In this document: piece by piece, positions 1 to 64,000 of the stretch
Layout: each line of letters starts with the position of its first letter
How positions within the stretch are numbered: position 1 is the first letter of the stretch
Source of the DNA: Ailanthus altissimus
Taxonomy: Eukaryota; Streptophyta; Magnoliopsida; Sapindales; Simaroubaceae
Reading direction: 5' to 3'
DNA: 64,000 bases
Assembly: GCA_946807835.1 (NCBI GenBank)
Contig: OX327683.1
Coordinates: 4,035,001-4,099,000 of the forward strand
Notes under the pieces: generated by a model
Databases searched by the model: none
What the model saw: only the letters and a program-made list of their open reading frames with translations
Told to the model about the DNA's origin: nothing
Position numbers and translations under genes: made by a program

Positions 1-60
1 CAGCAACAGATTGCATAGCTTCAACAATGCGAGCAAAAGATTGCATAGCTTCAACAATGC
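1..60. repeat. 30-bp tandem duplication
   Basis: Bases 1-30 and 31-60 are two head-to-tail copies of one 30-bp unit, differing at about two positions. They lie at the edge of the MULE-derived coding remnant, so this is probably a local replication-slippage duplication in that sequence. Confidence 0.8.
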
Positions 61-610
61 CAACTTTTATGCATCCCACAAATACCATGAGTGACTGTCA
101 TGATTATCCCTCACCTATGTTTAATGAAGACCCAATATATACTCATTACGATATTGAAATAGAGAATGATGTCAATGGTATTGGAATTGCCAATGATGTG
201 AAAGAAGATGAAGGATCGGATAAAGTTCAGGATGGCAAGCATTGTTATATTTCTAATACCTCCCTTAATGAAGGTCCACAAGCATATGCTTCAACTAAAA
301 GAGGAAATTAAGTTGAAATAGAAAACCCTTCTCAATTTCATCCTCCAATACCACCATCAAATTTGGAGGTATCGAATAAGGTATCTAGTTCTAGAATTGA
401 GGATGTGTTTGTCAGGAAGTTGTATAATAGCAAATGTGAACTTTATAAGGCTATTAGCATGCTAGCACTAAAGGGTAATTGGAGTTTCAAACTGTTAAGG
501 TCTATTAAAGATTAATTTGAGGTAAAATACTGTGATGAGAGATGTAAATGAAGAGTATGTGCAGTGTCGATGGAGACGAGGCAATATATCATTGTGCGTG
601 GGATTGATGT
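27..610 (+). pseudogene. MULE (Mutator-like) transposase, N-terminal fragment
   Basis: The frame opening at 27 gives an acidic N-terminal region, stops at 309-311, and continues as recognisable MuDR-type N-terminal sequence: the stretch ALKGNWSFKLLRS near 460-505, followed by a VKYCDERCK-like segment. This is the conserved block that precedes the DDE transposase domain in plant MULEs. Several in-frame stops are present, so it is not functional. The reading breaks at 611, where a copia LTR begins, and resumes after 7056 beyond a second insertion. The bases between the two insertions (1443-1458) fit as part of the same MULE sequence. No terminal inverted repeat is visible in the window, so the 5' end of the element probably lies to the left. 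Confidence 0.65.
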
Positions 611-1442
611 TGTTGGAAAATTGGTGATTCAATAATCTTGGTTGGGCAATAAATGAGATGAATACCAAAAAGAAGAGTTACAAGAAGTCTAGAACGTGTG
701 GGATACATATGGAGAAGTCTAGGACATGTGGGACACGAAAAAGGAAGCGAAACAGGACTTAAAGATGTGAAGAAAATACGAGAGAAAACCGCCAGGTTTG
801 AGCGCTGCGGCGCCTATCATAGAAGCCCAGTGCTGTGGAGATGGACGCAATTTCTGGCAACGCCTAGAGACGAATGTCGGGGCACCAGAACGTGTGAGGA
901 TGTCCATTTTTTATCCAGATTTTGAGTTTTGGGAAGTTTTGGACTTCCAAAACAAGTGGACTCTTACTTTAACAAGGAATAGGGTTAGTAGGCATGAAAT
1001 ACACACTATATAAACACTTGTAAACCCTTTAGTTGAGCTTAAACATTAAAAGAGACTCCAAGAGAGGGGAAGAACTGGGTAGACACTAAGTACTTGTGTG
1101 CGCTAGGATGAAACCGTCGTTTGGGTGATCATTGTTCCTGGTAGAGTAAGAGTTCACTAAACATTAGGTCTTTTTTAGGGTTCTTCAATTAGGTTTTCTT
1201 TGTAAAATCTCTAGGAAGTTAATAAGAGAGGTTAGGATCCTTAAATCCACCGTGGACGTAGGCAATTAGCCGAACCACGTAGGATTGTATTGTGATCATT
1301 TATATTCTGCTTTGGATTCTTACTATTTTGCTTGATTAACAGGTTATTCCGCTATACAAAGATGTTAGAGTTCTAGGTTGAACTCAAGATTCTTCGCTTT
1401 AATATAACCTCGAGAGGGAGAATGGCATTTTCTCCCACAACA
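611..1442 (+). mobile_element. Ty1/copia-type solo LTR
   Basis: An 832-bp block starts TGTTGGAAAATTGGTGATTC, closely matching the LTR starts at 45791 and 47878. It contains the 'ccrtggacgtaggcaatt...gaaccacgta' block shared by those LTRs (about 1245-1285) and ends in CA. Flanking 5-mers gatgt (606-610) and gttgt (1443-1447) are a 4/5 match and a plausible target duplication. No internal region or second LTR follows, so it reads as a solo LTR inside the MULE fragment. A GC-rich box lies at 801-814, about 190 bp from the start. The exact right end could shift by about 3 bp. Confidence 0.7.
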
Positions 1443-1458
1443 GTTGTAGTTCACATAT

Positions 1459-2241
1459 TGATGCGATAATTCTATATCATAAATTAAGTGCAAGTATACA
1501 CTATCGTATGCAAGTAATAAAGAGACTAATTAGTCGGATGTCGAACCCACAGGGATAATTTCTTCTTTTTAACCAATTACTAAAATTATATCTTTCTAAT
1601 AATTATTCAGAAAAATAAAAATCTAAGAATGAATATAAGAAATATAAAAGCAAAAATACAATGCAATGAGATTTAAAGATAGCAATGTAGAGAAAACCTA
1701 GGATTAATATTATCCCTCAATATGTTTCTAATGATTAATCCTCTAATATTTAACTCACTTAGTCTTTATTATTGATCAAGACACTAATGTATTCACAAGC
1801 CTCTTTCAAGGTTATGCAAGTATATCTTAGTTTACCAAATACCTATATTTCTATGGTACTTGTAATAAATTAAGATTTACTTGCATGACCTTGGAAGAGG
1901 CTTGTGAATACATTAGTGTCTTGATCAATAATAAAGACTAAGTGAGTTAAATATTAGAGGATTAATCATTAGAAACATATTGAGGGATAATATTAATCCT
2001 AGGTTTTCTCTACATTGCTATCTTTAAATCTCATTGCATTGTATTTTTGCTTTTATATTTCTTATATTCATTCTTAGATTTTTATTTTTCTGAATAATTA
2101 TTAGAAAGATATAATTTTAGTAATTAGTTAAAAAGAAGAAATTATCCCTGTGGGTTCGACATCCGACTAATTAGTCTCTTTATTACTTGCATACGATAGT
2201 GTATACTTGCACTTAATTTATGATATAGAATTATCGCATCA
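1459..2241. repeat. Left terminal palindrome (LTR 3' part, inverted and direct)
   Basis: Arms 1459-1834 and 1866-2241 are each 376 bp and are reverse complements, with about five mismatches and no length differences. Four of the mismatches lie in the innermost 40 bp. The spacer is 31 bp. The right arm ends ...ATCGCATCA directly before the primer-binding site, so it is the downstream part of a genuine LTR. The left arm is its inverted copy. Confidence 0.9.
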
Positions 2242-2247
2242 AGTTTT

Positions 2248-2265
2248 TGGCGCCGTTGCCGGGGA
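2248..2265 (+). other. Athila-type primer-binding site
   Basis: TGGCGCCGTTGCCGGGGA begins 6 bp after the LTR end at 2241. It is the well-known Athila/Tat primer-binding site and fixes the plus-strand orientation of the internal region. Confidence 0.85.
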
Positions 2266-2380
2266 TAATTATCTACTTTTTCACCAATATTAATACCAAT
2301 CTTTCTCGTTTTTACTTTAGAATTTTTATTTTTATTTTTATTTTTCTTAATTTAGTTTTACTTTCTTTGTTACGAGGTAC

Positions 2381-4960
2381 ATGCGAAGATCGAAGAGTGA
2401 GGACTTGATTGCTTTTGATTCAGAAATTGAAAGAACTTTAAGAAGAATTAGAAGAGAGCAAAATCAAGTCAACACCATGGAAGACCAAGTACCAATTGCA
2501 CCCGACAATGAAGCAAGACCACTAAGGGAGTATGCTGTTCCCTTAGTCAATGGAATCCATTCAAGCATTCAAAGACCAACTGTTCAAGCTAACAACTTTG
2601 AGATCAAGCCAAGCACGATTCAAATGCTCAAGGATTCGGTACAATTTAGTGGACTACCCAATGACGATCCAAACATGCACATTATCAACTTCTTGGAGAT
2701 ATGTGACACATTTAAATACAATGGGGTGTCCGATGATGCAATTCGACTAAGGTTGTTTCCCTTTTCCTCGAGAGACAAAGCAAAAAGCTGGCTGTTATCA
2801 CTTCCATCCGGATCTATAGCTACATGGGATGATCTTGCACAAAAGTTCCTCGCCAAATATTTTCCACCTGCTAAAACTGCCAAGATGAGGAACGACATCA
2901 CATCATTCCTACAACTAGATGGAGAATCTCTTTATGAGGCATGGGAGAGATACAAAGATATGCAAAGAAAATGTCCTCATCATGGAGTTCCGAAGTAGTT
3001 ACTTGTACAAACATTCTACAATGGATTAGCCGGTCAATTCAGAACGATAGTAGATGCTGCAGCTGGAGGAGCACTCATGAACAAATCCACTAATGAAGCT
3101 TATGATCTACTAGATGAGATGGCGTCCAATGCCTATCAATGGCCCACCGAAAGGTCAACCACAAGAAAGATCGCTGGATTACATGAAGTAGACACTTTGA
3201 CTACATTATCTGCCCAAGTCAACCTCTTGACCAAACAATTAAGCAACTTGGGAGTTAATGCTATCAAGAGTCAACCCATCACCTGCGATTTCTGTGGAGG
3301 AAATCATGCTAATGGACAATGCATGGAGACTGCTCAATATGTAGGGGACTTCAACCGCAACAATCCTAATTCTAATTTTTATAATCCTGGATGGAGAAAT
3401 CACCCCAACTTCTCATGGAGCAGCAATAATCAAGGACAGCATTCTAAAGCTCCTCCTGGCTTTCAACCACAAGTACAGCAAGAGAAGAAACCAGACATTG
3501 AAGACATGCTCTTACAATTTATGAAGAAAACAGATGCACTCTTCCAAAGTCAAGCAGCTTCACTTAGAGCCTTAGAGAATCAAGTAGGACAACTTGCTAC
3601 AGCAATAAACAATCGACCTCAAGGAACTCTACCAAGCAACACCGAAGTCAATCCAAAAGGAAGCGTAGAACAGTGCCAAGCCATCTCCCTAAGAAGTGGT
3701 AAAGTCTTACATGATAACACTCCTCAACCACAACTTTCGGAAATGATAGAGAAGGAAAAAGAACCAGTGGTCCAGCAAGATGACGTGCAACCATATAGAC
3801 CACCTATACCATTTCCTCAGAGATTACAGCAGCTCAGAAACCAAGAGAAGAGTGATGAGACACAGAAAAGCATAGAATCTGGTATTCAAGTACAAGAACA
3901 GAAAAGTGAAAATGCAGCAGAAGATACCAGTAGCAATCCGCAGAAGCAATCTACGTAGTCATTCACTCCACCACCTCCATTTCCTCAGAGGCTGCAAAAG
4001 AAGAAACTAGATAAGCAATTTTTTAAATTTCTTGATATTTTTAAGAAATTACATATTAATCTTCCTTTTGCAGATGCACTGGAGCAAATGCCAAGCTATG
4101 TGAGATTTATGAAGGACATCCTATCAAAAAAGAGAAAAATAGATGACTTCGAGACTGTGGCCTTGACGGAAGAGTGTAGCGCCATCCTCCTAAAGAAACT
4201 ACCTCTAAAGCTCAAAGATCCTGGGAGTTTCACCATACCATGCTCAATTGGGAATTATGATTTTGGGAAGGCACTTTGTGATCTGGGAGCTAGCATCAAT
4301 CTTATGCCACTGTCCGTGTATAAAAAGTTGGGACTGAAAGAAGCCAAACCAACAAATATCACACTTCAGTTAGCAGATCGTTCTCTCACCTATCCTAAGG
4401 GATTAATTGAAGATGTGTTGGTTAAGGTCGATAAATTCATCTTCCCTGCCGATTTCATTGTTTTGGATATGGAAGAAGACAAAGAGATCCCAATCATCCT
4501 TGGAAGACCCTTCCTAGCCACTGGAAGAACAATCATTGATGTGCAAAAAGAGGAGTTGACCATAAGGGTACAAGAGGACACAGTCACTTTTAAGGTCTTC
4601 AAGGAGATCAAATTACCAACTGAAAATGAAGACTGTTTCTGCATTAATGTGATGCACCCAAGTGTCAAGCAAATTAAAGAGATGGAGACATTGGATCCTC
4701 ACATCCGAAAAAGAGCATTAAAGCATAGGAAGGCAAGAGAGAAGAAGAAAAAGCAGCATCACGACGAAGCAAGCAAAGAGAAAGAAAAGGAAGAACCATC
4801 TCCCCGGTCTAAGATTAAAGTCTTTCCGGAGAGACATAATGAGAATGGAGCAAAAGATACTACCCAAGGTTTAATTGCAAAAATATGGAAGCCGAAAAAG
4901 AAGAAAGCCAGCAAGATCACTTACTCAAATGCTTCCATCAGCATCTTCGACCCACCATAA
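2381..4960 (+). pseudogene. Athila-like gag-protease polyprotein with two amber codons
   Basis: One reading frame of 860 codons from ATG 2381 to a TAA at 4958-4960, broken only by TAG at 2996-2998 and TAG at 3956-3958. Residues about 70-205 carry the retrotransposon gag domain (SVQFSGLPNDDPNMHIINFL; W and Y positions in DDLAQKFLAKYFPP). A Cys/His segment CDFCGGNHANGQC follows near 3284-3325, then a Q/P-rich linker. The aspartic protease lies near 4260-4540, with the active-site motif DLGAS at about 4280 and the flap-distal ILGRPFLATG at about 4497. The C-terminus is Lys/Glu-rich. The first TAG stands where relatives usually have Trp, so TGG to TAG is likely. No pol domains follow: the next 1.8 kb is noncoding. 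Such an element would depend on an autonomous partner for reverse transcription. Confidence 0.85.
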
Positions 4961-6729
4961 AAGAAAAGGAAGCCCCGTCAAGCCAATGACGTTAAATCAA
5001 GCGCTACTTGGGAGGCAACCCAAGAAAAGTATTAATATTATTATTATCATTTTTTTATGTTTTCAGCACAAAAAAAAAAAAAAAAAAACCAAGAATTTCA
5101 GCGCTCCAGCGGCATAACATGGCGCGGCAACGACAGAAAAATCGAGACACCACCGCCCCCGCGGTACACGCAACATCGCGCCAGCACAAATTCCAGTAAC
5201 TGTGCAGAAATCAGCCTTCAGCGCTGCAGCGATAGACGATTACCGCGGCAGCGCCAGAACATCGCCCCAGCGATGGAGAGTCAGCGTGGCAGCGAAACAT
5301 TGACCAGGGAAGTCTCTTACTTTCACTTCTTTATTTTTTTTTGACATTGGGGACAATGTCTAAATTAAGTTTGGGGGTGGGAAACACTTTCTTGTGTTCA
5401 TTTTTCTGCATGATTTGGGTGGTCATTCTTGTGGGTTAAATTTTTTTTTTAGTTACTTAGTTTTTTTTTAGTTAATTAATTTTTATTAGGTTTTGATAAG
5501 ATGATCATTAGTCTATGATAAGAAAAAGAATACATGGTTGAATTTATTTTTACACATCCATAGAGAATGATAGATACTTGAGACAATTTTGATTATTCAA
5601 GTTTAGGAACAAGTTCGACCTTATTCATAATCACCAGTTTTTTTGAGCACTTTATAAGCATGAATAGTTATAACTATTACTTAGAGATACTTATGTTTTA
5701 GAGAGTACACCACAGTATCGAAGACCGACACTCTAGAACTTGTCTTTAATTACTACTTGAGGCGAAATTCTAGGAAACACATGAATAGGGAAATGACATT
5801 AGGCCATTTTTGGACCGATTAAGCCTTTCTAACCTACCTTTTATTGTATATTTATCTCTAGTACCCTATTTTGAGCCTAATGACCCATTCTTTGGTTTAA
5901 CCACATTACAAGCCCAAGACTTAAAGTTTATTTATCTAGAAAATTACCCGTAACACCATAAACCTTGCATTTACTTAGAAATACTCTTGAAAAGAAAAAA
6001 GTTGTGGTGATATGAGAAAAATAAGTTTGGGTGGTATTTGTCAATCTAAGTTTGGGGGTATTCAAAAAAAAAAAAAAAAAAGTAAAATAAAATACCCCCA
6101 GCTTAAGAAAAAGAAGAAATTCTTTGAAAAAAAAAAGGTTGAAAAGAAGGATGGGAACACAATAAGTTTGGGGGAAGAGATAATACAAGGAAAAAAAGAT
6201 AAAGAGGTTTCTAGGTAAAATCTAAGTGTTCATGGTGTGAATTGAACTTCATATATTTATCCTTTTATCCCACCTTGACCTTAGCCTTACATTACAAGCT
6301 AAGTAAAGTCCTAAATAGATCCCTAGACATGTGATTTTCTACATTAGTGGAGAGTGGTAATAAAGACAAGCTTATGGAAGTGTCATTATACAAATAAAAT
6401 GCCAAGACATCATCTTTTCTGTACAAACTAAAGTATAAAGTAAATAAAAGTATGGTTTAGCTATTTACTTGCTGCTTGCACACACACACACAGTGATTGT
6501 CTATAAGGAAGAATAAGGGACTAAACAAAGATAATTTAGAATTGTTAATAGCTATTTATCGATCTTAAGGATTTGTATCATTTCGTCAGCCTTTGAGACA
6601 ATGATTTTGATCATCTTACTAGTATTAGTATATTTTGTTTTGTTAAATGAGTCAAGTATAACCCTTTGTTTCTCTCTTAGTTTTATTTTATTGCTTGAGG
6701 ACAAACAAGTATTTAAGTTTGGGGGAATT
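4961..6729 (+). other. 3' noncoding region of the Athila-like element, with repeated polypurine-type boxes
   Basis: No coding potential seen. It starts with the sequence typical of this region (acgttaaatcaagcg...gggaggcaaccca, 4987-5025). A GC-rich island at 5099-5290 is rich in CAGCGC motifs, and GACATTGGGGACAATG follows at 5343. AAGTTTGGGGG occurs at 5367, 6048, 6164 and 6715, with a variant at 6023. The last copy directly abuts the LTR start at 6730 and is the likely functional polypurine tract. Poly-A runs at 5070-5088 and 6064-6080 are low complexity. Confidence 0.75.
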
Positions 6730-7056
6730 TGCTAAAGGCAAATTTGTCATATATTTTCTCATGTTTTTATTATTGATATTTTATGATTTTATGAGAATAG
6801 ATGGCTATTTATGTGCTTTATTGTTATTTATAGGGACTTGAACGAAATTTAAAGAAAGAACGCAAAAGGAGCGAAAACAGGGACTAAAATGCAAAGTTTT
6901 AGTCCCTGTTTTCGCTCCTTTTGCGTTCTTTCTTTAAATTTCGTTCAAGTCCCTATAAATAACAATAAAGCACATAAATAGCCATCTATTCTCATAAAAT
7001 CATAAAATATCAATAATAAAAACATGAGAAAATATATGACAAATTTGCCCTTATCA
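6730..7056. repeat. Right terminal palindrome (LTR 5' part, direct and inverted)
   Basis: Arms 6730-6889 and 6897-7056 are each 160 bp, match at about 158/160 and are separated by a 7-nt spacer (TGCAAAG). The left arm starts TGCTAAAGGCAAATTTG immediately after the polypurine tract, so it is the true upstream end of the LTR. The right arm is its inverted copy and ends at the CATAT target duplication. A TATA-like TATTTATAG lies near 6827-6835. Confidence 0.9.
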
Positions 7057-7061
7057 CATAT

Positions 7062-7410
7062 GTCAATCAGATTGGTTGCATGATGTTCACTGGCAAGAAA
7101 AGAGTCAGATTATTGATAATTATATCAAAATAAGTTTACATCAGTCAATAGAGTTTACAGACCCAAGAAGATCCAAGCTAATATAAGGAAAGAGTTTGGG
7201 GTTTAGATAACGTATCCCACTGCTCGACGATATAAGGAGCATGCATATAGGTTGATAGTTGGCTCTCTAGAGGCTTTATATAGATTACTCATAGCATACT
7301 GTTATATGTTGAAATAACAAAACTCAGGTACGGTTACTCACATAGAAGTTGATGACATTATTAAATTGAAGCTCGTCCTATACATGGGAATAAATTTTTT
7401 TTTTTAACAC
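7062..7410 (+). pseudogene. MULE transposase fragment, continuation
   Basis: After the second CATAT copy the MULE reading resumes. The frame gives YRPKKIQANIRKEFGV near 7150-7200, YKEHAYR near 7230, LLIAYCYML near 7280-7305 and VTHIEVDD near 7335-7356. These match the conserved region just before the MULE DDE catalytic domain. Frameshifts and stops are frequent. Nothing of the catalytic core is recognisable after about 7410, so the element was truncated before or during the rearrangement around 7345-9960. Confidence 0.6.
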
Positions 7411-7990
7411 AAATACCATTTTCTTGTTCATTAATCAAATATAAAGGTACATCATGTACAATAATTGAATTAAAGTACGTTATACTTTAATAAATGTTCA
7501 AAATAATTGTTTGATATGTAGGAAATTGGTGATTTAAAATTAATGATGAATTTTGATTTTGGGTGGAGACCAATGAAGAGTCAGAAAGAAATCTAGTAAA
7601 TGAGAGTAGTGCTAGGAAGGAACAAAACAAAAATTCAGATGTAAGGAACTATTCACACAATGGCTACAGTGTGCACGACACTGTTCACGTGACAATTTAT
7701 AGGTATATTCTATTTTGGCTCAGTTGACTTTTTTAAGTGAGATTTAGACTTCCACAACTAAATATTCTTCTGACTATGTTTAGGGCTTCTAAGGTTAATA
7801 TTAATACTATGAAAACCCTTGTAACTTATTGCAATTGATATTAAGCATCAAAAGTAACAAGAGAGAGAATAGAGAGCTTAAGGCACAATTGAGTGATTTG
7901 AGTGCATAAGAAAGTGTGGTATAGATCCTTAGGGCTCTTGGGTATTTGGTTATTCTTTGCAATCTCTTGTGGTGTTATTTCGATGCAAAA
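7345..7990 (+). repeat. Imperfect tandem duplication, copy 1
   Basis: This block is repeated at 9284-9960 at roughly 85% identity by eye, a period of about 1.94 kb. It starts in MULE-derived sequence and runs into the copia LTR, so the duplication crosses the LTR boundary. Ordinary LTR-LTR pairing would not repeat the flanking DNA. Confidence 0.7.
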
Positions 7991-8191
7991 TAATTGGAAT
8001 AAAAGAATTTAGGATCCTTGATCCACTATAGATATAGGCGATTTTTTCGAACTATACACATTGGTGTTTACTTTCTTTGGTGTGTGATTGATTTTCTCCT
8101 TATTTGTGTCACTTTACTTTTCTTGGTTGTTTGTGTGAAACTTCAATAAGGCACTAAGAATTTCTTAGGGGTACACTAAAAAACTGTAACA
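7517..8191 (+). mobile_element. Copia-type LTR (5')
   Basis: It begins TGTAGGAAATTGGTGATTTA, which is LTR-start-like compared with 45791. It carries 'actgttcacgtgac' near 7680, 'gatccactatagatataggcgat' near 8017-8040, and ends ...TGTAACA three bases before a primer-binding site. Confidence 0.65.
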
Positions 8192-8194
8192 AAC

Positions 8195-8206
8195 TGGTAT
8201 TAGAGC
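8195..8206 (+). other. Copia primer-binding site
   Basis: TGGTATTAGAGC, one base from the usual plant copia initiator-Met-tRNA site TGGTATCAGAGC. Confidence 0.75.
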
Positions 8207-8222
8207 AAGGTTTGATTTACCT

Positions 8223-8960
8223 ATGGCTTTTCACAAATATGAAATAAAGAAATTTAATGGGTAAAATAATTGTAATCTATAAAAGGTGAAGGTGATGGCT
8301 CTACTGGTGAGTCAAGAGTTAAAGTCAGTCCTCGAAGAAACTCAATCAACAACCAGTGAAGAAAAGAAGCTAGTAAAACTTGGTGGCTTAAATAAAGAAA
8401 CTAGTTAGAAAAAGAGCCCATAATACAATTGTACTATCCTTGTGTGATGAAGTTGTAAAGAAGGTGGCTGTAGGGAAGACGACAATGGGTCTTTGAAAAA
8501 GCTTGATGTACTATATACGATGAAATCCTTAGCAAATCGTCTGTATGTAAAGAGGAGGTTATATCAATTGGCTATGAGTGAGGGAACTTCTATAAGCCAC
8601 CACATTGACGTCTTTAACAAGATTTTCATTGATCTTGAGGCGATAAATATCAAGATTCAAGATGAATACAAGACAACTATCTTGTTATGCTCTCTTCCTC
8701 CAAGTCTTGAGCACTTTATGGACATACTCATGTATGGTAGGGAGACTTTGATGGTTAGTGATGTTAAAGCCTCATAAAATTCTAAAGAAAAAGAAAAAAG
8801 ATCGAAATCTTAGAGTGCAATATGGTTAGTTACAATATGAAGAGATGGTAAGAGAAATCAATGTGGTAGATCGAAGAAGTGCTACTTATGTAATAAGAAG
8901 GGGCATTTGAAGAGAGAATACCCAAAAAGAAAGATAAAGAAAAAAAGAAGGAACTGCAAT
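8223..8960 (+). pseudogene. Copia gag remnant
   Basis: Starts at ATG 8223 with KYEIKKFNG, the typical N-terminus of plant copia gag. The open stretch 8493-8777 has the UBN2-type gag signature (LYQLAMSEGTSISHHIDVFN, then LLCSLPPSLEHF). A CCHC-like knuckle CYLCNKKGHLKREYP lies at 8880-8924; its last Cys is replaced by Tyr. Stops and frameshifts break the frame before 8490 and after 8777. No protease, integrase or reverse transcriptase follows before the second LTR copy, so pol is deleted. Confidence 0.75.
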
Positions 8961-9283
8961 AATTTATGTTGAAAAGTTTTTTTTTTAGAGTGGTTAAGAA
9001 AGTGTAAAGAACAATGGTAAGGGTAAAGTGGTCGAAATTTTTTGTGTTTAGCTAATAAAGATCAAAACTGTTAAGCAAGTTTAAAAAAAAGGGATTCTTT
9101 AGGGACATTTCCCAACTTTTAATCAGCTCTATATTTTTATTTATTTTCTTATGTTTAACGCATATTCCCATATAATTACATTCTAGAATAAAAATGTACG
9201 TTTTCAATAGTTTATTAATCTTTAGTTCGAATTACGTTTCGTGAAAATAATTAATTGCTCAAATTTTAAATTTCATAAAGAAG

Positions 9284-9960
9284 TTGCATAAGATGACATT
9301 ATTAAATTGAAGCTTGTGCTATATATAGGAATAATTGTTTTTTTTTAATACAAACACTCTTTTGTTTTTGTTCATTCATAAAATACAAAGGTACACCATG
9401 TACAATAATTAAATTAAAGCACCTTATACTTTAATAAATGTTCAAAATAATTGTCTCATATGTTGTAAATTGGTGATTCAAAATCAAGAATGCATTTTGA
9501 TTTTGAGGTAGAAACTAATGAAGAGTCAATAAAAAGTCTAGCATATGAAAATCGTGATAGAAATGAGCAAAACAAAAAAGCTGAAAACAAAGAATTGCTC
9601 ACGCGCAAGTGCTGTACACACAGCACTGTTCATGCGAATACTATTCATGCAATAACTTATGGGTATTTTCTCTTTTGAGTCAATTGACTTTTTTAAGTCA
9701 GATTTGGACTTCTATAAATAAAGACTCCTATTCCAACTAAATTTAAAGTTTCAAAGGTTAGTATTAATACTATGTAAACCATTGTAACTCTTGATAATTG
9801 ATATCAAGCATAACAAGCAACAAAAGAGATAATAAAGAGCTTAGAAAATACTTGAGCGATTTGAGTGTACAAAAAAGTGTGGCAGAGATCCTTGGAGCTC
9901 TTAGGTACTTGGGAACGTCTTGTAATCTCTTATGGAATTCTTTTGGTACAAAAGTGTTAA
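9284..9960 (+). repeat. Imperfect tandem duplication, copy 2 (flank plus partial copia LTR)
   Basis: Bases 9284-9460 repeat the MULE-derived flank of 7345-7516. From 9461 the copia LTR restarts (TGTTGTAAATTGGTGATTC) and stays alignable to about 9950, then diverges. The LTR copy is therefore truncated. Confidence 0.65.
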
Positions 9961-9989
9961 TGTGCTGTTCGTAAGAAGTAAATGTGTAC

Positions 9990-11700
9990 ATTATAATTTT
10001 TAATTTTAATAATTACATGTCTTATATATGACTTAATGCAGTAGAAAAAATTTTTAATTTTTTATTATAATATACATATATTGAATGTAAGTCTCGAGAT
10101 TAGAAATTATCTTTGAAAATAATTCAGAGTATTTTTTATTATCGGAGTTCACGCTAAAGTGATATTGTGAACAATTCTAATTTAAAAACACTAATGAGAC
10201 TATTGAAGCTAAAATGATAACTTTAAATTCTAGCTAGAATTAACTTAAGCAACTCTTTGCTTTTCTATTTGTCTCTCGGTGAAATGAATAACAAAAGAAA
10301 GAAAAGCTTTTTTCCTTTCCTTTCGTTTTTCATACACTTGCCGAACCTGCACTTAGAAAAAATTAGACTAACATTTGTTAACTTATTAGACTAATCTTTT
10401 AGTCTAATGCTCGGTCAACAAACTTAGTTTATCTCTACTTTTTGTTAACTCTTAACATAGTCTTATTTAAAGGTTTTAGACTAGCTCATTAGTCATCCTT
10501 GATTCGGCCAACTCTTATTAGTCTAACACTTGTCTTTAGACTCATTAATAAATTACCAATAATTTACAAACTGAATACACGTTTTTGACACGCCAAAGAC
10601 TTGTCATTCACTTCAGAATTGGTCACAAATTATCTTAAGTGGTGGCCGAATGCCATCTTAATACCATGTATACATTTTGCATCTTTATATTATTCAGCCA
10701 AAATGAAGTAAAGAGAAGCAAAAAGAACTTCCTTTCTTTAATAGTTAACAAAATGGGCGAATCACAAAACAACACAAATGCAAATTATTTGCATTTTTAT
10801 GTACGTTGACTTCACACAATGGACACTTGTCCATTTACAAGGTAAGTGTCAACATAATTAATATTTAGTCACGCCACTTGTCAAATTCTAATTGATTGAC
10901 AATACTTATTAACCAATTAATTTAATAATTTTAACATTTAACCTTTGACACATGTATTTTTGTAGAGACTTTGAAATAATTTCCTTTTTTAATTTTTTTA
11001 TATCAAATAGTTCGACTCAATGCATTACTCTTGTGCTCAACGAGTACACTTTATATTATGAGACTCCCTAAGTTTATATCCATTTGTCTTATGAAACTTC
11101 TCCATAAGCCTATAAACGATACCTCACACATATATTACGGATATTATAAAATAGCATATTAAACTATAAAAGTTGAGATTAATATATATTCGTATAGTTT
11201 CTCCGTAGTTTTTATCCTTGAAGAGTGGATACAAATCATCACCGTCAAGCCTCTATATGATTAACTGTGAACTTATCTCTAGATTCATATTTTTATAAAC
11301 AAAATAACGATTATACAACATAATACTTTTGTTAGAATGGATAAGTAACTTAAAAGTCCTAATAACTACCACGCCTAAATTTTTTGATCATAGAACTATT
11401 CTTAAATTTATAAGTAAGTCTAAATATTTCTTGGTACCTTATAACTGATGTGCCTAGATCAAGTATACTAATAGATTGTTTTCTGATCTTATTTCTACAA
11501 GACATAGCAAGAGATGTGTAACGAAACATTTTAATTGTTAAGTAATAATGTTTTAGATCATGGATATAACATTTATACATTTTAAGAATCACCCTCCCAT
11601 AAGATGGAGACCTAGGATAGAAATAAAAATATCTGTTAACGAGATTTAAGAATATTACATTATGAGATAATATTTTATTTTGATCAATCTTCTCAATACG
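9990..11700. other. Noncoding AT-rich stretch, probably LTR-derived (minus-oriented)
   Basis: No gene seen. Phrases such as 'gccgaac', 'ggccgaatgcc' and the polypyrimidine runs at 10300-10330 resemble transcript-leader regions of plant copia LTRs read on the minus strand. TG...CA ends and a target duplication could not be fixed, so the call is tentative. Confidence 0.3.
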
Positions 11701-11730
11701 GTGTTAGACAAGTCACGTCGGTCATTTTTC

Positions 11731-12023
11731 AATATTGCTATAGCGTGAGGGACTTGGTCGGTTGGGCTTGGACTATACCAATTACACATGAGATTAGGCA
11801 AATATATGCGAAAGTATTGCCCAATATTGCTACAGCGTGAGGGTAGTATTGGTAGCATATATTTGATCATTGATAAGTTAATATAGAATACACTTACTCA
11901 ATATTGCTACAACATGAGGATGAAGTGCATTCAAGGTCAAGTGATAAGAGTTGCATAAGATGCAATTGACAAATGTTGTCTACCTATTGGGTTTACAAAG
12001 GCCAATATTACTACAGCGTGAGG
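11731..12023 (+). repeat. Four dispersed copies of a 20-bp motif
   Basis: AATATTGCTACAGCGTGAGG or a close variant occurs at 11731-11750, 11823-11842, 11900-11919 and 12004-12023, at spacings of 92, 77 and 104 bp, always on the same strand. It lies upstream of the decayed copia coding region, possibly in its leader. Confidence 0.8.
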
Positions 12024-12439
12024 CTCGAGTAAATTTTAATGGGATTTACTTTCTGCTACATAGTTTAAAAGAATTTAAACTATCGGCTTCCCATTTGAGA
12101 GATTACCAAGATTATGTAAAGCAGTGGGAGAGCGTTTTAAATCGAAAATGTATAATTAGTATACCCATTATTTAAAATATTCTATTAGCGATTTAATGAC
12201 CATTCCATTTACATCTCCTGTTATTTTGGCCTGTTAAGAATAATAGCCATTATAAACCAGTTGGTGTGCATAGTTGATACAGTCCAACTCAAAGGTACTA
12301 GGAATTTCTCTGATTAGTAGATGAATCTAAAAAATGTTCTGGATTCAGAAAATTTTGGATTTATTATTTATTAGAGTTTGTCGTAATTTATTTCTGATGA
12401 CACCTTTCTAGAGGATTTGAATAAAGGGGGTGTGACCCT

Positions 12440-15400
12440 CTTTATTTAAGGTGCTTCATCTTTTACCCCAACTATATCTGGTGAGACCAGATGTACAAGA
12501 AGAAGAAGATGAGGCAGATACCCAAGATAAATCCTCGGAAGCAATATTTATCCAAAAATCAATAAGAGAGTAGTGTAGATGAAAAGTGTTTCCAATACAG
12601 TAAGGGTGGTTATTAGAAATCTAATTACCCTAGAAGTCGTATAATTGTCAGGAAGACTCCCACATATTTGTGTTTCATAAACATAGACATTTTTATAGCA
12701 TATGATGCCAGTTCAAGCTGGGTATAGAATACAGTACGTCCTTATTATATTTGCAATATATTGCAGGAATTGAAAGAGACCAAAATGCAATAGTTTGTAG
12801 AAGTGAAGTTAAGAGTAGAAAATAGTGATTTCCCTCAAGTTCAAGTTCAAGAGTAAGAAAACATCATTCACATAACATCAATATAAGGAATAATTCTTAA
12901 TACTACAATAATTGTATTGCATAATTAGTATAATATCCAAAATATTATTTGAAAAATTGTGTCCCTTTCTATATTTGATAGTGAAGGATATCATATGAAT
13001 ATTAGGAATTGTTTCTTATGTTCATGTGATGTGAATGATATTTTCTTAACTGAATGTTAGTTAATAAATGGATATAATATATAATTAGAAATGTCTATAA
13101 ATCGAAATCCTTAAATGATATAGAGTTGTGGTATATAAGTTTAGGTTATATAGGCATGAGACGCCTAAACCATCTGGTTAAGGATGGTTGAATTCCTACT
13201 CTGATCATAAAAACTTAATCAGTTTATGAATAATGTATTCACGGAGATGACCAAACATACCAGAATGTACATCATATTCTTTCGATTAGGTTGAGGTAGT
13301 GAGTACATTTTTAGGAAGTTTTCTTTTTCTTTTTTAAAAGAGAATGAGGTTCTCACTCATTATAATCCTTCGGTTATTTCACAATATAATGATGTTTTCG
13401 TGGGGAGAAATCAAACTTTATTAGATATGGTTCAATTGATAATGAGTGTTACTGATCTGTGAGAATATGCTCTAAATACAATTGCCTATTAAACAAAGTT
13501 TCATCAGAAGTTGTTCCTTATATTTCGTATGAGATATAGAGACGAAGGAAGTCGTATCTTAAATATATTAAGACTTGGGGTTGTCCTACTTACATAAGAG
13601 TTACGCAGTAGGATATCTTATTTTGTAAAAGTTACTCAGTAGGATAAATAACACCCAAGAGGTACATGTATAGGTTTATTGTATATCCTGTGAATTCAAT
13701 AGGATACTTGTTCCATAATTCAGAGAAGCAAAGTGTATTCGTTTCTCGCTACATTACTATTCTAGAGAAAGAGTTTCTCATGGATCGTATGAATCATAGA
13801 AAGATTGCACTTGGTGAAGTCAATATAGAAATCAATGAACTAAGGATAGGAACTCAGGTTCAATTAGGCAGTGGCCTTTTAGTACACTCTCTTAATGGGC
13901 CAAAAAAGGATTTCTAGGTCACCTATTAGGTATGTTTGATGCCTGAAGGTGAACTTAGAGTTTTTTTAGTAGAAGAAAATAATCCTTTGACCTATAGGGA
14001 GACGATGGTAGACATCGATTCAAAAAATGGCAAAAAGCCATAAAGAACAAAAATTGACTATATGTATCAGAATCAAGTCTGAGACTTGGTTAAGCTACTA
14101 GTGGGAATTGTTCTCATTCATTGTAAAATGGTTTACAATGAGGTAGTGAGAGTTAGCTGGAAGGTAAAGATCTTCTAGGCCCTATATTGATTCTAGAAAG
14201 GTAATCCTCAGTGATGTGGGATCAACTTAGAGAAACCTTTGGACCAGTATTGATGCTAAAGTCGATTAGTATGTTATTGGCTATTGTAGCATATTATGAC
14301 CTTGAGGTTTGGCAGATGGATATAAAGACAACATTCTTGAATGGATACCTCGAGTAAAAGATATTTATAGAATAACCAGAAGATTTTACATCCATCTAGA
14401 CTTCTGGTCTAGTGTGCAGGCTGAAGAAGTCCATTTATAGGCTTAAATAACCCTCTCATAGTTAGAATCATTGTTTTAATGAGATAATCAGATTGTTTGA
14501 TTTTATCAAAAAACGATGAGGAAGCTAGTGGTCATGAAAAGTCAGTGGGAGCATGATAGTCTTCTTGATGCTCTTTGTTGATGACATATTGGTCATTAGG
14601 AATAATGTTAGTATGTTATAGTTAGTCAAAGTAATTTGTAAGAATTTCTCCATGAAGGATTTAGGAGTGGCTTCCTTTATACTAGGTATAAAGTTTTATA
14701 GAGATAGAGTTAGGAAGTTGATAGGACTCTCCCAAATCATTTCACATCAATAGCATCTTAGAAAGGTACATTTTTCTTAATTGTGAGTTAGTTAATGTAT
14801 CTTTTGGACCTAGTGTTCATTGAGGAGAGTGCGTCTTCAGATGAAAGATGAAAAAGTTAGAGTGTCTGACACACTAGATACGTCAGCTCTTAAGAGCTAT
14901 GATGTATGCTATGATGTATTTGAGACCTGATATTAGTTTGCCTATAAGAGTTACAAGTCGATTTCAGTTTGAGTTGGGTGACTGCCATTTGATGGTAGTC
15001 AAACATATCCTGATATAGGTTAAGGGTACAAAGGATAATTTTTTCAAATATGGAGAAAGTGACTTACAAGTGAGAATATGCACGGAATCGGACTTCTAGT
15101 TTGACCTAGATAATAGAGAGTCTACATCTAAGAATGTACTCATTCTCATTAGTACTTAATAAGTTGGAATAACACCTAACTGGGATTCACTACTGATTTA
15201 TTTTTGGTACAGTGGCACAGGCAGTGACGATTTATAGGTTTATCACTGGGCTTGAAAGAGTTCTAAGCCAAATGGATCCTATCCTATAATTTTAAAGATT
15301 AAACAAGACCGTTGAACAGGCCGATATGCCAAGAGGTCAACAGTACTCTAGCTAAATTAAGAGGAGTCTCATATAACTAAAGGGATCTTGGCTAAGGGAG

Positions 15401-15540
15401 ATGTAATTGTTTGTGAAAGTGTTTTATAAATAATTTAATGTATCCACTTTCTAAGGTCATGACTCTAAAAGTGTTTATAGAACACATAGAATCGATGTGT
15501 AAGAGATGCTATTCGGATTAGCACTAAAGCAAGTGGGCAA
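12440..15540 (+). pseudogene. Decayed Ty1/copia gag-pol
   Basis: All three frames carry traces in the normal copia order. A zinc-knuckle-like CFQYSKGGY lies near 12585, and a protease region with YDASSSW near 12700 then NILQELKETK. Integrase C-terminal sequence sits at 13666-13800 (YPVNSIGYLFHN, VFVSRYITILEKEFL). Reverse transcriptase lies at 14240-14760, with LAIVAYYDLEVWQMDIKTTF at 14270-14330 and the catalytic LFVDDIL at about 14570-14590. RNase H lies at 14920-15240. The C-terminal tail and stop-like end are near 15500. There are many stops and frameshifts, so this is an old copy. The protease-integrase layout resembles long-lived plant copia lineages, but the lineage cannot be fixed by eye. 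Confidence 0.75.
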
Positions 15541-16800
15541 TTATTAGGGTCGGTGTTTACGTGCCATCCTTGAATATACGTATACTTGTGTACTTATACA
15601 AGTGTACATTCTCATTAAATCGCTAATACCTATTAATATGGTACTATGCAATGTAACATTATAGACGTTGATGATATGAAGGAGTTCAGATTAGATCTAA
15701 AAAAGTTTAGAGAAGGGCTGACAGTTAGCAACGTTGAGAGATATAAATGCTAAATATTAGCACAGTTAAATGTTAGCTGGTTATCATACTCAGCGAAGAT
15801 TCAAGAGTTGGAGCTTTGTTTGTAATGAGATATAGACTTGAGAATATATTAGTAACTACATAGTTGCACGAGTTGCAATCGAGTGCCAAAAAATGCTAAT
15901 TGCGCAAGTATGTTCTCGAATAAATGTTCCTGATCTATTTTTGCCGATGCGGGACTGTCGGTGGATACTTTTTTATATAGATCAGTATATGTTGTACTTA
16001 TAGGGTATAGATGGTCGTTCCTAACCGACTATGAGCTTGAAGTTCGTATTGACATATGGGTATCCAGTTAGGACTAGATGTGGGACAGATTCACGAGGGC
16101 TTGTAAGTGACCCTCTCGAGTTAAGTAGTATACGTGGCCCTTTAACCTAAGTGCCACAGTGGGCTTGTAAGTGATCCACCATGCTTTAGTTTCACGCATG
16201 TCACAGACCTTTCATGGTGTAATCGCTCGGTGTTCTGGGTATGGTTCAATGCTTATGGAGTCCTTTGTGTACAGGTATAGGGTCCATCGGTTCGCATAAG
16301 GAGTTAGATATCCAGATGTTTCGAGACTGTATCTCAAAAAGTTCTATGGCCACAAACATTAATCTCAGAAAAGAGTTTCTGTCAGGGTGGAACAATATGT
16401 TAAAGGAGTTTGCATACATTGTTCAGTGAGATACAAGTCTAAAAATAGGACATAGATAAGTACATAGGGATTTGACGATGATAATCTATATCCTCAGCAC
16501 ATCCAGGATATCATGAAGGAAGGATTATACATATGCGTTGTAACCTTAGCTTGTATGGTTCAATGCGCTAATTTGTATATCCGTGATATGTGCATGGGAC
16601 ATTGCTCACGGACTCATGAAATAGTTCCATTTGACCAATCGGGTGTGGACCTAAGGAGTTCCACAATATGGAGAGTACGCGTTGTGCGCTGGGGCAACTT
16701 GTCAAATTAAATTATTTAATCCAGCAATATCCAGCACTACCACAGGAATGCGTACATATCTGTATTTAAGTGTTAAATACAATAATTAATTAATAATTAT
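15541..16800 (+). other. Noncoding tail of the decayed copia element
   Basis: No coding sequence is recognised. The sequence is less AT-rich than its surroundings and directly follows the RNase H end, as in copia elements with long 3' untranslated regions. Short open frames at 16241-16429 and 16513-16710 resemble no family known to me. Confidence 0.35.
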
Positions 16801-17654
16801 TATTTATTGATTGTATAATGACACGTGACGCATTATGGACCATTGGTTGAATTAACCTAAGTGCGAGTTTGGTGGGATTCATTAAGAGGTTGACTTGGTA
16901 ACTATTTATGATGGGCAAAATGGTTATTTCATACTTTAATTATTTAATTGTTAAATAATCAAAATATCTCATTGTTATATATTATTATATTATATAATAT
17001 TATATTATTATTATTAATTATTTTTAGGTGTTAAATAGTTGGCATCCATTATTATTATTTATATATACATATAAGAGATGTGTGTGTGAAATGAGAAGAG
17101 TGTGTTAACGAGAAATATAAAAGATTGAAAGAAATAAAACAAAAGAGAAAGAAAAGGAATAGAGCCGAGAAAGAAAAGGAATGGAGCCGAGAAAGAGAAG
17201 AAGAAGAAAAAAAGAAAAAGCAAAATGAAGAAAAATGAAATTGTTTCATTTTTCTCTTTGGCTCCTAAAATAGAAGTAAATATGAATTGTTTCAAATTCC
17301 ATTTCCTATCCTTTTAAAGAAAAGGAAGAAAACACACTATCGGCCATTTTGGGATTAAGAGTTAATCCCGTGCTGGATATGGGGCTGCTATTCTAGCTCA
17401 TCAAGGCCACCGTGTTAGTGACTAGAATTGCCTACGAGTTGGTCTTCATACAAACTTTGAAAAAATACGTGTATAACATTACACATTCAGGTGATTTCTC
17501 AACACTACTAATATATTATTGTGATTAGTATATTTTATTAATTATGTTTATTCATGTTTAGTGCTTCCGTCTCGTTTAATATGTATATGATACATATTTT
17601 AGACAATAGACACATTTATACATACATACACCCACGTATATTAGATCCCCAACA
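16801..17654 (+). mobile_element. Candidate 3' LTR of the decayed copia element
   Basis: A TATA-like run lies at 17058-17070, then a purine-rich leader (17090-17245), then an LTR-end-like GATCCCCAACA finishing at 17654 where a LINE remnant begins. The left boundary and target duplication could not be set, so the start is approximate. Confidence 0.35.
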
Positions 17655-17659
17655 ATTAT

Positions 17660-19860
17660 AACATTGTCTTACCACCTAGAAACAAAAACATCTATATTTT
17701 GGCCATAGATAGTAGAAAAACAATTAACTCAAATTACATCTTTAATACGTTGTAGAATATCATTAGCATTGGGGTTTCTCTATTGGAATACTATTTGGTT
17801 GTGCTCCTGTTATATAGAATAGACAGAGACACAGAAAGATATCTTCGAACTTTGCTATGTAAAGATTTACCTCTGGTTTTCCTATAAAAATAAGATACTT
17901 CCCGTTTTCAAATAATAGAACATCTGTTGATATGACATGCCAACAAAACTTCTTTTCATACACCCTCTGTAAATCTACATTGAAATAATAAATGTTCCAC
18001 CATCTCTCAATCTTTACCACAAAGTGGGCAGATTATGGGTATGTTGAGACCCCATTTTGTATGTCTCCCATTTATAGATAACTAGTTCTTTAGAGCTAAC
18101 CAAGTGATGAAACTATATTTAAGGATATGTTATGGACCCTATAGTAACCTATACCATCCCACCCTAGGTCTATTTTTTGTTAGGATCCTCTATGCACTAG
18201 CAATCAAAATTCTCCTATTATAGCAGTTATTCCAAATGATCTTATCCTCTCTATAGACATTTGTTGGGAAGTTATCACATATATGATCTTAAGCTTTAGT
18301 AGTGTGCTCGTCCAAATGGTACGGTAAGCTCCAGGTTCCATTGTGCCAAAGGTTGCTAACTTTTGCATCTCGTGGAATATTAGAGTCACTAATATTGACA
18401 TAGGAGAACTTGTCTACTATGGACTCACCATTTAGCCATGGGTCACAATAGAAAAAGAAGGTAGAACCATTACCCAATTCATAATCAAACAACTTCTTTA
18501 TATAGCTCCGCAAATCTCAGAGTTTCCACCATGTCCAAATACTGTCTAAAGATTTTTTTTATCCTCTAGAAGCTCAATCTTCTAAGCCTATTAACAATCA
18601 CCTGTCTAGTCTACATGAAGAATTTCACTGTCAGAATATCTCATATGTGTTTGATAATTGCAATTAGGTTCTAAATGTATAGGGATTTTATTCCCAAATT
18701 CTCTTCCCTTTTGGTAGAACATATATCATCTTAAACAATTAGACACTCTTTTTTTGTAAATCATAACCATACCATAGAAACTTTCTACAAATACCTTCCA
18801 CTTCTTTAATAACTGTCTTTGAAAGGATAAAAATAGAGCACCAATACACATTTATACTCATCAAAATAAAATTTATCAATTGTAGTCGTCCTGCATATGA
18901 CAACATCTAACTCGTCCAATTTGAAATTCTTGAAGTCATTTTACAAATTAGTTCTCTACAATACTCCTTCTTAAGTCTTCTAGAAATTAAGGAGACCCCT
19001 AAGTATTTGATTGGGAGAACACCGTATTGAAACTGTGTATGATGCAAAAAGGCATTGTTTATGGGTGCAGGGACATGGCCAAACAATATTAAGCTCTTGC
19101 TCATATTTTGTCACAAGCCAGATACCTTATAAAATTTATCCATCATTTTATTAAATTAACCAACAGAACTTGAAGCACCATGAGAAAATAAGAACAGGTC
19201 ATCAGTAAAGATCAAATGGTTCAACTTCATATATTTACACCCTTTATGAAAAATAAACTGGTTATCAAGGATACAACTTAAACTTCTACTTATATACTAT
19301 ATTGTAAGGACACATAACAGAAGGGACATAAGGTTCGCTTGCCCTAATCTTCATTTCCCTAGGAAAAAGCCCTCAGACTACCATTCATTACTACTGAAAA
19401 CATACATGATCTTACACAACACATAATTATTCAAATGAATGGGAAAGAAAAGTTGAACCCCATTAAAACTTCTTCTAAGAAGTCCTAAGAATTTGAGTCA
19501 TAAACCTTCTGCAAGTCGATGTTAAGGGCATAACTTAGTACTCTGCTTTTCCTATCATAACCCCTTGCCAATTCATAAGTCAAGAGAGCATTATCAACAA
19601 CTGACCTATGAGAGATGAAAGTTGTTTGACTAGGATACACAAAGTAGCCAATAACCTTCTTTAATTTGTTGGTGATTATTTTTGTGATATATTCATACGA
19701 AACCGTACAACAAGATATAGGTCTATAAGTCTCAAGGCCATGAGAATTAGGCACCTTAAGAATAACAGTAATTGCAGTGACATTGAAAAGTTTATAGATT
19801 TGATCTGTAAAAAAAAAGTGTTGCACTTGAGAAACATTTTTGCCAATGACTTATTCATTA
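17660..19860 (-). pseudogene. L1-type LINE reverse transcriptase remnant
   Basis: Read on the minus strand from 19860 down. Reverse transcriptase blocks ITVILKVPNS...YRPISCCTVSYEYITKII and ALNIDLQKVYDS lie at 19826-19485. The thumb-side motif GVLPIKYLGVSLISRRL lies at about 19050-18960. ELGNGSTFFFYCDPWLNG lies at about 18480-18420. A zf-RVT-type zinc motif CPLCGKD...LLFQC lies near 18030-17960. This is the order of plant L1 ORF2. The endonuclease and ORF1 are absent above 19860. Stops and frameshifts are common. The 3' end meets the copia LTR end near 17655. It is independent of the larger LINE at 25025-45180, which has its own copy of the same domains. Confidence 0.8.
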
Positions 19861-20099
19861 TTCATCCACTATATCATGATTCATTCCATGTTTTTATTTG
19901 ATTATTACCTTAATTGTATTGATTTTCCTGTACAAATTCAATTCTTATGAACCTGTATTATTACCGAGCAATAAATCATTTTCCATTCTCTTCTTTAGAA
20001 TTTGCATAATGATTCTCAAGATAATACGAGTATGATAAAGATAATCCAAATCAAAGCCTGCCAACTCATATTAATCTTCATCGTAATGATTGATTCTTA

Positions 20100-20245
20100 T
20101 CATAAAATACCATCATCACTATTCAAAATGTTAACAACATATAAGGCAACCCCAAATGGGAACAAGATACTTATTATGCAAACTTTTAATCGCATCCATA
20201 TAATCGCTTTCCAACCATAGATTTCCCAAACCTCTCTCCCATAGT
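20100..20245 (-). pseudogene. Possible RNase H-like (RVT_3) scrap
   Basis: One minus-strand frame reads LWLESDYMDAIKSL followed by LVPIWGC, resembling the central strand of plant LINE-associated RNase H domains. It is short and has no intact frame. Confidence 0.3.
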
Positions 20246-20379
20246 TATTACCGAAACATCTCTACAAAGGAGGTTTTATAATTGACAATTCTCAAATAAA
20301 CATTTTCAGTTAATTTCAATTAATTTCAAGTCATCTCCCAACGTTTACGTAGGTTCGCATGTTGTTAATACCGAGATAG

Positions 20380-20665
20380 TTTATCATAGTTCACCTCTTG
20401 AATGTCTCAGCAGTAGACATTGATTCGGATGCAGGATTATCAATGATCTACGCTCCAAAACAACTACTCTCTCTAAATTTGGAATATTATTCAAGATATT
20501 TTAACATACCTAGAATCATTTACATCACATAAAATTCTTTATACGCCTACAGGCACAAATAGGGTTGCACATGGATTAACTAAGTTGGCTCCATGTTATG
20601 AAACAGACGTCAATCGGAGTAATGTTGTTTCAAATTCTCTAAATTCTCTTGTTATAGATAGGGGC
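20380..20665 (+). pseudogene. RNase H-like (RVT_3) C-terminal scrap
   Basis: A plus-strand frame at 20545-20660 reads PTGTNRVAHGLTKLAP and ends NSLNSLVIDR. It fits the NRVAH-LA-LA signature at the C-terminus of the RNase H-like domain found at the end of plant LINE ORF2. A frameshifted IINDLRS stretch precedes it. Confidence 0.45.
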
Positions 20666-22240
20666 AGACCTTCTTAGGAGCTTAGGGTAGCCATGGCTCT
20701 CTAAGCCCCAAATTGTTTTTAAATTTAGTAATAAATTTTTATAATTTTTATCCTCTAAAATAAGTATTTTTGTTATTTATTTTCTCCCTTCTTAAATTCT
20801 AGTTCTGCCGCTAGTTATAGAGAAAATGCTTCCTGAGCGAAGGCAAGTACTTCTTCCTTCAAAAAAAGAAAAATACCGAGATAGTTTACCATAGTTTATC
20901 AGACCGTTAGTTTCAATAACGTTTTACTAAAATAATTGGTTACTTAGTCTTCAAACTCGTAATATAAGATGTATGATACGAGAATGTCGATGGGAATATC
21001 ATGCCATATATGATAATAATTTTCATTTATTATAGAAATTCCTAAACAAGAGTGTTTTTCTTAAATTTGAAGTATTTTAGAAATTCAAATTTATAAACAA
21101 TTATTTTATTTTAGAATTTAAAAGATAATGTGATGAGATAGTTAGTGTTAGATAAAGAAATAAAATAAAATATTTAAATTTAAAAGAGTATGATTTTAGG
21201 AAACACGTTTTCTATTTTTTGTTTAAAGAAAAACGAGAGGGGAGAAAACGTATGTGAGAAAATAAATGAGGTTTAGGTTTTAGAATGATTATTAGAAGAA
21301 GAAGCAAGTGTGGAACTGAGAAAAATATAGACGTGATCTTTTGAAAGTAGTAGAAAGAATTATACTTGAGAAAACACAATATTAGTTTTGTTAATATTTT
21401 TCTTTGTGCATACTTTCTTATTTTCACATTATAGTAGGAGAATCAAACTCTGAACTAGTAGGGGAATTAGAAGCAAATTAAGATTGAGTTATTTGAGTTG
21501 TGAGTGAATAATATATTTAAATAGATTTTGTTATTTATATTTTTTTACAGCTAAGTTATTAAATTAATTACTTTATATTTCAATAGAATTCTTTTCTAGA
21601 TTTGCTATTAGGTGATATTTAATTCATTTACGCTTTTTACTACTTTTGGTTACTAATTTTGAATGCAATGTCATAACTTATGTAGGCATCAAATCAAAGA
21701 GAATATATATATATATATTTATTTATATATAAACAGAAATAATTTAGTGGGCAACACAGTTGACACTATAGTAGGAACACTATCGTATGATATTATTTAA
21801 TTAATTTATAATTTTTATATAATTAACGATGTGTTAAATTTTTTTACTGTATGTCCAGATGTTTTTTATAGGGTGAGTTATGTAATTTATTAAATTATTT
21901 TAATTTTTATCTCTCTCTCTCTTTCAATTAAATTTATTAAAGATAAATTTACCTCAATGTTTTAGGTATAAATATAACTTTACCTCAGTTAGAAAAATAA
22001 TATTTAATTTTTTTCTAATTCACTAATTTTTGCCATCAATTTAGATGAAAATAGTAGTTTTAATATATAATTGTCAATTTACCATAATTGTTTGTTATTT
22101 TACTTTGAATACATGGTACAATCTCACTTATTCACTGTCATTAAACACATGGCATAATTTTATCCGTTCATTTAATTTAATATAATTTTTTTTAAATATA
22201 ATAAAATGACACGTGTTATAATATTATTAATAATAAATAA

Positions 22241-22368
22241 CACGTGACATCCTGTAGTTGGTTTATATTTTTAATAATTTTTAAAAATAAATTAATAAAT
22301 ATGTTAATAAAAATAATACGTGTCAAACAATGATTAGTTAGAAATTATACGTGTCATCCTACAATTGG
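22241..22368 (+). repeat. Direct repeat around CACGTGACATCCTGTAGTTG
   Basis: The motif at 22241-22260 recurs as ACGTGTCATCCTACAATTGG at 22349-22368, and both copies are followed by similar AT-rich tails. A third, weaker start (ACGTGTCAAACAATGATTAG) lies at 22318. The period is about 107 bp. Confidence 0.5.
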
Positions 22369-23539
22369 TTATTGTTAAAAATATTTTTAAAAATAAAATA
22401 AAATAAATAATAAATAATTTAATAAATACCTACGACTATCACTGGGGTGTTGCCAAAAAATGGCGGTCGGCTGTGCGACCATTTTCTTGCAAATCTTCAG
22501 TGACAAAAATGATAAAATTTTATATTATTAAACTTTTTTTCCTTGATTTATATAATAATAGAATCATTTTTAATTAAAAAATAAAATAAAAATAAAATAT
22601 GATAGTGAGTGATAATGACTTATATCGCCTCCACCTATGGATAAAATTATTTTATCTAAAAAGAATTTTACTTTAATTTAATAACCTGTGTTGTGTTGTC
22701 ATTATTTTAGAATTGACATTATTTTTATGACCATTTTTCTAAAGAGTCAGAACTATCAATAAGTTTTGTATGCTTTGATTAAATAGAGAGTCTAGCTATT
22801 ATTTTTATAAAGTGAATTATTATAACCATGTATGAAATTGTAATCTTACTATTCAATTACTTGATTCAGCACTCCATATTGTCATATTTTAATTTAGTAT
22901 TATCTCATTGGAATTGTGATTGTCAGAATATTAGTTAAATAGTTTTTATCAAGTAAGGATTGAAGCACTTGGTTTGATTTTTGACTATTTCATTTGTAAT
23001 ATAATTTTTTTATTAAATGATTTTTTTAGTAACCTTACTTGATTTACTAGTTATATGATCAAAATTTATGTCGTTTTTACTATAGGCTCCAACTGACAAA
23101 AAAGAAATGTTTGAAAGTTGTGGGATTACGCTATTTGTAATGCAGCATAATAGAAAACAAGAATTTTTTAATTAAAATTTTTATAAAATAAAAGTTTCAT
23201 TTTATTTAAAAATTTTATGACTATATAAATTTGATACTTTAAAAAGAAATTGAATATACTTTGAATTCATGCTTAATTTTCTTCTAATAAAAGATTTCAA
23301 ACTAAGCATAACCCAATATCACAATGAATAAAAGGATGAGCTTTTAATTTTCAATTAAAGGAATTATGTATTATATATTTCTCTTTTGCGTATATTTCTC
23401 CTCTCTTTTCCTTTCTCTTCCTTTATAATACTTTAATTAAAATAAAACTCTTTTATTTTTAATTGAGTCATTTCAACTAACAACATTTAATAATTAAAAA
23501 TAAAAAAATATATACTCAACTTTAAGGAGATGAAACATG

Positions 23540-23568
23540 AACCAAAGAGAGATATTCTCTCTTTGGTT
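23540..23568. repeat. Perfect 13-bp-arm hairpin
   Basis: AACCAAAGAGAGA (23540-23552) and its exact complement (23556-23568) are separated by TAT. No element ends or target duplications were found around it. Confidence 0.8.
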
Positions 23569-23775
23569 TAACGTGTAACGTCCTAAATTTGAACACAACT
23601 TTCAAATTTATTTGATTTAAAAAATCTCTAAAAATTCATTTTTAAAATTAATCTTCCATAAAAGAAAATCTCATAAGAGATAATCTCTCATCTTTATAAG
23701 CAGATACAACTATTGTGTAATTGTATAATTACTTTCTTTTATTGTTCACTTTAATAACTTAAAGCTGGGGATCTA

Positions 23776-24033
23776 GAGACATACATTTTAAAGCTTCAAT
23801 AAATTTTAGATAATTAATTAAACTCTTTAATTAATTAATTTAATTTATTAATTTTAGTGTTATTTTCCTAAAAACTTAGAATTATACTATTAAAATTATA
23901 AATTGAGACATACATTTTAAAGTTCTAATAAATTTTAAATAATTAATTAAACTCTTTAATTAATTAATCTAATTTATTAATTTTAGTGTTATTTCCCTAA
24001 AAACTTAAAATTATACTATTAAAATTATAAATA
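23776..24033 (+). repeat. Two-copy 129-bp tandem repeat
   Basis: The unit starting GAGACATACATTTTAAAG at 23776 recurs at 23905, with only a handful of differences through 'ttaaaattataaat'. Confidence 0.85.
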
Positions 24034-24988
24034 TATTTTACTAAAAACTTAGAGCAATCTATTGATATAAACACTTTATGCAATTCAATCATCCATAAAT
24101 GGTTCATAATTAGAGTTAGGTCAAATTATTTTTTACGTCTCCATTAATTTTCATCTTTAGGTGTCATTAATTTATTAGTAAATAGTTAATTTGTAATCCA
24201 TTTGCAAATTGAGCATTCTAATCCTTTAGTTCTAGAATTAATAATTAAGAAAACCTACTTCTAACTTCCATTAATAATGAATAGATTCTATATATCTAAA
24301 TCACATTCCTAATCACCTATTTCACTGCACCACTAAAGTATAAGTTTTTAAATTGTTCTTTAAACAAGTCATGATGAGTATTTCAAATGATACAATAACA
24401 TACATAAGAGTTTATGATCACTTAAAATTAAAGTTGATATGTATATAATCATCAGTTGACAATATTTGAATTCTTAATTAACAACTATAATTTATATAAG
24501 AATTTAAACTATATCTGGTCCAGTCTTATATAATCATATTATATAAAGTGGATCCACTATAATGTCATTACATTAGTTATCAAGATAAAATCACTATATT
24601 TTCAATGTTTGTGAACCGCATTAGTAATATTTAATTAAGAACTTCAAACAAATATTTTTCTGTTTATTATTCATAACCTTAATTCACTTATATACAATAA
24701 TTATTTACTAAAATTATTGTCACATAAATAAACTCGAAATTTTATGATATTTATACTATAACATTATGAACATTTTTCAAGTATAAAATTACATTTTATT
24801 TATTTCATAAAACTTGTATAATTACATACTTTTAGAGCATTATCCTAAATAGAAAGTAATAATACGATAATGTTGCATAAAGAGTAATTGATGATGTGGT
24901 GGAACTAAAAAAACAAAATCCATAGTAAGGTAGTGTTCTTTTTTTTATCTACTTAATTCTGAATAAAGGTAGTGGTTAACTCTAAATG

Positions 24989-24989
<1 letters not shown>

Positions 24990-25024
<35 letters not shown>
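24990..25024. repeat. (TA)n microsatellite at the LINE 3' end
   Basis: An uninterrupted TA run directly abuts the minus-strand LINE, whose 3' end carries AATAAAATT shortly before it. It may be the LINE's simple-repeat tail or its later expansion. Confidence 0.75.
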
Positions 25025-25032
<8 letters not shown>

Positions 25033-25239
25033 GAATGTTAATTTTATTGAAGAAGGTAATCAAGATGGGTACAATGACTCATAAAGCGCGGCATATAATA
25101 TGATACTACACCTTATCAACAAAATTACTTACAGCATATTTGGCTAAAAAAAATGAGCCACCTTCTTCCCATCCCTTCTAACAAAACCACATATAACGTC
25201 CTTCATACCAATTGATTGGTTGAAAATTGAGCTAAAAGC

Positions 25240-25442
25240 CTCCATCCCCAAGAATGACTGCTACTCTAAACATTGTAGCATGTTAAGACATTTTACGTCA
25301 ACATGATTTATTGTAATATTATTGTCAATGCTTTCCTTCATTCCATAAAAAACTACCAAACTCTCGGCTACTAAAGAAGAGAAATTACCAACAATTATTT
25401 TTGACACAGTCAACCAACTCAAACCTTCACTATCACGAACCA
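25240..25442 (-). pseudogene. LINE RNase H-like domain, main part
   Basis: On the minus strand from 25442 the frame reads VRDSEGLSWLTVSK then SSLVAESLVVFYGMKE, matching the RDS-G and AE-A-FG positions of plant RVT_3 RNase H-like domains. The preceding strand (AIDDANTVIGPGLVV) is encoded at about 26360-26310 across the solo LTR. The frame ends in stops below 25260. Confidence 0.75.
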
Positions 25443-26304
25443 TAATGTGTGATTTTTAGTTAAGTATAAATATACGTTATCGTAAATAAGTATAAAGAAT
25501 AAGTAGAGTATCATTCTCATAAAGAATTATTTTTATTATTTATGTTAAATAAAAAAATTGCGTCTTTTTATTTTTATTCACATAAAAAAAAATTAAAAAT
25601 AATAATCTAAATGAAATAATAAAAAATTAAAAAGATAGAAAAGACTAAAATAATAAGAGAGAAAAATCAATAATAAATAAACATAAAATTACAACTATCT
25701 TTCGATATATTATTTGAACTAATTAGTCTTTTATTAAGTTAATTCTTCAATATGCCTTGTTGGCTACATTTCCAATAATTTAATTAGTGATCAAGAAATA
25801 TTTTCTTTTTCTATTATTCTTAATCTTTCAAATATTACTCTCTCTCTCTCTCTCTCTCTTCTCTCTTTTCTTGATACTTTAAAATAGGCCTTTTTTTTAT
25901 CTTTTAGTTATATGTTTATGTTTTTAAATTAACGTAAAACATCAAATATAAATCAGATCAAAATTTATTGTCCATGTAGTTATTGTTTATGAGTACTGTT
26001 CATATATTACTATTTATGCATTACTATTTACTCAGCGTCGCGACGTTGAACCTTCTAACTTGAGAGTCACGATGCTAGATTTGCACATCGCGACGCAAGC
26101 ACTATAAAAAATAACTGTTTATTATTACTATAACAATTTTAATTTTTTTCCTTAATTTCATTCCTATTTACTTTATTAACTCTAAACTTATAAAATAAAA
26201 ACTAAACACATAAAAAATCAAATAATCTAAGTTTAAAAAATAAATATTAAATTTAAAAAATAAAAATATAAAAATAAAAATACTAGATCTGATTAACCCT
26301 ATCA
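25443..26304 (-). mobile_element. Gypsy-type solo LTR (TGATGCG family)
   Basis: 862 bp flanked by a perfect AACCA duplication (25438-25442 and 26305-26309). Its plus-strand start TAATGTGTGATTTTTAGTTAAG...AAATATACGTTATCG aligns to the TGATGCGATAATTC...AAGTATACACTATCG end of the Athila-like element. Its other end, CCCTATCA, aligns to GCCCTTATCA, so the LTR lies on the minus strand. GC boxes at 26033-26045 and 26087-26098 and TACTGTTCAT-type repeats at 25995-26030 lie about 200-310 bp from its start. Confidence 0.8.
25838..25866. repeat. (CT)n microsatellite
   Basis: CT repeats inside the solo LTR. Confidence 0.85.
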
Positions 26305-26309
26305 AACCA

Positions 26310-26893
26310 CTAGACCAGGACCAATCACCGTGTTGGCATCATCAATTGCCACATCAAAATTACCTACCATCTACCTGACTTCTAGGTGAATGATAAGTAA
26401 ATGTCAAACTATTTTGCATGGAATTGGCATCCATCCTTTCTGATTTTCAAAGCAAACTAGGAGCAAGCTTGTTAACTAAAGATACGGTATTTGCCTTCTA
26501 AAATTCGTAAAGGATGAATCCAACTGAATCAATGACTCCTCTTGGATCAGTTTTGGCCTTCTTGAGCACCCATCTATTTCTAGCATTCCAACATCCCAAA
26601 AGGATCATACATAAGCACTATATTTTCTCCATATGAACGGCATCTTCTGTCTATTGAGCTAAATGCCAAATAATCCCAATGGAGTGACCCATGTAATTAT
26701 CCACATCATGGACAAAGACTAGGAACCTTAATACCTTGGCACACAAAGTCTGCATTTGTAGGAAGCAGATTAAAAACAACCCACCAAGTGAAAATATGAA
26801 CTTTCGGTGAGATCTTCAACTCCCAAAATAGCTTCTACCAAGATTGAAGTAAATGGTTCCCGCTGAAGTTCTAATGAACAGCTACTAGCATTC
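26310..26893 (-). pseudogene. LINE zf-RVT region and linker
   Basis: On the minus strand, LKISPKVHIFTWWVVFNLLPT lies near 26820-26755, the standard segment before the zinc motif (relatives read LKIPPKV-HFLW). A degraded zinc site and a WGCWNARNRWV-like stretch near 26600-26560 follow. Stops interrupt the frame. Confidence 0.75.
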
Positions 26894-28412
26894 TGTAATA
26901 CACATGTCGATGGATTTCAAGTATTATGCTTGAGTGGCAAAAGAAGAATAAAATAATTTTATTTAAAGGATGAGTGGACATTTTTCTAATGGAAACTAAC
27001 AAGTGGCTCGTTGTTTATAAGACGCGGTGGCATTTGATGAATAAAATAACATATTACAGTTGTTTGATAAATGGATTTCTGGAAAAGGCACTAACACGTG
27101 GATATAGTGGATTATGAGAGAAAAATAAATAAATAAAGTGATGGCTCTCTTTCATTGGCCAAGTGAGCGGTGGCTGTAGTATATAAAGAAGAAATGATTT
27201 GTTTCATGGTGGTTAAGCCAAGAAAAGAATTGAAACAAAAAAGAAAAGGAAAAGATGGAAAGCGAGAGGAAAAAACAATAGAGAAAGAACAGGGAGAAAT
27301 ATAAAAGAGAAATTACAGAAAATAAATTTAGAGAGTTAAATTTATATTTAGTGATTTGTTTCATGCTGATAAATCTCAAATTTTTGATTCAATTTAGAAT
27401 TAATATACTTTTGTGAGAGGATAATTATATATAATTATATTTTTTTAATATAATAATTTATGATTTGATTATATGTTGTCAAATTTATTTTATTCATACT
27501 TTATTTTATACAGTTAAATATTTATGTCATTTAGTATATCTAAATTTACTTTTAAAATTTATTATAGTATAGTTTATGATTACGTTCAGTATATAAATAT
27601 TTATTTTAGAATAATTATACTATAGTAGTAGTTATTGAATCACCAAATGCGTACTCTCTCATTTAGTGTAGTTGCTCTACGCATGAATTAGACTAGTTTA
27701 TTTGCTTTGCTCGACCGATGCAGCATTTCGCTGGGTGATACAATTTTAGATCCTCCGCTCTACCTTTGCGCGAGTTACTCTGTCAGGTGAAATCACGTTT
27801 TCCCCGAGTACAAATTTGGTGTAGTTTTAGTATGTATATAGTATATGTTCACAAAGCTATGTTATATATATTCAGCTTTAGAACATATTTCATAATGATT
27901 TACACTTTTATATTTTTAGATTTTCAGTATTATGTTGTGATTTTCAACTTTGGCATATATTTTATGACAGTTCATATTTTCAGTATAAATTTATTTATTG
28001 CTTAGTATACAGCTTCGTGATGATTCTATATTTTAGATTTATACTTGTATATTACATATAGTATTATTTATTATTACATTATTATAGAAGCTATTATTTA
28101 AAGTATATATAAATTATATAATATTTTTTAACTATGTTAAGCCATAAGTTCATCAATTTTCTTTTTTTTTTTTTACTTTTTTAAGGTTGTCGCATAAATT
28201 GGTGCAGTGTGATATATCTTCACATTATAAGGCTGGCTCATGACACGTATAGCTACATGAGTTGTTATGTTCATATATTTGTGTACATGTATACACTTTT
28301 ATTGAGGCACGTAACCTCATTGTATTATATGCAATGAATAAGAGTATGTTAGTCTCATGTTATTGCAGGATCCGCTTCAATTCTTGAGGAGGACTCGTGT
28401 TGGGTCCTGTCA
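26894..28412 (+). mobile_element. Ty3/gypsy (chromovirus-type) solo LTR
   Basis: 1,519 bp flanked by a perfect CATTC duplication (26889-26893 and 28413-28417). Its start TGTAATACACATG and end GGTCCTGTCA match the start (TGTGATACACG) and end (GATCCTGTTA) of the chromovirus 3' LTR at 37373-38814, read in the opposite orientation. They share a GCGGTGGC block, a purine-rich leader at 27235-27310, and the GGATCCGC(C/T)TCAATTCT block near the end. No internal sequence remains. Confidence 0.85.
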
Positions 28413-28417
28413 CATTC

Positions 28418-28961
28418 TATTAAGTTGGTAACTAGACAATACCAAATAAGTGCTTGAGGAAGAAAATTGCGATTACACTTTTTCGTGCCCATCGAATTCA
28501 CCCACAGGGATAGATAACAACATATTGATATCAACTTCCTATAATAATGAATGAAGCAACTCAATATTCCATGCACTGCTCGGAGTAATGATACCCAACA
28601 CTCTATAATAGTCTCTATCAAAGCTTGAAGTAATTGGTCGGAAGCTAGGTGGTCGTGGAAGCCAAGGTTCAAAAAAAAAAAAAAGTGCTATAGATTGACC
28701 ATTGCCAACTCACAACCGAACCCCTTGTTTTAACAATCCTCTTACCTGTAATAAACTATTGCATATGAACGAACCTTTTTTACCCTTCTGGGCATAATAA
28801 AAAGATAGTGTGTAAAAGTACTTTAGTTTTAGAATTCTTCCCTCCAATGAGTTTGAGTTGTTGATCAATTGCTAACACTTTTAAGATAATACAGCTCTAT
28901 CAAAAACTGTTCATACCTCCTTCCTATTTTGGCAAACAAAGCCATACAATTTTTTTCATTA
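28418..28961 (-). pseudogene. LINE ORF2 region between reverse transcriptase and zinc motif
   Basis: On the minus strand the frame gives KKIVWLCLPK and EGGMNSF near 28945-28900, where relatives read KKIHWLSW...EGGMGF. RLxVGNGQSIA lies near 28710 and a W-P-R-P-like region after that, as in plant L1 ORF2. A T-run at 28671-28684 (A-run on the plus strand) interrupts it. Confidence 0.7.
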
Positions 28962-30368
28962 TGTTAGATATGTAGTGTTATTTTATGCCCTTGAAGCATG
29001 AGAAATAATATTTTATTTAATTAATAAAAATTTATTCATACATATAATTGACCATACATTGATGAGCCCATATTTATAAAATATTTGATCTATGTATTAG
29101 GCATATAATGATAATACAGAGGGTATAGATCACAAGCTTTTTTATAAATTAAATTTAGTTTACAATCATTAATGAAAATGACATTTCATTATGTAAGGTT
29201 ATAGTTTTCTTGCTTCTTATAGTGAATGATTTTCCTTAATCATCGAAGTAGAGATTTCGAGCAGAAAAACTTGTGTATATGTTACATTGAACCGGACTGC
29301 TGTAAATTTTGATATGGTTAACTAAATGTCGCAGATCTTAATTCATAAAAGTTTAATAAGCTTGATTGATCTTAATCCTAAGCAGATAATGAATTTACAT
29401 TCATGCATTGTATCTTTTGAGTTATCATGGAGTGAGATTCATATAAACGGTCAAAACCTTAATAGCTTAGAAATATAATTTTATGAGTCGTAGTAACATA
29501 TATTTGTAAGATAGAATCTAATAATTAATATCCACCTAAGTTGTTTGCAGTATTTGATCATGAGAATTTGTGGCCACAATTTATTCAATAAATTATTTAT
29601 TAAATAATTATATTTATTTATAAATTTATTTACAAATAAAGACATATTAAAAGTGATCATTAGAGCATTCAGTGACTTAGGGGCAAATAAATAATTAAAG
29701 AGGTAAAATATATTTTTCATGGCCTAACTTGAATTATAGACATTAATTAGATGGTTAATTAAGTAGTTATTAATGGTCTAAAGACCAAACTCAATTTAAT
29801 TAAAAAGAATGTTAATTAAATAGATTTTTACTTAATAACTTGGGTTACCAGAGTACAGGCTTTAGTTTTTAATGGAATAGCCTGGGGTTAACTTAGAATA
29901 ATTTGTGTATTATGAGATAATAAGGATTAGACCTTTTAAGTTGGAGCGAAAAAATCCATAGGTCTTGCAGTCCATGTATTAGCTCAAATCCTATTCAAAC
30001 TCTAACTTTTTAATTATAATCTAATTCTAATTACGCAAGAGAGATTTCTATAAATATAGGAGGTATATGGTAGTAATGATATAACAATTACAACAACCAT
30101 AAGTAGAAATATTCTTTTTACGCATTCTTATGTAGAAAAAGAATTTGATTATTACTATTCTCTCAAATTTGGGTATTAGTAATTTTAAAGATTAAGGAGA
30201 GCTCCACGTGCCCACACATGTTTGAAGATTGTAGCCAGTTAATTTAAAATTTGTCATAGCGAGTAATTGAGGTAATTTTTTATCTCTATACATATAATTA
30301 TGAATAAGACGATCTAACTTCCACTACATTTATTTTATTAAATAAAAAAAATTTAGTTACTACCAACA
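28962..30368 (+). mobile_element. Copia-type solo LTR
   Basis: 1,407 bp, TGTTAGATATG...CTACCAACA, flanked by a perfect CATTA duplication (28957-28961 and 30369-30373). A TATA-like CTATAAATATAGG at 30050-30062 suggests plus orientation. No coding sequence. The superfamily is inferred from the TGTT...CAACA ends and overall layout only. Confidence 0.75.
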
Positions 30369-30373
30369 CATTA

Positions 30374-31982
30374 CCCCATCACCATCTATGAATCATAGTT
30401 GTCATTTTTTCCACGTCTTACAAGGAAGTTTAAAGACGGACATGGCATAACTGGAATTGCTTGCAATATTGCTTGATTAAGAACCATCTTCACTCCAACA
30501 GAGAAGTACTTTGAGCTCCAAGATTGTAAGCGTTTCCATATTCGATTCAGTAGGTGTTGGAATACCATACCTTTATTTCTACCAATTATAGAGGAAAGCC
30601 CTAAATATCGTCCATGAGGCTGTGAGCGAGACAGACCATAAATATAAAAAATGTCATCCTAAATTTCCTGCACTGTATTCGGACTAAAGGTGATGGATGA
30701 TTTTCTCACGTAGAACTTTTGATTTGAAATCATTTAATAAGAGCAGATTGTATCTCTAATAGTAAAATAGTCTGATAATATGGATCGACAAAAGATTAGG
30801 CTATCATGAGTAACCAACGGACCGTTATGTGAGCAGACAAATACATGAATATTTCTATTAGCCTCCGCTTATTTGAATAACAAACAAAGGCCTTCTACAC
30901 AAATCAAAAATAGAAAATGAGATAATGGACACCCTTGTCAAAGCCCCCTATTAGGCTTTACTGGACCGTGACCTCGCCATTGATCAAGAAGGTGAATTCC
31001 ATAATGGACACATAATTCCGCAGTAGAGAAGTAGTTTTATCTAGGAATCCCACTCGGCCAAGCATGAAAAATAACTTAACCTTGTTGTAGGCCTTTGTCA
31101 TATCAATTTTTAAGGCCATGAATCCTTTATTCCCAATAAGATTTCTATTGAGTTAATGCATTAATTCAAAGCCTACAATTAGGTTATCCAAAATTAACCT
31201 ATTTGGGAGAAAAGCATTATGAGTATCAGTTATTACCTCAAGCAAAACCGTCTTGATACGATTGGCTATGACCTTGGCCACAAATTTGTACAGACGTTGC
31301 AAAGACTAATGGGAAGATAATCATTGGATAGATGTAGCCGATGCGGTCTTTGGAATGAGAACTACATTGGTCTTATTAACCATCTCAAGTCACTCAGCAT
31401 TATTAAAGATCCGAAGACAAACGCTTACCACATCAAAATCCACAATATCCCAGCAATATTAGAACGACATGTCATAAAATCCATTTGGTACAGGGGCTTT
31501 ATTTGGTCCCATGAAAAATAATGCTCTGTGGACTTCGGAGGCAGTGTATGATTTGTCGAGAAATAATTTAAAAACATTGAAAATGCTTGGGGAAAAATCA
31601 TGAAATAGGGAATTCATCATATCTAGGTTCGGACAATCGAATTTAAACAGATCTTGGAAGTGTTTACCAATAATCCCGGACACCTCTTCTTTGGATTCAC
31701 ACCATTTCCCGTCCCCATCAAAAAGGCCAATAATCACATTTTCACTCCTCCTCGTTGTAGCCTTTGCATGGAAATACTTTAAATTCATATCACCCCACTA
31801 TAAGCAATTCACTTGAGAACGTTGATGCCAAAACATCTTTTCGTTGTGTAACAGTCGTTGCAACTCCATCTCCCAAATTTTCACTTAGGCTTTACCAACT
31901 ATGGGCTCCCTCGGAAGAGTTTCTAGCTGCTTACATAATTAATTTCTGTTGGTATGGCTCTGTCATTTTGTTTATTCTAGGC
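30374..31982 (-). pseudogene. LINE reverse transcriptase domain
   Basis: On the minus strand the open stretch 31788-31459 reads NLKYFHAKATTRRSENVI...FMGPNKAPVPNGF, the N-terminal block of plant L1 reverse transcriptase. GFMALKIDMTKAYNKV follows near 31130-31085. The FADD-type catalytic box region near 30830 is degraded. GLSSIIGRNK and RIWKRLQSWSSKYFSVGVK lie at about 30600-30490. Several stops and frameshifts mark it as dead. It continues into 28961 across the solo LTR and is joined upstream to the endonuclease at 42831 across the copia insertion. Confidence 0.8.
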
Positions 31983-32617
31983 TGTTGAAATGGAAGTAAT
32001 CAAACAAGTTAATATCTTAAGTAATATAATATAGAAACAAAGCAATTAAGAAATATATAGAGAAGGGTAGGAGAAAGCACACACAGAATTTACGTGGTTC
32101 GGTAGTTTGTCTACATCTATGACGGATCAAGATCACACGCTATTATTATTGAATCAAAAGACACTCACAAAAGTATGTTTTTTTACAAGAAAGACTCACA
32201 AAGAACTCACTCTCTCTTATAAGCAAAGGGTTTCTCTCACTAAAAATCACAAAGTAAGCTATGATCACAAGATATCACAAAGATGTAGTGTTGATCACTA
32301 AGATATGTTTACAAGCCAATAGAGACCATTTTATATAGGCTTTAGGTCGACTTAGGTTAACCTTAAACGTGTGGGAGCTATTTTAAGGAGTCTTAAAACA
32401 AGTGGAAGTCGAAATAAGCCAAAGTAAAATGGGAAACCATTTCCCGTATAGTCACTGCAGCGCCCATTCCCTTACGCCGCAGTGCTGGGTGATCGTGCCC
32501 GGCACTCATGATGCCTATGCTTGGGCACCGCTTTCGTGTTTTCATTTCCTTTCGCAAACAAGGCACTTGGCTTGCTCTATGAATTATATCTCAATGATTT
32601 TTAATCAGCTTTCTAAA
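31983..32617 (-). repeat. Copia 3' LTR
   Basis: Aligns along its length with 42211-42825, sharing 'aatttacgtggtt', 'ggatca...gataacac/gatcacac' and 'ttatataggcttta'. A GC box (32458-32490) lies about 130-160 bp from the LTR start. A complementary polypurine tract (AATCCCCTCACT) follows at 32619-32630. Confidence 0.75.
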
Positions 32618-32679
32618 AAATCCCCTCACTGATTCTAAATTATTCACAAAGTATCTCGATCTATTATATCCGCATCTTC

Positions 32680-33230
32680 GATTACCCTCACAAAGCAGTG
32701 ACTATAGTTAAGTCCTTGCACATGATAAATTTAACCGATGGTAGTGGCTTAGTCAATATATTAGCAGAATTTTTAGACGACGTTATCTTTTTTAGACTAA
32801 CTTCACCACTTTAGAAATTTTCTCGAATGTAATGGAGTTGTACATCAATGTGTTTAGACATCTCGTAAAACACTTGATGCGTGCTTAGGTGAATAGCACT
32901 TTAGCTATCACACCATCGTTTACATTTTTAATAGTCATTATCTTCACGCATATACCTTTCAACCACACGGCCTCCTTAATAGCGTATCCAACAGTTATGT
33001 ACTCCGCCTTTATGGTAGATAGTGCAGCATGTTATAGAACTGATCTTCAACACATACTATACCCAAACACTGAGAATAAGTAACCTGTCAACAATATTTT
33101 TTTATCTAGATCACCTGTATAATATGAGTCTATGTATCATCTTATTATTACATTGTTGTCTTCAGTCTTTTTATACATCAACCTATAATCTGACGTCCCT
33201 TTAAGATATCTCAAAATTCGCTTCATTGTA
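32680..33230 (-). pseudogene. Copia RNase H
   Basis: Minus-strand traces of EAVWLKG-like sequence near 32960 and a SANILTK/LP-like tail near 32770-32740 fit the C-terminus of copia RNase H, immediately before the 3' LTR. The domain is badly broken by stops. Confidence 0.55.
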
Positions 33231-34520
33231 AGCTAGTGATCCTAATCTAGATTTGTCATGTATCTGCTGACCACGCTCACAGCCTATACTGTGTTTGGTC
33301 TTGTGTAAACCATCGCATACATAGTGCTCCCCACAGTACCTTCATATGGTACTTTACTCATCTGCAATTTTTTCTCTTCAAATGCTAGTGACTGTGCTGC
33401 TGACAATTTAAAACGTATGGCCAAAAGGAGTAGAAACAACCTTTGTATTAGACATATTAAACTTCTCTAGAATATTGAGTATATATCGCTATTGAGACAA
33501 AAAGATAACATCTCTTATCTCTCAGTATCCTTATTGCTACTCCCAAATCCTTCATCTCAAACTCGTTACTCAACTACTTCTTAAGTTTTTGTATTTCTTT
33601 CATATTCTTACAAGCAATCAACATATCATCAACGTATAGAAGTAAATGCATCATCCTACATCTCAAACTCTTAAAGTACATGCATTAGTCATACTTGCTC
33701 CTACTAAAGCCACAAGCTATCATAAACTATCTAGGTGATTGCTTTAACCCATATAATAACTTCTTCATCAAACAAGTATAATCCTCTTTATCGGGCTCTA
33801 CAACGCCTTGCGGCTGTGTTATGTAAATCGTCTATTCAAGCTCTCTATGTAGAAAAGCTATCTTTATATCCATCTGCTCTAGATGTAAATCAAGATTTGT
33901 ATACTTGGCTAACAAAATCCTAATGGATGTGTACTTGATGACTGAAAAGAATATCTCATAAAAGTCAACATGTTATCTCTAAGTAAAATCTTGTACAACT
34001 AACCCAGCCTTAAATCTTATAGGCTTTATCCTCGGTATCCTCTCATTCACCTTATACACCTACTTACACCCAACTAGTTTCTTTTGAGGTCTCTCCACCA
34101 ACTTTTAGGTATTATTCTTCATAAGATAACTAATCTCTTCTTCCATGGTCTATTATCATTCATTCTCATTTTCACTCTTCATTGCCTCACCATATGTTCT
34201 AGGCTCATCAAATTCAAGAGTGTAAGTAGAATTAAAAGCGTTAGCAACTAAATCTGCTTGTGCATACCTGATTGGTGGGTTAATAATTCTCTTTAGCTTA
34301 CCGCTAGCTAGTTAGTACTCTTCAAGTTCTATATCAGACGTCCTAGTCTTTTTTTGGGTGGACTTTCAAGAACTTATTAGTATTCTTCATTCATCTTTAA
34401 GGATCTCCTTATTATACTCAATTTGTACTTCAACTTCTATTGACTCGGGTGCCAAGTCTTCCTTGAGCACAGGCTCTTGACTCGGGTACCCTATGAATAC
34501 CTCTTTGATAGCTCTAGGTT
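33231..34520 (-). pseudogene. Copia reverse transcriptase
   Basis: Translated on the minus strand with frameshifts. A CMIHLLLYVDDML-like catalytic stretch lies near 33650-33610. The DLD-IKTAFLH-like segment near 33890-33830 is visible on the opposite strand as 'aagctatctttatatccatctgctc'. The region sits in the expected place between integrase and RNase H. No frame is intact. Confidence 0.6.
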
Positions 34521-36876
34521 CCAACTTCCCCTTCTTAAAATGGATAAATGTGGGGCAACCAAAACTTCTGAAGTGCTCATACTTTGGTAGAATCCTAGAC
34601 CATTTTTCTTCTAGTGTCTTGAATTTAATTGTTGAGGAGGGACTTCTGTTAATTAAATAAGATATAGTTACTATAGTTTCTCCTCAAAATACCTTGGACA
34701 TTTTTGCATTGGTAAGCATGTATCTAACCCTTTCAAGTAGGGTCTTATTCATTCTCTTAGCTACGTCATTCTATTATGGTGTTGATCTCACCGTTCTATG
34801 CATTCCAATCTCATGCTTGGAACAAAACCCCATCAAACTCTCTATTGTAAAACTCAACGTCATTGTCAATCCGTAGTCTTTTCACCTTTTTGCTAGTGTG
34901 ATTCTCAACAAAAGCCTTCCAAGTCTTGAATGTATCAAATACTTGATCCTTACTCTTCCACACATAAACCTACAGCTTCCTTGAAAGTCATCAATCAAAC
35001 TAAGAAAATACATAGTACCTCCATGAGTAACTGTTTAAGCTAGTCCCTAAATATCTAAGTATATGTAGTTAATAGTTGATGTCTATTTTAATGACCTAGT
35101 GCAAGTGTACTTTTTTGTATCAAGTAATATAGGACTTAAGTCCAGATTATCGATCCCACAGAGACTATTGTTTCTATTTTCTTCAATTGAATACTAAAAT
35201 TACTCTACTTTACCTTTATCTAGACTAGCTTCAAGGATAGAGTTTAACTAACTAAATTATTACTATCAAATTGAACCTAATTAAAATATTGCAAATACTT
35301 AAAGATAGAATTCACTAAATTGATAAGTAATCTAGGGTATCGACGCATCCCCTAGTAGTTCACTGACCCCTTTAACCCCTTATTTATTTTCCTTTTTATC
35401 AATTGATTGGCTAGACACTGATTTCATCATAAACTTCTGTCGACAGTCGAATGATAATATCACACCCTAACAATTACCTATATGTCTATGGTAATTCGAA
35501 TAAGATGCAACTCATTAAGATTAAGTCTAATCAAACCATACATACCACCTCGGTATATGTCTATCCTAGATGGAACTCATAGATGTTACCCTATGATCAT
35601 GTATCAATCTACCATAGGCTAAACACATGATTCCTTTCGTCAAAGTTATCATGATTCCTAAACAATCAAAATAGTGATCAAGTATAATGAAACCATTAAG
35701 CATGGATAGATTGAATCAATTAAGGGACAAAAGTTCATAACTAAGAGATTAAAAGAATCAATTACATACTAGGTTCAATAACGTCTAACCCTTGATCAAG
35801 AGAAATTAGCTCATGTTCAAAACAAGAATATCAAAGCAAAAGTATGAAAATATAATGAACGAAATCATCTCTTAAAAGTAAGAAATAAAACAAAACAAGT
35901 GATCCCTTGAGTTGTTCTTCTTCCTCTTGTCTTGATTGCCCAAGAGTTGATTCCCCAATCTTCAATCTTCAATAACTTCACTTTGATTTCTTGGCTTGAA
36001 TGTGTGTGTGTTGCTTGTGTTATTCTCCTTGATAAAAGTCTCTCTTTTTGCCTCAAAAGAGTATTTTTGTTGTTATAAGAAACACTAGGCACGAGCAGCC
36101 CCCATTTTCTCAAAGAAAGGAGGAGTATTTAACTCTCTCGCATGGGCGCCGCGGCGCTGGGTCTCAGCGCCGTGGCGGTGGACACGAGTACAGGTATTCG
36201 CAAATCTTCGACGAGTGTCGCGGTGCTCACACGCTGTTCTGGGCGCCGCTTCCCCCAGCCACCACCTGCTACTGCTGCGCTACTTTCGTAATTTGAGCGT
36301 AACTTCTTCGTTTGATGTCCGATTTGCCTCCCGTTTGTTCCTATGCGTCACATTTGCCATCCTGCATCTGTTTATGATCAGAAAACACAATTAAATAGTC
36401 AAATACTTATGATTTGGAACAAAATATGAAAGTTAAGTACAAATCCTACTAACGCTTTTATGCCCTTATCAATAGTCCCCTTAGTTTTGTGCTCGTCGAT
36501 ACTAAACCTCACTATGTACTTTTTAGAGCATACAATGTTAAAAAAAACTCCAATGAAACTTATCCTTACCAAACACTTTTTGACTAAATAACTTTTTTAA
36601 GTTTCTCTCGCCTATGTGTACTAGTTTAAGATGCTACAGCTTAGATTGCATATTCTTATCATCTACAAAGAATAATGAAGAACTACTTACAACTTTTCCC
36701 TTAAGTACATAAATAATTTTGCGCTTCTCTCTTTTCATTACCATTATGGAACGCTTTAATACTCTCAAAACCCCTCTATTAATCCTGATAGAACATCAAT
36801 TTTGGTCTAAAGTACCTAGTGAGATCAAGTTTCTCTTAAGGTTAAGAACATACCTAATTTCTATCAACTTTCTCAC
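34521..36876 (-). pseudogene. Copia integrase (split by a solo LTR)
   Basis: Degenerate minus-strand integrase fills 36876-36477 and 35071-34521. Recognisable parts include the zinc-type HLGH region around 36640-36600 and the C-terminal segment near 34560-34500 that leads into the linker. The solo LTR 35077-36471 with its ATAGT duplication accounts for the gap. Stops are frequent. Confidence 0.55.
35077..36471 (-). mobile_element. Gypsy-type solo LTR (TGATGCG family)
   Basis: 1,395 bp flanked by a perfect ATAGT duplication (35072-35076 and 36472-36476). On the plus strand it starts TGATGTCTATTTTAATGACC...GTGCAAGTGTAC and ends ATGCCCTTATCA. These are the same end sequences as the outer ends of the Athila-like element at 1459-7056, so it supplies the reference layout of an unrearranged LTR of this family. 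A GC palindrome GGCGCCGCGGCGCT lies at 36145-36158. Confidence 0.85.
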
Positions 36877-37372
36877 TCACCCATCATACAGCCTAAGTTT
36901 AATACTAAAAATTTCCATCATCTGACAAGCAATATCATTACCCATTAACACCTTACCACCATTAATGAGCTGAAAATTTATAAACCAAGATATGTGTGAG
37001 CACATGTAAAATGTATAGCTAGAATCAAGAACCCATTGTTTAGTATTCTTACCATCAGTAGTGACTGGAGTCATTGCGCTGTCGTAATTATCATCATAGG
37101 CAAGTGTAGCATTTACTTTATTCTTGTCTTGTACTTTCTTCTCTAGATAGTCCTGTATGAAGTACCTCTCTTTCTTCCACCAATAGAAATTCCTAGATGT
37201 TCTAGGCTTTGATCTTGATCCCTTTTTACTTCTATCTCTATATGAGGGCCTTCTTCTTACAAATAAGCTTTCTGTATTACCCTCAATCCGCTTTCTTAAT
37301 AGCTTTGAGTTTAATGGCGATTTCATATTGCTCATCATTAAACTTCCTCTACCGTAGAGAAGTTATCAACAC
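36877..37372 (-). pseudogene. Copia gag C-terminus and protease
   Basis: A 153-codon open stretch (37338-36877) reads SPLNSKLLRKRI, then a CCHC-like knuckle in which Cys residues are replaced (FYWWKKERYFIQDY), then KQWVLDSSYTFYMCSHISWF. In copia this is WVLDSGAS-H, so the catalytic D-S-G is D-S-S here and the protease would be inactive. The frame upstream is cut by the chromovirus at 37373. Confidence 0.8.
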
Positions 37373-38814
37373 TAACAGGATCTGATCCGAGCCCTCCTTG
37401 AGAATTGAGGCGGATCCTATGATGACATGGGATTGACATACTCTTTACTCATTTCATTCGACACAGTGAGGCTACGTGCCTCAACAAAATATACACATGT
37501 GCTCCAATATATATAAAGATATAGAAATACACAGACTGAGATACTCATGCAACTATGTGTGTCGTAGGCCAATCTCAAAATGTGAAAACGGTATCAAACT
37601 GCACGAATTTATGTGACAACCTGAGAAAAATAAGTAAAAGGGTAAGCTTTGTGGCTTAGTGAGTTGATATAATTAGAAAATATTATATACTTTATATGTA
37701 TTGTACACATATAAATCTGTAAAATACAATAATCATGAAATTGTATACTAAGTAGTCAATAAACTTGTACTGAAAGTATGAGCTGTCATAAAATCTGTGC
37801 TAAAACTAAAATCATAACATAATACTGGAGATCTGAAAATCTAAAAATGTAAACTATCATGAAATCTATTATAGAGATAAATATATGTAACATAGCTCTG
37901 GAAAATATACCGTTTATACTATATACATACTGGAAACCACTCAAAACTTGTACTTGGAAAAAACTAGTTTAAGCTAGTGAAGTAACTTACTTACAGGCAG
38001 AGTGGGAGATCTGAACTGGTTTAACTTGATAGAATGCTGCATTGCTCAGGTAGAGCAAACTAAACTGGTCTAGTGCATATGCAGAGTAACTACACTAAAG
38101 TAGAGGGTACGTGTATGGTGATTCAAGAACTTCTACTATATAATATCATAGAAGCATAATTATCCTAAAATAATTATTTTTGTACTGAATATAATCATAA
38201 GCTATACTATAATAGATTCTAAAAATATTTATAAATATACTAAATAGCATAAATATTTATTTGTCTAAAGTAAATCATAACTAAATCTGATAACGTATAA
38301 TTAAATCATAAACTACTGTATTAAAAATGTATAAAATATATATAGCTATCCGCTCACAAAAGTGTGCTAATCTTGAGCTGGGCCTGGATTCTAAGATCTA
38401 CTTGTTATCAGTACACCTCTTATATCATAGGGTATAAAAATATATCATTAGTACTAATACGTAGTACAAAAAATGAAATACAAATATTCTAACATCATAA
38501 AATTGTTACCCGTGAAATCACTAGGTGTAAATCTAAATACCCAAACTTGTTTCTTGTATTTTCCTTTTATTTCTTCTCTTTCTTTTTTCCCTCTCGACTA
38601 TTTTCTTCTTCTTCTAACTCTTTTCTCTATTCTTTCCTTTTCTCTTTTCTGTTTCGGCTTTTGCTTCTATTTCAATTTTGTTTCATCATAAATAAAGCAA
38701 AAAAAAATTAAAATAGATATATATATGTGTTGACAACGCCACCGCCTCACATTTATTTATACTATCTTTTTTTTTGCCACTAAACCTCACATAAAGGTAA
38801 ATACGTGTATCACA
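37373..38814 (-). repeat. Chromovirus 3' LTR
   Basis: 1,442 bp, TG...TA on the minus strand (the terminal CA has mutated). The last 277 bp (38538-38814) are repeated at 41378-41677. It is homologous to the solo LTR 26894-28412. Confidence 0.8.
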
Positions 38815-38828
38815 ATTCCTCTCCTCTT
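38815..38828 (-). other. Chromovirus polypurine tract
   Basis: Read on the minus strand, AAGAGGAGAGGAAT directly precedes the LTR start TGTGATACACG. Confidence 0.75.
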
Positions 38829-38829
38829 A

Positions 38830-41375
38830 TAAAAATTTTTTCATCGAAATTCATGTGCTTATCTAAAATAAATGAGAATATTGAACTCTCATTTGATCCT
38901 CTCACTCTCATGTAGTCTCTCCTACTGTATGATTCCTCTATAGGACTTTACCTAGCAAAATAGTCTTATTACGTAATACTTGTTGGCGATAATCCACTAT
39001 CTAAACAGGTTCCTCGTCATAAGTCAAGTCTGCCTTCAACTAAACTAGCTAAGTAACTAGAATATGAGAAAGGTTCAGGTATATACGTCCATAACACAGA
39101 AACATGAAACACATTAGGAATCCGTGACAACTCAGGCGGTAATGCTAAACAGTACGCAACCATACCAACATTCTTTAAAATTTCATATGGCCCAATATAT
39201 CGAGGGCATAATTTTCTCTATTTCTCAAAACGAAGCACACCATTCTATGGTAAAATTTATAAGAAGAATCTGTCTTTTACTACAAACTCAAATTGTTACA
39301 GCGTTTATATGCATAACTTTTCTACTTGTCTTGAGTTGCATTGAGTCTGTCTCTAATAATACTGATCTTCTCGTTAGTGGCTTGGATAATCTCTGGACCC
39401 AACAATTTTCTTTCCCCAACCTTCTCCCAGCAAACCGAAGTTCTGTATTTTCTTTCGTATAAAACCTCATACGGTGCTATTTGAATGCTAGACTGATAAC
39501 TATTATTATATGCAAACTCCATCAATGGTAAATAATCATCATAATTGCCTTTAAGCTGCAACATATAGGCTCTGAGCATATCCTCTAATATCTATATAGT
39601 TTTTTCAGACAAACTATACTAAAATTTAGCTTTGTGCCTAAAGACTTCTGTAAGCTATGCCAGAATCTATAAGTAAATCAAGAGTCTCTATCTGATATGA
39701 TGGACACTGGTGCTCCATATAATTGTACAATCTCACTCACATATAAATGAGTCAGCTTATCTAATGAGTATAAAACCTTATAAGGTAAGAAATGAGTAGA
39801 CTTTACGAGTCATTCAACAATCACCCAAATACTATCATGGCCACTTCGAGTATCCTCTACTCATAAAATCTGCTTCTTTAACTCTGAGTTATTTGGAACA
39901 TGAAGTCTATTACCCATAAGTAATATCCCATCAGCTTTCAACATTAAACCAGTTTGTATTCCATTCCTTACATATTGCTTAAGTTTAACTAAATTAGGAT
40001 CCTGATCTTGCATCTCTCTAATCTGATTAATCAACATAGGCCCAACTTGAAAATGTGCCAGAAGGATGCCAGAGTCATCTATAGACAATTCATACCTCAG
40101 AGATCTTAATTCAACTAACAATAGAAGATAAGTCACCTTCAAATAAGTTATAGAGCGAGAAGACTTCCTGCTGAGTGCATCTGCTACCACATTCACCTTA
40201 CCTGAATGATAGTCAATCGTACAATCATAATTTTTTTACTAGTTATAACCATTTTTGTTGTCTCGGATTTAGGTCTTTCTATGTGAACAAATACTTCAAA
40301 ATTTTGTAATCAGTGAAAATTTGACATGTGACACTACATAAATAATGTCTCCAAATCTTCAAGGCAAATACTACTGCTACCAATTCTGAATCATAGGTTG
40401 GATAATTCAACTCATGCTTCTTAAGCTGCCTAGAAGTATAAGCTATCACCTTACCATGCTGCATCAATACATAATCTAATCCTTGTGTAAAAGTATAACT
40501 GCAAATTATAAATCCTTCGGTGTCAAATGAAAAAGTGAGATCAAGAGTTGAAGTCAATCTCTTATTAAGTTCTTGGAAATTACATTCACATTCATCAGTC
40601 CACATAAAATTTACATTTTTTTATAGTCAACATTGTAAGCGGTGCAACAATCTAAGAGAAGTCCTTAACAAATCTCCAATAATAACTTACTAGACTGAGA
40701 AAACTTATAATTTTTATCACACTAGCTGGTCGCTCCCAATTTACCATAACTTCAATTTTTCAGGATCTATATAAATTCCATCTGCTGAGATCACATAGCT
40801 TAGAAATGTAACTTATCTAGCCAGAACTTACATTTGCTGACCTTAGCATATAACTGTTTATTCCTCAAAATCTATAACACTGTCTTTAAATGCTTTGCAT
40901 GCTTCTCCATACTCCATGAATATAAAGAATATCATTAATGAATACTATTACAAATCGATCAAGATATAGATGAAATACCCTATTCATAAGGTCATGAATG
41001 TAGCTGGAGCATTAGTCAATCCAAATGGCATTACTAAAAACTCATAATGTCCATATCGAGTTCTAAAAACATACTTAGACACATCAGTATCTCTGATCTT
41101 TAATTGATGATACCCTGATCGTAGATCGATCTTTGAAAAACTCTTTGCACCCTGTAACTGATAAAATAAATCATCAATGCAATTGAGTGGGTACTTATTG
41201 CATATAGTGACTTTATTTAGCTCTCAATAATCAATGCATAGCCTCAAAGTATAATTCTTCTTTTTAACAAACAATATCAGTGCTCCCCATTGCAATACAT
41301 TAGGTCTAATGAAACCCTTATCTACCAATTCATGTAATTGAGTCTTTAATTCTTCTAACTTTGAGGGAGGCCATT
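38830..41375 (-). pseudogene. Chromovirus pol (RT, RNase H, integrase, chromodomain-like tail)
   Basis: Minus strand from 41375. Reverse transcriptase with FMDLMNRVF and FINDIL (YIDD-box position, first D lost) lies near 40960-40900, and a GYYRRFV-like region lies near 40670. RNase H lies at 40605-40279; its first catalytic Asp is replaced in [27 protein letters not shown] at about 40190 opens the integrase zinc region. The integrase C-terminal part reads LPLMEFAYNNSYQSSIQ (39530-39480) and then CWEKVGERKLLGPE. Near 39045-38890 the tail reads DLTYDEEPV...NHTVGETTWE, the C-terminal module of Tekay/Del-type chromoviruses. Numerous stops make it inactive. Confidence 0.8.
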
Positions 41376-41677
41376 CTGTTTCCAAACTTGTTTCCTGTAC
41401 TTTCTTTTTATTTCTTCTCTCTTTTTTCCCCTTTCGGCTCTCTTCTTCTTCTTCGTTTTCTTTTCTATTTTCTTTTTCTTTCTCACTTTCTCTTTTCTCT
41501 TTTTTATTTCGGCTTTTGCTTCTTTTTCTTCTATTTCAATTTTGCTTCATCATAAATAAAGCAAAAAAATATATATATATATATATATGTGTTGACAACG
41601 ACCACTGCCTCACATTTATTTATACTATCTTCTTTTTTGCCACTAATCTCTGCATAAACGTAAACACCTATATTACA
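41376..41677 (-). repeat. Truncated chromovirus 5' LTR
   Basis: Aligns with 38538-38814, including the pyrimidine-rich tract, 'ttcatcataaataaagcaaa' and 'gccactaa'. It holds only the upstream part of the LTR. A (TA)n run at 41569-41588 is expanded relative to the partner copy. Confidence 0.8.
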
Positions 41678-41689
41678 AATAAAGCTCTC

Positions 41690-42190
41690 ATAACTCTTGG
41701 AAAGTGAACTTAGCAGGATAATCACCATATGTTCATGTTCTATCTTGATGTTGATACACGTAAGATTAAGAATGATCTTGAAGGCATCTATATGATCTTT
41801 CATCAGCGTCCCTTCTGACATGGACCATTGATATAACTTATTCTTTATTTGTAATCTATTGGCCAATAACTTTTGCATATAAAGAGAGTCAAACTTCTTT
41901 CAAAGACCAATCATTGTGGTCTCAGTTACTACTTCCCTCAGTACTTCATCTCTCAATGATAGAATAATTGTACTATAAGCTATTTCTTGAATGTCCCTTA
42001 TTTCTACTTCAACCTTAGATGACTTTAGTATTTTCTCATCTTCAATAGATGGAGTTGTAGTCTCTTCTAATACAAAGCCTAACCGTTGACTCACTAATAA
42101 TGCATTCACTTTCCTCTTTCACAAGTTCAAGTCATTGGTATTGTTGAATTTCTCTATCTCATATTTGGGTATGGCTAGGTTTGCTAGAAA
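41690..42190 (-). pseudogene. Copia gag N-terminal and central part
   Basis: Minus-strand open stretches at 42109-41900 (NALLVSQRLGFVLEE) and 41878-41690 (LANRLQIKNKLYQWSMSEGTLMKDHIDAF, then SSLSKSYESF) match copia gag. They closely resemble the gag at 8223-8960. The frame is cut by the chromovirus after YESF and resumes at 37372. Confidence 0.8.
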
Positions 42191-42195
42191 CTTTG

Positions 42196-42207
42196 CTCTG
42201 ATACCAG
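42196..42207 (-). other. Copia primer-binding site
   Basis: On the minus strand this reads TGGTATCAGAGC, the exact plant copia initiator-Met-tRNA site, three bases from the LTR end at 42211. Confidence 0.85.
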
Positions 42208-42210
42208 TTT

Positions 42211-42825
42211 GTGAAGCGAAAGTAATAAAGCAAGCAAATATCCTAAGTAATATAATGTAAAAATAAAGCAATTAAAAAATTTAGAGAGAAATGTAGGAGA
42301 AAAAGCACACATAAAATTTACGTGGTTTAACAACTTGCCTATGTCCACGGCGGATCATGATAACACTCTCTTATTATTGAATCATAAGACACTTACAAAG
42401 TATGCATTTTACAAGAAAGACTCATAAAGAACTTACTCTCTCTTATAAACAAGGAGTTTCTCTCATTAAAAATCACAAAGTAAGCTATGATCACAAAGAT
42501 ATATTTAAGAGCCAATAGAGGGCCTTTATATAGGCTTTAGGACTACTTAGGTTAACCCGAAATGTGTGGGAGCCATTTTAGGGAGTCCTGGAACAAGTGA
42601 AAGTTGAAACAAGCCAAAGCAAAAACAAGAAACCTTTTCTTGCACTAGCATCGCGGCGCCTACTCCCTAGCGCCGCAACGTCCACTCTTTGGTGCCAGGT
42701 GCCAGGTGCCCAATGCTTTCGCATTTTCACCTTCTTTCTTCGTCTGTCTTCAATCATTGCACACCTAACGCAATTGACTTGCTCTCCAAATTATATCCTA
42801 ATAATATTTAATCAACTTTCTCATA
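42211..42825 (-). repeat. Copia 5' LTR
   Basis: 615 bp, partner of 31983-32617. It carries GC boxes at 42652-42660 and 42668-42677. Confidence 0.75.
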
Positions 42826-42830
42826 TAAGC

Positions 42831-43640
42831 CATGATATTATCAGCACAAGCTAAAAGTTTCTATGATATATTCCCTAGTTCGCATGACCATGAAGAAGAT
42901 ATAATACCACGGCCTGAGTCCTCTGATAACCACAATGGTTTAAATACAAATTTCGGCTATCCCCTAGTGCTGTATTTACTTAAAGCTTATGGGAACAACT
43001 CAAGATGCAACGCCCGGTGGTCAGAAGTGAAGAAATCCCTATGAATAACTCTGGCTTGCATGAAAATCTGCTTTCAATTTCGAGAAGCTAACGCCCTGTC
43101 TAATCTCTCAAAAATAACTTTCTCGTCCCTTCCATTCCTTTTTCAAGTGAATCAAGATCCAACAAAACCTAAGTCTTACAATTCAGCCTCTTCCAATACA
43201 GATTGAAACTCTAGCGTGGATTGTCTGATTTCATTTTACCCTCCAGACTTATCCTGCATAGAAACAATCTCATTAAAGTCACCTATGCAAAACAAGAGGA
43301 GGGAGGATTGACCTGCCGATCGCTGAAATAGAGACCAACTGTGAGACCGATCATGCCTGACAAGATTTTCATAAAAGCCCACTGCCCTTCACATTTTATT
43401 ACGGTGGTCAATTACTGTGACATCAATGTGCCATTTAGAAAAATTGCCAATGGCTAAGCTGTTACGAATTCTTTTCGCCCTTTGCCATACAATTTAGTCT
43501 CAAGGACAAAATTTAAATTGGGAGAACATTCTTTAGGGAGCTTTCCCAGGCTCCTTAATGCACAAGTGTTCCCCATCCCTCGTGCATTCCAGCAAAGAAT
43601 ACTCATATTTCTAGGTGGGGCTGACCTGCAGCCTCCCCCT
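42831..43640 (-). pseudogene. LINE endonuclease domain
   Basis: On the minus strand the frame starting near 43625 reads MSILCWNARGMGN and NLNFVLETKL. This is the N-terminal strand of the L1 apurinic-type endonuclease, including the catalytic N and E positions (WN-RG; ETK). The rest is broken by stops and frameshifts down to the copia insertion at 42830. Confidence 0.75.
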
Positions 43641-45180
43641 TTGAAGGCAAACCCTCTAATGAACAGCCGAATTTGTGTTTTGTGACTCATCCCTAGTATC
43701 TCTAATTTTCCTCTTTCCATTCCTAGGAAGGCTTCCATCATCGACAAAACCCAATACTCCAGAAAAAAAATTTTAGCCACCCTTTTCAACGCCATGCTCT
43801 GGCCACGAGTCCTCTTATTTAAAAAAGAACTATCATGAGTTGCATTTGTATTCCTAGATTTCGATGATCGAGAAGAGCCAATAGTTATTTTTTTGTCCGA
43901 ACTAGTATTTTTAGTTAATTCAGGCTCCAACACCATTTTTAAGGCTTCGTGGGCAGCTCCATAACTAAAGAGTCTGGATGAGACTCGTTTGTTAGCATCT
44001 TCAAATTCGAATTGGAATTTACAATGGACTCATCAACTGATCTTAGACACGTCACCTTAGCACCAACCACCACTTCCAAAATAAGGTTATTATCCACCCC
44101 TTGGTTTTGAACTTGAGCTACTTGCTATTTCAATTTTGAATCTGACATCCAACACACCCGGAGACTGGCAGTTTTTCGCATCACTGTTCAAACCGCCAAC
44201 AGTCACCTGGTCTTATACCGGTGAAGCATGAACCCTTTCATCGTGTACATCAGAATCTTGTTGACCGTGATTGGGATTAATTTCTTGCCTTCATATACTA
44301 GTCTGAGATAGCAACACTTCTTTTCAGACCTGGTTAACATTCGTCGGCTCTTCTTGAAACTCATCAGAAAACATAAAACCATTACGTTGTACCTTCTATG
44401 CACATTGGGGAACCACTGCCCTAATGCTGTCTTGATAACGATGATTACCCAGTTTTTTAAGGATTTCCGGATTATCTTCTATACACCTCCTATAGGAATG
44501 AGTAAGATAGTCAGAGAGTAACAAATTTAGGTAGCTTTTCACAACTGAATTCCACCCATCCAGGCGAACCCAATTCCACGTGTACTTTCTTGAACATGAG
44601 CCATCATTGTCCACATCCACGTCAAGAAACTCACCAACCTTGTTGCCAATAATCTCGGCTATTTCTACATTCATGTGGATGAGAGGGACATTATACACCT
44701 GCATCCAGAAAGGAACAATAGAAAACGCAGGGTCTGCTGCACTGGATATGTAGAAAACAACTTCTACGGCCAACAAAAACTTGGAGAAGTTCCATGGCTT
44801 TAACAATAACACCCTTTTTCTATCCTTTTCCTTCTAAAATTCTGCTAAAAAAACTTCATCGCCTAGCCACCGAAGCTTCAATGATCGTTTTTGTCTCCAG
44901 ATCGATCGATCTCATAGTATTCATATAACCATCTCTCTGGAAGTTATGCCTAGTAAGGACTTTGACAAAGTGGCCAAACGTTGCTTTTTCCCTCTGCCTT
45001 TGAATAACACTTTAATCCACACCCGCAATTTCTTCGTTGTGTGAATTACTAATACATAAAGATTGCCATAGATTTTCCACTTCCTCCGTGGCAAGAGAGG
45101 AGAATGGAAAGACGAGTCCAAACGAACGATGAAAATATCTCCAGAGCCAACACCCTAGAGAGAAATGTCAAACCGTTTTG
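43641..45180 (-). pseudogene. LINE ORF1 (DUF4283-type nucleic-acid-binding protein)
   Basis: On the minus strand, 44812-44396 reads LLKPWNFSKFLLAVEVV, then FWMQVYNVPLIHMNVEIAEIIGNKVGEFLDVDVD. That is the conserved DUF4283 core of plant L1 ORF1. The following CCHC knuckle is degraded (LLSDYLTHSYRRC). An N-terminal open stretch lies at 45121-44921. A polar, Ser/Lys-rich tail runs to the endonuclease start. Frameshifts separate these blocks. Confidence 0.75.
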
Positions 45181-45741
45181 CTAGAAATTAAATCATCTAC
45201 ATTTTTTTACTTTATATTTGAATGTAAGTGTTAAAATACTTATTTAAAAAAAAACTGAAAATTAATAGTTATACATTTATTTCCTTTCAAATTTGTCATT
45301 TTAAATTAAAAAATAAAATATTAAATTGTATTGAAACATATTAGTTATAAAAAAATATATATAAAAGGATTGAATTTTACATGGAAAGAGATGTGAAATA
45401 TAAATTAGTTAAGAAAATCGTTGAGAAAGAAATTAACAATATCATTCCCACTTTTTACATTAAGCTAAAAAGATTTTTAAAAATTGACTTTTTTTATTTA
45501 ATTCGAAATTGATTCTTATTAAGTTAAAAAAAATAAAGAGCATAAGAAAATGAATAAATTAAATTAAGTTATAAAAAAACAAATGGCTTTCTGGAAAGGC
45601 ATAATATTACAGTAGCAGAGTTTAAAATTAGTACACAAAGCGTAAAAAATTGTAACAAGCGTGATAATGAAACGGACTACAACTAAATTACCCAATAAAA
45701 AAAAAACTATGTTGATGTTAGCATAACAATAGAATCCTTAG
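45181..45741. other. AT-rich spacer, nothing recognised
   Basis: No open frame, element end or RNA gene seen between the LINE 5' end and the hAT-like element. Confidence 0.5.
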
Positions 45742-45790
45742 TAGGGGTGGACAAGGTTTGATTTGATCTAATTTTTGTCGGAATCTAACC

Positions 45791-46717
45791 TGTTAAAAAT
45801 TGGTGATTCAACAATTTTGTATAAATAAGAATTGAAATGAATATCATGATAAGAGTCATTATGAAATCAAGTACTCATTTGGTGTATAAGAGAGGAGTAA
45901 AATGGAAAGCCAAAAAGAATTGATACTGTTCATGCGGTGATACTGTTTACGGGGTACTATTTAACGGGCACTGTTTACGTGGTTACTATTTACGTGGCAA
46001 CTTTAGGGTATTTCCTGTTTTATCTCAATTAACTTCTTTAAGTGGGATTAAGACTCCTACAAGTAATGACTCTTATTCCAAATAAGTTTAGAGTTTTTAA
46101 GGGTGTTTTATTCACTATATAAGCCCTTCTAAACACAAGAGAAAAAAACAAGCATTTAAGGTTTCAAGATGTAACCATAAGAGAGAGTAGAGGAGTTAGG
46201 TAGGCACTAAGTGCGTAGTGCACTAGGGTGTAACATTTGGGAGTATTTTCTTTTAGTTCTTAAGTAAACAAAAGAAACACTATAGATTATTTTGACTTAG
46301 ATGCTTGGGTTATTCTTGTATTCCTTGTAAAAATCTCTTATGAGGAGATATTAAAAGGTCTTAGGGAGACATAATGATTAAGGGTAGATACTTAGAAGTC
46401 TCTATGGGAGATACTAAGGGGTCTTGTAGGATCATTGATGATGTAAGAAGAAACTTAGTGATCTATTTCAATAATAAGAAGTTGGATCATGGATCCTCTA
46501 TAGACGTAGGTAATTTTAGGCAGAACCACGTATATCTTATGTCTTATTGATTGGTTTATTTTCTTTATCTTTATTGGTGTGTTGATCTTATATGTTCTTT
46601 TTTATGGTGTGAGTTATAGTTTTTCGTTGCGCATAGAATAGAAAGAGTGTCAAGGTTCTGGCTTAGTTAATGCCATAGAGGTGTCAAATTGAAGAGCATG
46701 ACTTGATATCCGCTACA
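45791..46717 (+). repeat. 5' LTR of the non-autonomous copia element
   Basis: Starts TGTTAAAAATTGGTGATTC and ends GATATCCGCTACA. It contains five TACTGTTTACG-type repeats (45926-46000), about 135-210 bp from the start, and a TATA-like CTATATAAGCC at 46114. Confidence 0.85.
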
Positions 46718-47877
46718 AACTAGTATCAGAGCTTGAGTTAAAGTCCAAAATGGTATCAGAGCTTAAGTTGAAGTCCAGATTGTAGAGCATAGGCAGCAAT
46801 GTCAGATTGTAAAGTAAAGATTGTCAGCTATGGGGATTTACAAATATAAAAGAAGAACAATAGGAAAGATAATTATCTGATATATGAAAAGATGATAGCT
46901 TTACTAAGGAGTTTTTATTTTTTATGTTTTAGGTAAGGATCACTCTTGAAAGAAATACTACCAAGAAGATAGTGTCATCTAGGTTCTAGTTAGAAGAATC
47001 ATTCCGATAGGACATAAAATAAAGATGGTAAAAGAAGAACAATCAAGATTGAAGGGCAGATTCATAAGGTGTCTAGTGCACTTGAAGGGATAGTCCTAAA
47101 GAAAGACAAAGATAGAAGAAAGGTGGATTTGCAAGTTTGTTAGATGATTAGGCAAAGACCTTGATTACATGAGAACTTCTGGAGGAATAAGTGTCTAATG
47201 GATGAACTATTTTTGAAATCTAGGGCAGTGTTTTCATATGAGTCATGGAGAATCGTTATTTACTAATTTGAGAAATATGGCTTATGGTAAGTCATAGGGT
47301 ATTGGTAGAATAAGATTGAGACTACATGGTGAAAAAGACAAGGGAGGAACTAGGTATGAGATTTCATTCCTCATCTCATAAAGACTTAGTGGACTTGGGA
47401 CTGCTAGATCAAAATAGAGAAATTCATAGAAGACAGAAGGAAGGAATACTAAAGTGGAAACAAAAAGATCGGGGAGTGATAAGCATAGAGGGAGGCTATG
47501 TGCTGAAGAAAAGTGCTTCGATTGGGATCAACATATGGTTGTTGATTTAAAACAGACCATAAAGCAGCTTTTGAATTATATCACTTTGTGGCAGGGGTTG
47601 AAAGAGAATGTGTGGGAAGAGTAGTGACGACGAGAATGTGTTTTCACCAATAAAGGATTGTGGTCATGGTGTCTTCGGGATATGGAAGATCGCAACATTA
47701 AACTACTCGAGACATCAGCATTCAGGAATCTTTGAAGACCGTAATCGCAAGAGCCTTAGTTAAGTCTGGGACTTGACTTATAGACAATGCTAGTGAGCAT
47801 TGGTCAAGGAGGGGTGACAATGATTAGCTTCATAGAGAGAGATTTTGAATCAAAGAGGGGATTTGTTGAAGGGGATT
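46718..47877 (+). pseudogene. Internal region with a gag-start remnant
   Basis: A frame near 46840-46900 resembles the copia gag N-terminus (N-Y at the NYxxWK position, MIALLRS). The rest (47326-47550 is the longest open stretch) has no recognisable domain, and pol is absent. The last 150 bp resemble the 3' end of copia elements. Confidence 0.5.
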
Positions 47878-48808
47878 TGTTGAAAATTAGTGATTCAACA
47901 ATTTTGTATGGGCAAGAATTTAGATGAATACTAAGAGGAGAGTCATTACAAAGTCAAGTATACATTGATTGTACAAGAGAGGACCAAAACGGAAAGCCAA
48001 AAAGAATAGGTACTATTCATGCTGCGATGGGTACTATTCAACGTGAGGTACTGTTCATGATGGATACTGTTCATGCAGCAACTTTAGGGTATTTCCTGTT
48101 TTGGCTCAATTGACTTCTTTAAGTGAGATTAGGACTCTTACAAGTAATTGCTCTTATTCCAAATAGATTTAGAGTTTCTAAGAGTATTATATTCGCTATA
48201 TAAACCCTTCTAAACACAAGAAAAAGACAAGCATCTAAGGTTTCAAGATGTAACTAAAAGAGAGAGTAGAGGAGCTAGGTAGGCACTAAGTGCGTGGTGC
48301 ACTAAGGTGTAACCTTTATGGGTATTTTCTTCTTTAGGTTCTTTGAGTGAATAAAAGAGAAACACTATAGATCATTTTGGCTTAGATGCTCTGGCTATTC
48401 TTGTATTTCTTGTAAAAATCTCTTATAAGGGATACTAAGAGGTCTTAGGGAGTGATGGTGATCAAAGGTAGATACTTAGAGGTCTTGTGAGATCATTGAC
48501 GATGTAAGAAGATACTTAGTGATCTATTTCAGTAATAAGAAGCTGGATCATGGATCCTCCGTGGACGTAGGCAATTTTGAGCCGTACCACGTATATTTTG
48601 TGTCTTGTTAATTGGTTTGTTATCTTTATCTTTATTGGTATGTTGATATTATATATTCTTTCATATAGTGTGTTGATCTTATATGTTCCTTCTTATGGTG
48701 TGAGTTATGATTTTTTGTTGCGCATAGAATAAGAAGGGGATTAAAGCTGTGGCTTAGTTAATATCATAGGGGTGTCAAACCGAAGAGCATGGCATGATGT
48801 CCGCTAAA
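47878..48808 (+). repeat. 3' LTR of the non-autonomous copia element
   Basis: Partner of 45791-46717 at about 85-90% identity by eye. Its TACTGTTCATG array lies at 48010-48085. Confidence 0.85.
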
Positions 48809-49363
48809 GAACCGAACTGATTATATTCAATTTTTTAAAAAACTAAAATAAAAAAAATTGAATTATATAAAAAAATTGAACCAGACCAAACTAATTTTAT
48901 TGGTTTGATTTTTTCGCTTATGGTCTCGGTTGGGCCTATTTAAAATTTGTACCCATTTTGTGCTTTTTTTGGTGGGTTTTTTGAATTATTTGTTAAAATA
49001 ATATATTAGACCATTTTAAACTTAATTTGGGATCTATTTCATATTGATTTATTTGTCCAAAAAATATATTAGGCCTATTTTTTCAATTTATATATTAATA
49101 ATCTGGTGCAATCGAGTTATTGTAAAAATTTTTTATCCAATTATATGTTGCCATGTGGCACTTTTTTTTATTTAACTAGCTGATTTTTTCGGTTTGGTTT
49201 CTATAAAACCGAACTGAAACTAATCAACTTTTTCAATTTTTCAAGTCATTACAATTGGTCTTTATTAGTCAATCAAAATCATACCAAACCGGCCAATTTG
49301 ATTCGGTTTGGTCTAGACCAATTTTTTTGGTTTTTGATTTTTTTTTACCACCCTTATCCATGG

Positions 49364-50453
49364 CTACAAGTCTTTGAATGCTCATCCGTATTGTTCATTT
49401 TGTTATGAATATTTTTACAATATAAAATAGAAATTAAGATATCTAATGAAAGAAGTTTAACGGAGGAATATTATTATTTTTAAATATTGATATTACATTA
49501 GTTGATACTACAGTCAAAGCATTATTGCAATAAAACATTGCATTTACATCTTGACATACTCTATAAAAAGGGGCAGAACTCATATCCCACATTAGAGGGA
49601 TCGATCCTATACATAATCTATAAAAAAGAAAAAAGAAACTCATATTCCACCCTACGGAGTACATCCTATAAAAAGAGAAAGTAAACGTTATAAAAGAGGA
49701 AATAAAAAACTATGGGATTATAAATCTTACACAGAAGGAAAAATTGTTCCACCAGGATTATTTTGACATTTGAATGAGTGTGTAAAGTAAAAACTGGTTT
49801 ATATAAATTTTAATAAAAGGGTGTGCAAGTAAAAAGCGTATTCACCGTCTATATTTTAGAGTGTAAATAGAAATAGACTCACCCATACATAAAATCCTTA
49901 GAAAGATTTTCAAGACTAGCTAATAGCTATAAACTATAATATTTATTATTAGAAATTGTCCAACAGCTATTTTTAATATAAAAAAATTTAGTTATTTGTT
50001 TGTTTGTTATCATAGGTTGTGGTCTTAAATTCACAAATATGGATAAATAATAATTATCATTTATAGACATAGATAAGAAAAAATTGATCACAATAAGATT
50101 CAAACTGTGTGTGTAAATGTTACAATTTCACATTTACAACATAAGTTGTTTCAATCTACAAATTCAGTTGCATTTATTTGCCATTCTAGTATCTAAATAA
50201 AGTATACTTGATAACCTGATAAAGTATAAAGTATACATATAATATGTATATGACTACATATGTCCGTTACTGGTTAGCTGTGCTAAGATTGGTTTCAATA
50301 CACAACTTAAGAAATATTTAAAGAAAAAAGAAAGGAAGCAATAACGACAAAATTATATAAATTTAATGGTTTGAATAATGCATAAATAAAATTTGTCTTT
50401 CAACTGAAAAAAAACAAATTTTAAAAACGAAAACAAAAGAATGCAAAGCCTAG
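49364..50453. other. Downstream flank of the gene, no gene seen
   Basis: AT-rich. It includes 'atcccacattagagg' near 49578-49592 followed by 'ctataaaaaag' at 49619, with a weaker copy of the pair to 49676. The portion near 50400-50453 is the likely 3' untranslated region of the minus-strand gene. Confidence 0.5.
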
Positions 50454-51659
50454 TTAAATCTTCAGTACGCCAACATAAGGCACCACCGGAGATCCCATAT
50501 ACAAATACCCGCCACGTTCTTCGACTTCGCTGACAGAAACCAGTGCATTTCCTCCATCTCCCTCAATCACCTTCACAACATTTCCCCATTCATCAAACTT
50601 AATTCCCACAATATCTGTCAGATCATGATTGGGCATATCTTCTCTTGCAGTGTTAAGTGCAACCCAAAACTCTCCTTTGTCATTCATCTCGATGTTGTCG
50701 GGAAATCTCGGAAGCTGAGCAAATAGTTGAGGAGTGTAATATGCTACTTCACCTTGAAGCCCAAACCTAAGAATCCGCTGTGGAACGGATTCAGCAAGTA
50801 GAAGGAATGAATAGTCTTTGCTTAGAGCCACCCCGTTTGGAAATGCTAAACCTCTATACATTACTGTCACTCTTTTACTGATTGGATCGTATTTCATTAA
50901 CCTTCCAGATTTATCTCCGCTCAAGATTGACAACCTAAATTGCCTACAACATTAGAGTCATTAGAGTGAGTGAGTAAATATTGAGAGTATATTTAATATT
51001 ACATGGACAACAACGATAATAAAAGAGAGGAAAGTAGTACCTTCTCTGAAAGAAAATGCTGGTGTCAGTAAAATAAACAACTCCAGTATTGGGATCAATG
51101 TCTAAAGCATTTGTGAAGCGAAAGGGGATTCCGTCGGCCGAAGAAACAAGTGTCTGGGCCTCCCCGCCGTTTGGTCCGACCACCATCAGTCCAAAGTAGG
51201 CATCAGCAATGTAGAGATCACAAGTTACTGGGTTGAATTTGAGTCCTAATGGCCTTCCACATATGGGTTCCAACTCTGGATTTGTTGACCATCGCATATT
51301 TTCCTTGGCCTAATCAAAATAATTATTATTCCCACATAAATATCAAATCGATAATGGTATCAACAACCAAATATTGATTAGTTAAATTCTTACCTGTTGG
51401 GTGCGGTAGTAGCGAACTCTTTCCAACCAAGCTTTGAACCTTGAAATTTTAAAATTCGACCGTCAGAGACACCGGTATAGGGTCCGTCGCCGTTACAATC
51501 AAATGCTAGACCTTCAGGTCCACGTATCCCCGGAAGTTGTAGCTGCCTGTAGGTTGATGAATTACCGATGCTTTGATCTTCATAACAAAAGACGATAGCG
51601 GGAGAAAGGAAAAGGAAGGCGAAAAGAAAAACGGAGAAAGAGAAGGAAAGTATCTTCAT
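50454..51659 (-). CDS. Strictosidine-synthase-like protein, three exons, probable 1-base deletion in exon 2
   Basis: Exons on the minus strand: 51659-51394, 51309-51041 and 50943-50454. All introns are GT...AG and both are phase 2. The product would be about 341 residues. Residues 1-25 form a hydrophobic signal peptide ending near FCYE. PGIRGPEGLAFD and GVSDGRILKFQG mark the first propeller blade; CGRPLGLKFNP, DIDPNTGVVYFTDTS and SGRLMKYDP form the family core (Str_synth-type six-bladed propeller). It ends ...PYVGVLKI. Most plant relatives are secreted or vacuolar proteins without proven strictosidine synthase activity, so the substrate is unknown. In exon 2, near 51285, the family motif ICDGST is encoded as ATATGCGATGGTCAACA. 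One G appears missing, and the summed exons (1,025 nt) are one base short of a multiple of three. Unless this is a sequencing error, the gene is frameshifted. A TATA box lies 80 bp upstream. Confidence 0.8.
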
Positions 51660-51737
51660 AGTTGGACGAATTAATTGAACTATGAAGAATTAGTTAAGTG
51701 GTTAACAGATATAGAGCTTTTTCTAGATCACGCATAG

Positions 51738-51746
51738 TATTTATAG
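51738..51746 (-). promoter_or_regulatory. TATA box of the strictosidine-synthase-like gene
   Basis: CTATAAATA on the minus strand, 79 bp upstream of the ATG at 51659. This leaves room for a 5' leader of about 50 nt. Confidence 0.6.
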
Positions 51747-52090
51747 GCTGACAACATATCATAAATTCGGTAGTACTATTACTATGTAGCTGATTATAAT
51801 TAGGTTTCCTTATTATTTACGGACAAATAACAGGTATTGTATTCCGTTTTCTAATTTGGACTGAATCTTTTACGTAAGTAATATGATTGTACCTCAGTTT
51901 CAACATGGACTCTTTCTCTTACGCAAGTAATATGATGATGATGCAAATTATATATACAGACAATATGCTTCTATTGGATGCGCAATCTAATCAAATGTAT
52001 ATTGAGACAATCGGTGCAAGTATTTCAACACTGGTACGATTACTTATTAAACTATGCCCTACGGTTTGCGACTATAATTAGCTGGGTGAT
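51747..52090. other. Upstream region of the gene
   Basis: Non-coding AT-rich DNA, probably promoter. No further motif is claimed. Confidence 0.4.
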
Positions 52091-52124
52091 CACTGCCTCA
52101 AATTTTGTTATATTTCGTTATTAG

Positions 52125-52230
52125 TTATATTTCTCTATCTTGCATTGTTGAAGCCCATCAGTTGGCTAAAGCAGCTCATATTACTCAAAATTTTGTGGTT
52201 TTGTTGAAGGACTTCCCAGCCAAAAGTCTT
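52125..52230 (+). pseudogene. Possible RNase H-like C-terminal scrap
   Basis: A frame reading VEAHQLAKAAHITQN then LLKDFPAK resembles the AH-LAK-A segment of plant RVT_3 domains. It is too short for certainty. Confidence 0.3.
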
Positions 52231-52234
52231 TTCG

Positions 52235-52300
52235 CACCACAAGAAAAGGGTTTTTTGCGACTCTTTTTGTCATGGTTAATTTAACCGACGTAAATAATAT
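52235..52300 (+). mobile_element. CACTA-like transposon end
   Basis: CACCACAAGAAAAGGGTTTT followed by TTGCGACTC is nearly the standard CACTACAAGAAAAAGGGTTTT-GCGAC end of plant CACTA elements, with T to C at position 4. The partner end was not found in the window. Confidence 0.5.
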
Positions 52301-52599
52301 TAATACTACAATATGCATTTAACAGAAAAATAATTTTAAAAACTAGCTCAAATCTGTCTTTGATATTGCATCTCACTATAGTTCGTATCTCTCCTTCGCA
52401 AACTCAAATCTCTCTCTTTGATTAGTTGAAATTGAGTAATTGAAAGAGGACGTTAATTGATTAATTGAAATTGTCTAATTGAAATTGTCGACGGATACCC
52501 AGTCTGCAATATCCTCCCTATATCCTTTTAGTCTCTTTTTCTGTCAACAATTTTTGTTTTCGATTTATTGCTTATTAAATCAAATTTGATTTAAAAATT

Positions 52600-54344
52600 T
52601 CAGTTATAACTTATGGTGAAATCACCCGCCTGCAGTTTTTTATAAATTTTAAGACGGATCTTTACTATTTATGTACATTCATGAACGTTCACTATAATAT
52701 AAATTCTACCAAAAATTCGACAAAATTTCTCCTGTTTTATGTTTATAACACTTTTATAAACATAATATCATCAACCATACTTTCAAATTTCTCATATCTC
52801 ATCCTCAACTCACTAACATCAACATTAAATTAAAAGTAATACATCTATAACCCATACACCAACATATTTTAAGTATCTACAATAGAGTTAATAAAATTAC
52901 GAAATCAAATACCAAAAAAAAAAAAAGCATAATACATAACCCAAAGTTATCAAACTTAATACAATAATTTCTTATTGGCCCAAAGGAATAAAAGAGTCCA
53001 TACATCCTATATAGCTTACAAAATGACCTAAAGTACTCCTACGCAATCCACCTCAACTAGTCTCTAAGTTGATGACGTTTACTATCTCCTGAGATGGAAA
53101 AAAAAGTAAGGGGGTGAGTTTTTACGAACTTGGTAAGTGGAGTAGTTTATATAAACATGTAATATAATAAAGATAATAGAATAATAATAATTATAATAAA
53201 AATAAAGTTTAATACTATATGTACCATTCTTTATGTATAAGATATAAACATTTTAAAATATCATTAGAAGTATCAAATTTTCATTTGTTTATGATAAATA
53301 TGAAAGTGTTGCAAAATCTAAAATGATCTCATAAGTGCTTTTCATGAACTGGTTTATGATTAAATTTGTGTCATAAAAATTAAATATTTTTTTGAAATTT
53401 TACACTAAATTAGTACCCAAGAAGAAACCTCGTCGTACCCAAAATATCCCTTAGGTAGAGCATTAGACGTACTCATCTCTATCTTATCTCATATTCTCAT
53501 CTTACGCATACGCAGAGTAAACTGACTCCCAAAGAGTAAAGCGCCCATACACACGGCTCAAAGCCTATATGTGTGTATAAACGGGCCCTAAATGCCCGAG
53601 TCTCATATCTCTAGCTAAAGAGAGGAGGGTACTGCCTAGTGTTTTAAAAGCTATTTCTATTTATATAATTATAATCTCATTTAACCTTATCTTATACTTT
53701 ATACTTTAACAAATAAATTAGTTAAACATATTTCTCTCAATATAAATGATCTATAACATTACTTACAAATGTTTCAAGAGTCAAACCATAATATAAACGA
53801 GTTTTTCATAACGTAAAATAAATATTTAACTTAAATATATCCAAGAAATGTAATTAATAACATAAAACAAATAATTTAACTAAAAATTTAATATTCATCA
53901 TGTTCTCTAAACATTTATAAAATGATATATGATAAAAGAAACCTTTAACGTGAGAAGTAAACTATATATATATATACATATAAAATATAAATTCTACTCA
54001 CTAAAAGTGATGACGCTTATCAAAAATTCATTATCGTGACACGTTATGTTCGGGAACCCTACTAGAGGAGAGAAAGTGCATGATTATTTAACGAAAAGAG
54101 AATATACCGGAATTGACAATTCTAAACAAAAATATATTACACAAAATGATAGAATAACGAGTTATACACTTACCATCTCGTAGAATCAATATGAACCTTC
54201 TAGATAGAGGTTCTAATCGTTTCATCTATCTCCCAAATGTCCTAAAATAAAGAAAATAAATAAATAAAACTAATATACAATAAAATTTAAATTTAACCCC
54301 AAATCAATAGGTTAGGGTTTTTCAAAACCCAAATCCCTTTCTTT
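52600..54344 (-). mobile_element. Gypsy LTR-like region, left part
   Basis: No coding sequence. The region has 'aagtaagggggtgagttt...ggtaagtgg' (53106-53145), like the matching spots in the gypsy LTRs at 37635-37665 and 58935-58960, and a less AT-rich block at 53410-53635. It probably continues at 62533-63045 beyond the inserted copia element. Outer ends and target duplication were not found. Confidence 0.4.
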
Positions 54345-54640
54345 TGAAAAGCAACAACTGTTGCTAGCTTAATGCAAGGCCAAAATCATTGGAATTGATT
54401 ACAAGGATTTGCCTAAATCAAAGCATGATTTTACAAGTCAATATTCGGCTGGTTAAGGCAAATATTGGATGGTTAAGGAAAGATCAATTATCATTGATAG
54501 GAAAGGTCAAATACCATTGATTGTGCATTTCTTATTTAGCTTAAAACCAATTCCTCCAACAAATATATCTTGCTGTATATATATTGTTTATCTTTGTCAA
54601 TAAACATATGGTTTTTCAATAAAATTTAAAGAATTCTTTA
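54345..54640 (+). repeat. Copia 5' LTR
   Basis: TGAAAAGCAACAACTGTTGC... to ...GAATTCTTTA. An AATAAAATTT polyadenylation-like signal lies at about 54619. Confidence 0.85.
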
Positions 54641-54652
54641 TGGTATCAGAGC
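54641..54652 (+). other. Copia primer-binding site
   Basis: TGGTATCAGAGC directly after the LTR end. Confidence 0.9.
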
Positions 54653-54658
54653 CAACCA

Positions 54659-55855
54659 TGAGTACAAGCACCAACTCTCCTTCTTCTTTATTTCTCGATT
54701 CAATACTAAAGAACCAAAACTAGACATTCAAGCCTTCCATCAATGCAGCAACTTTATCTTAATCAAACTTAATCACTCAAATTTTCTCCTATGGTATTGT
54801 TAAGTGCTTCCATTGATAAAAATCTTAGAATTCCACATCATATTGCAAGCACCAAAAAGCCATCAATAGATATTAAAAATTCTGATGGAACCAAAGTCAC
54901 AAATCCAGAGTTCATCCTTTGGGAAAGCAATGATGGTCTCTTAATTTCTTGGCTGTTAAGAACAATGATAAAGGGAATTTTGAGCACTATCATTGGAGTT
55001 GAAATTGTCTATTATCTCTGGAAATCTATTGAAGATCAATTGCTGCCAATAACTAAGGATAAGGAAGTGCATCTCATAGATGGATTGCTAACTCTGAAAC
55101 GAGGCTCAATGACTCTTGAGGAGTATTTAAAAAAATTGAAACACTTGTACGATTGCTTGATGCGATATTTTTATATTTTAAAATTAAGTACAAGTATACA
55201 TTATCGTAACAAGTAATAAACAGACTTATCATTAAACATATAAAAAACCTAATATTTTCATTAAAATAAGTAATTAATCAAGTTTAGGGAGTAAAAATAA
55301 TAGATATAATTTACGCTTATCATTACTTTGCGGCTATAAACAAACCTATAGATGATTTGGATAAGGTTTTTAACTTGGCTAAAGGGCTAGGAGTGAAATA
55401 TCAAGACTTTTTGCCTAGCTATGCTATCAAAGCCACCATACTCTACCTTCAAACAATTTGTCATAAATCTTGAAAACCATGAACAAACTCTAGCTAGCAT
55501 AGAAGAAGTGAGCAAGAACTTCATTGATCATGCTCAAGCCTTTTATAGTCAACGTGGTAGAGGCTGAGGAAACCATGGTGCATATTTCAACTCTTGAGGT
55601 CGTGGATTTGCTCCTACTAGAAGAGGTAACAACAATAACACAAATGGCACACTCAGCCCTAATTACAAAGGAAACTCAACACAATAAGGAAAAAATCAAC
55701 AAACACCTCAAAAGGAGAAACAAAATATAATTTACCAAATTTTTCACAAAAGGAATCATACTGCCGATGAATGTCGACATAGGTATGAAAATGCCCTACA
55801 AGTTGAAGAACTACTTCAAGCATTGGCAGTCATGAACTTTGATGAAGAAATTGAC
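54659..55855 (+). pseudogene. Copia gag
   Basis: Starts at ATG 54658-54660 (MSTSTNSPSSLF). The open stretch 54791-55157 has the gag domain (FILWESNDGLLISWLLRTM, LYDCL), then an LTR insertion, then PIDDLDKVFNLAKGLG from 55345. A knuckle near 55735-55775 reads YQIFHKRNHTADECRHRYE. The two leading Cys of the CCHC motif are replaced by Tyr and Phe. Stops and frameshifts are present. Confidence 0.8.
55158..55322 (-). mobile_element. 165-bp mini-LTR of the TGATGCG family
   Basis: Begins TGATGCGATATTTTTATATT...AAGTACAAGTATACATTATCG and ends ACGCTTATCA, the same end sequences as the Athila-like element and solo LTR 35077-36471, but only 165 bp long. Flanking 5-mers TTGCT (55153-55157) and TTACT (55323-55327) match 4/5. 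The gag sense resumes on both sides. Confidence 0.75.
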
Positions 55856-57640
55856 TAAAATTCTATGCCGACTTAGGTGCATCAAACCATAAGACAAATG
55901 ATCCAGGTAAGATTCTTGAACTAAATATCTATAAAGGAAATAATGCTATAATGGTAGGAAATGGAGAAAATTTTAAAATGTCACATATTGAAAATAATAA
56001 GTTAAAAACTAGTGCTAGTAATCTTCTACTAAATAATGTTCTAGTTGTTCCTTCATTAAAAAAAAATTTATTATCGCTATGGAAACTCATAAAAGACAAC
56101 TCTTGTGTTATTAAATTTAATAAAAATGGTTTTTTTTTTTGTTAAGAATCAATAGGGAACAATTTTGGCCAAAGGAATTAAGAAGAATGGTCTCTATGCT
56201 TTAAAAGAGGATCATTACCAAGCTCTACATGCTACAAGGACAAATAGAGCTCCTTTTAGTATTTGGCACCAATGGATAAGGCACCCTCAAACTAAGGCTA
56301 TCAAATTTCTATATAATAAATACTATATTGAAGTCTTTAGTTGGATTAATAAAGTCTCCGTATATGATAGTTGTCAAAAAGGGAAAATTTGTAAACTCTC
56401 TTTTAACTCATTGAATAAAACCTTTAATGATCCTTTATTTAAGATTCATTGTGATTTATAGGGTCCCGCTCCAATCTTTTCAAAACAAAAATTTTGGTAT
56501 TATGCAAATTTTATTAATGATTCAACTCATTTCATATGGATGTTTCCGTTATGAATAAAATCAGATTTCTTTGAGTGCTTTCTAAAATTTCAAAGACAAG
56601 TAGAAAATCAATTTGATAAGAAAATAAAAAATTTTCAACATGACAATTGAGAAGATTTTTCATCTAAAATCTTCAAGGAACATCTTGGTAAGTGTGGAAT
56701 AATTCAACAATTTTCTTGTCCAAACACACCAGAGCAAAATGGTGTGGCTGAAAGGAAACATTGACATATTGTTGAAACAAGTTTGACATTACTCTTTCAT
56801 TCTAATATGCCACCATGTTATTGGGTTGATGCATTTTTTTATTGTTGTTTACATTATAAATAGACAACCTTCATCAACTTTAACCATGAAATCACCTTTT
56901 GAAAAATTATTTAACACTAAACCAAATTATAACATTCTAAGGAGTTCTAGATGTTAGTGTTATCCTAACTTACGAGATAAAAGAAAAAATAAATTCTCAC
57001 CTAAAACATATCATTGTGTATTTATTAGACATAGTCCTAAATATAAGGGCTATTGATATCTTGATCCTTCTTCAAATAAGGTATACATATCAAGGCATGT
57101 GGTTTTTGATAAAAATTTATTTCCCTACAAAACTAATGCTACACCAAGTTTATCACTTCTTTGAAATTAAAATTGATGTGCACGAAAATTAATGCTACAC
57201 CAAAACTAATGTGCACGAAAATTTGAAATTGATCACTTTTTTAGAAGAACAAAATTCAAAGGAAACTTATGCTCTTAATGCTTCACAACAAGGATGTTGT
57301 ATATCAAAACTCAAAACTTGCGAAGTTGCCAACATCGAAACGGTACCTGATACACAAGGACAAAATAATGCAGACTTAAAAGTTGCTCAAAACTCAAACA
57401 CTAATAAAGATATACAAAGATCAAATGAGTTGCATTAGGAGTCTCAAATCCATTTTGAAAATACTACATCTCCACATTAAGAGGATGATCAAAACTCAAA
57501 CTCTGATGCAAATGAAGAACCATTAAACCCGAGAGCCTTCAATCCTATGATATAAAATGTTCTATCACAAACGCAAATAGATTTGACCTATTTGTAAATC
57601 TTAATATCCCTTCAAAAATTACCTCCACCAATGCTCACAC
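55856..57640 (+). pseudogene. Copia protease and integrase
   Basis: Protease active site ADLGASNH (normally DSGAS-H) lies at about 55870-55893, then IMVGNGENFKMSH and NLLSLWKLIKDN. The integrase zinc region includes IWHQWIRHPQTKAI near 56260 and CQKGKICKLSF near 56372. Catalytic-core traces FINDSTHFIW near 56511 and NTPEQNGVAERKH near 56725-56762 follow. Frames shift repeatedly and stops are common. Confidence 0.8.
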
Positions 57641-58342
57641 CATGATAATCAGACAAAAGTTAAATGAGAATCCAAGTCTTCAAAACCAAATGGCCTTTAT
57701 ATCTTACAAGGAACCCAAAACCCTTAAAGCAGCATTAAAGAAACCCTATTGGATTAAAACCATGCAAGAAGAACTTGAAGTTCTTCAACAAAATGACATT
57801 TGGACTCTTGTTCCTAAACCTCCAAATATTAACATTGTAGGATCAAAATGAGTTTTTTGCACAAAATACAAAGAAGATGGGTCCATAGATCGTTTCAAAG
57901 CTAGGTTAGTAACTTAGGGATACACCCAAATAAAAGGCTTAGACTATGTAGAGATTTTCAGTCCCGTAGTAAAACTAGCAATCATTCGAGCCATTTTAGC
58001 CATAGCCACTGCCTTAAACTGGCATTTACGTCAACTTGATGTTAAAAATGCCTTCCTTTATGGGCACCTAAATGATACCATCTTCATGGAGCAACCACAA
58101 GGCTTTACTCATCCTATGTTGTTAAATCATGTGTGTAAGTTAAACAAATCCTTGTATGGATTAAAACAAGCACCACATGTTTGGTTTGACAAGTTGTCTG
58201 GCTACCATATTATCCTTGGTTTCATATGTAGTAAAGCTGATTCATCCTTATTTATTTTAAATCACAATTATACATTAATCCTAATCTTGGCTTATGTTGA
58301 TGATGTTATACTTACAGGAAACAACAACTCCTTTATAAAACA
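57641..58342 (+). pseudogene. Copia reverse transcriptase, N-terminal part
   Basis: Reads MQEELEVLQQNDIWTLVPKP, then LRQLDVKNAFLYGHLND (58029-58080), KLNKSLYGLKQAPHVWFDKL (58138-58196) and the catalytic LAYVDDVILTGN (58285-58322). It is well preserved apart from a few stops (57849, 57915). It is cut by the gypsy LTR at 58343. Confidence 0.85.
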
Positions 58343-61331
58343 TGACAGGACCTGCCCCGAGACCCTCTATTGTAGGTCTTAATGGCCCTTCGGGCACCTC
58401 AACGGAAGTTCCTCCTGATATAACTAGGTAAGTTGAGAAATTTTCTCGAGGCGAACCCCTTTTTAGTTCTTACTACTATTGAGAAAATCTTGTAATATAC
58501 AGGAAAAATGACATCTGAATTTAAAAAAAAAACAGGCAGAGTTTCCTCTGTTTTTCGAAAAATTCATATAAAACCTGCCAAGAAATTTCACTTTTATTTC
58601 AAATACTTCTCAATACTATCAATTCGGACCTCCGGTCCTTTCCAAATCAAATCCAACACAACTCAATAGTTTCATTTGAATCATAAAATAAGCATACTCA
58701 TAAAAAGCAAAAACGATCATCATAATATCAAAATCTTTTCTTGTTGGTTCAAAACATACATACAAATATACATGCCTACAACTACTATGCATAAAGTAAA
58801 GGGTGCTATTTAGCACATTTATAGATACAAAAATGATCTTCAGATTTGGCCCACTACTTGGCAATAAGAGAATCAGCAGCTTACGTACCGATACTTGTAC
58901 CTGGGAAGGGGGTTTAGAAAATATAAAATACAAAACGAGCGAGCTAAAGGAGCTCAGTAAGTGCAATTAAGATTTTAAATAAAATAACATTATACATAGA
59001 TAGCAAATTCTAAAGTACATGCATAAATCATGCTTCTAAAACTGATGTAAAGTTGTAAAACAGTTTCTGATATCATATGTTGATGAAATCTTGCCGAGCG
59101 GGTTTTATCCACATCTTTGAAAAGCAATATCCAAAATCTGTATAACACAATAACTGTCGTGTGCATATAAATGTATAAATGCTATCAGTAAATCGAAAAC
59201 TAATAAAGTCCTCGTTCAGCCATTTTTTTTCTAAACTGTACCAATGGTAACCCTAAAGCTCTATACTCACGTAGCGACTCAACTAGCACCGCACACGTGA
59301 GTAGGTCACGGGGCACCTCAACTAGCAACACCCACTATAACATCTCAAGACATCTCACTGGCTATGCAGCGGAATCCTACATCGTATACATATATTGAGA
59401 CAATACCCCATACACATAGAGCGACTCACATAACTCGACATCCCAACTTTCCAGAATTAGTGACACACCCCCATAACCTGCCCATATGCACGGGATATAC
59501 TGGCCGGGTCTAATACAATCACCACCACTATAATCTGAGGGTACCAATGGCCTTTAAAACAAATGTAGAAATTTTAAAATTATTTCTTAAATCGAACATG
59601 TAAATGCATATCTATGGATACATATCAAGATCATAAATCATGTTTATGCATTGAAAGCTCATAAAACATATATTTTCATTATGCGGAAACATAATAAACG
59701 AAAGATAACAGAAAAGACAAATTTTCACTCATAACCACTTTACGCTTAATTTCGCTCTGAATTTCTGCTCCCGTTACTGCTCTCGATTTTCTTCATCTAT
59801 GCGCCATAAATGACATTTAGAACCAAATCGAATGCTAGAATCTCATTTAACTACTAAACGCCCTAATCGGCATACAAAGCCTAGATGCATACTACTTTTC
59901 GATTTTTATTTACGGAGTCATTTAATCTAATCTAACTCACCACCCAACACCCTGAAAATTATTAAACGCCTTATAACTTGGTTGGACATAATTGCCCTTC
60001 ACCTTTCCAAAATGGACAATTATATCTCATTTTCTTCATTTTTTGTTTTTCCATCAACCATATACATTCAACATACATAAGGCATCATTTACACACAACA
60101 ACTCAATCAAAACACCACTCAATCCCTAACTTCCCTAAAGTGGCAGAATTTCACTCTATATTCCAACACATTGTTTTTCTCAATTTCTTGTTCCAATTAC
60201 ATTAAAATCAAGCCAATTTCATTCTAATGCCCTAATTACAATCAATTGAAGTCTTTACATTCAAATCACCCAAAACCCTAATTTTACACATTCACCCACA
60301 ATATACATATACACAATATACATATGTATACAATATACATATACACAACATAAATATATTCATGTACATATATGGTATATAAATATATATATACCTAAAT
60401 ATATACATATATACATAGCACCATACTTGCATGTTTACATAAATCTATACATATAATCACACATATATACGTATACATGCATAAATACATACAAAGATAC
60501 ACATGTATTTTTACTCATTAATACATATATATGTATATCTACACTTATACATACATAAATACATGTATACACATAGAGATGTATATACATATATATACAT
60601 CCAAAAACATAAAATAAATACCAAAATAAATATTTCTTCTTACCTCTCCCTTTTCTCCTTCTTTTCTTTCTTCTTTCTTTTCCTTTTCTTTCTTTCTTTC
60701 CTTCTTTCGGTCACTTCTCTTCCTCTCTCTTTTTTCTTTCTTTTCTTTTTTCCCTTCTTTGCTAACACTTATCTCCCTCTTCCATTTCTCACGTGCACTT
60801 ATCCTTTATTCTAAACACTTCTATTTTTTTTTTCTTCTTCTTTTTTTAACCAATCAACATAATACAATTACCCCATTTTTACTTTTTCATAACCAATCAC
60901 CATTAGCCACTTATCCCACTTTAATAACACTTATCTCATTTAAAATAATACAATAATAATAATATAAAATATTCATAATATCTATTATTATTATATTATT
61001 AAAATTGGATAAATGTTAATTAATTTATACTAACCATAGTTAACTTTTAACTCTACTTTGGTTATTTCTTAACCATGGTTAGGTTAATAAATTAATAAAA
61101 TAATAAATACACGATTTTACTCTACTACCATTTAACTTGTTCTACCGATCACCCATACGAGTCCCACATTACCACACAAATAGGTTAATATAACCACGTT
61201 GAAATATTATTCACACATATCACACACAAAAATATTTACAGTATGGTCAAAATCAATTATCCCTACAGTATCTTTATCGCGATACTTCAAAATTTAGGTA
61301 TCTACGATATTCATAAGAATTAGATCTCACA
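58343..61331 (-). mobile_element. 2,989-bp gypsy-type solo LTR
   Basis: On the plus strand it starts TGACAGGACCTGCCCCGAG, resembling the chromovirus LTR end at 37373 (TAACAGGATCTGATCCGAG) read in the same direction, and ends TCTCACA. Flanking 5-mers AAACA (58338-58342) and GAACA (61332-61336) match 4/5. Removing it joins the reverse transcriptase frame. It contains pyrimidine-rich DNA at 60640-60850 and an ATACAT-rich tract at 60295-60600. No internal retrotransposon genes are seen. Confidence 0.75.
60295..60605. repeat. ATACAT-rich low-complexity tract
   Basis: Alternating ATATAC, ACATAC and TATACA runs inside the solo LTR. Confidence 0.8.
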
Positions 61332-61336
61332 GAACA

Positions 61337-62235
61337 ATTAATCACAAAATTGGGTAAAGAATTTACAATAAAAAATATAGGAAGATTACACTACTTCCTT
61401 GAAGTAGAGATACAGTATTCATCAGAAGGAGTATATTTCTCCTAAACTAAATACACCAAAGATCTTTAGAAAAAAGCAAAAATGCTTAACAGTAGTAATA
61501 TTTCAACTCCAATGGCAGTAAAATCACAAGCTCACCCTTCAGATGGAACACTTATCAATGCAACAGAATATAGCAGACTTGTTGGATCCCTTCAGTACCT
61601 AACTTTCACCAGGCCAAATATCGTCCATGTAGTCAACCAAGTGTGTCAACATTTTTAGAAGCCAATCTGTGCATAGTTAAATGAATACTAAGATATCTTA
61701 AAGGAACCATGGATTATGGGATCCGATTTTGCAAACAAAGCTCTTTAGCACTCTTAGCCTTTTGTGATGCTAATTGATCTGGATGTCCAGCAACCAGAAG
61801 AAGTATAACCGATTTTTGTATGTTTATAGGAGCCAATTGTGTTTCTTGGTCTTCAAAGAAGCAACCCATTGTATTTCAATCAAGTGTCGAGGAAGAATAT
61901 TAAGCCCTAGCATCCACTGTAGCAGAAATCACTTGGTTCACTCACCTTTTTAAAGAAATTGGTCTTCCATTATTCTACACTCCCCAACTTCTCAGTGACA
62001 ATCTTAGTGCTCTACACATGACTATTAATCCTGTTTTTCATGGGCAATCCAAACATATAGAACTTGATTATCACTTTATTCGAGAAAAAGTTGCCAATAG
62101 CTCGTTAATCACCAAGTTCACTCCTTCTATTCACCAAATGGCAGACATTTTCACCAAGGCTTTCTCTAAAGCACAGTTTTCTTACTTCACTAACAAGTTG
62201 GGAGTTTATAAGATACCACTCACCAACTTGAGGGG
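61337..62235 (+). pseudogene. Copia reverse transcriptase C-terminus and RNase H
   Basis: Resumes as QLITKLGKEFTIKNIGRLHYFL, then INATEYSRLVGSLQYLTFTRP (61556-61618). RNase H traces follow to an intact end, SKHIELDYHFIREKV (62050-62094) and HQMADIFTKAFSKAQF (62134-62181), with LRGNEKQ over the polypurine tract. Several stops in between. Confidence 0.85.
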
Positions 62236-62238
62236 GAA
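62229..62238 (+). other. Copia polypurine tract
   Basis: TGAGGGGGAA directly before the 3' LTR start at 62239. Confidence 0.8.
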
Positions 62239-62527
62239 TGAAAAGCAACAGCTGTTGCTAGCTCAATGCAAGGCCAAAATCATTGGAATTGATTACAAGG
62301 ATTTGCCTAAATCAAAGCATGATTTTACAAGTCAATATTCGGCTAGTTAAGAAAAATATTGGATGATTAAGGAAAGGTCAATTACCATTGATCGTGCATT
62401 TCTTATTTAGCTTAAAATTAATTCCTCTAATGGATATATACACCAACGGATATATCTTGCTGCATATATATTGTTTATCTTTGTCAATAGACATACGATT
62501 TTTCAATAAAATTTAAAGAATTCTTTA
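62239..62527 (+). repeat. Copia 3' LTR
   Basis: Partner of 54345-54640. It lacks about 20 bp in the middle and has a small local duplication near 62435. Confidence 0.85.
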
Positions 62528-62532
62528 TATTT

Positions 62533-63045
62533 TTCATGATATCCAACAACCCCAACAATTATATATAATTAAACTCTTTAATTTGATAAGTAAAACTTGT
62601 TTCAAGACCTCCAACACACTCTCTTATACTATCTTTCTCTCTCTAAAACCTCAAAAACTTAAATTTTTCTCTAATTTAAAAGAATCTAACATTCTAAGAT
62701 TTTAGATTATGCTCAAAACATCACCCACAAATTATTTGCACTAAAATAATTTGTAATTTTTCATAAAAGGAAGGTTTGCCATGAAATTTTACCTTGAACT
62801 TTGATTTCCTCTCTCTCGGCAGAACAGCAAGTTCATAGCCCATTCTTCCTTGTTTTATTTTTTTTTCATTATTTCACTCATTTTGTATTTCTATTCACTT
62901 AACAGTTAAAGAGGAAAAAAATAACATTTAGTTTTAGGCTTTGATAGTGGGTCTTAATTTTTTATTTTTCTAAAGTCATAGCCCATTTCGTTCTCAAAGT
63001 TTAAAATACCTTAGGAAAAAAAGGTGTGGATATTGTTCATAGAAA
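62533..63045 (-). mobile_element. Gypsy LTR-like region, right part
   Basis: Pyrimidine-rich leader-like DNA ('ctctctctcgg' at 62810) fits the continuation of the region at 52600-54344 interrupted by the copia element. The outer end is not defined. Confidence 0.35.
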
Positions 63046-64000
63046 ATTGCGGGACAGGTTGTTTCATATAGTGTTTTTCTTCTTGTTCTACTTCTCAATA
63101 TTTGAAGGTAATTTTTAAATTTCTTCAATTTTTAGATATAACATCATGTGCTAGGGTTATGCTCTTGATTTACTAAAATTTCAGCTTTTGGAAATCGATT
63201 CAAAGTTAAATCAAGTTCATATGTTGGATATTTTTAATGTTATTCATTCATGATTTCTTGATCCTGATTACCGAAATGTTGAGTTCTTGATCACCACCAG
63301 CTCGGGTCCTTGCCCCTTGTTGGATAGCAAGAATATTATTTTTTTTGGGACGGTTCTTGAAGGTGACTACTGACTACTTCTCATTGAATAGTAAGTGCAA
63401 TTGACTAATTGATTAACCTGGTGGAGGTTTGATTTAATTTGATTTCTACATTCGTGAGAGGGCTAAAGAAATGATAGTTTGATTATGAGCATTAGTCAGC
63501 TAAGTTTGGTCAATTTTCAATCATTATATAGTTCAATTCAATACTCAGGTCTTGAAGGTGACTACTTATTTGAAAATACACTATGATTGATTAATTGATT
63601 AATTGGTCTGCTGATTTGGGGCGACTATGATTGGAGTTTGTTTGCTTTCTTGTGATGCTGAAAATAATATATTTGATTTTGAGCATTTTTTTAACTGGAA
63701 ATGTGAGGGCATTAGCCAAGTTTGGTACAATTTCTATCATCATGTAGTTCAAGTCAAAACTCAGTAGGTTGATGAACTAAATTTCATGAATTAATATAAT
63801 AGTTTAAGACAGAAGTTCTGCATTTTTCTTAGGAAAATTTGGTTGTGGACTAAATTCTTGTGGAGATTAAGATTCCTTTCTATGAATACATTTTAATGGA
63901 TTAAATTTCATGAATTCATTTTCAAAGCACCGTAGATGACTTAATTAGTTAATCTCATGAATTGTAATTGTCCGTTTTTAAGACCAAAGTTGTTAGCAAA
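63046..64000. other. Unassigned region with an internal repeat
   Basis: No open frame of note. The sequence is less AT-rich and contains an imperfect direct repeat: about 63348-63555 is echoed at about 63550-63790 ('tcttgaaggtgactact', 'gcattag-c-aagtttgg', 'tagttcaa-tcaa-actcag'). It could be an intron or leader of a gene beyond the window. Confidence 0.4.

What the first reader, a model, noticed from the sequence alone, without database searches (positions are those of the whole stretch)
1459..7056. Retrotransposon whose core looks inverted between the midpoints of its own LTRs
Seen: the left terminus is a 376-bp-arm palindrome of the LTR's downstream part, and the right is a 160-bp-arm palindrome of its upstream part. 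A perfect CATAT duplication lies just outside. Writing the LTR as L-R, the layout R'-R-core-L-L' is exactly what inverting everything between equivalent mid-LTR points gives from a minus-strand insertion. The outer ends match the unrearranged minus-strand solo LTR at 35077-36471. Inference: either a post-insertion inversion with both breaks at the same LTR site, or integration of a product already rearranged by self-integration or template switching. LTRs are direct repeats, so simple homologous recombination between them cannot invert the core. Arms of 98-99% identity suggest a recent event.
Basis: partly seen in the sequence, partly recalled or inferred. Interest (0 to 1): 0.88.

Follow-up and report, generated by a model that had tools for sequence, protein, structure and literature searches.

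The report
Jumping gene with two mirror-image ends
In this copy of a jumping gene (likely from a plant), each end is a mirror-image repeat of only part of its usual end sequence and the middle of both ends is missing; it was likely made when the enzyme that copies its RNA into DNA switched strands at both ends before the copy was inserted.

Summary
In detail: 1459-7056 reads R'-R-core-L-L', flanked by CATAT duplications. The source genome (939 Mb, unnamed, likely a plant) could be searched. There, 26 of 28 fetched family LTRs have L and R in the usual same-orientation order, about 1.4-1.5 kb long, and a sibling element is an ordinary LTR-core-LTR with a colinear core. Two points in the finding need correction. 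The breaks are not one mid-LTR site: about 802 bp (LTR 172-973 of 1392) is missing from both ends. The solo LTR at 35077-36471 is not of this family. Both turns sit on short native inverted repeats: ten pairs plus one G.T at the left, AAAA/TTTT at the right. Four independent random breaks give ends this close in 0.33% of trials. The arms share a base seen in 0 of 26 other LTRs, so they likely come from one parent. Neither junction was found elsewhere among the candidates scored. Best explanation (0.5): both strong-stop DNAs switched strands at these repeats during reverse transcription, and normal strand displacement then gave an integrable DNA with palindromic ends. Main rival (0.35): a template-switch inversion after insertion. 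The sequence alone does not decide, and searches for the un-rearranged site did not complete.

The parts
1454..1458 (.). left target-site duplication CATAT
1459..1877 (-). outer R': LTR positions 1392 down to 974, ending at the left turn
   Evidence: native similarity of other copies stops at 1877-1879
1824..1876 (-). native imperfect hairpin at the left turn: 1824-1834 pairs with 1866-1876 (ten Watson-Crick pairs, one G.T); 1877 T faces 1823 T
   Evidence: native sequence in other copies
1878..2241 (+). inner R: LTR positions 1029-1392
2242..6729 (+). core, from PBS-like to PPT-like site (both labels recalled); colinear with the sibling element L061 (94.6%)
2381..4960 (+). gag-protease frame, broken by TAG at 2996 and 3956; gag PF03732, aspartic protease PF13650
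6730..6900 (+). inner L: LTR positions 1-171
6886..6900 (+). native AAAATGCAAAGTTTT at the right turn (AAAA/TTTT, 7-nt loop)
6901..7056 (-). outer L': LTR positions 156 down to 1
7057..7061 (.). right target-site duplication CATAT

Best explanation
This is an LTR retrotransposon copy with palindromic ends, likely built during reverse transcription, when its two strong-stop DNAs would have switched to the opposite strand at short inverted repeats in the LTR, and then likely integrated as one molecule. Every step that follows is inferred. (1) tRNA-primed minus-strand DNA copied the LTR from its 3' end through a native hairpin (LTR 1392 to 974), folded back and was extended as R, then PBS copy, then core by the programmed transfer to PBS'. 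(2) PPT-primed plus-strand DNA copied about the first 156 bases of the LTR and switched at AAAA/TTTT onto a plus-sense template, such as the second packaged RNA, and was extended as L', PPT' and core'. (3) The strands 5'-R'-R-core and 5'-L-L'-core' paired over the core, and the strand-displacement synthesis that normally completes the LTRs copied each 5' end, giving blunt R'-R-core-L-L' with exact LTR termini. (4) Integrase supplied in trans inserted it with a 5-bp TSD. Shown directly: layout, TSD, the missing 802 bp, the place and pairing of both turns, and the ordinary LTRs of the relatives read.
For: One perfect TSD and exact LTR termini at both ends. Both LTR middles are lost and both turns lie on native inverted repeats. 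In the sibling LTR only 64 of 54590 random point pairs 8-60 apart carry a 6-bp stem and 185 of 29760 pairs 7-30 apart a 4-bp stem. Four independent uniform breaks give ends this close in 0.33% of trials. The base at the left turn (T at 1877 facing T) is the next native LTR base, as if a polymerase without proofreading extended a mismatched end. The left turn lies downstream of the TATA box (LTR 409 in the sibling), so it falls inside the inferred minus strong-stop. R' and R share a base seen in 0 of 26 other LTRs and differ at 3 sites against 7 or more to any of those LTRs. Self-priming of minus strong-stop DNA at a stem-loop is reported for HIV-1 (passages of PMC4668388; PMC3098202).
Against: Two rare switches in one cycle are needed. 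No half product (one palindromic end only) was seen, though only 28 other copies were read. As free DNA the left hairpin folds no better than shuffles (z -0.36 and -0.90), and the right AAAA/TTTT stem is not the predicted fold of the truncated piece. The right turn fits a switch in trans, not a simple fold-back, if the outer arm came first. A template-switch inversion after insertion gives the same letters. HIV-1 self-priming products are described as aberrant or abortive in the passages read, not as integrated ones.
Confidence: 0.5

Rival explanations
1. Post-integration inversion by template switching: an ordinary minus-strand insertion (R'-M'-L'-core'-R'-M'-L') was repaired or replicated with switches at the same inverted repeats, out of LTR1, backwards through LTR2, core and LTR1, and into LTR2, losing both middles. 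A proofreading-free repair polymerase such as Pol theta could do it.
For: Outer ends and TSD are those of a normal minus-strand insertion. Turns on short inverted repeats and an extended mismatch also suit such a polymerase. Snap-back and templated insertion terms appear in Pol theta papers (search listing only).
Against: A local fold-back in LTR1 would copy R back into the left flank; to reach the core it must jump to the equivalent site of the other LTR, and again on the far side, so about four switches are needed. No un-rearranged allele is known, but the flank searches did not complete.
Confidence: 0.35
2. Nested insertion: a plus-strand element landed inside a minus-strand solo LTR, and both inverted junctions later lost their centres.
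For: It would give the same order of parts, and the fetched stretch L062 shows that two family LTRs can lie head to head nearby.
Against: R' and R share a base absent from 26 other LTRs and are closer to each other (3 sites) than to any of those LTRs (7 or more), so two unrelated insertions are unlikely; two separate centre deletions would both have to stop at inverted repeats.
Confidence: 0.06
3. Assembly artefact.
For: No reads could be examined; several contig lengths are round numbers, which suggests scaffolding.
Against: No N in the window. A fold-back read would run on into reversed flank rather than stop at an LTR end with a TSD. The arms carry different private bases.
Confidence: 0.05
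4. Independent double-strand breaks in both LTRs and end joining of the flipped core.
For: It gives the layout and loses LTR middles.
Against: Ends as close as these in 0.33% of trials, and stems at both turns are rare among random pairs.
Confidence: 0.04

Closest known systems
Template-switching complex LTR retrotransposons of Triticeae (Sabot and Schulman 2007, PMC1950507; abstract and passages read)
   Same: A rearranged element with one TSD and near-identical outer repeats, explained by abnormal template switching in reverse transcription.
   Different: Those are head-to-tail fusions with a third LTR in direct order; the word stem 'invert' does not occur in that paper's text.
Self-priming of minus strong-stop DNA in HIV-1 (passages of PMC4668388, and PMC3098202)
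   Same: A strong-stop DNA folds back at a stem-loop and copies itself, as proposed for the left end.
   Different: In the passages read it is an aberrant by-product that nucleocapsid suppresses, not an integrated form; here both strong-stops would be involved.
DIRS-1 elements (passages of PMC5633606)
   Same: Terminal repeats in inverted orientation around a core.
   Different: Inverted LTRs are the normal form there, with a tyrosine recombinase and an internal complementary region; the family here has direct LTRs and 5-bp TSDs.
Twin priming of LINE-1 (recalled, no call)
   Same: Inversion born during reverse transcription.
   Different: Target-primed, one inverted 5' part, no LTRs.

Membership tests
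LTR retrotransposon, non-autonomous (Ty3/gypsy Tat/Athila-like is a recalled label) | direct LTRs in normal members | tested here: met
   26 of 28 fetched loci have L upstream of R in the same orientation; in L020 only the last 41 of 163 bases of L match; L017 and L029 gave no L match. Sibling L061 is LTR-core-LTR. Not met by this copy itself.
LTR retrotransposon, non-autonomous (Ty3/gypsy Tat/Athila-like is a recalled label) | 5-bp TSD at the element ends | tested here: met
   CATAT on both sides; the sibling has ATAAT on both sides.
LTR retrotransposon, non-autonomous (Ty3/gypsy Tat/Athila-like is a recalled label) | gag and protease, reverse transcriptase missing | tested here: met
   PF03732 and PF13650 in two of three pieces scanned, no family in the third; other open frames of 70 aa or more are at most 95 aa and were not scanned. 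The sibling has one frame of 150 aa or more, 859 aa.
LTR retrotransposon, non-autonomous (Ty3/gypsy Tat/Athila-like is a recalled label) | lineage by reverse-transcriptase phylogeny | not testable with these tools
   no reverse transcriptase in the element
Product of strong-stop strand switching | turns at inverted repeats, arms ending at LTR termini, one TSD | tested here: met
Product of strong-stop strand switching | left turn inside the minus strong-stop (downstream of the transcription start) | tested here: inconclusive
   turn at LTR 974, TATA box at 409 of the sibling LTR; the start site itself is inferred
Product of strong-stop strand switching | independent half products in the family | tested here: inconclusive
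   none in 28 other loci read and palindromes in 4 of 62 held loci, all this locus; thousands of copies were not read
Post-integration inversion | un-rearranged allele at the same site | not tested
   both flank searches stayed busy
DIRS-type retrotransposon | inverted LTRs in normal members | tested here: not met

The most novel reading that the evidence does not exclude
Reverse transcription of LTR elements has a third integrable outcome: when both strong-stop DNAs switch strands at inverted repeats, the ordinary finishing reaction turns them into a linear DNA with palindromic ends that integrase accepts, flipping LTR parts and deleting the LTR middle in one cycle.
Probability: 0.45. Interest if true: 0.72.

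Novelty: new variant of a known kind. Interest (0 to 1): 0.5.

Why it matters
If made during reverse transcription, this is a genomic fossil of an intermediate that the passages read here describe only as an aberrant by-product in HIV-1, and it shows that such strands can be finished and integrated. It would also be a one-cycle source of large palindromes, which are known to be fragile and to give hairpin RNA (recalled). Annotation tools that require direct LTRs could miss such copies. If it arose after insertion, it is an unusually clean inversion between direct repeats guided by short inverted repeats. Either way it was seen once, in one assembly.

Tried and rejected
Rejected: 35077-36471 as a family member (no blastn match); an exact inversion at one mid-LTR point (802 bp missing); DIRS-type inverted LTRs; two unrelated insertions. 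A first palindrome scan of the held loci used an 80-nt loop limit and missed this element's own left palindrome; repeated with 400 nt it finds palindromes in 4 of 62 loci, all four this locus. L062 looked like another head-to-head case but is two complete, separate LTRs. On the sibling LTR the left stem came out as 0-1 bp, because the sibling reads TAAGGT where this element reads TAAGAT; on the element's own letters the stem is ten pairs plus a G.T. The TAAGAT form is in 4 of 26 other LTRs. The random-pair rates were measured on the sibling LTR. Ten literature searches listed no paper whose title or abstract opening describes an integrated LTR element with these ends; one search was about Pol theta. 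Most subscription papers are not held, so this does not show that it is unpublished.

Full report
What is there. The element at 1459-7056 reads, on the + strand, R'-R-core-L-L', where L is the start and R the end of its LTR. The two palindromes are 377 nt (99%) and 163 nt (98%) per arm in the repeat finder, spans that include one and three bases beyond the LTR ends. CATAT lies directly outside both ends. The core is in + orientation, from a PBS-like site after R to a PPT-like site before L (both labels recalled; sequence), with gag (PF03732) and aspartic protease (PF13650) domains in two of the three pieces scanned. No reverse transcriptase was recognised; frames of 95 aa or less were not scanned. 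The gag-protease frame has TAG stops at 2996 and 3956. That the genome is a plant's is inferred from its size and the element type; no call names it.

The family is ordinary. The window lies in contig C1 of a 939-Mb, 37-contig genome. A search with the R arm scored 40 of 3471 candidate places and listed 41 matches. Thirty loci were fetched, two of them this element. Of the other 28, 26 have an L match upstream of R in the same orientation (in L020 only the last 41 bases of L), with LTRs of roughly 1373-1491 bp, some starts being extrapolated; L017 and L029 gave no L match. The sibling L061 was read except for the first part of its 5' LTR: LTR-core-LTR, core colinear at 94.6%, one 859-aa frame, LTRs differing at 1 of 1258 aligned bases, and ATAAT on both sides. 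So in the copies read the LTRs are not palindromic, and the sibling likewise has only the gag-protease frame.

What was lost and where it turns. On the 1392-bp 3' LTR of L061, outer R' covers 974-1392, inner R 1029-1392, inner L 1-171 and outer L' 1-156; 172-973 is missing from both ends. At the left, the outer arm runs in native sequence through an imperfect hairpin (1824-1834 with 1866-1876: ten Watson-Crick pairs and one G.T), adds the next native base, T (1877), which faces a T, and then turns. At the right, inner L runs to AAAATGCAAAGTTTT and turns on AAAA/TTTT. In the sibling LTR, 64 of 54590 random point pairs 8-60 apart have a 6-bp stem and 185 of 29760 pairs 7-30 apart a 4-bp stem; the sibling itself lacks the left stem because it reads TAAGGT. 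Four independent uniform breaks give ends this close in 0.33% of trials. As free DNA the left hairpin folds no better than shuffles, and the right stem is not the predicted fold of the truncated piece, so the structures are weak by energy.

One parent, recent. Outer R' and inner R share a T that 0 of 26 other LTRs has, and rare letters at other columns; L and L' share a letter found in 4 of 26. R' and R differ at 3 sites in the compared columns, against 7 or more to any of those LTRs. Outside the turns, the arms differ at 5 of 520 positions (3 in R, 2 in L, counted over 1878-2241 and the first 156 bases of L). With recalled plant rates of 0.7-1.3e-8 per site per year that is roughly 0.4-0.7 million years.

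Seen once. A search with the right junction scored 23 of 23 candidates; 46 matches, and only this locus covers the whole query. A search with the left junction scored 40 of 1972 candidates; 80 matches, and only this locus covers all 151 bases, the others stopping at base 98-100 or covering the reverse part. The tool skips very common words, so these are good but not complete negatives. A palindrome scan of all 62 held loci finds 4, all this locus.

Mechanism. The ends are exact LTR termini, both turns lie on inverted repeats, both LTR middles are lost, and there is one TSD. Strand switching by the two strong-stop DNAs explains this with few special steps, because their 5' ends are set by the tRNA and PPT primers near the two LTR termini. 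Strand one becomes 5'-R'-R-core and strand two 5'-L-L'-core'; the strand displacement that normally completes LTRs then yields blunt R'-R-core-L-L'. The left turn fits a fold-back in cis, made from the outer arm inwards, by a polymerase that extends a mismatch. The TATA box at LTR 409 of the sibling would place that turn inside the minus strong-stop. The right turn, by its loop orientation, fits a switch in trans onto a plus-sense template if the outer arm came first. Self-priming of minus strong-stop DNA at a stem-loop is reported for HIV-1 (passages). All these steps are inferred.

Against it. Two rare events in one cycle are needed; the right stem is four A.T pairs; no half product was seen, though only 28 other copies were read. 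A template-switch inversion after insertion gives the same letters and cannot be excluded. Flank searches that might have shown an allelic or duplicated site did not complete (listed in Tried and rejected).

Compared with what is known. One TSD plus near-identical outer LTRs was the criterion for template-switching complexes in Triticeae (PMC1950507; abstract and passages), but those are fusions in direct order. DIRS-1 has inverted LTRs and a tyrosine recombinase (passages of PMC5633606); this family has direct LTRs. I therefore file the copy as a member of an ordinary non-autonomous LTR family carrying a new variant of switch rearrangement.

Noticed in passing
35077-36471: Minus-strand solo-LTR-like unit with TSD ATAGT on both sides; no blastn similarity to the element in the finding, only like termini.
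   Followed up: partly
55156-55229: A stretch 85% like the last 74 bases of this family's LTR, probably the end of a related LTR.
   Followed up: no
2381-4960: The gag-protease frame of this copy has two TAG stops, while the sibling L061 has one open frame of 859 aa.
   Followed up: partly
45791-46715 and 47878-48806: Direct repeat pair, 79% identical, not identified.
   Followed up: no
27399-28410 and 37375-38371: Inverted repeat pair about 1 kb long, 70% identical, not identified.
   Followed up: no
L005-L008 (contigs C20 and C17): Four LTRs of two full-length elements on two contigs have no differences in the compared R columns, pointing to a recent burst or a copied segment.
   Followed up: no
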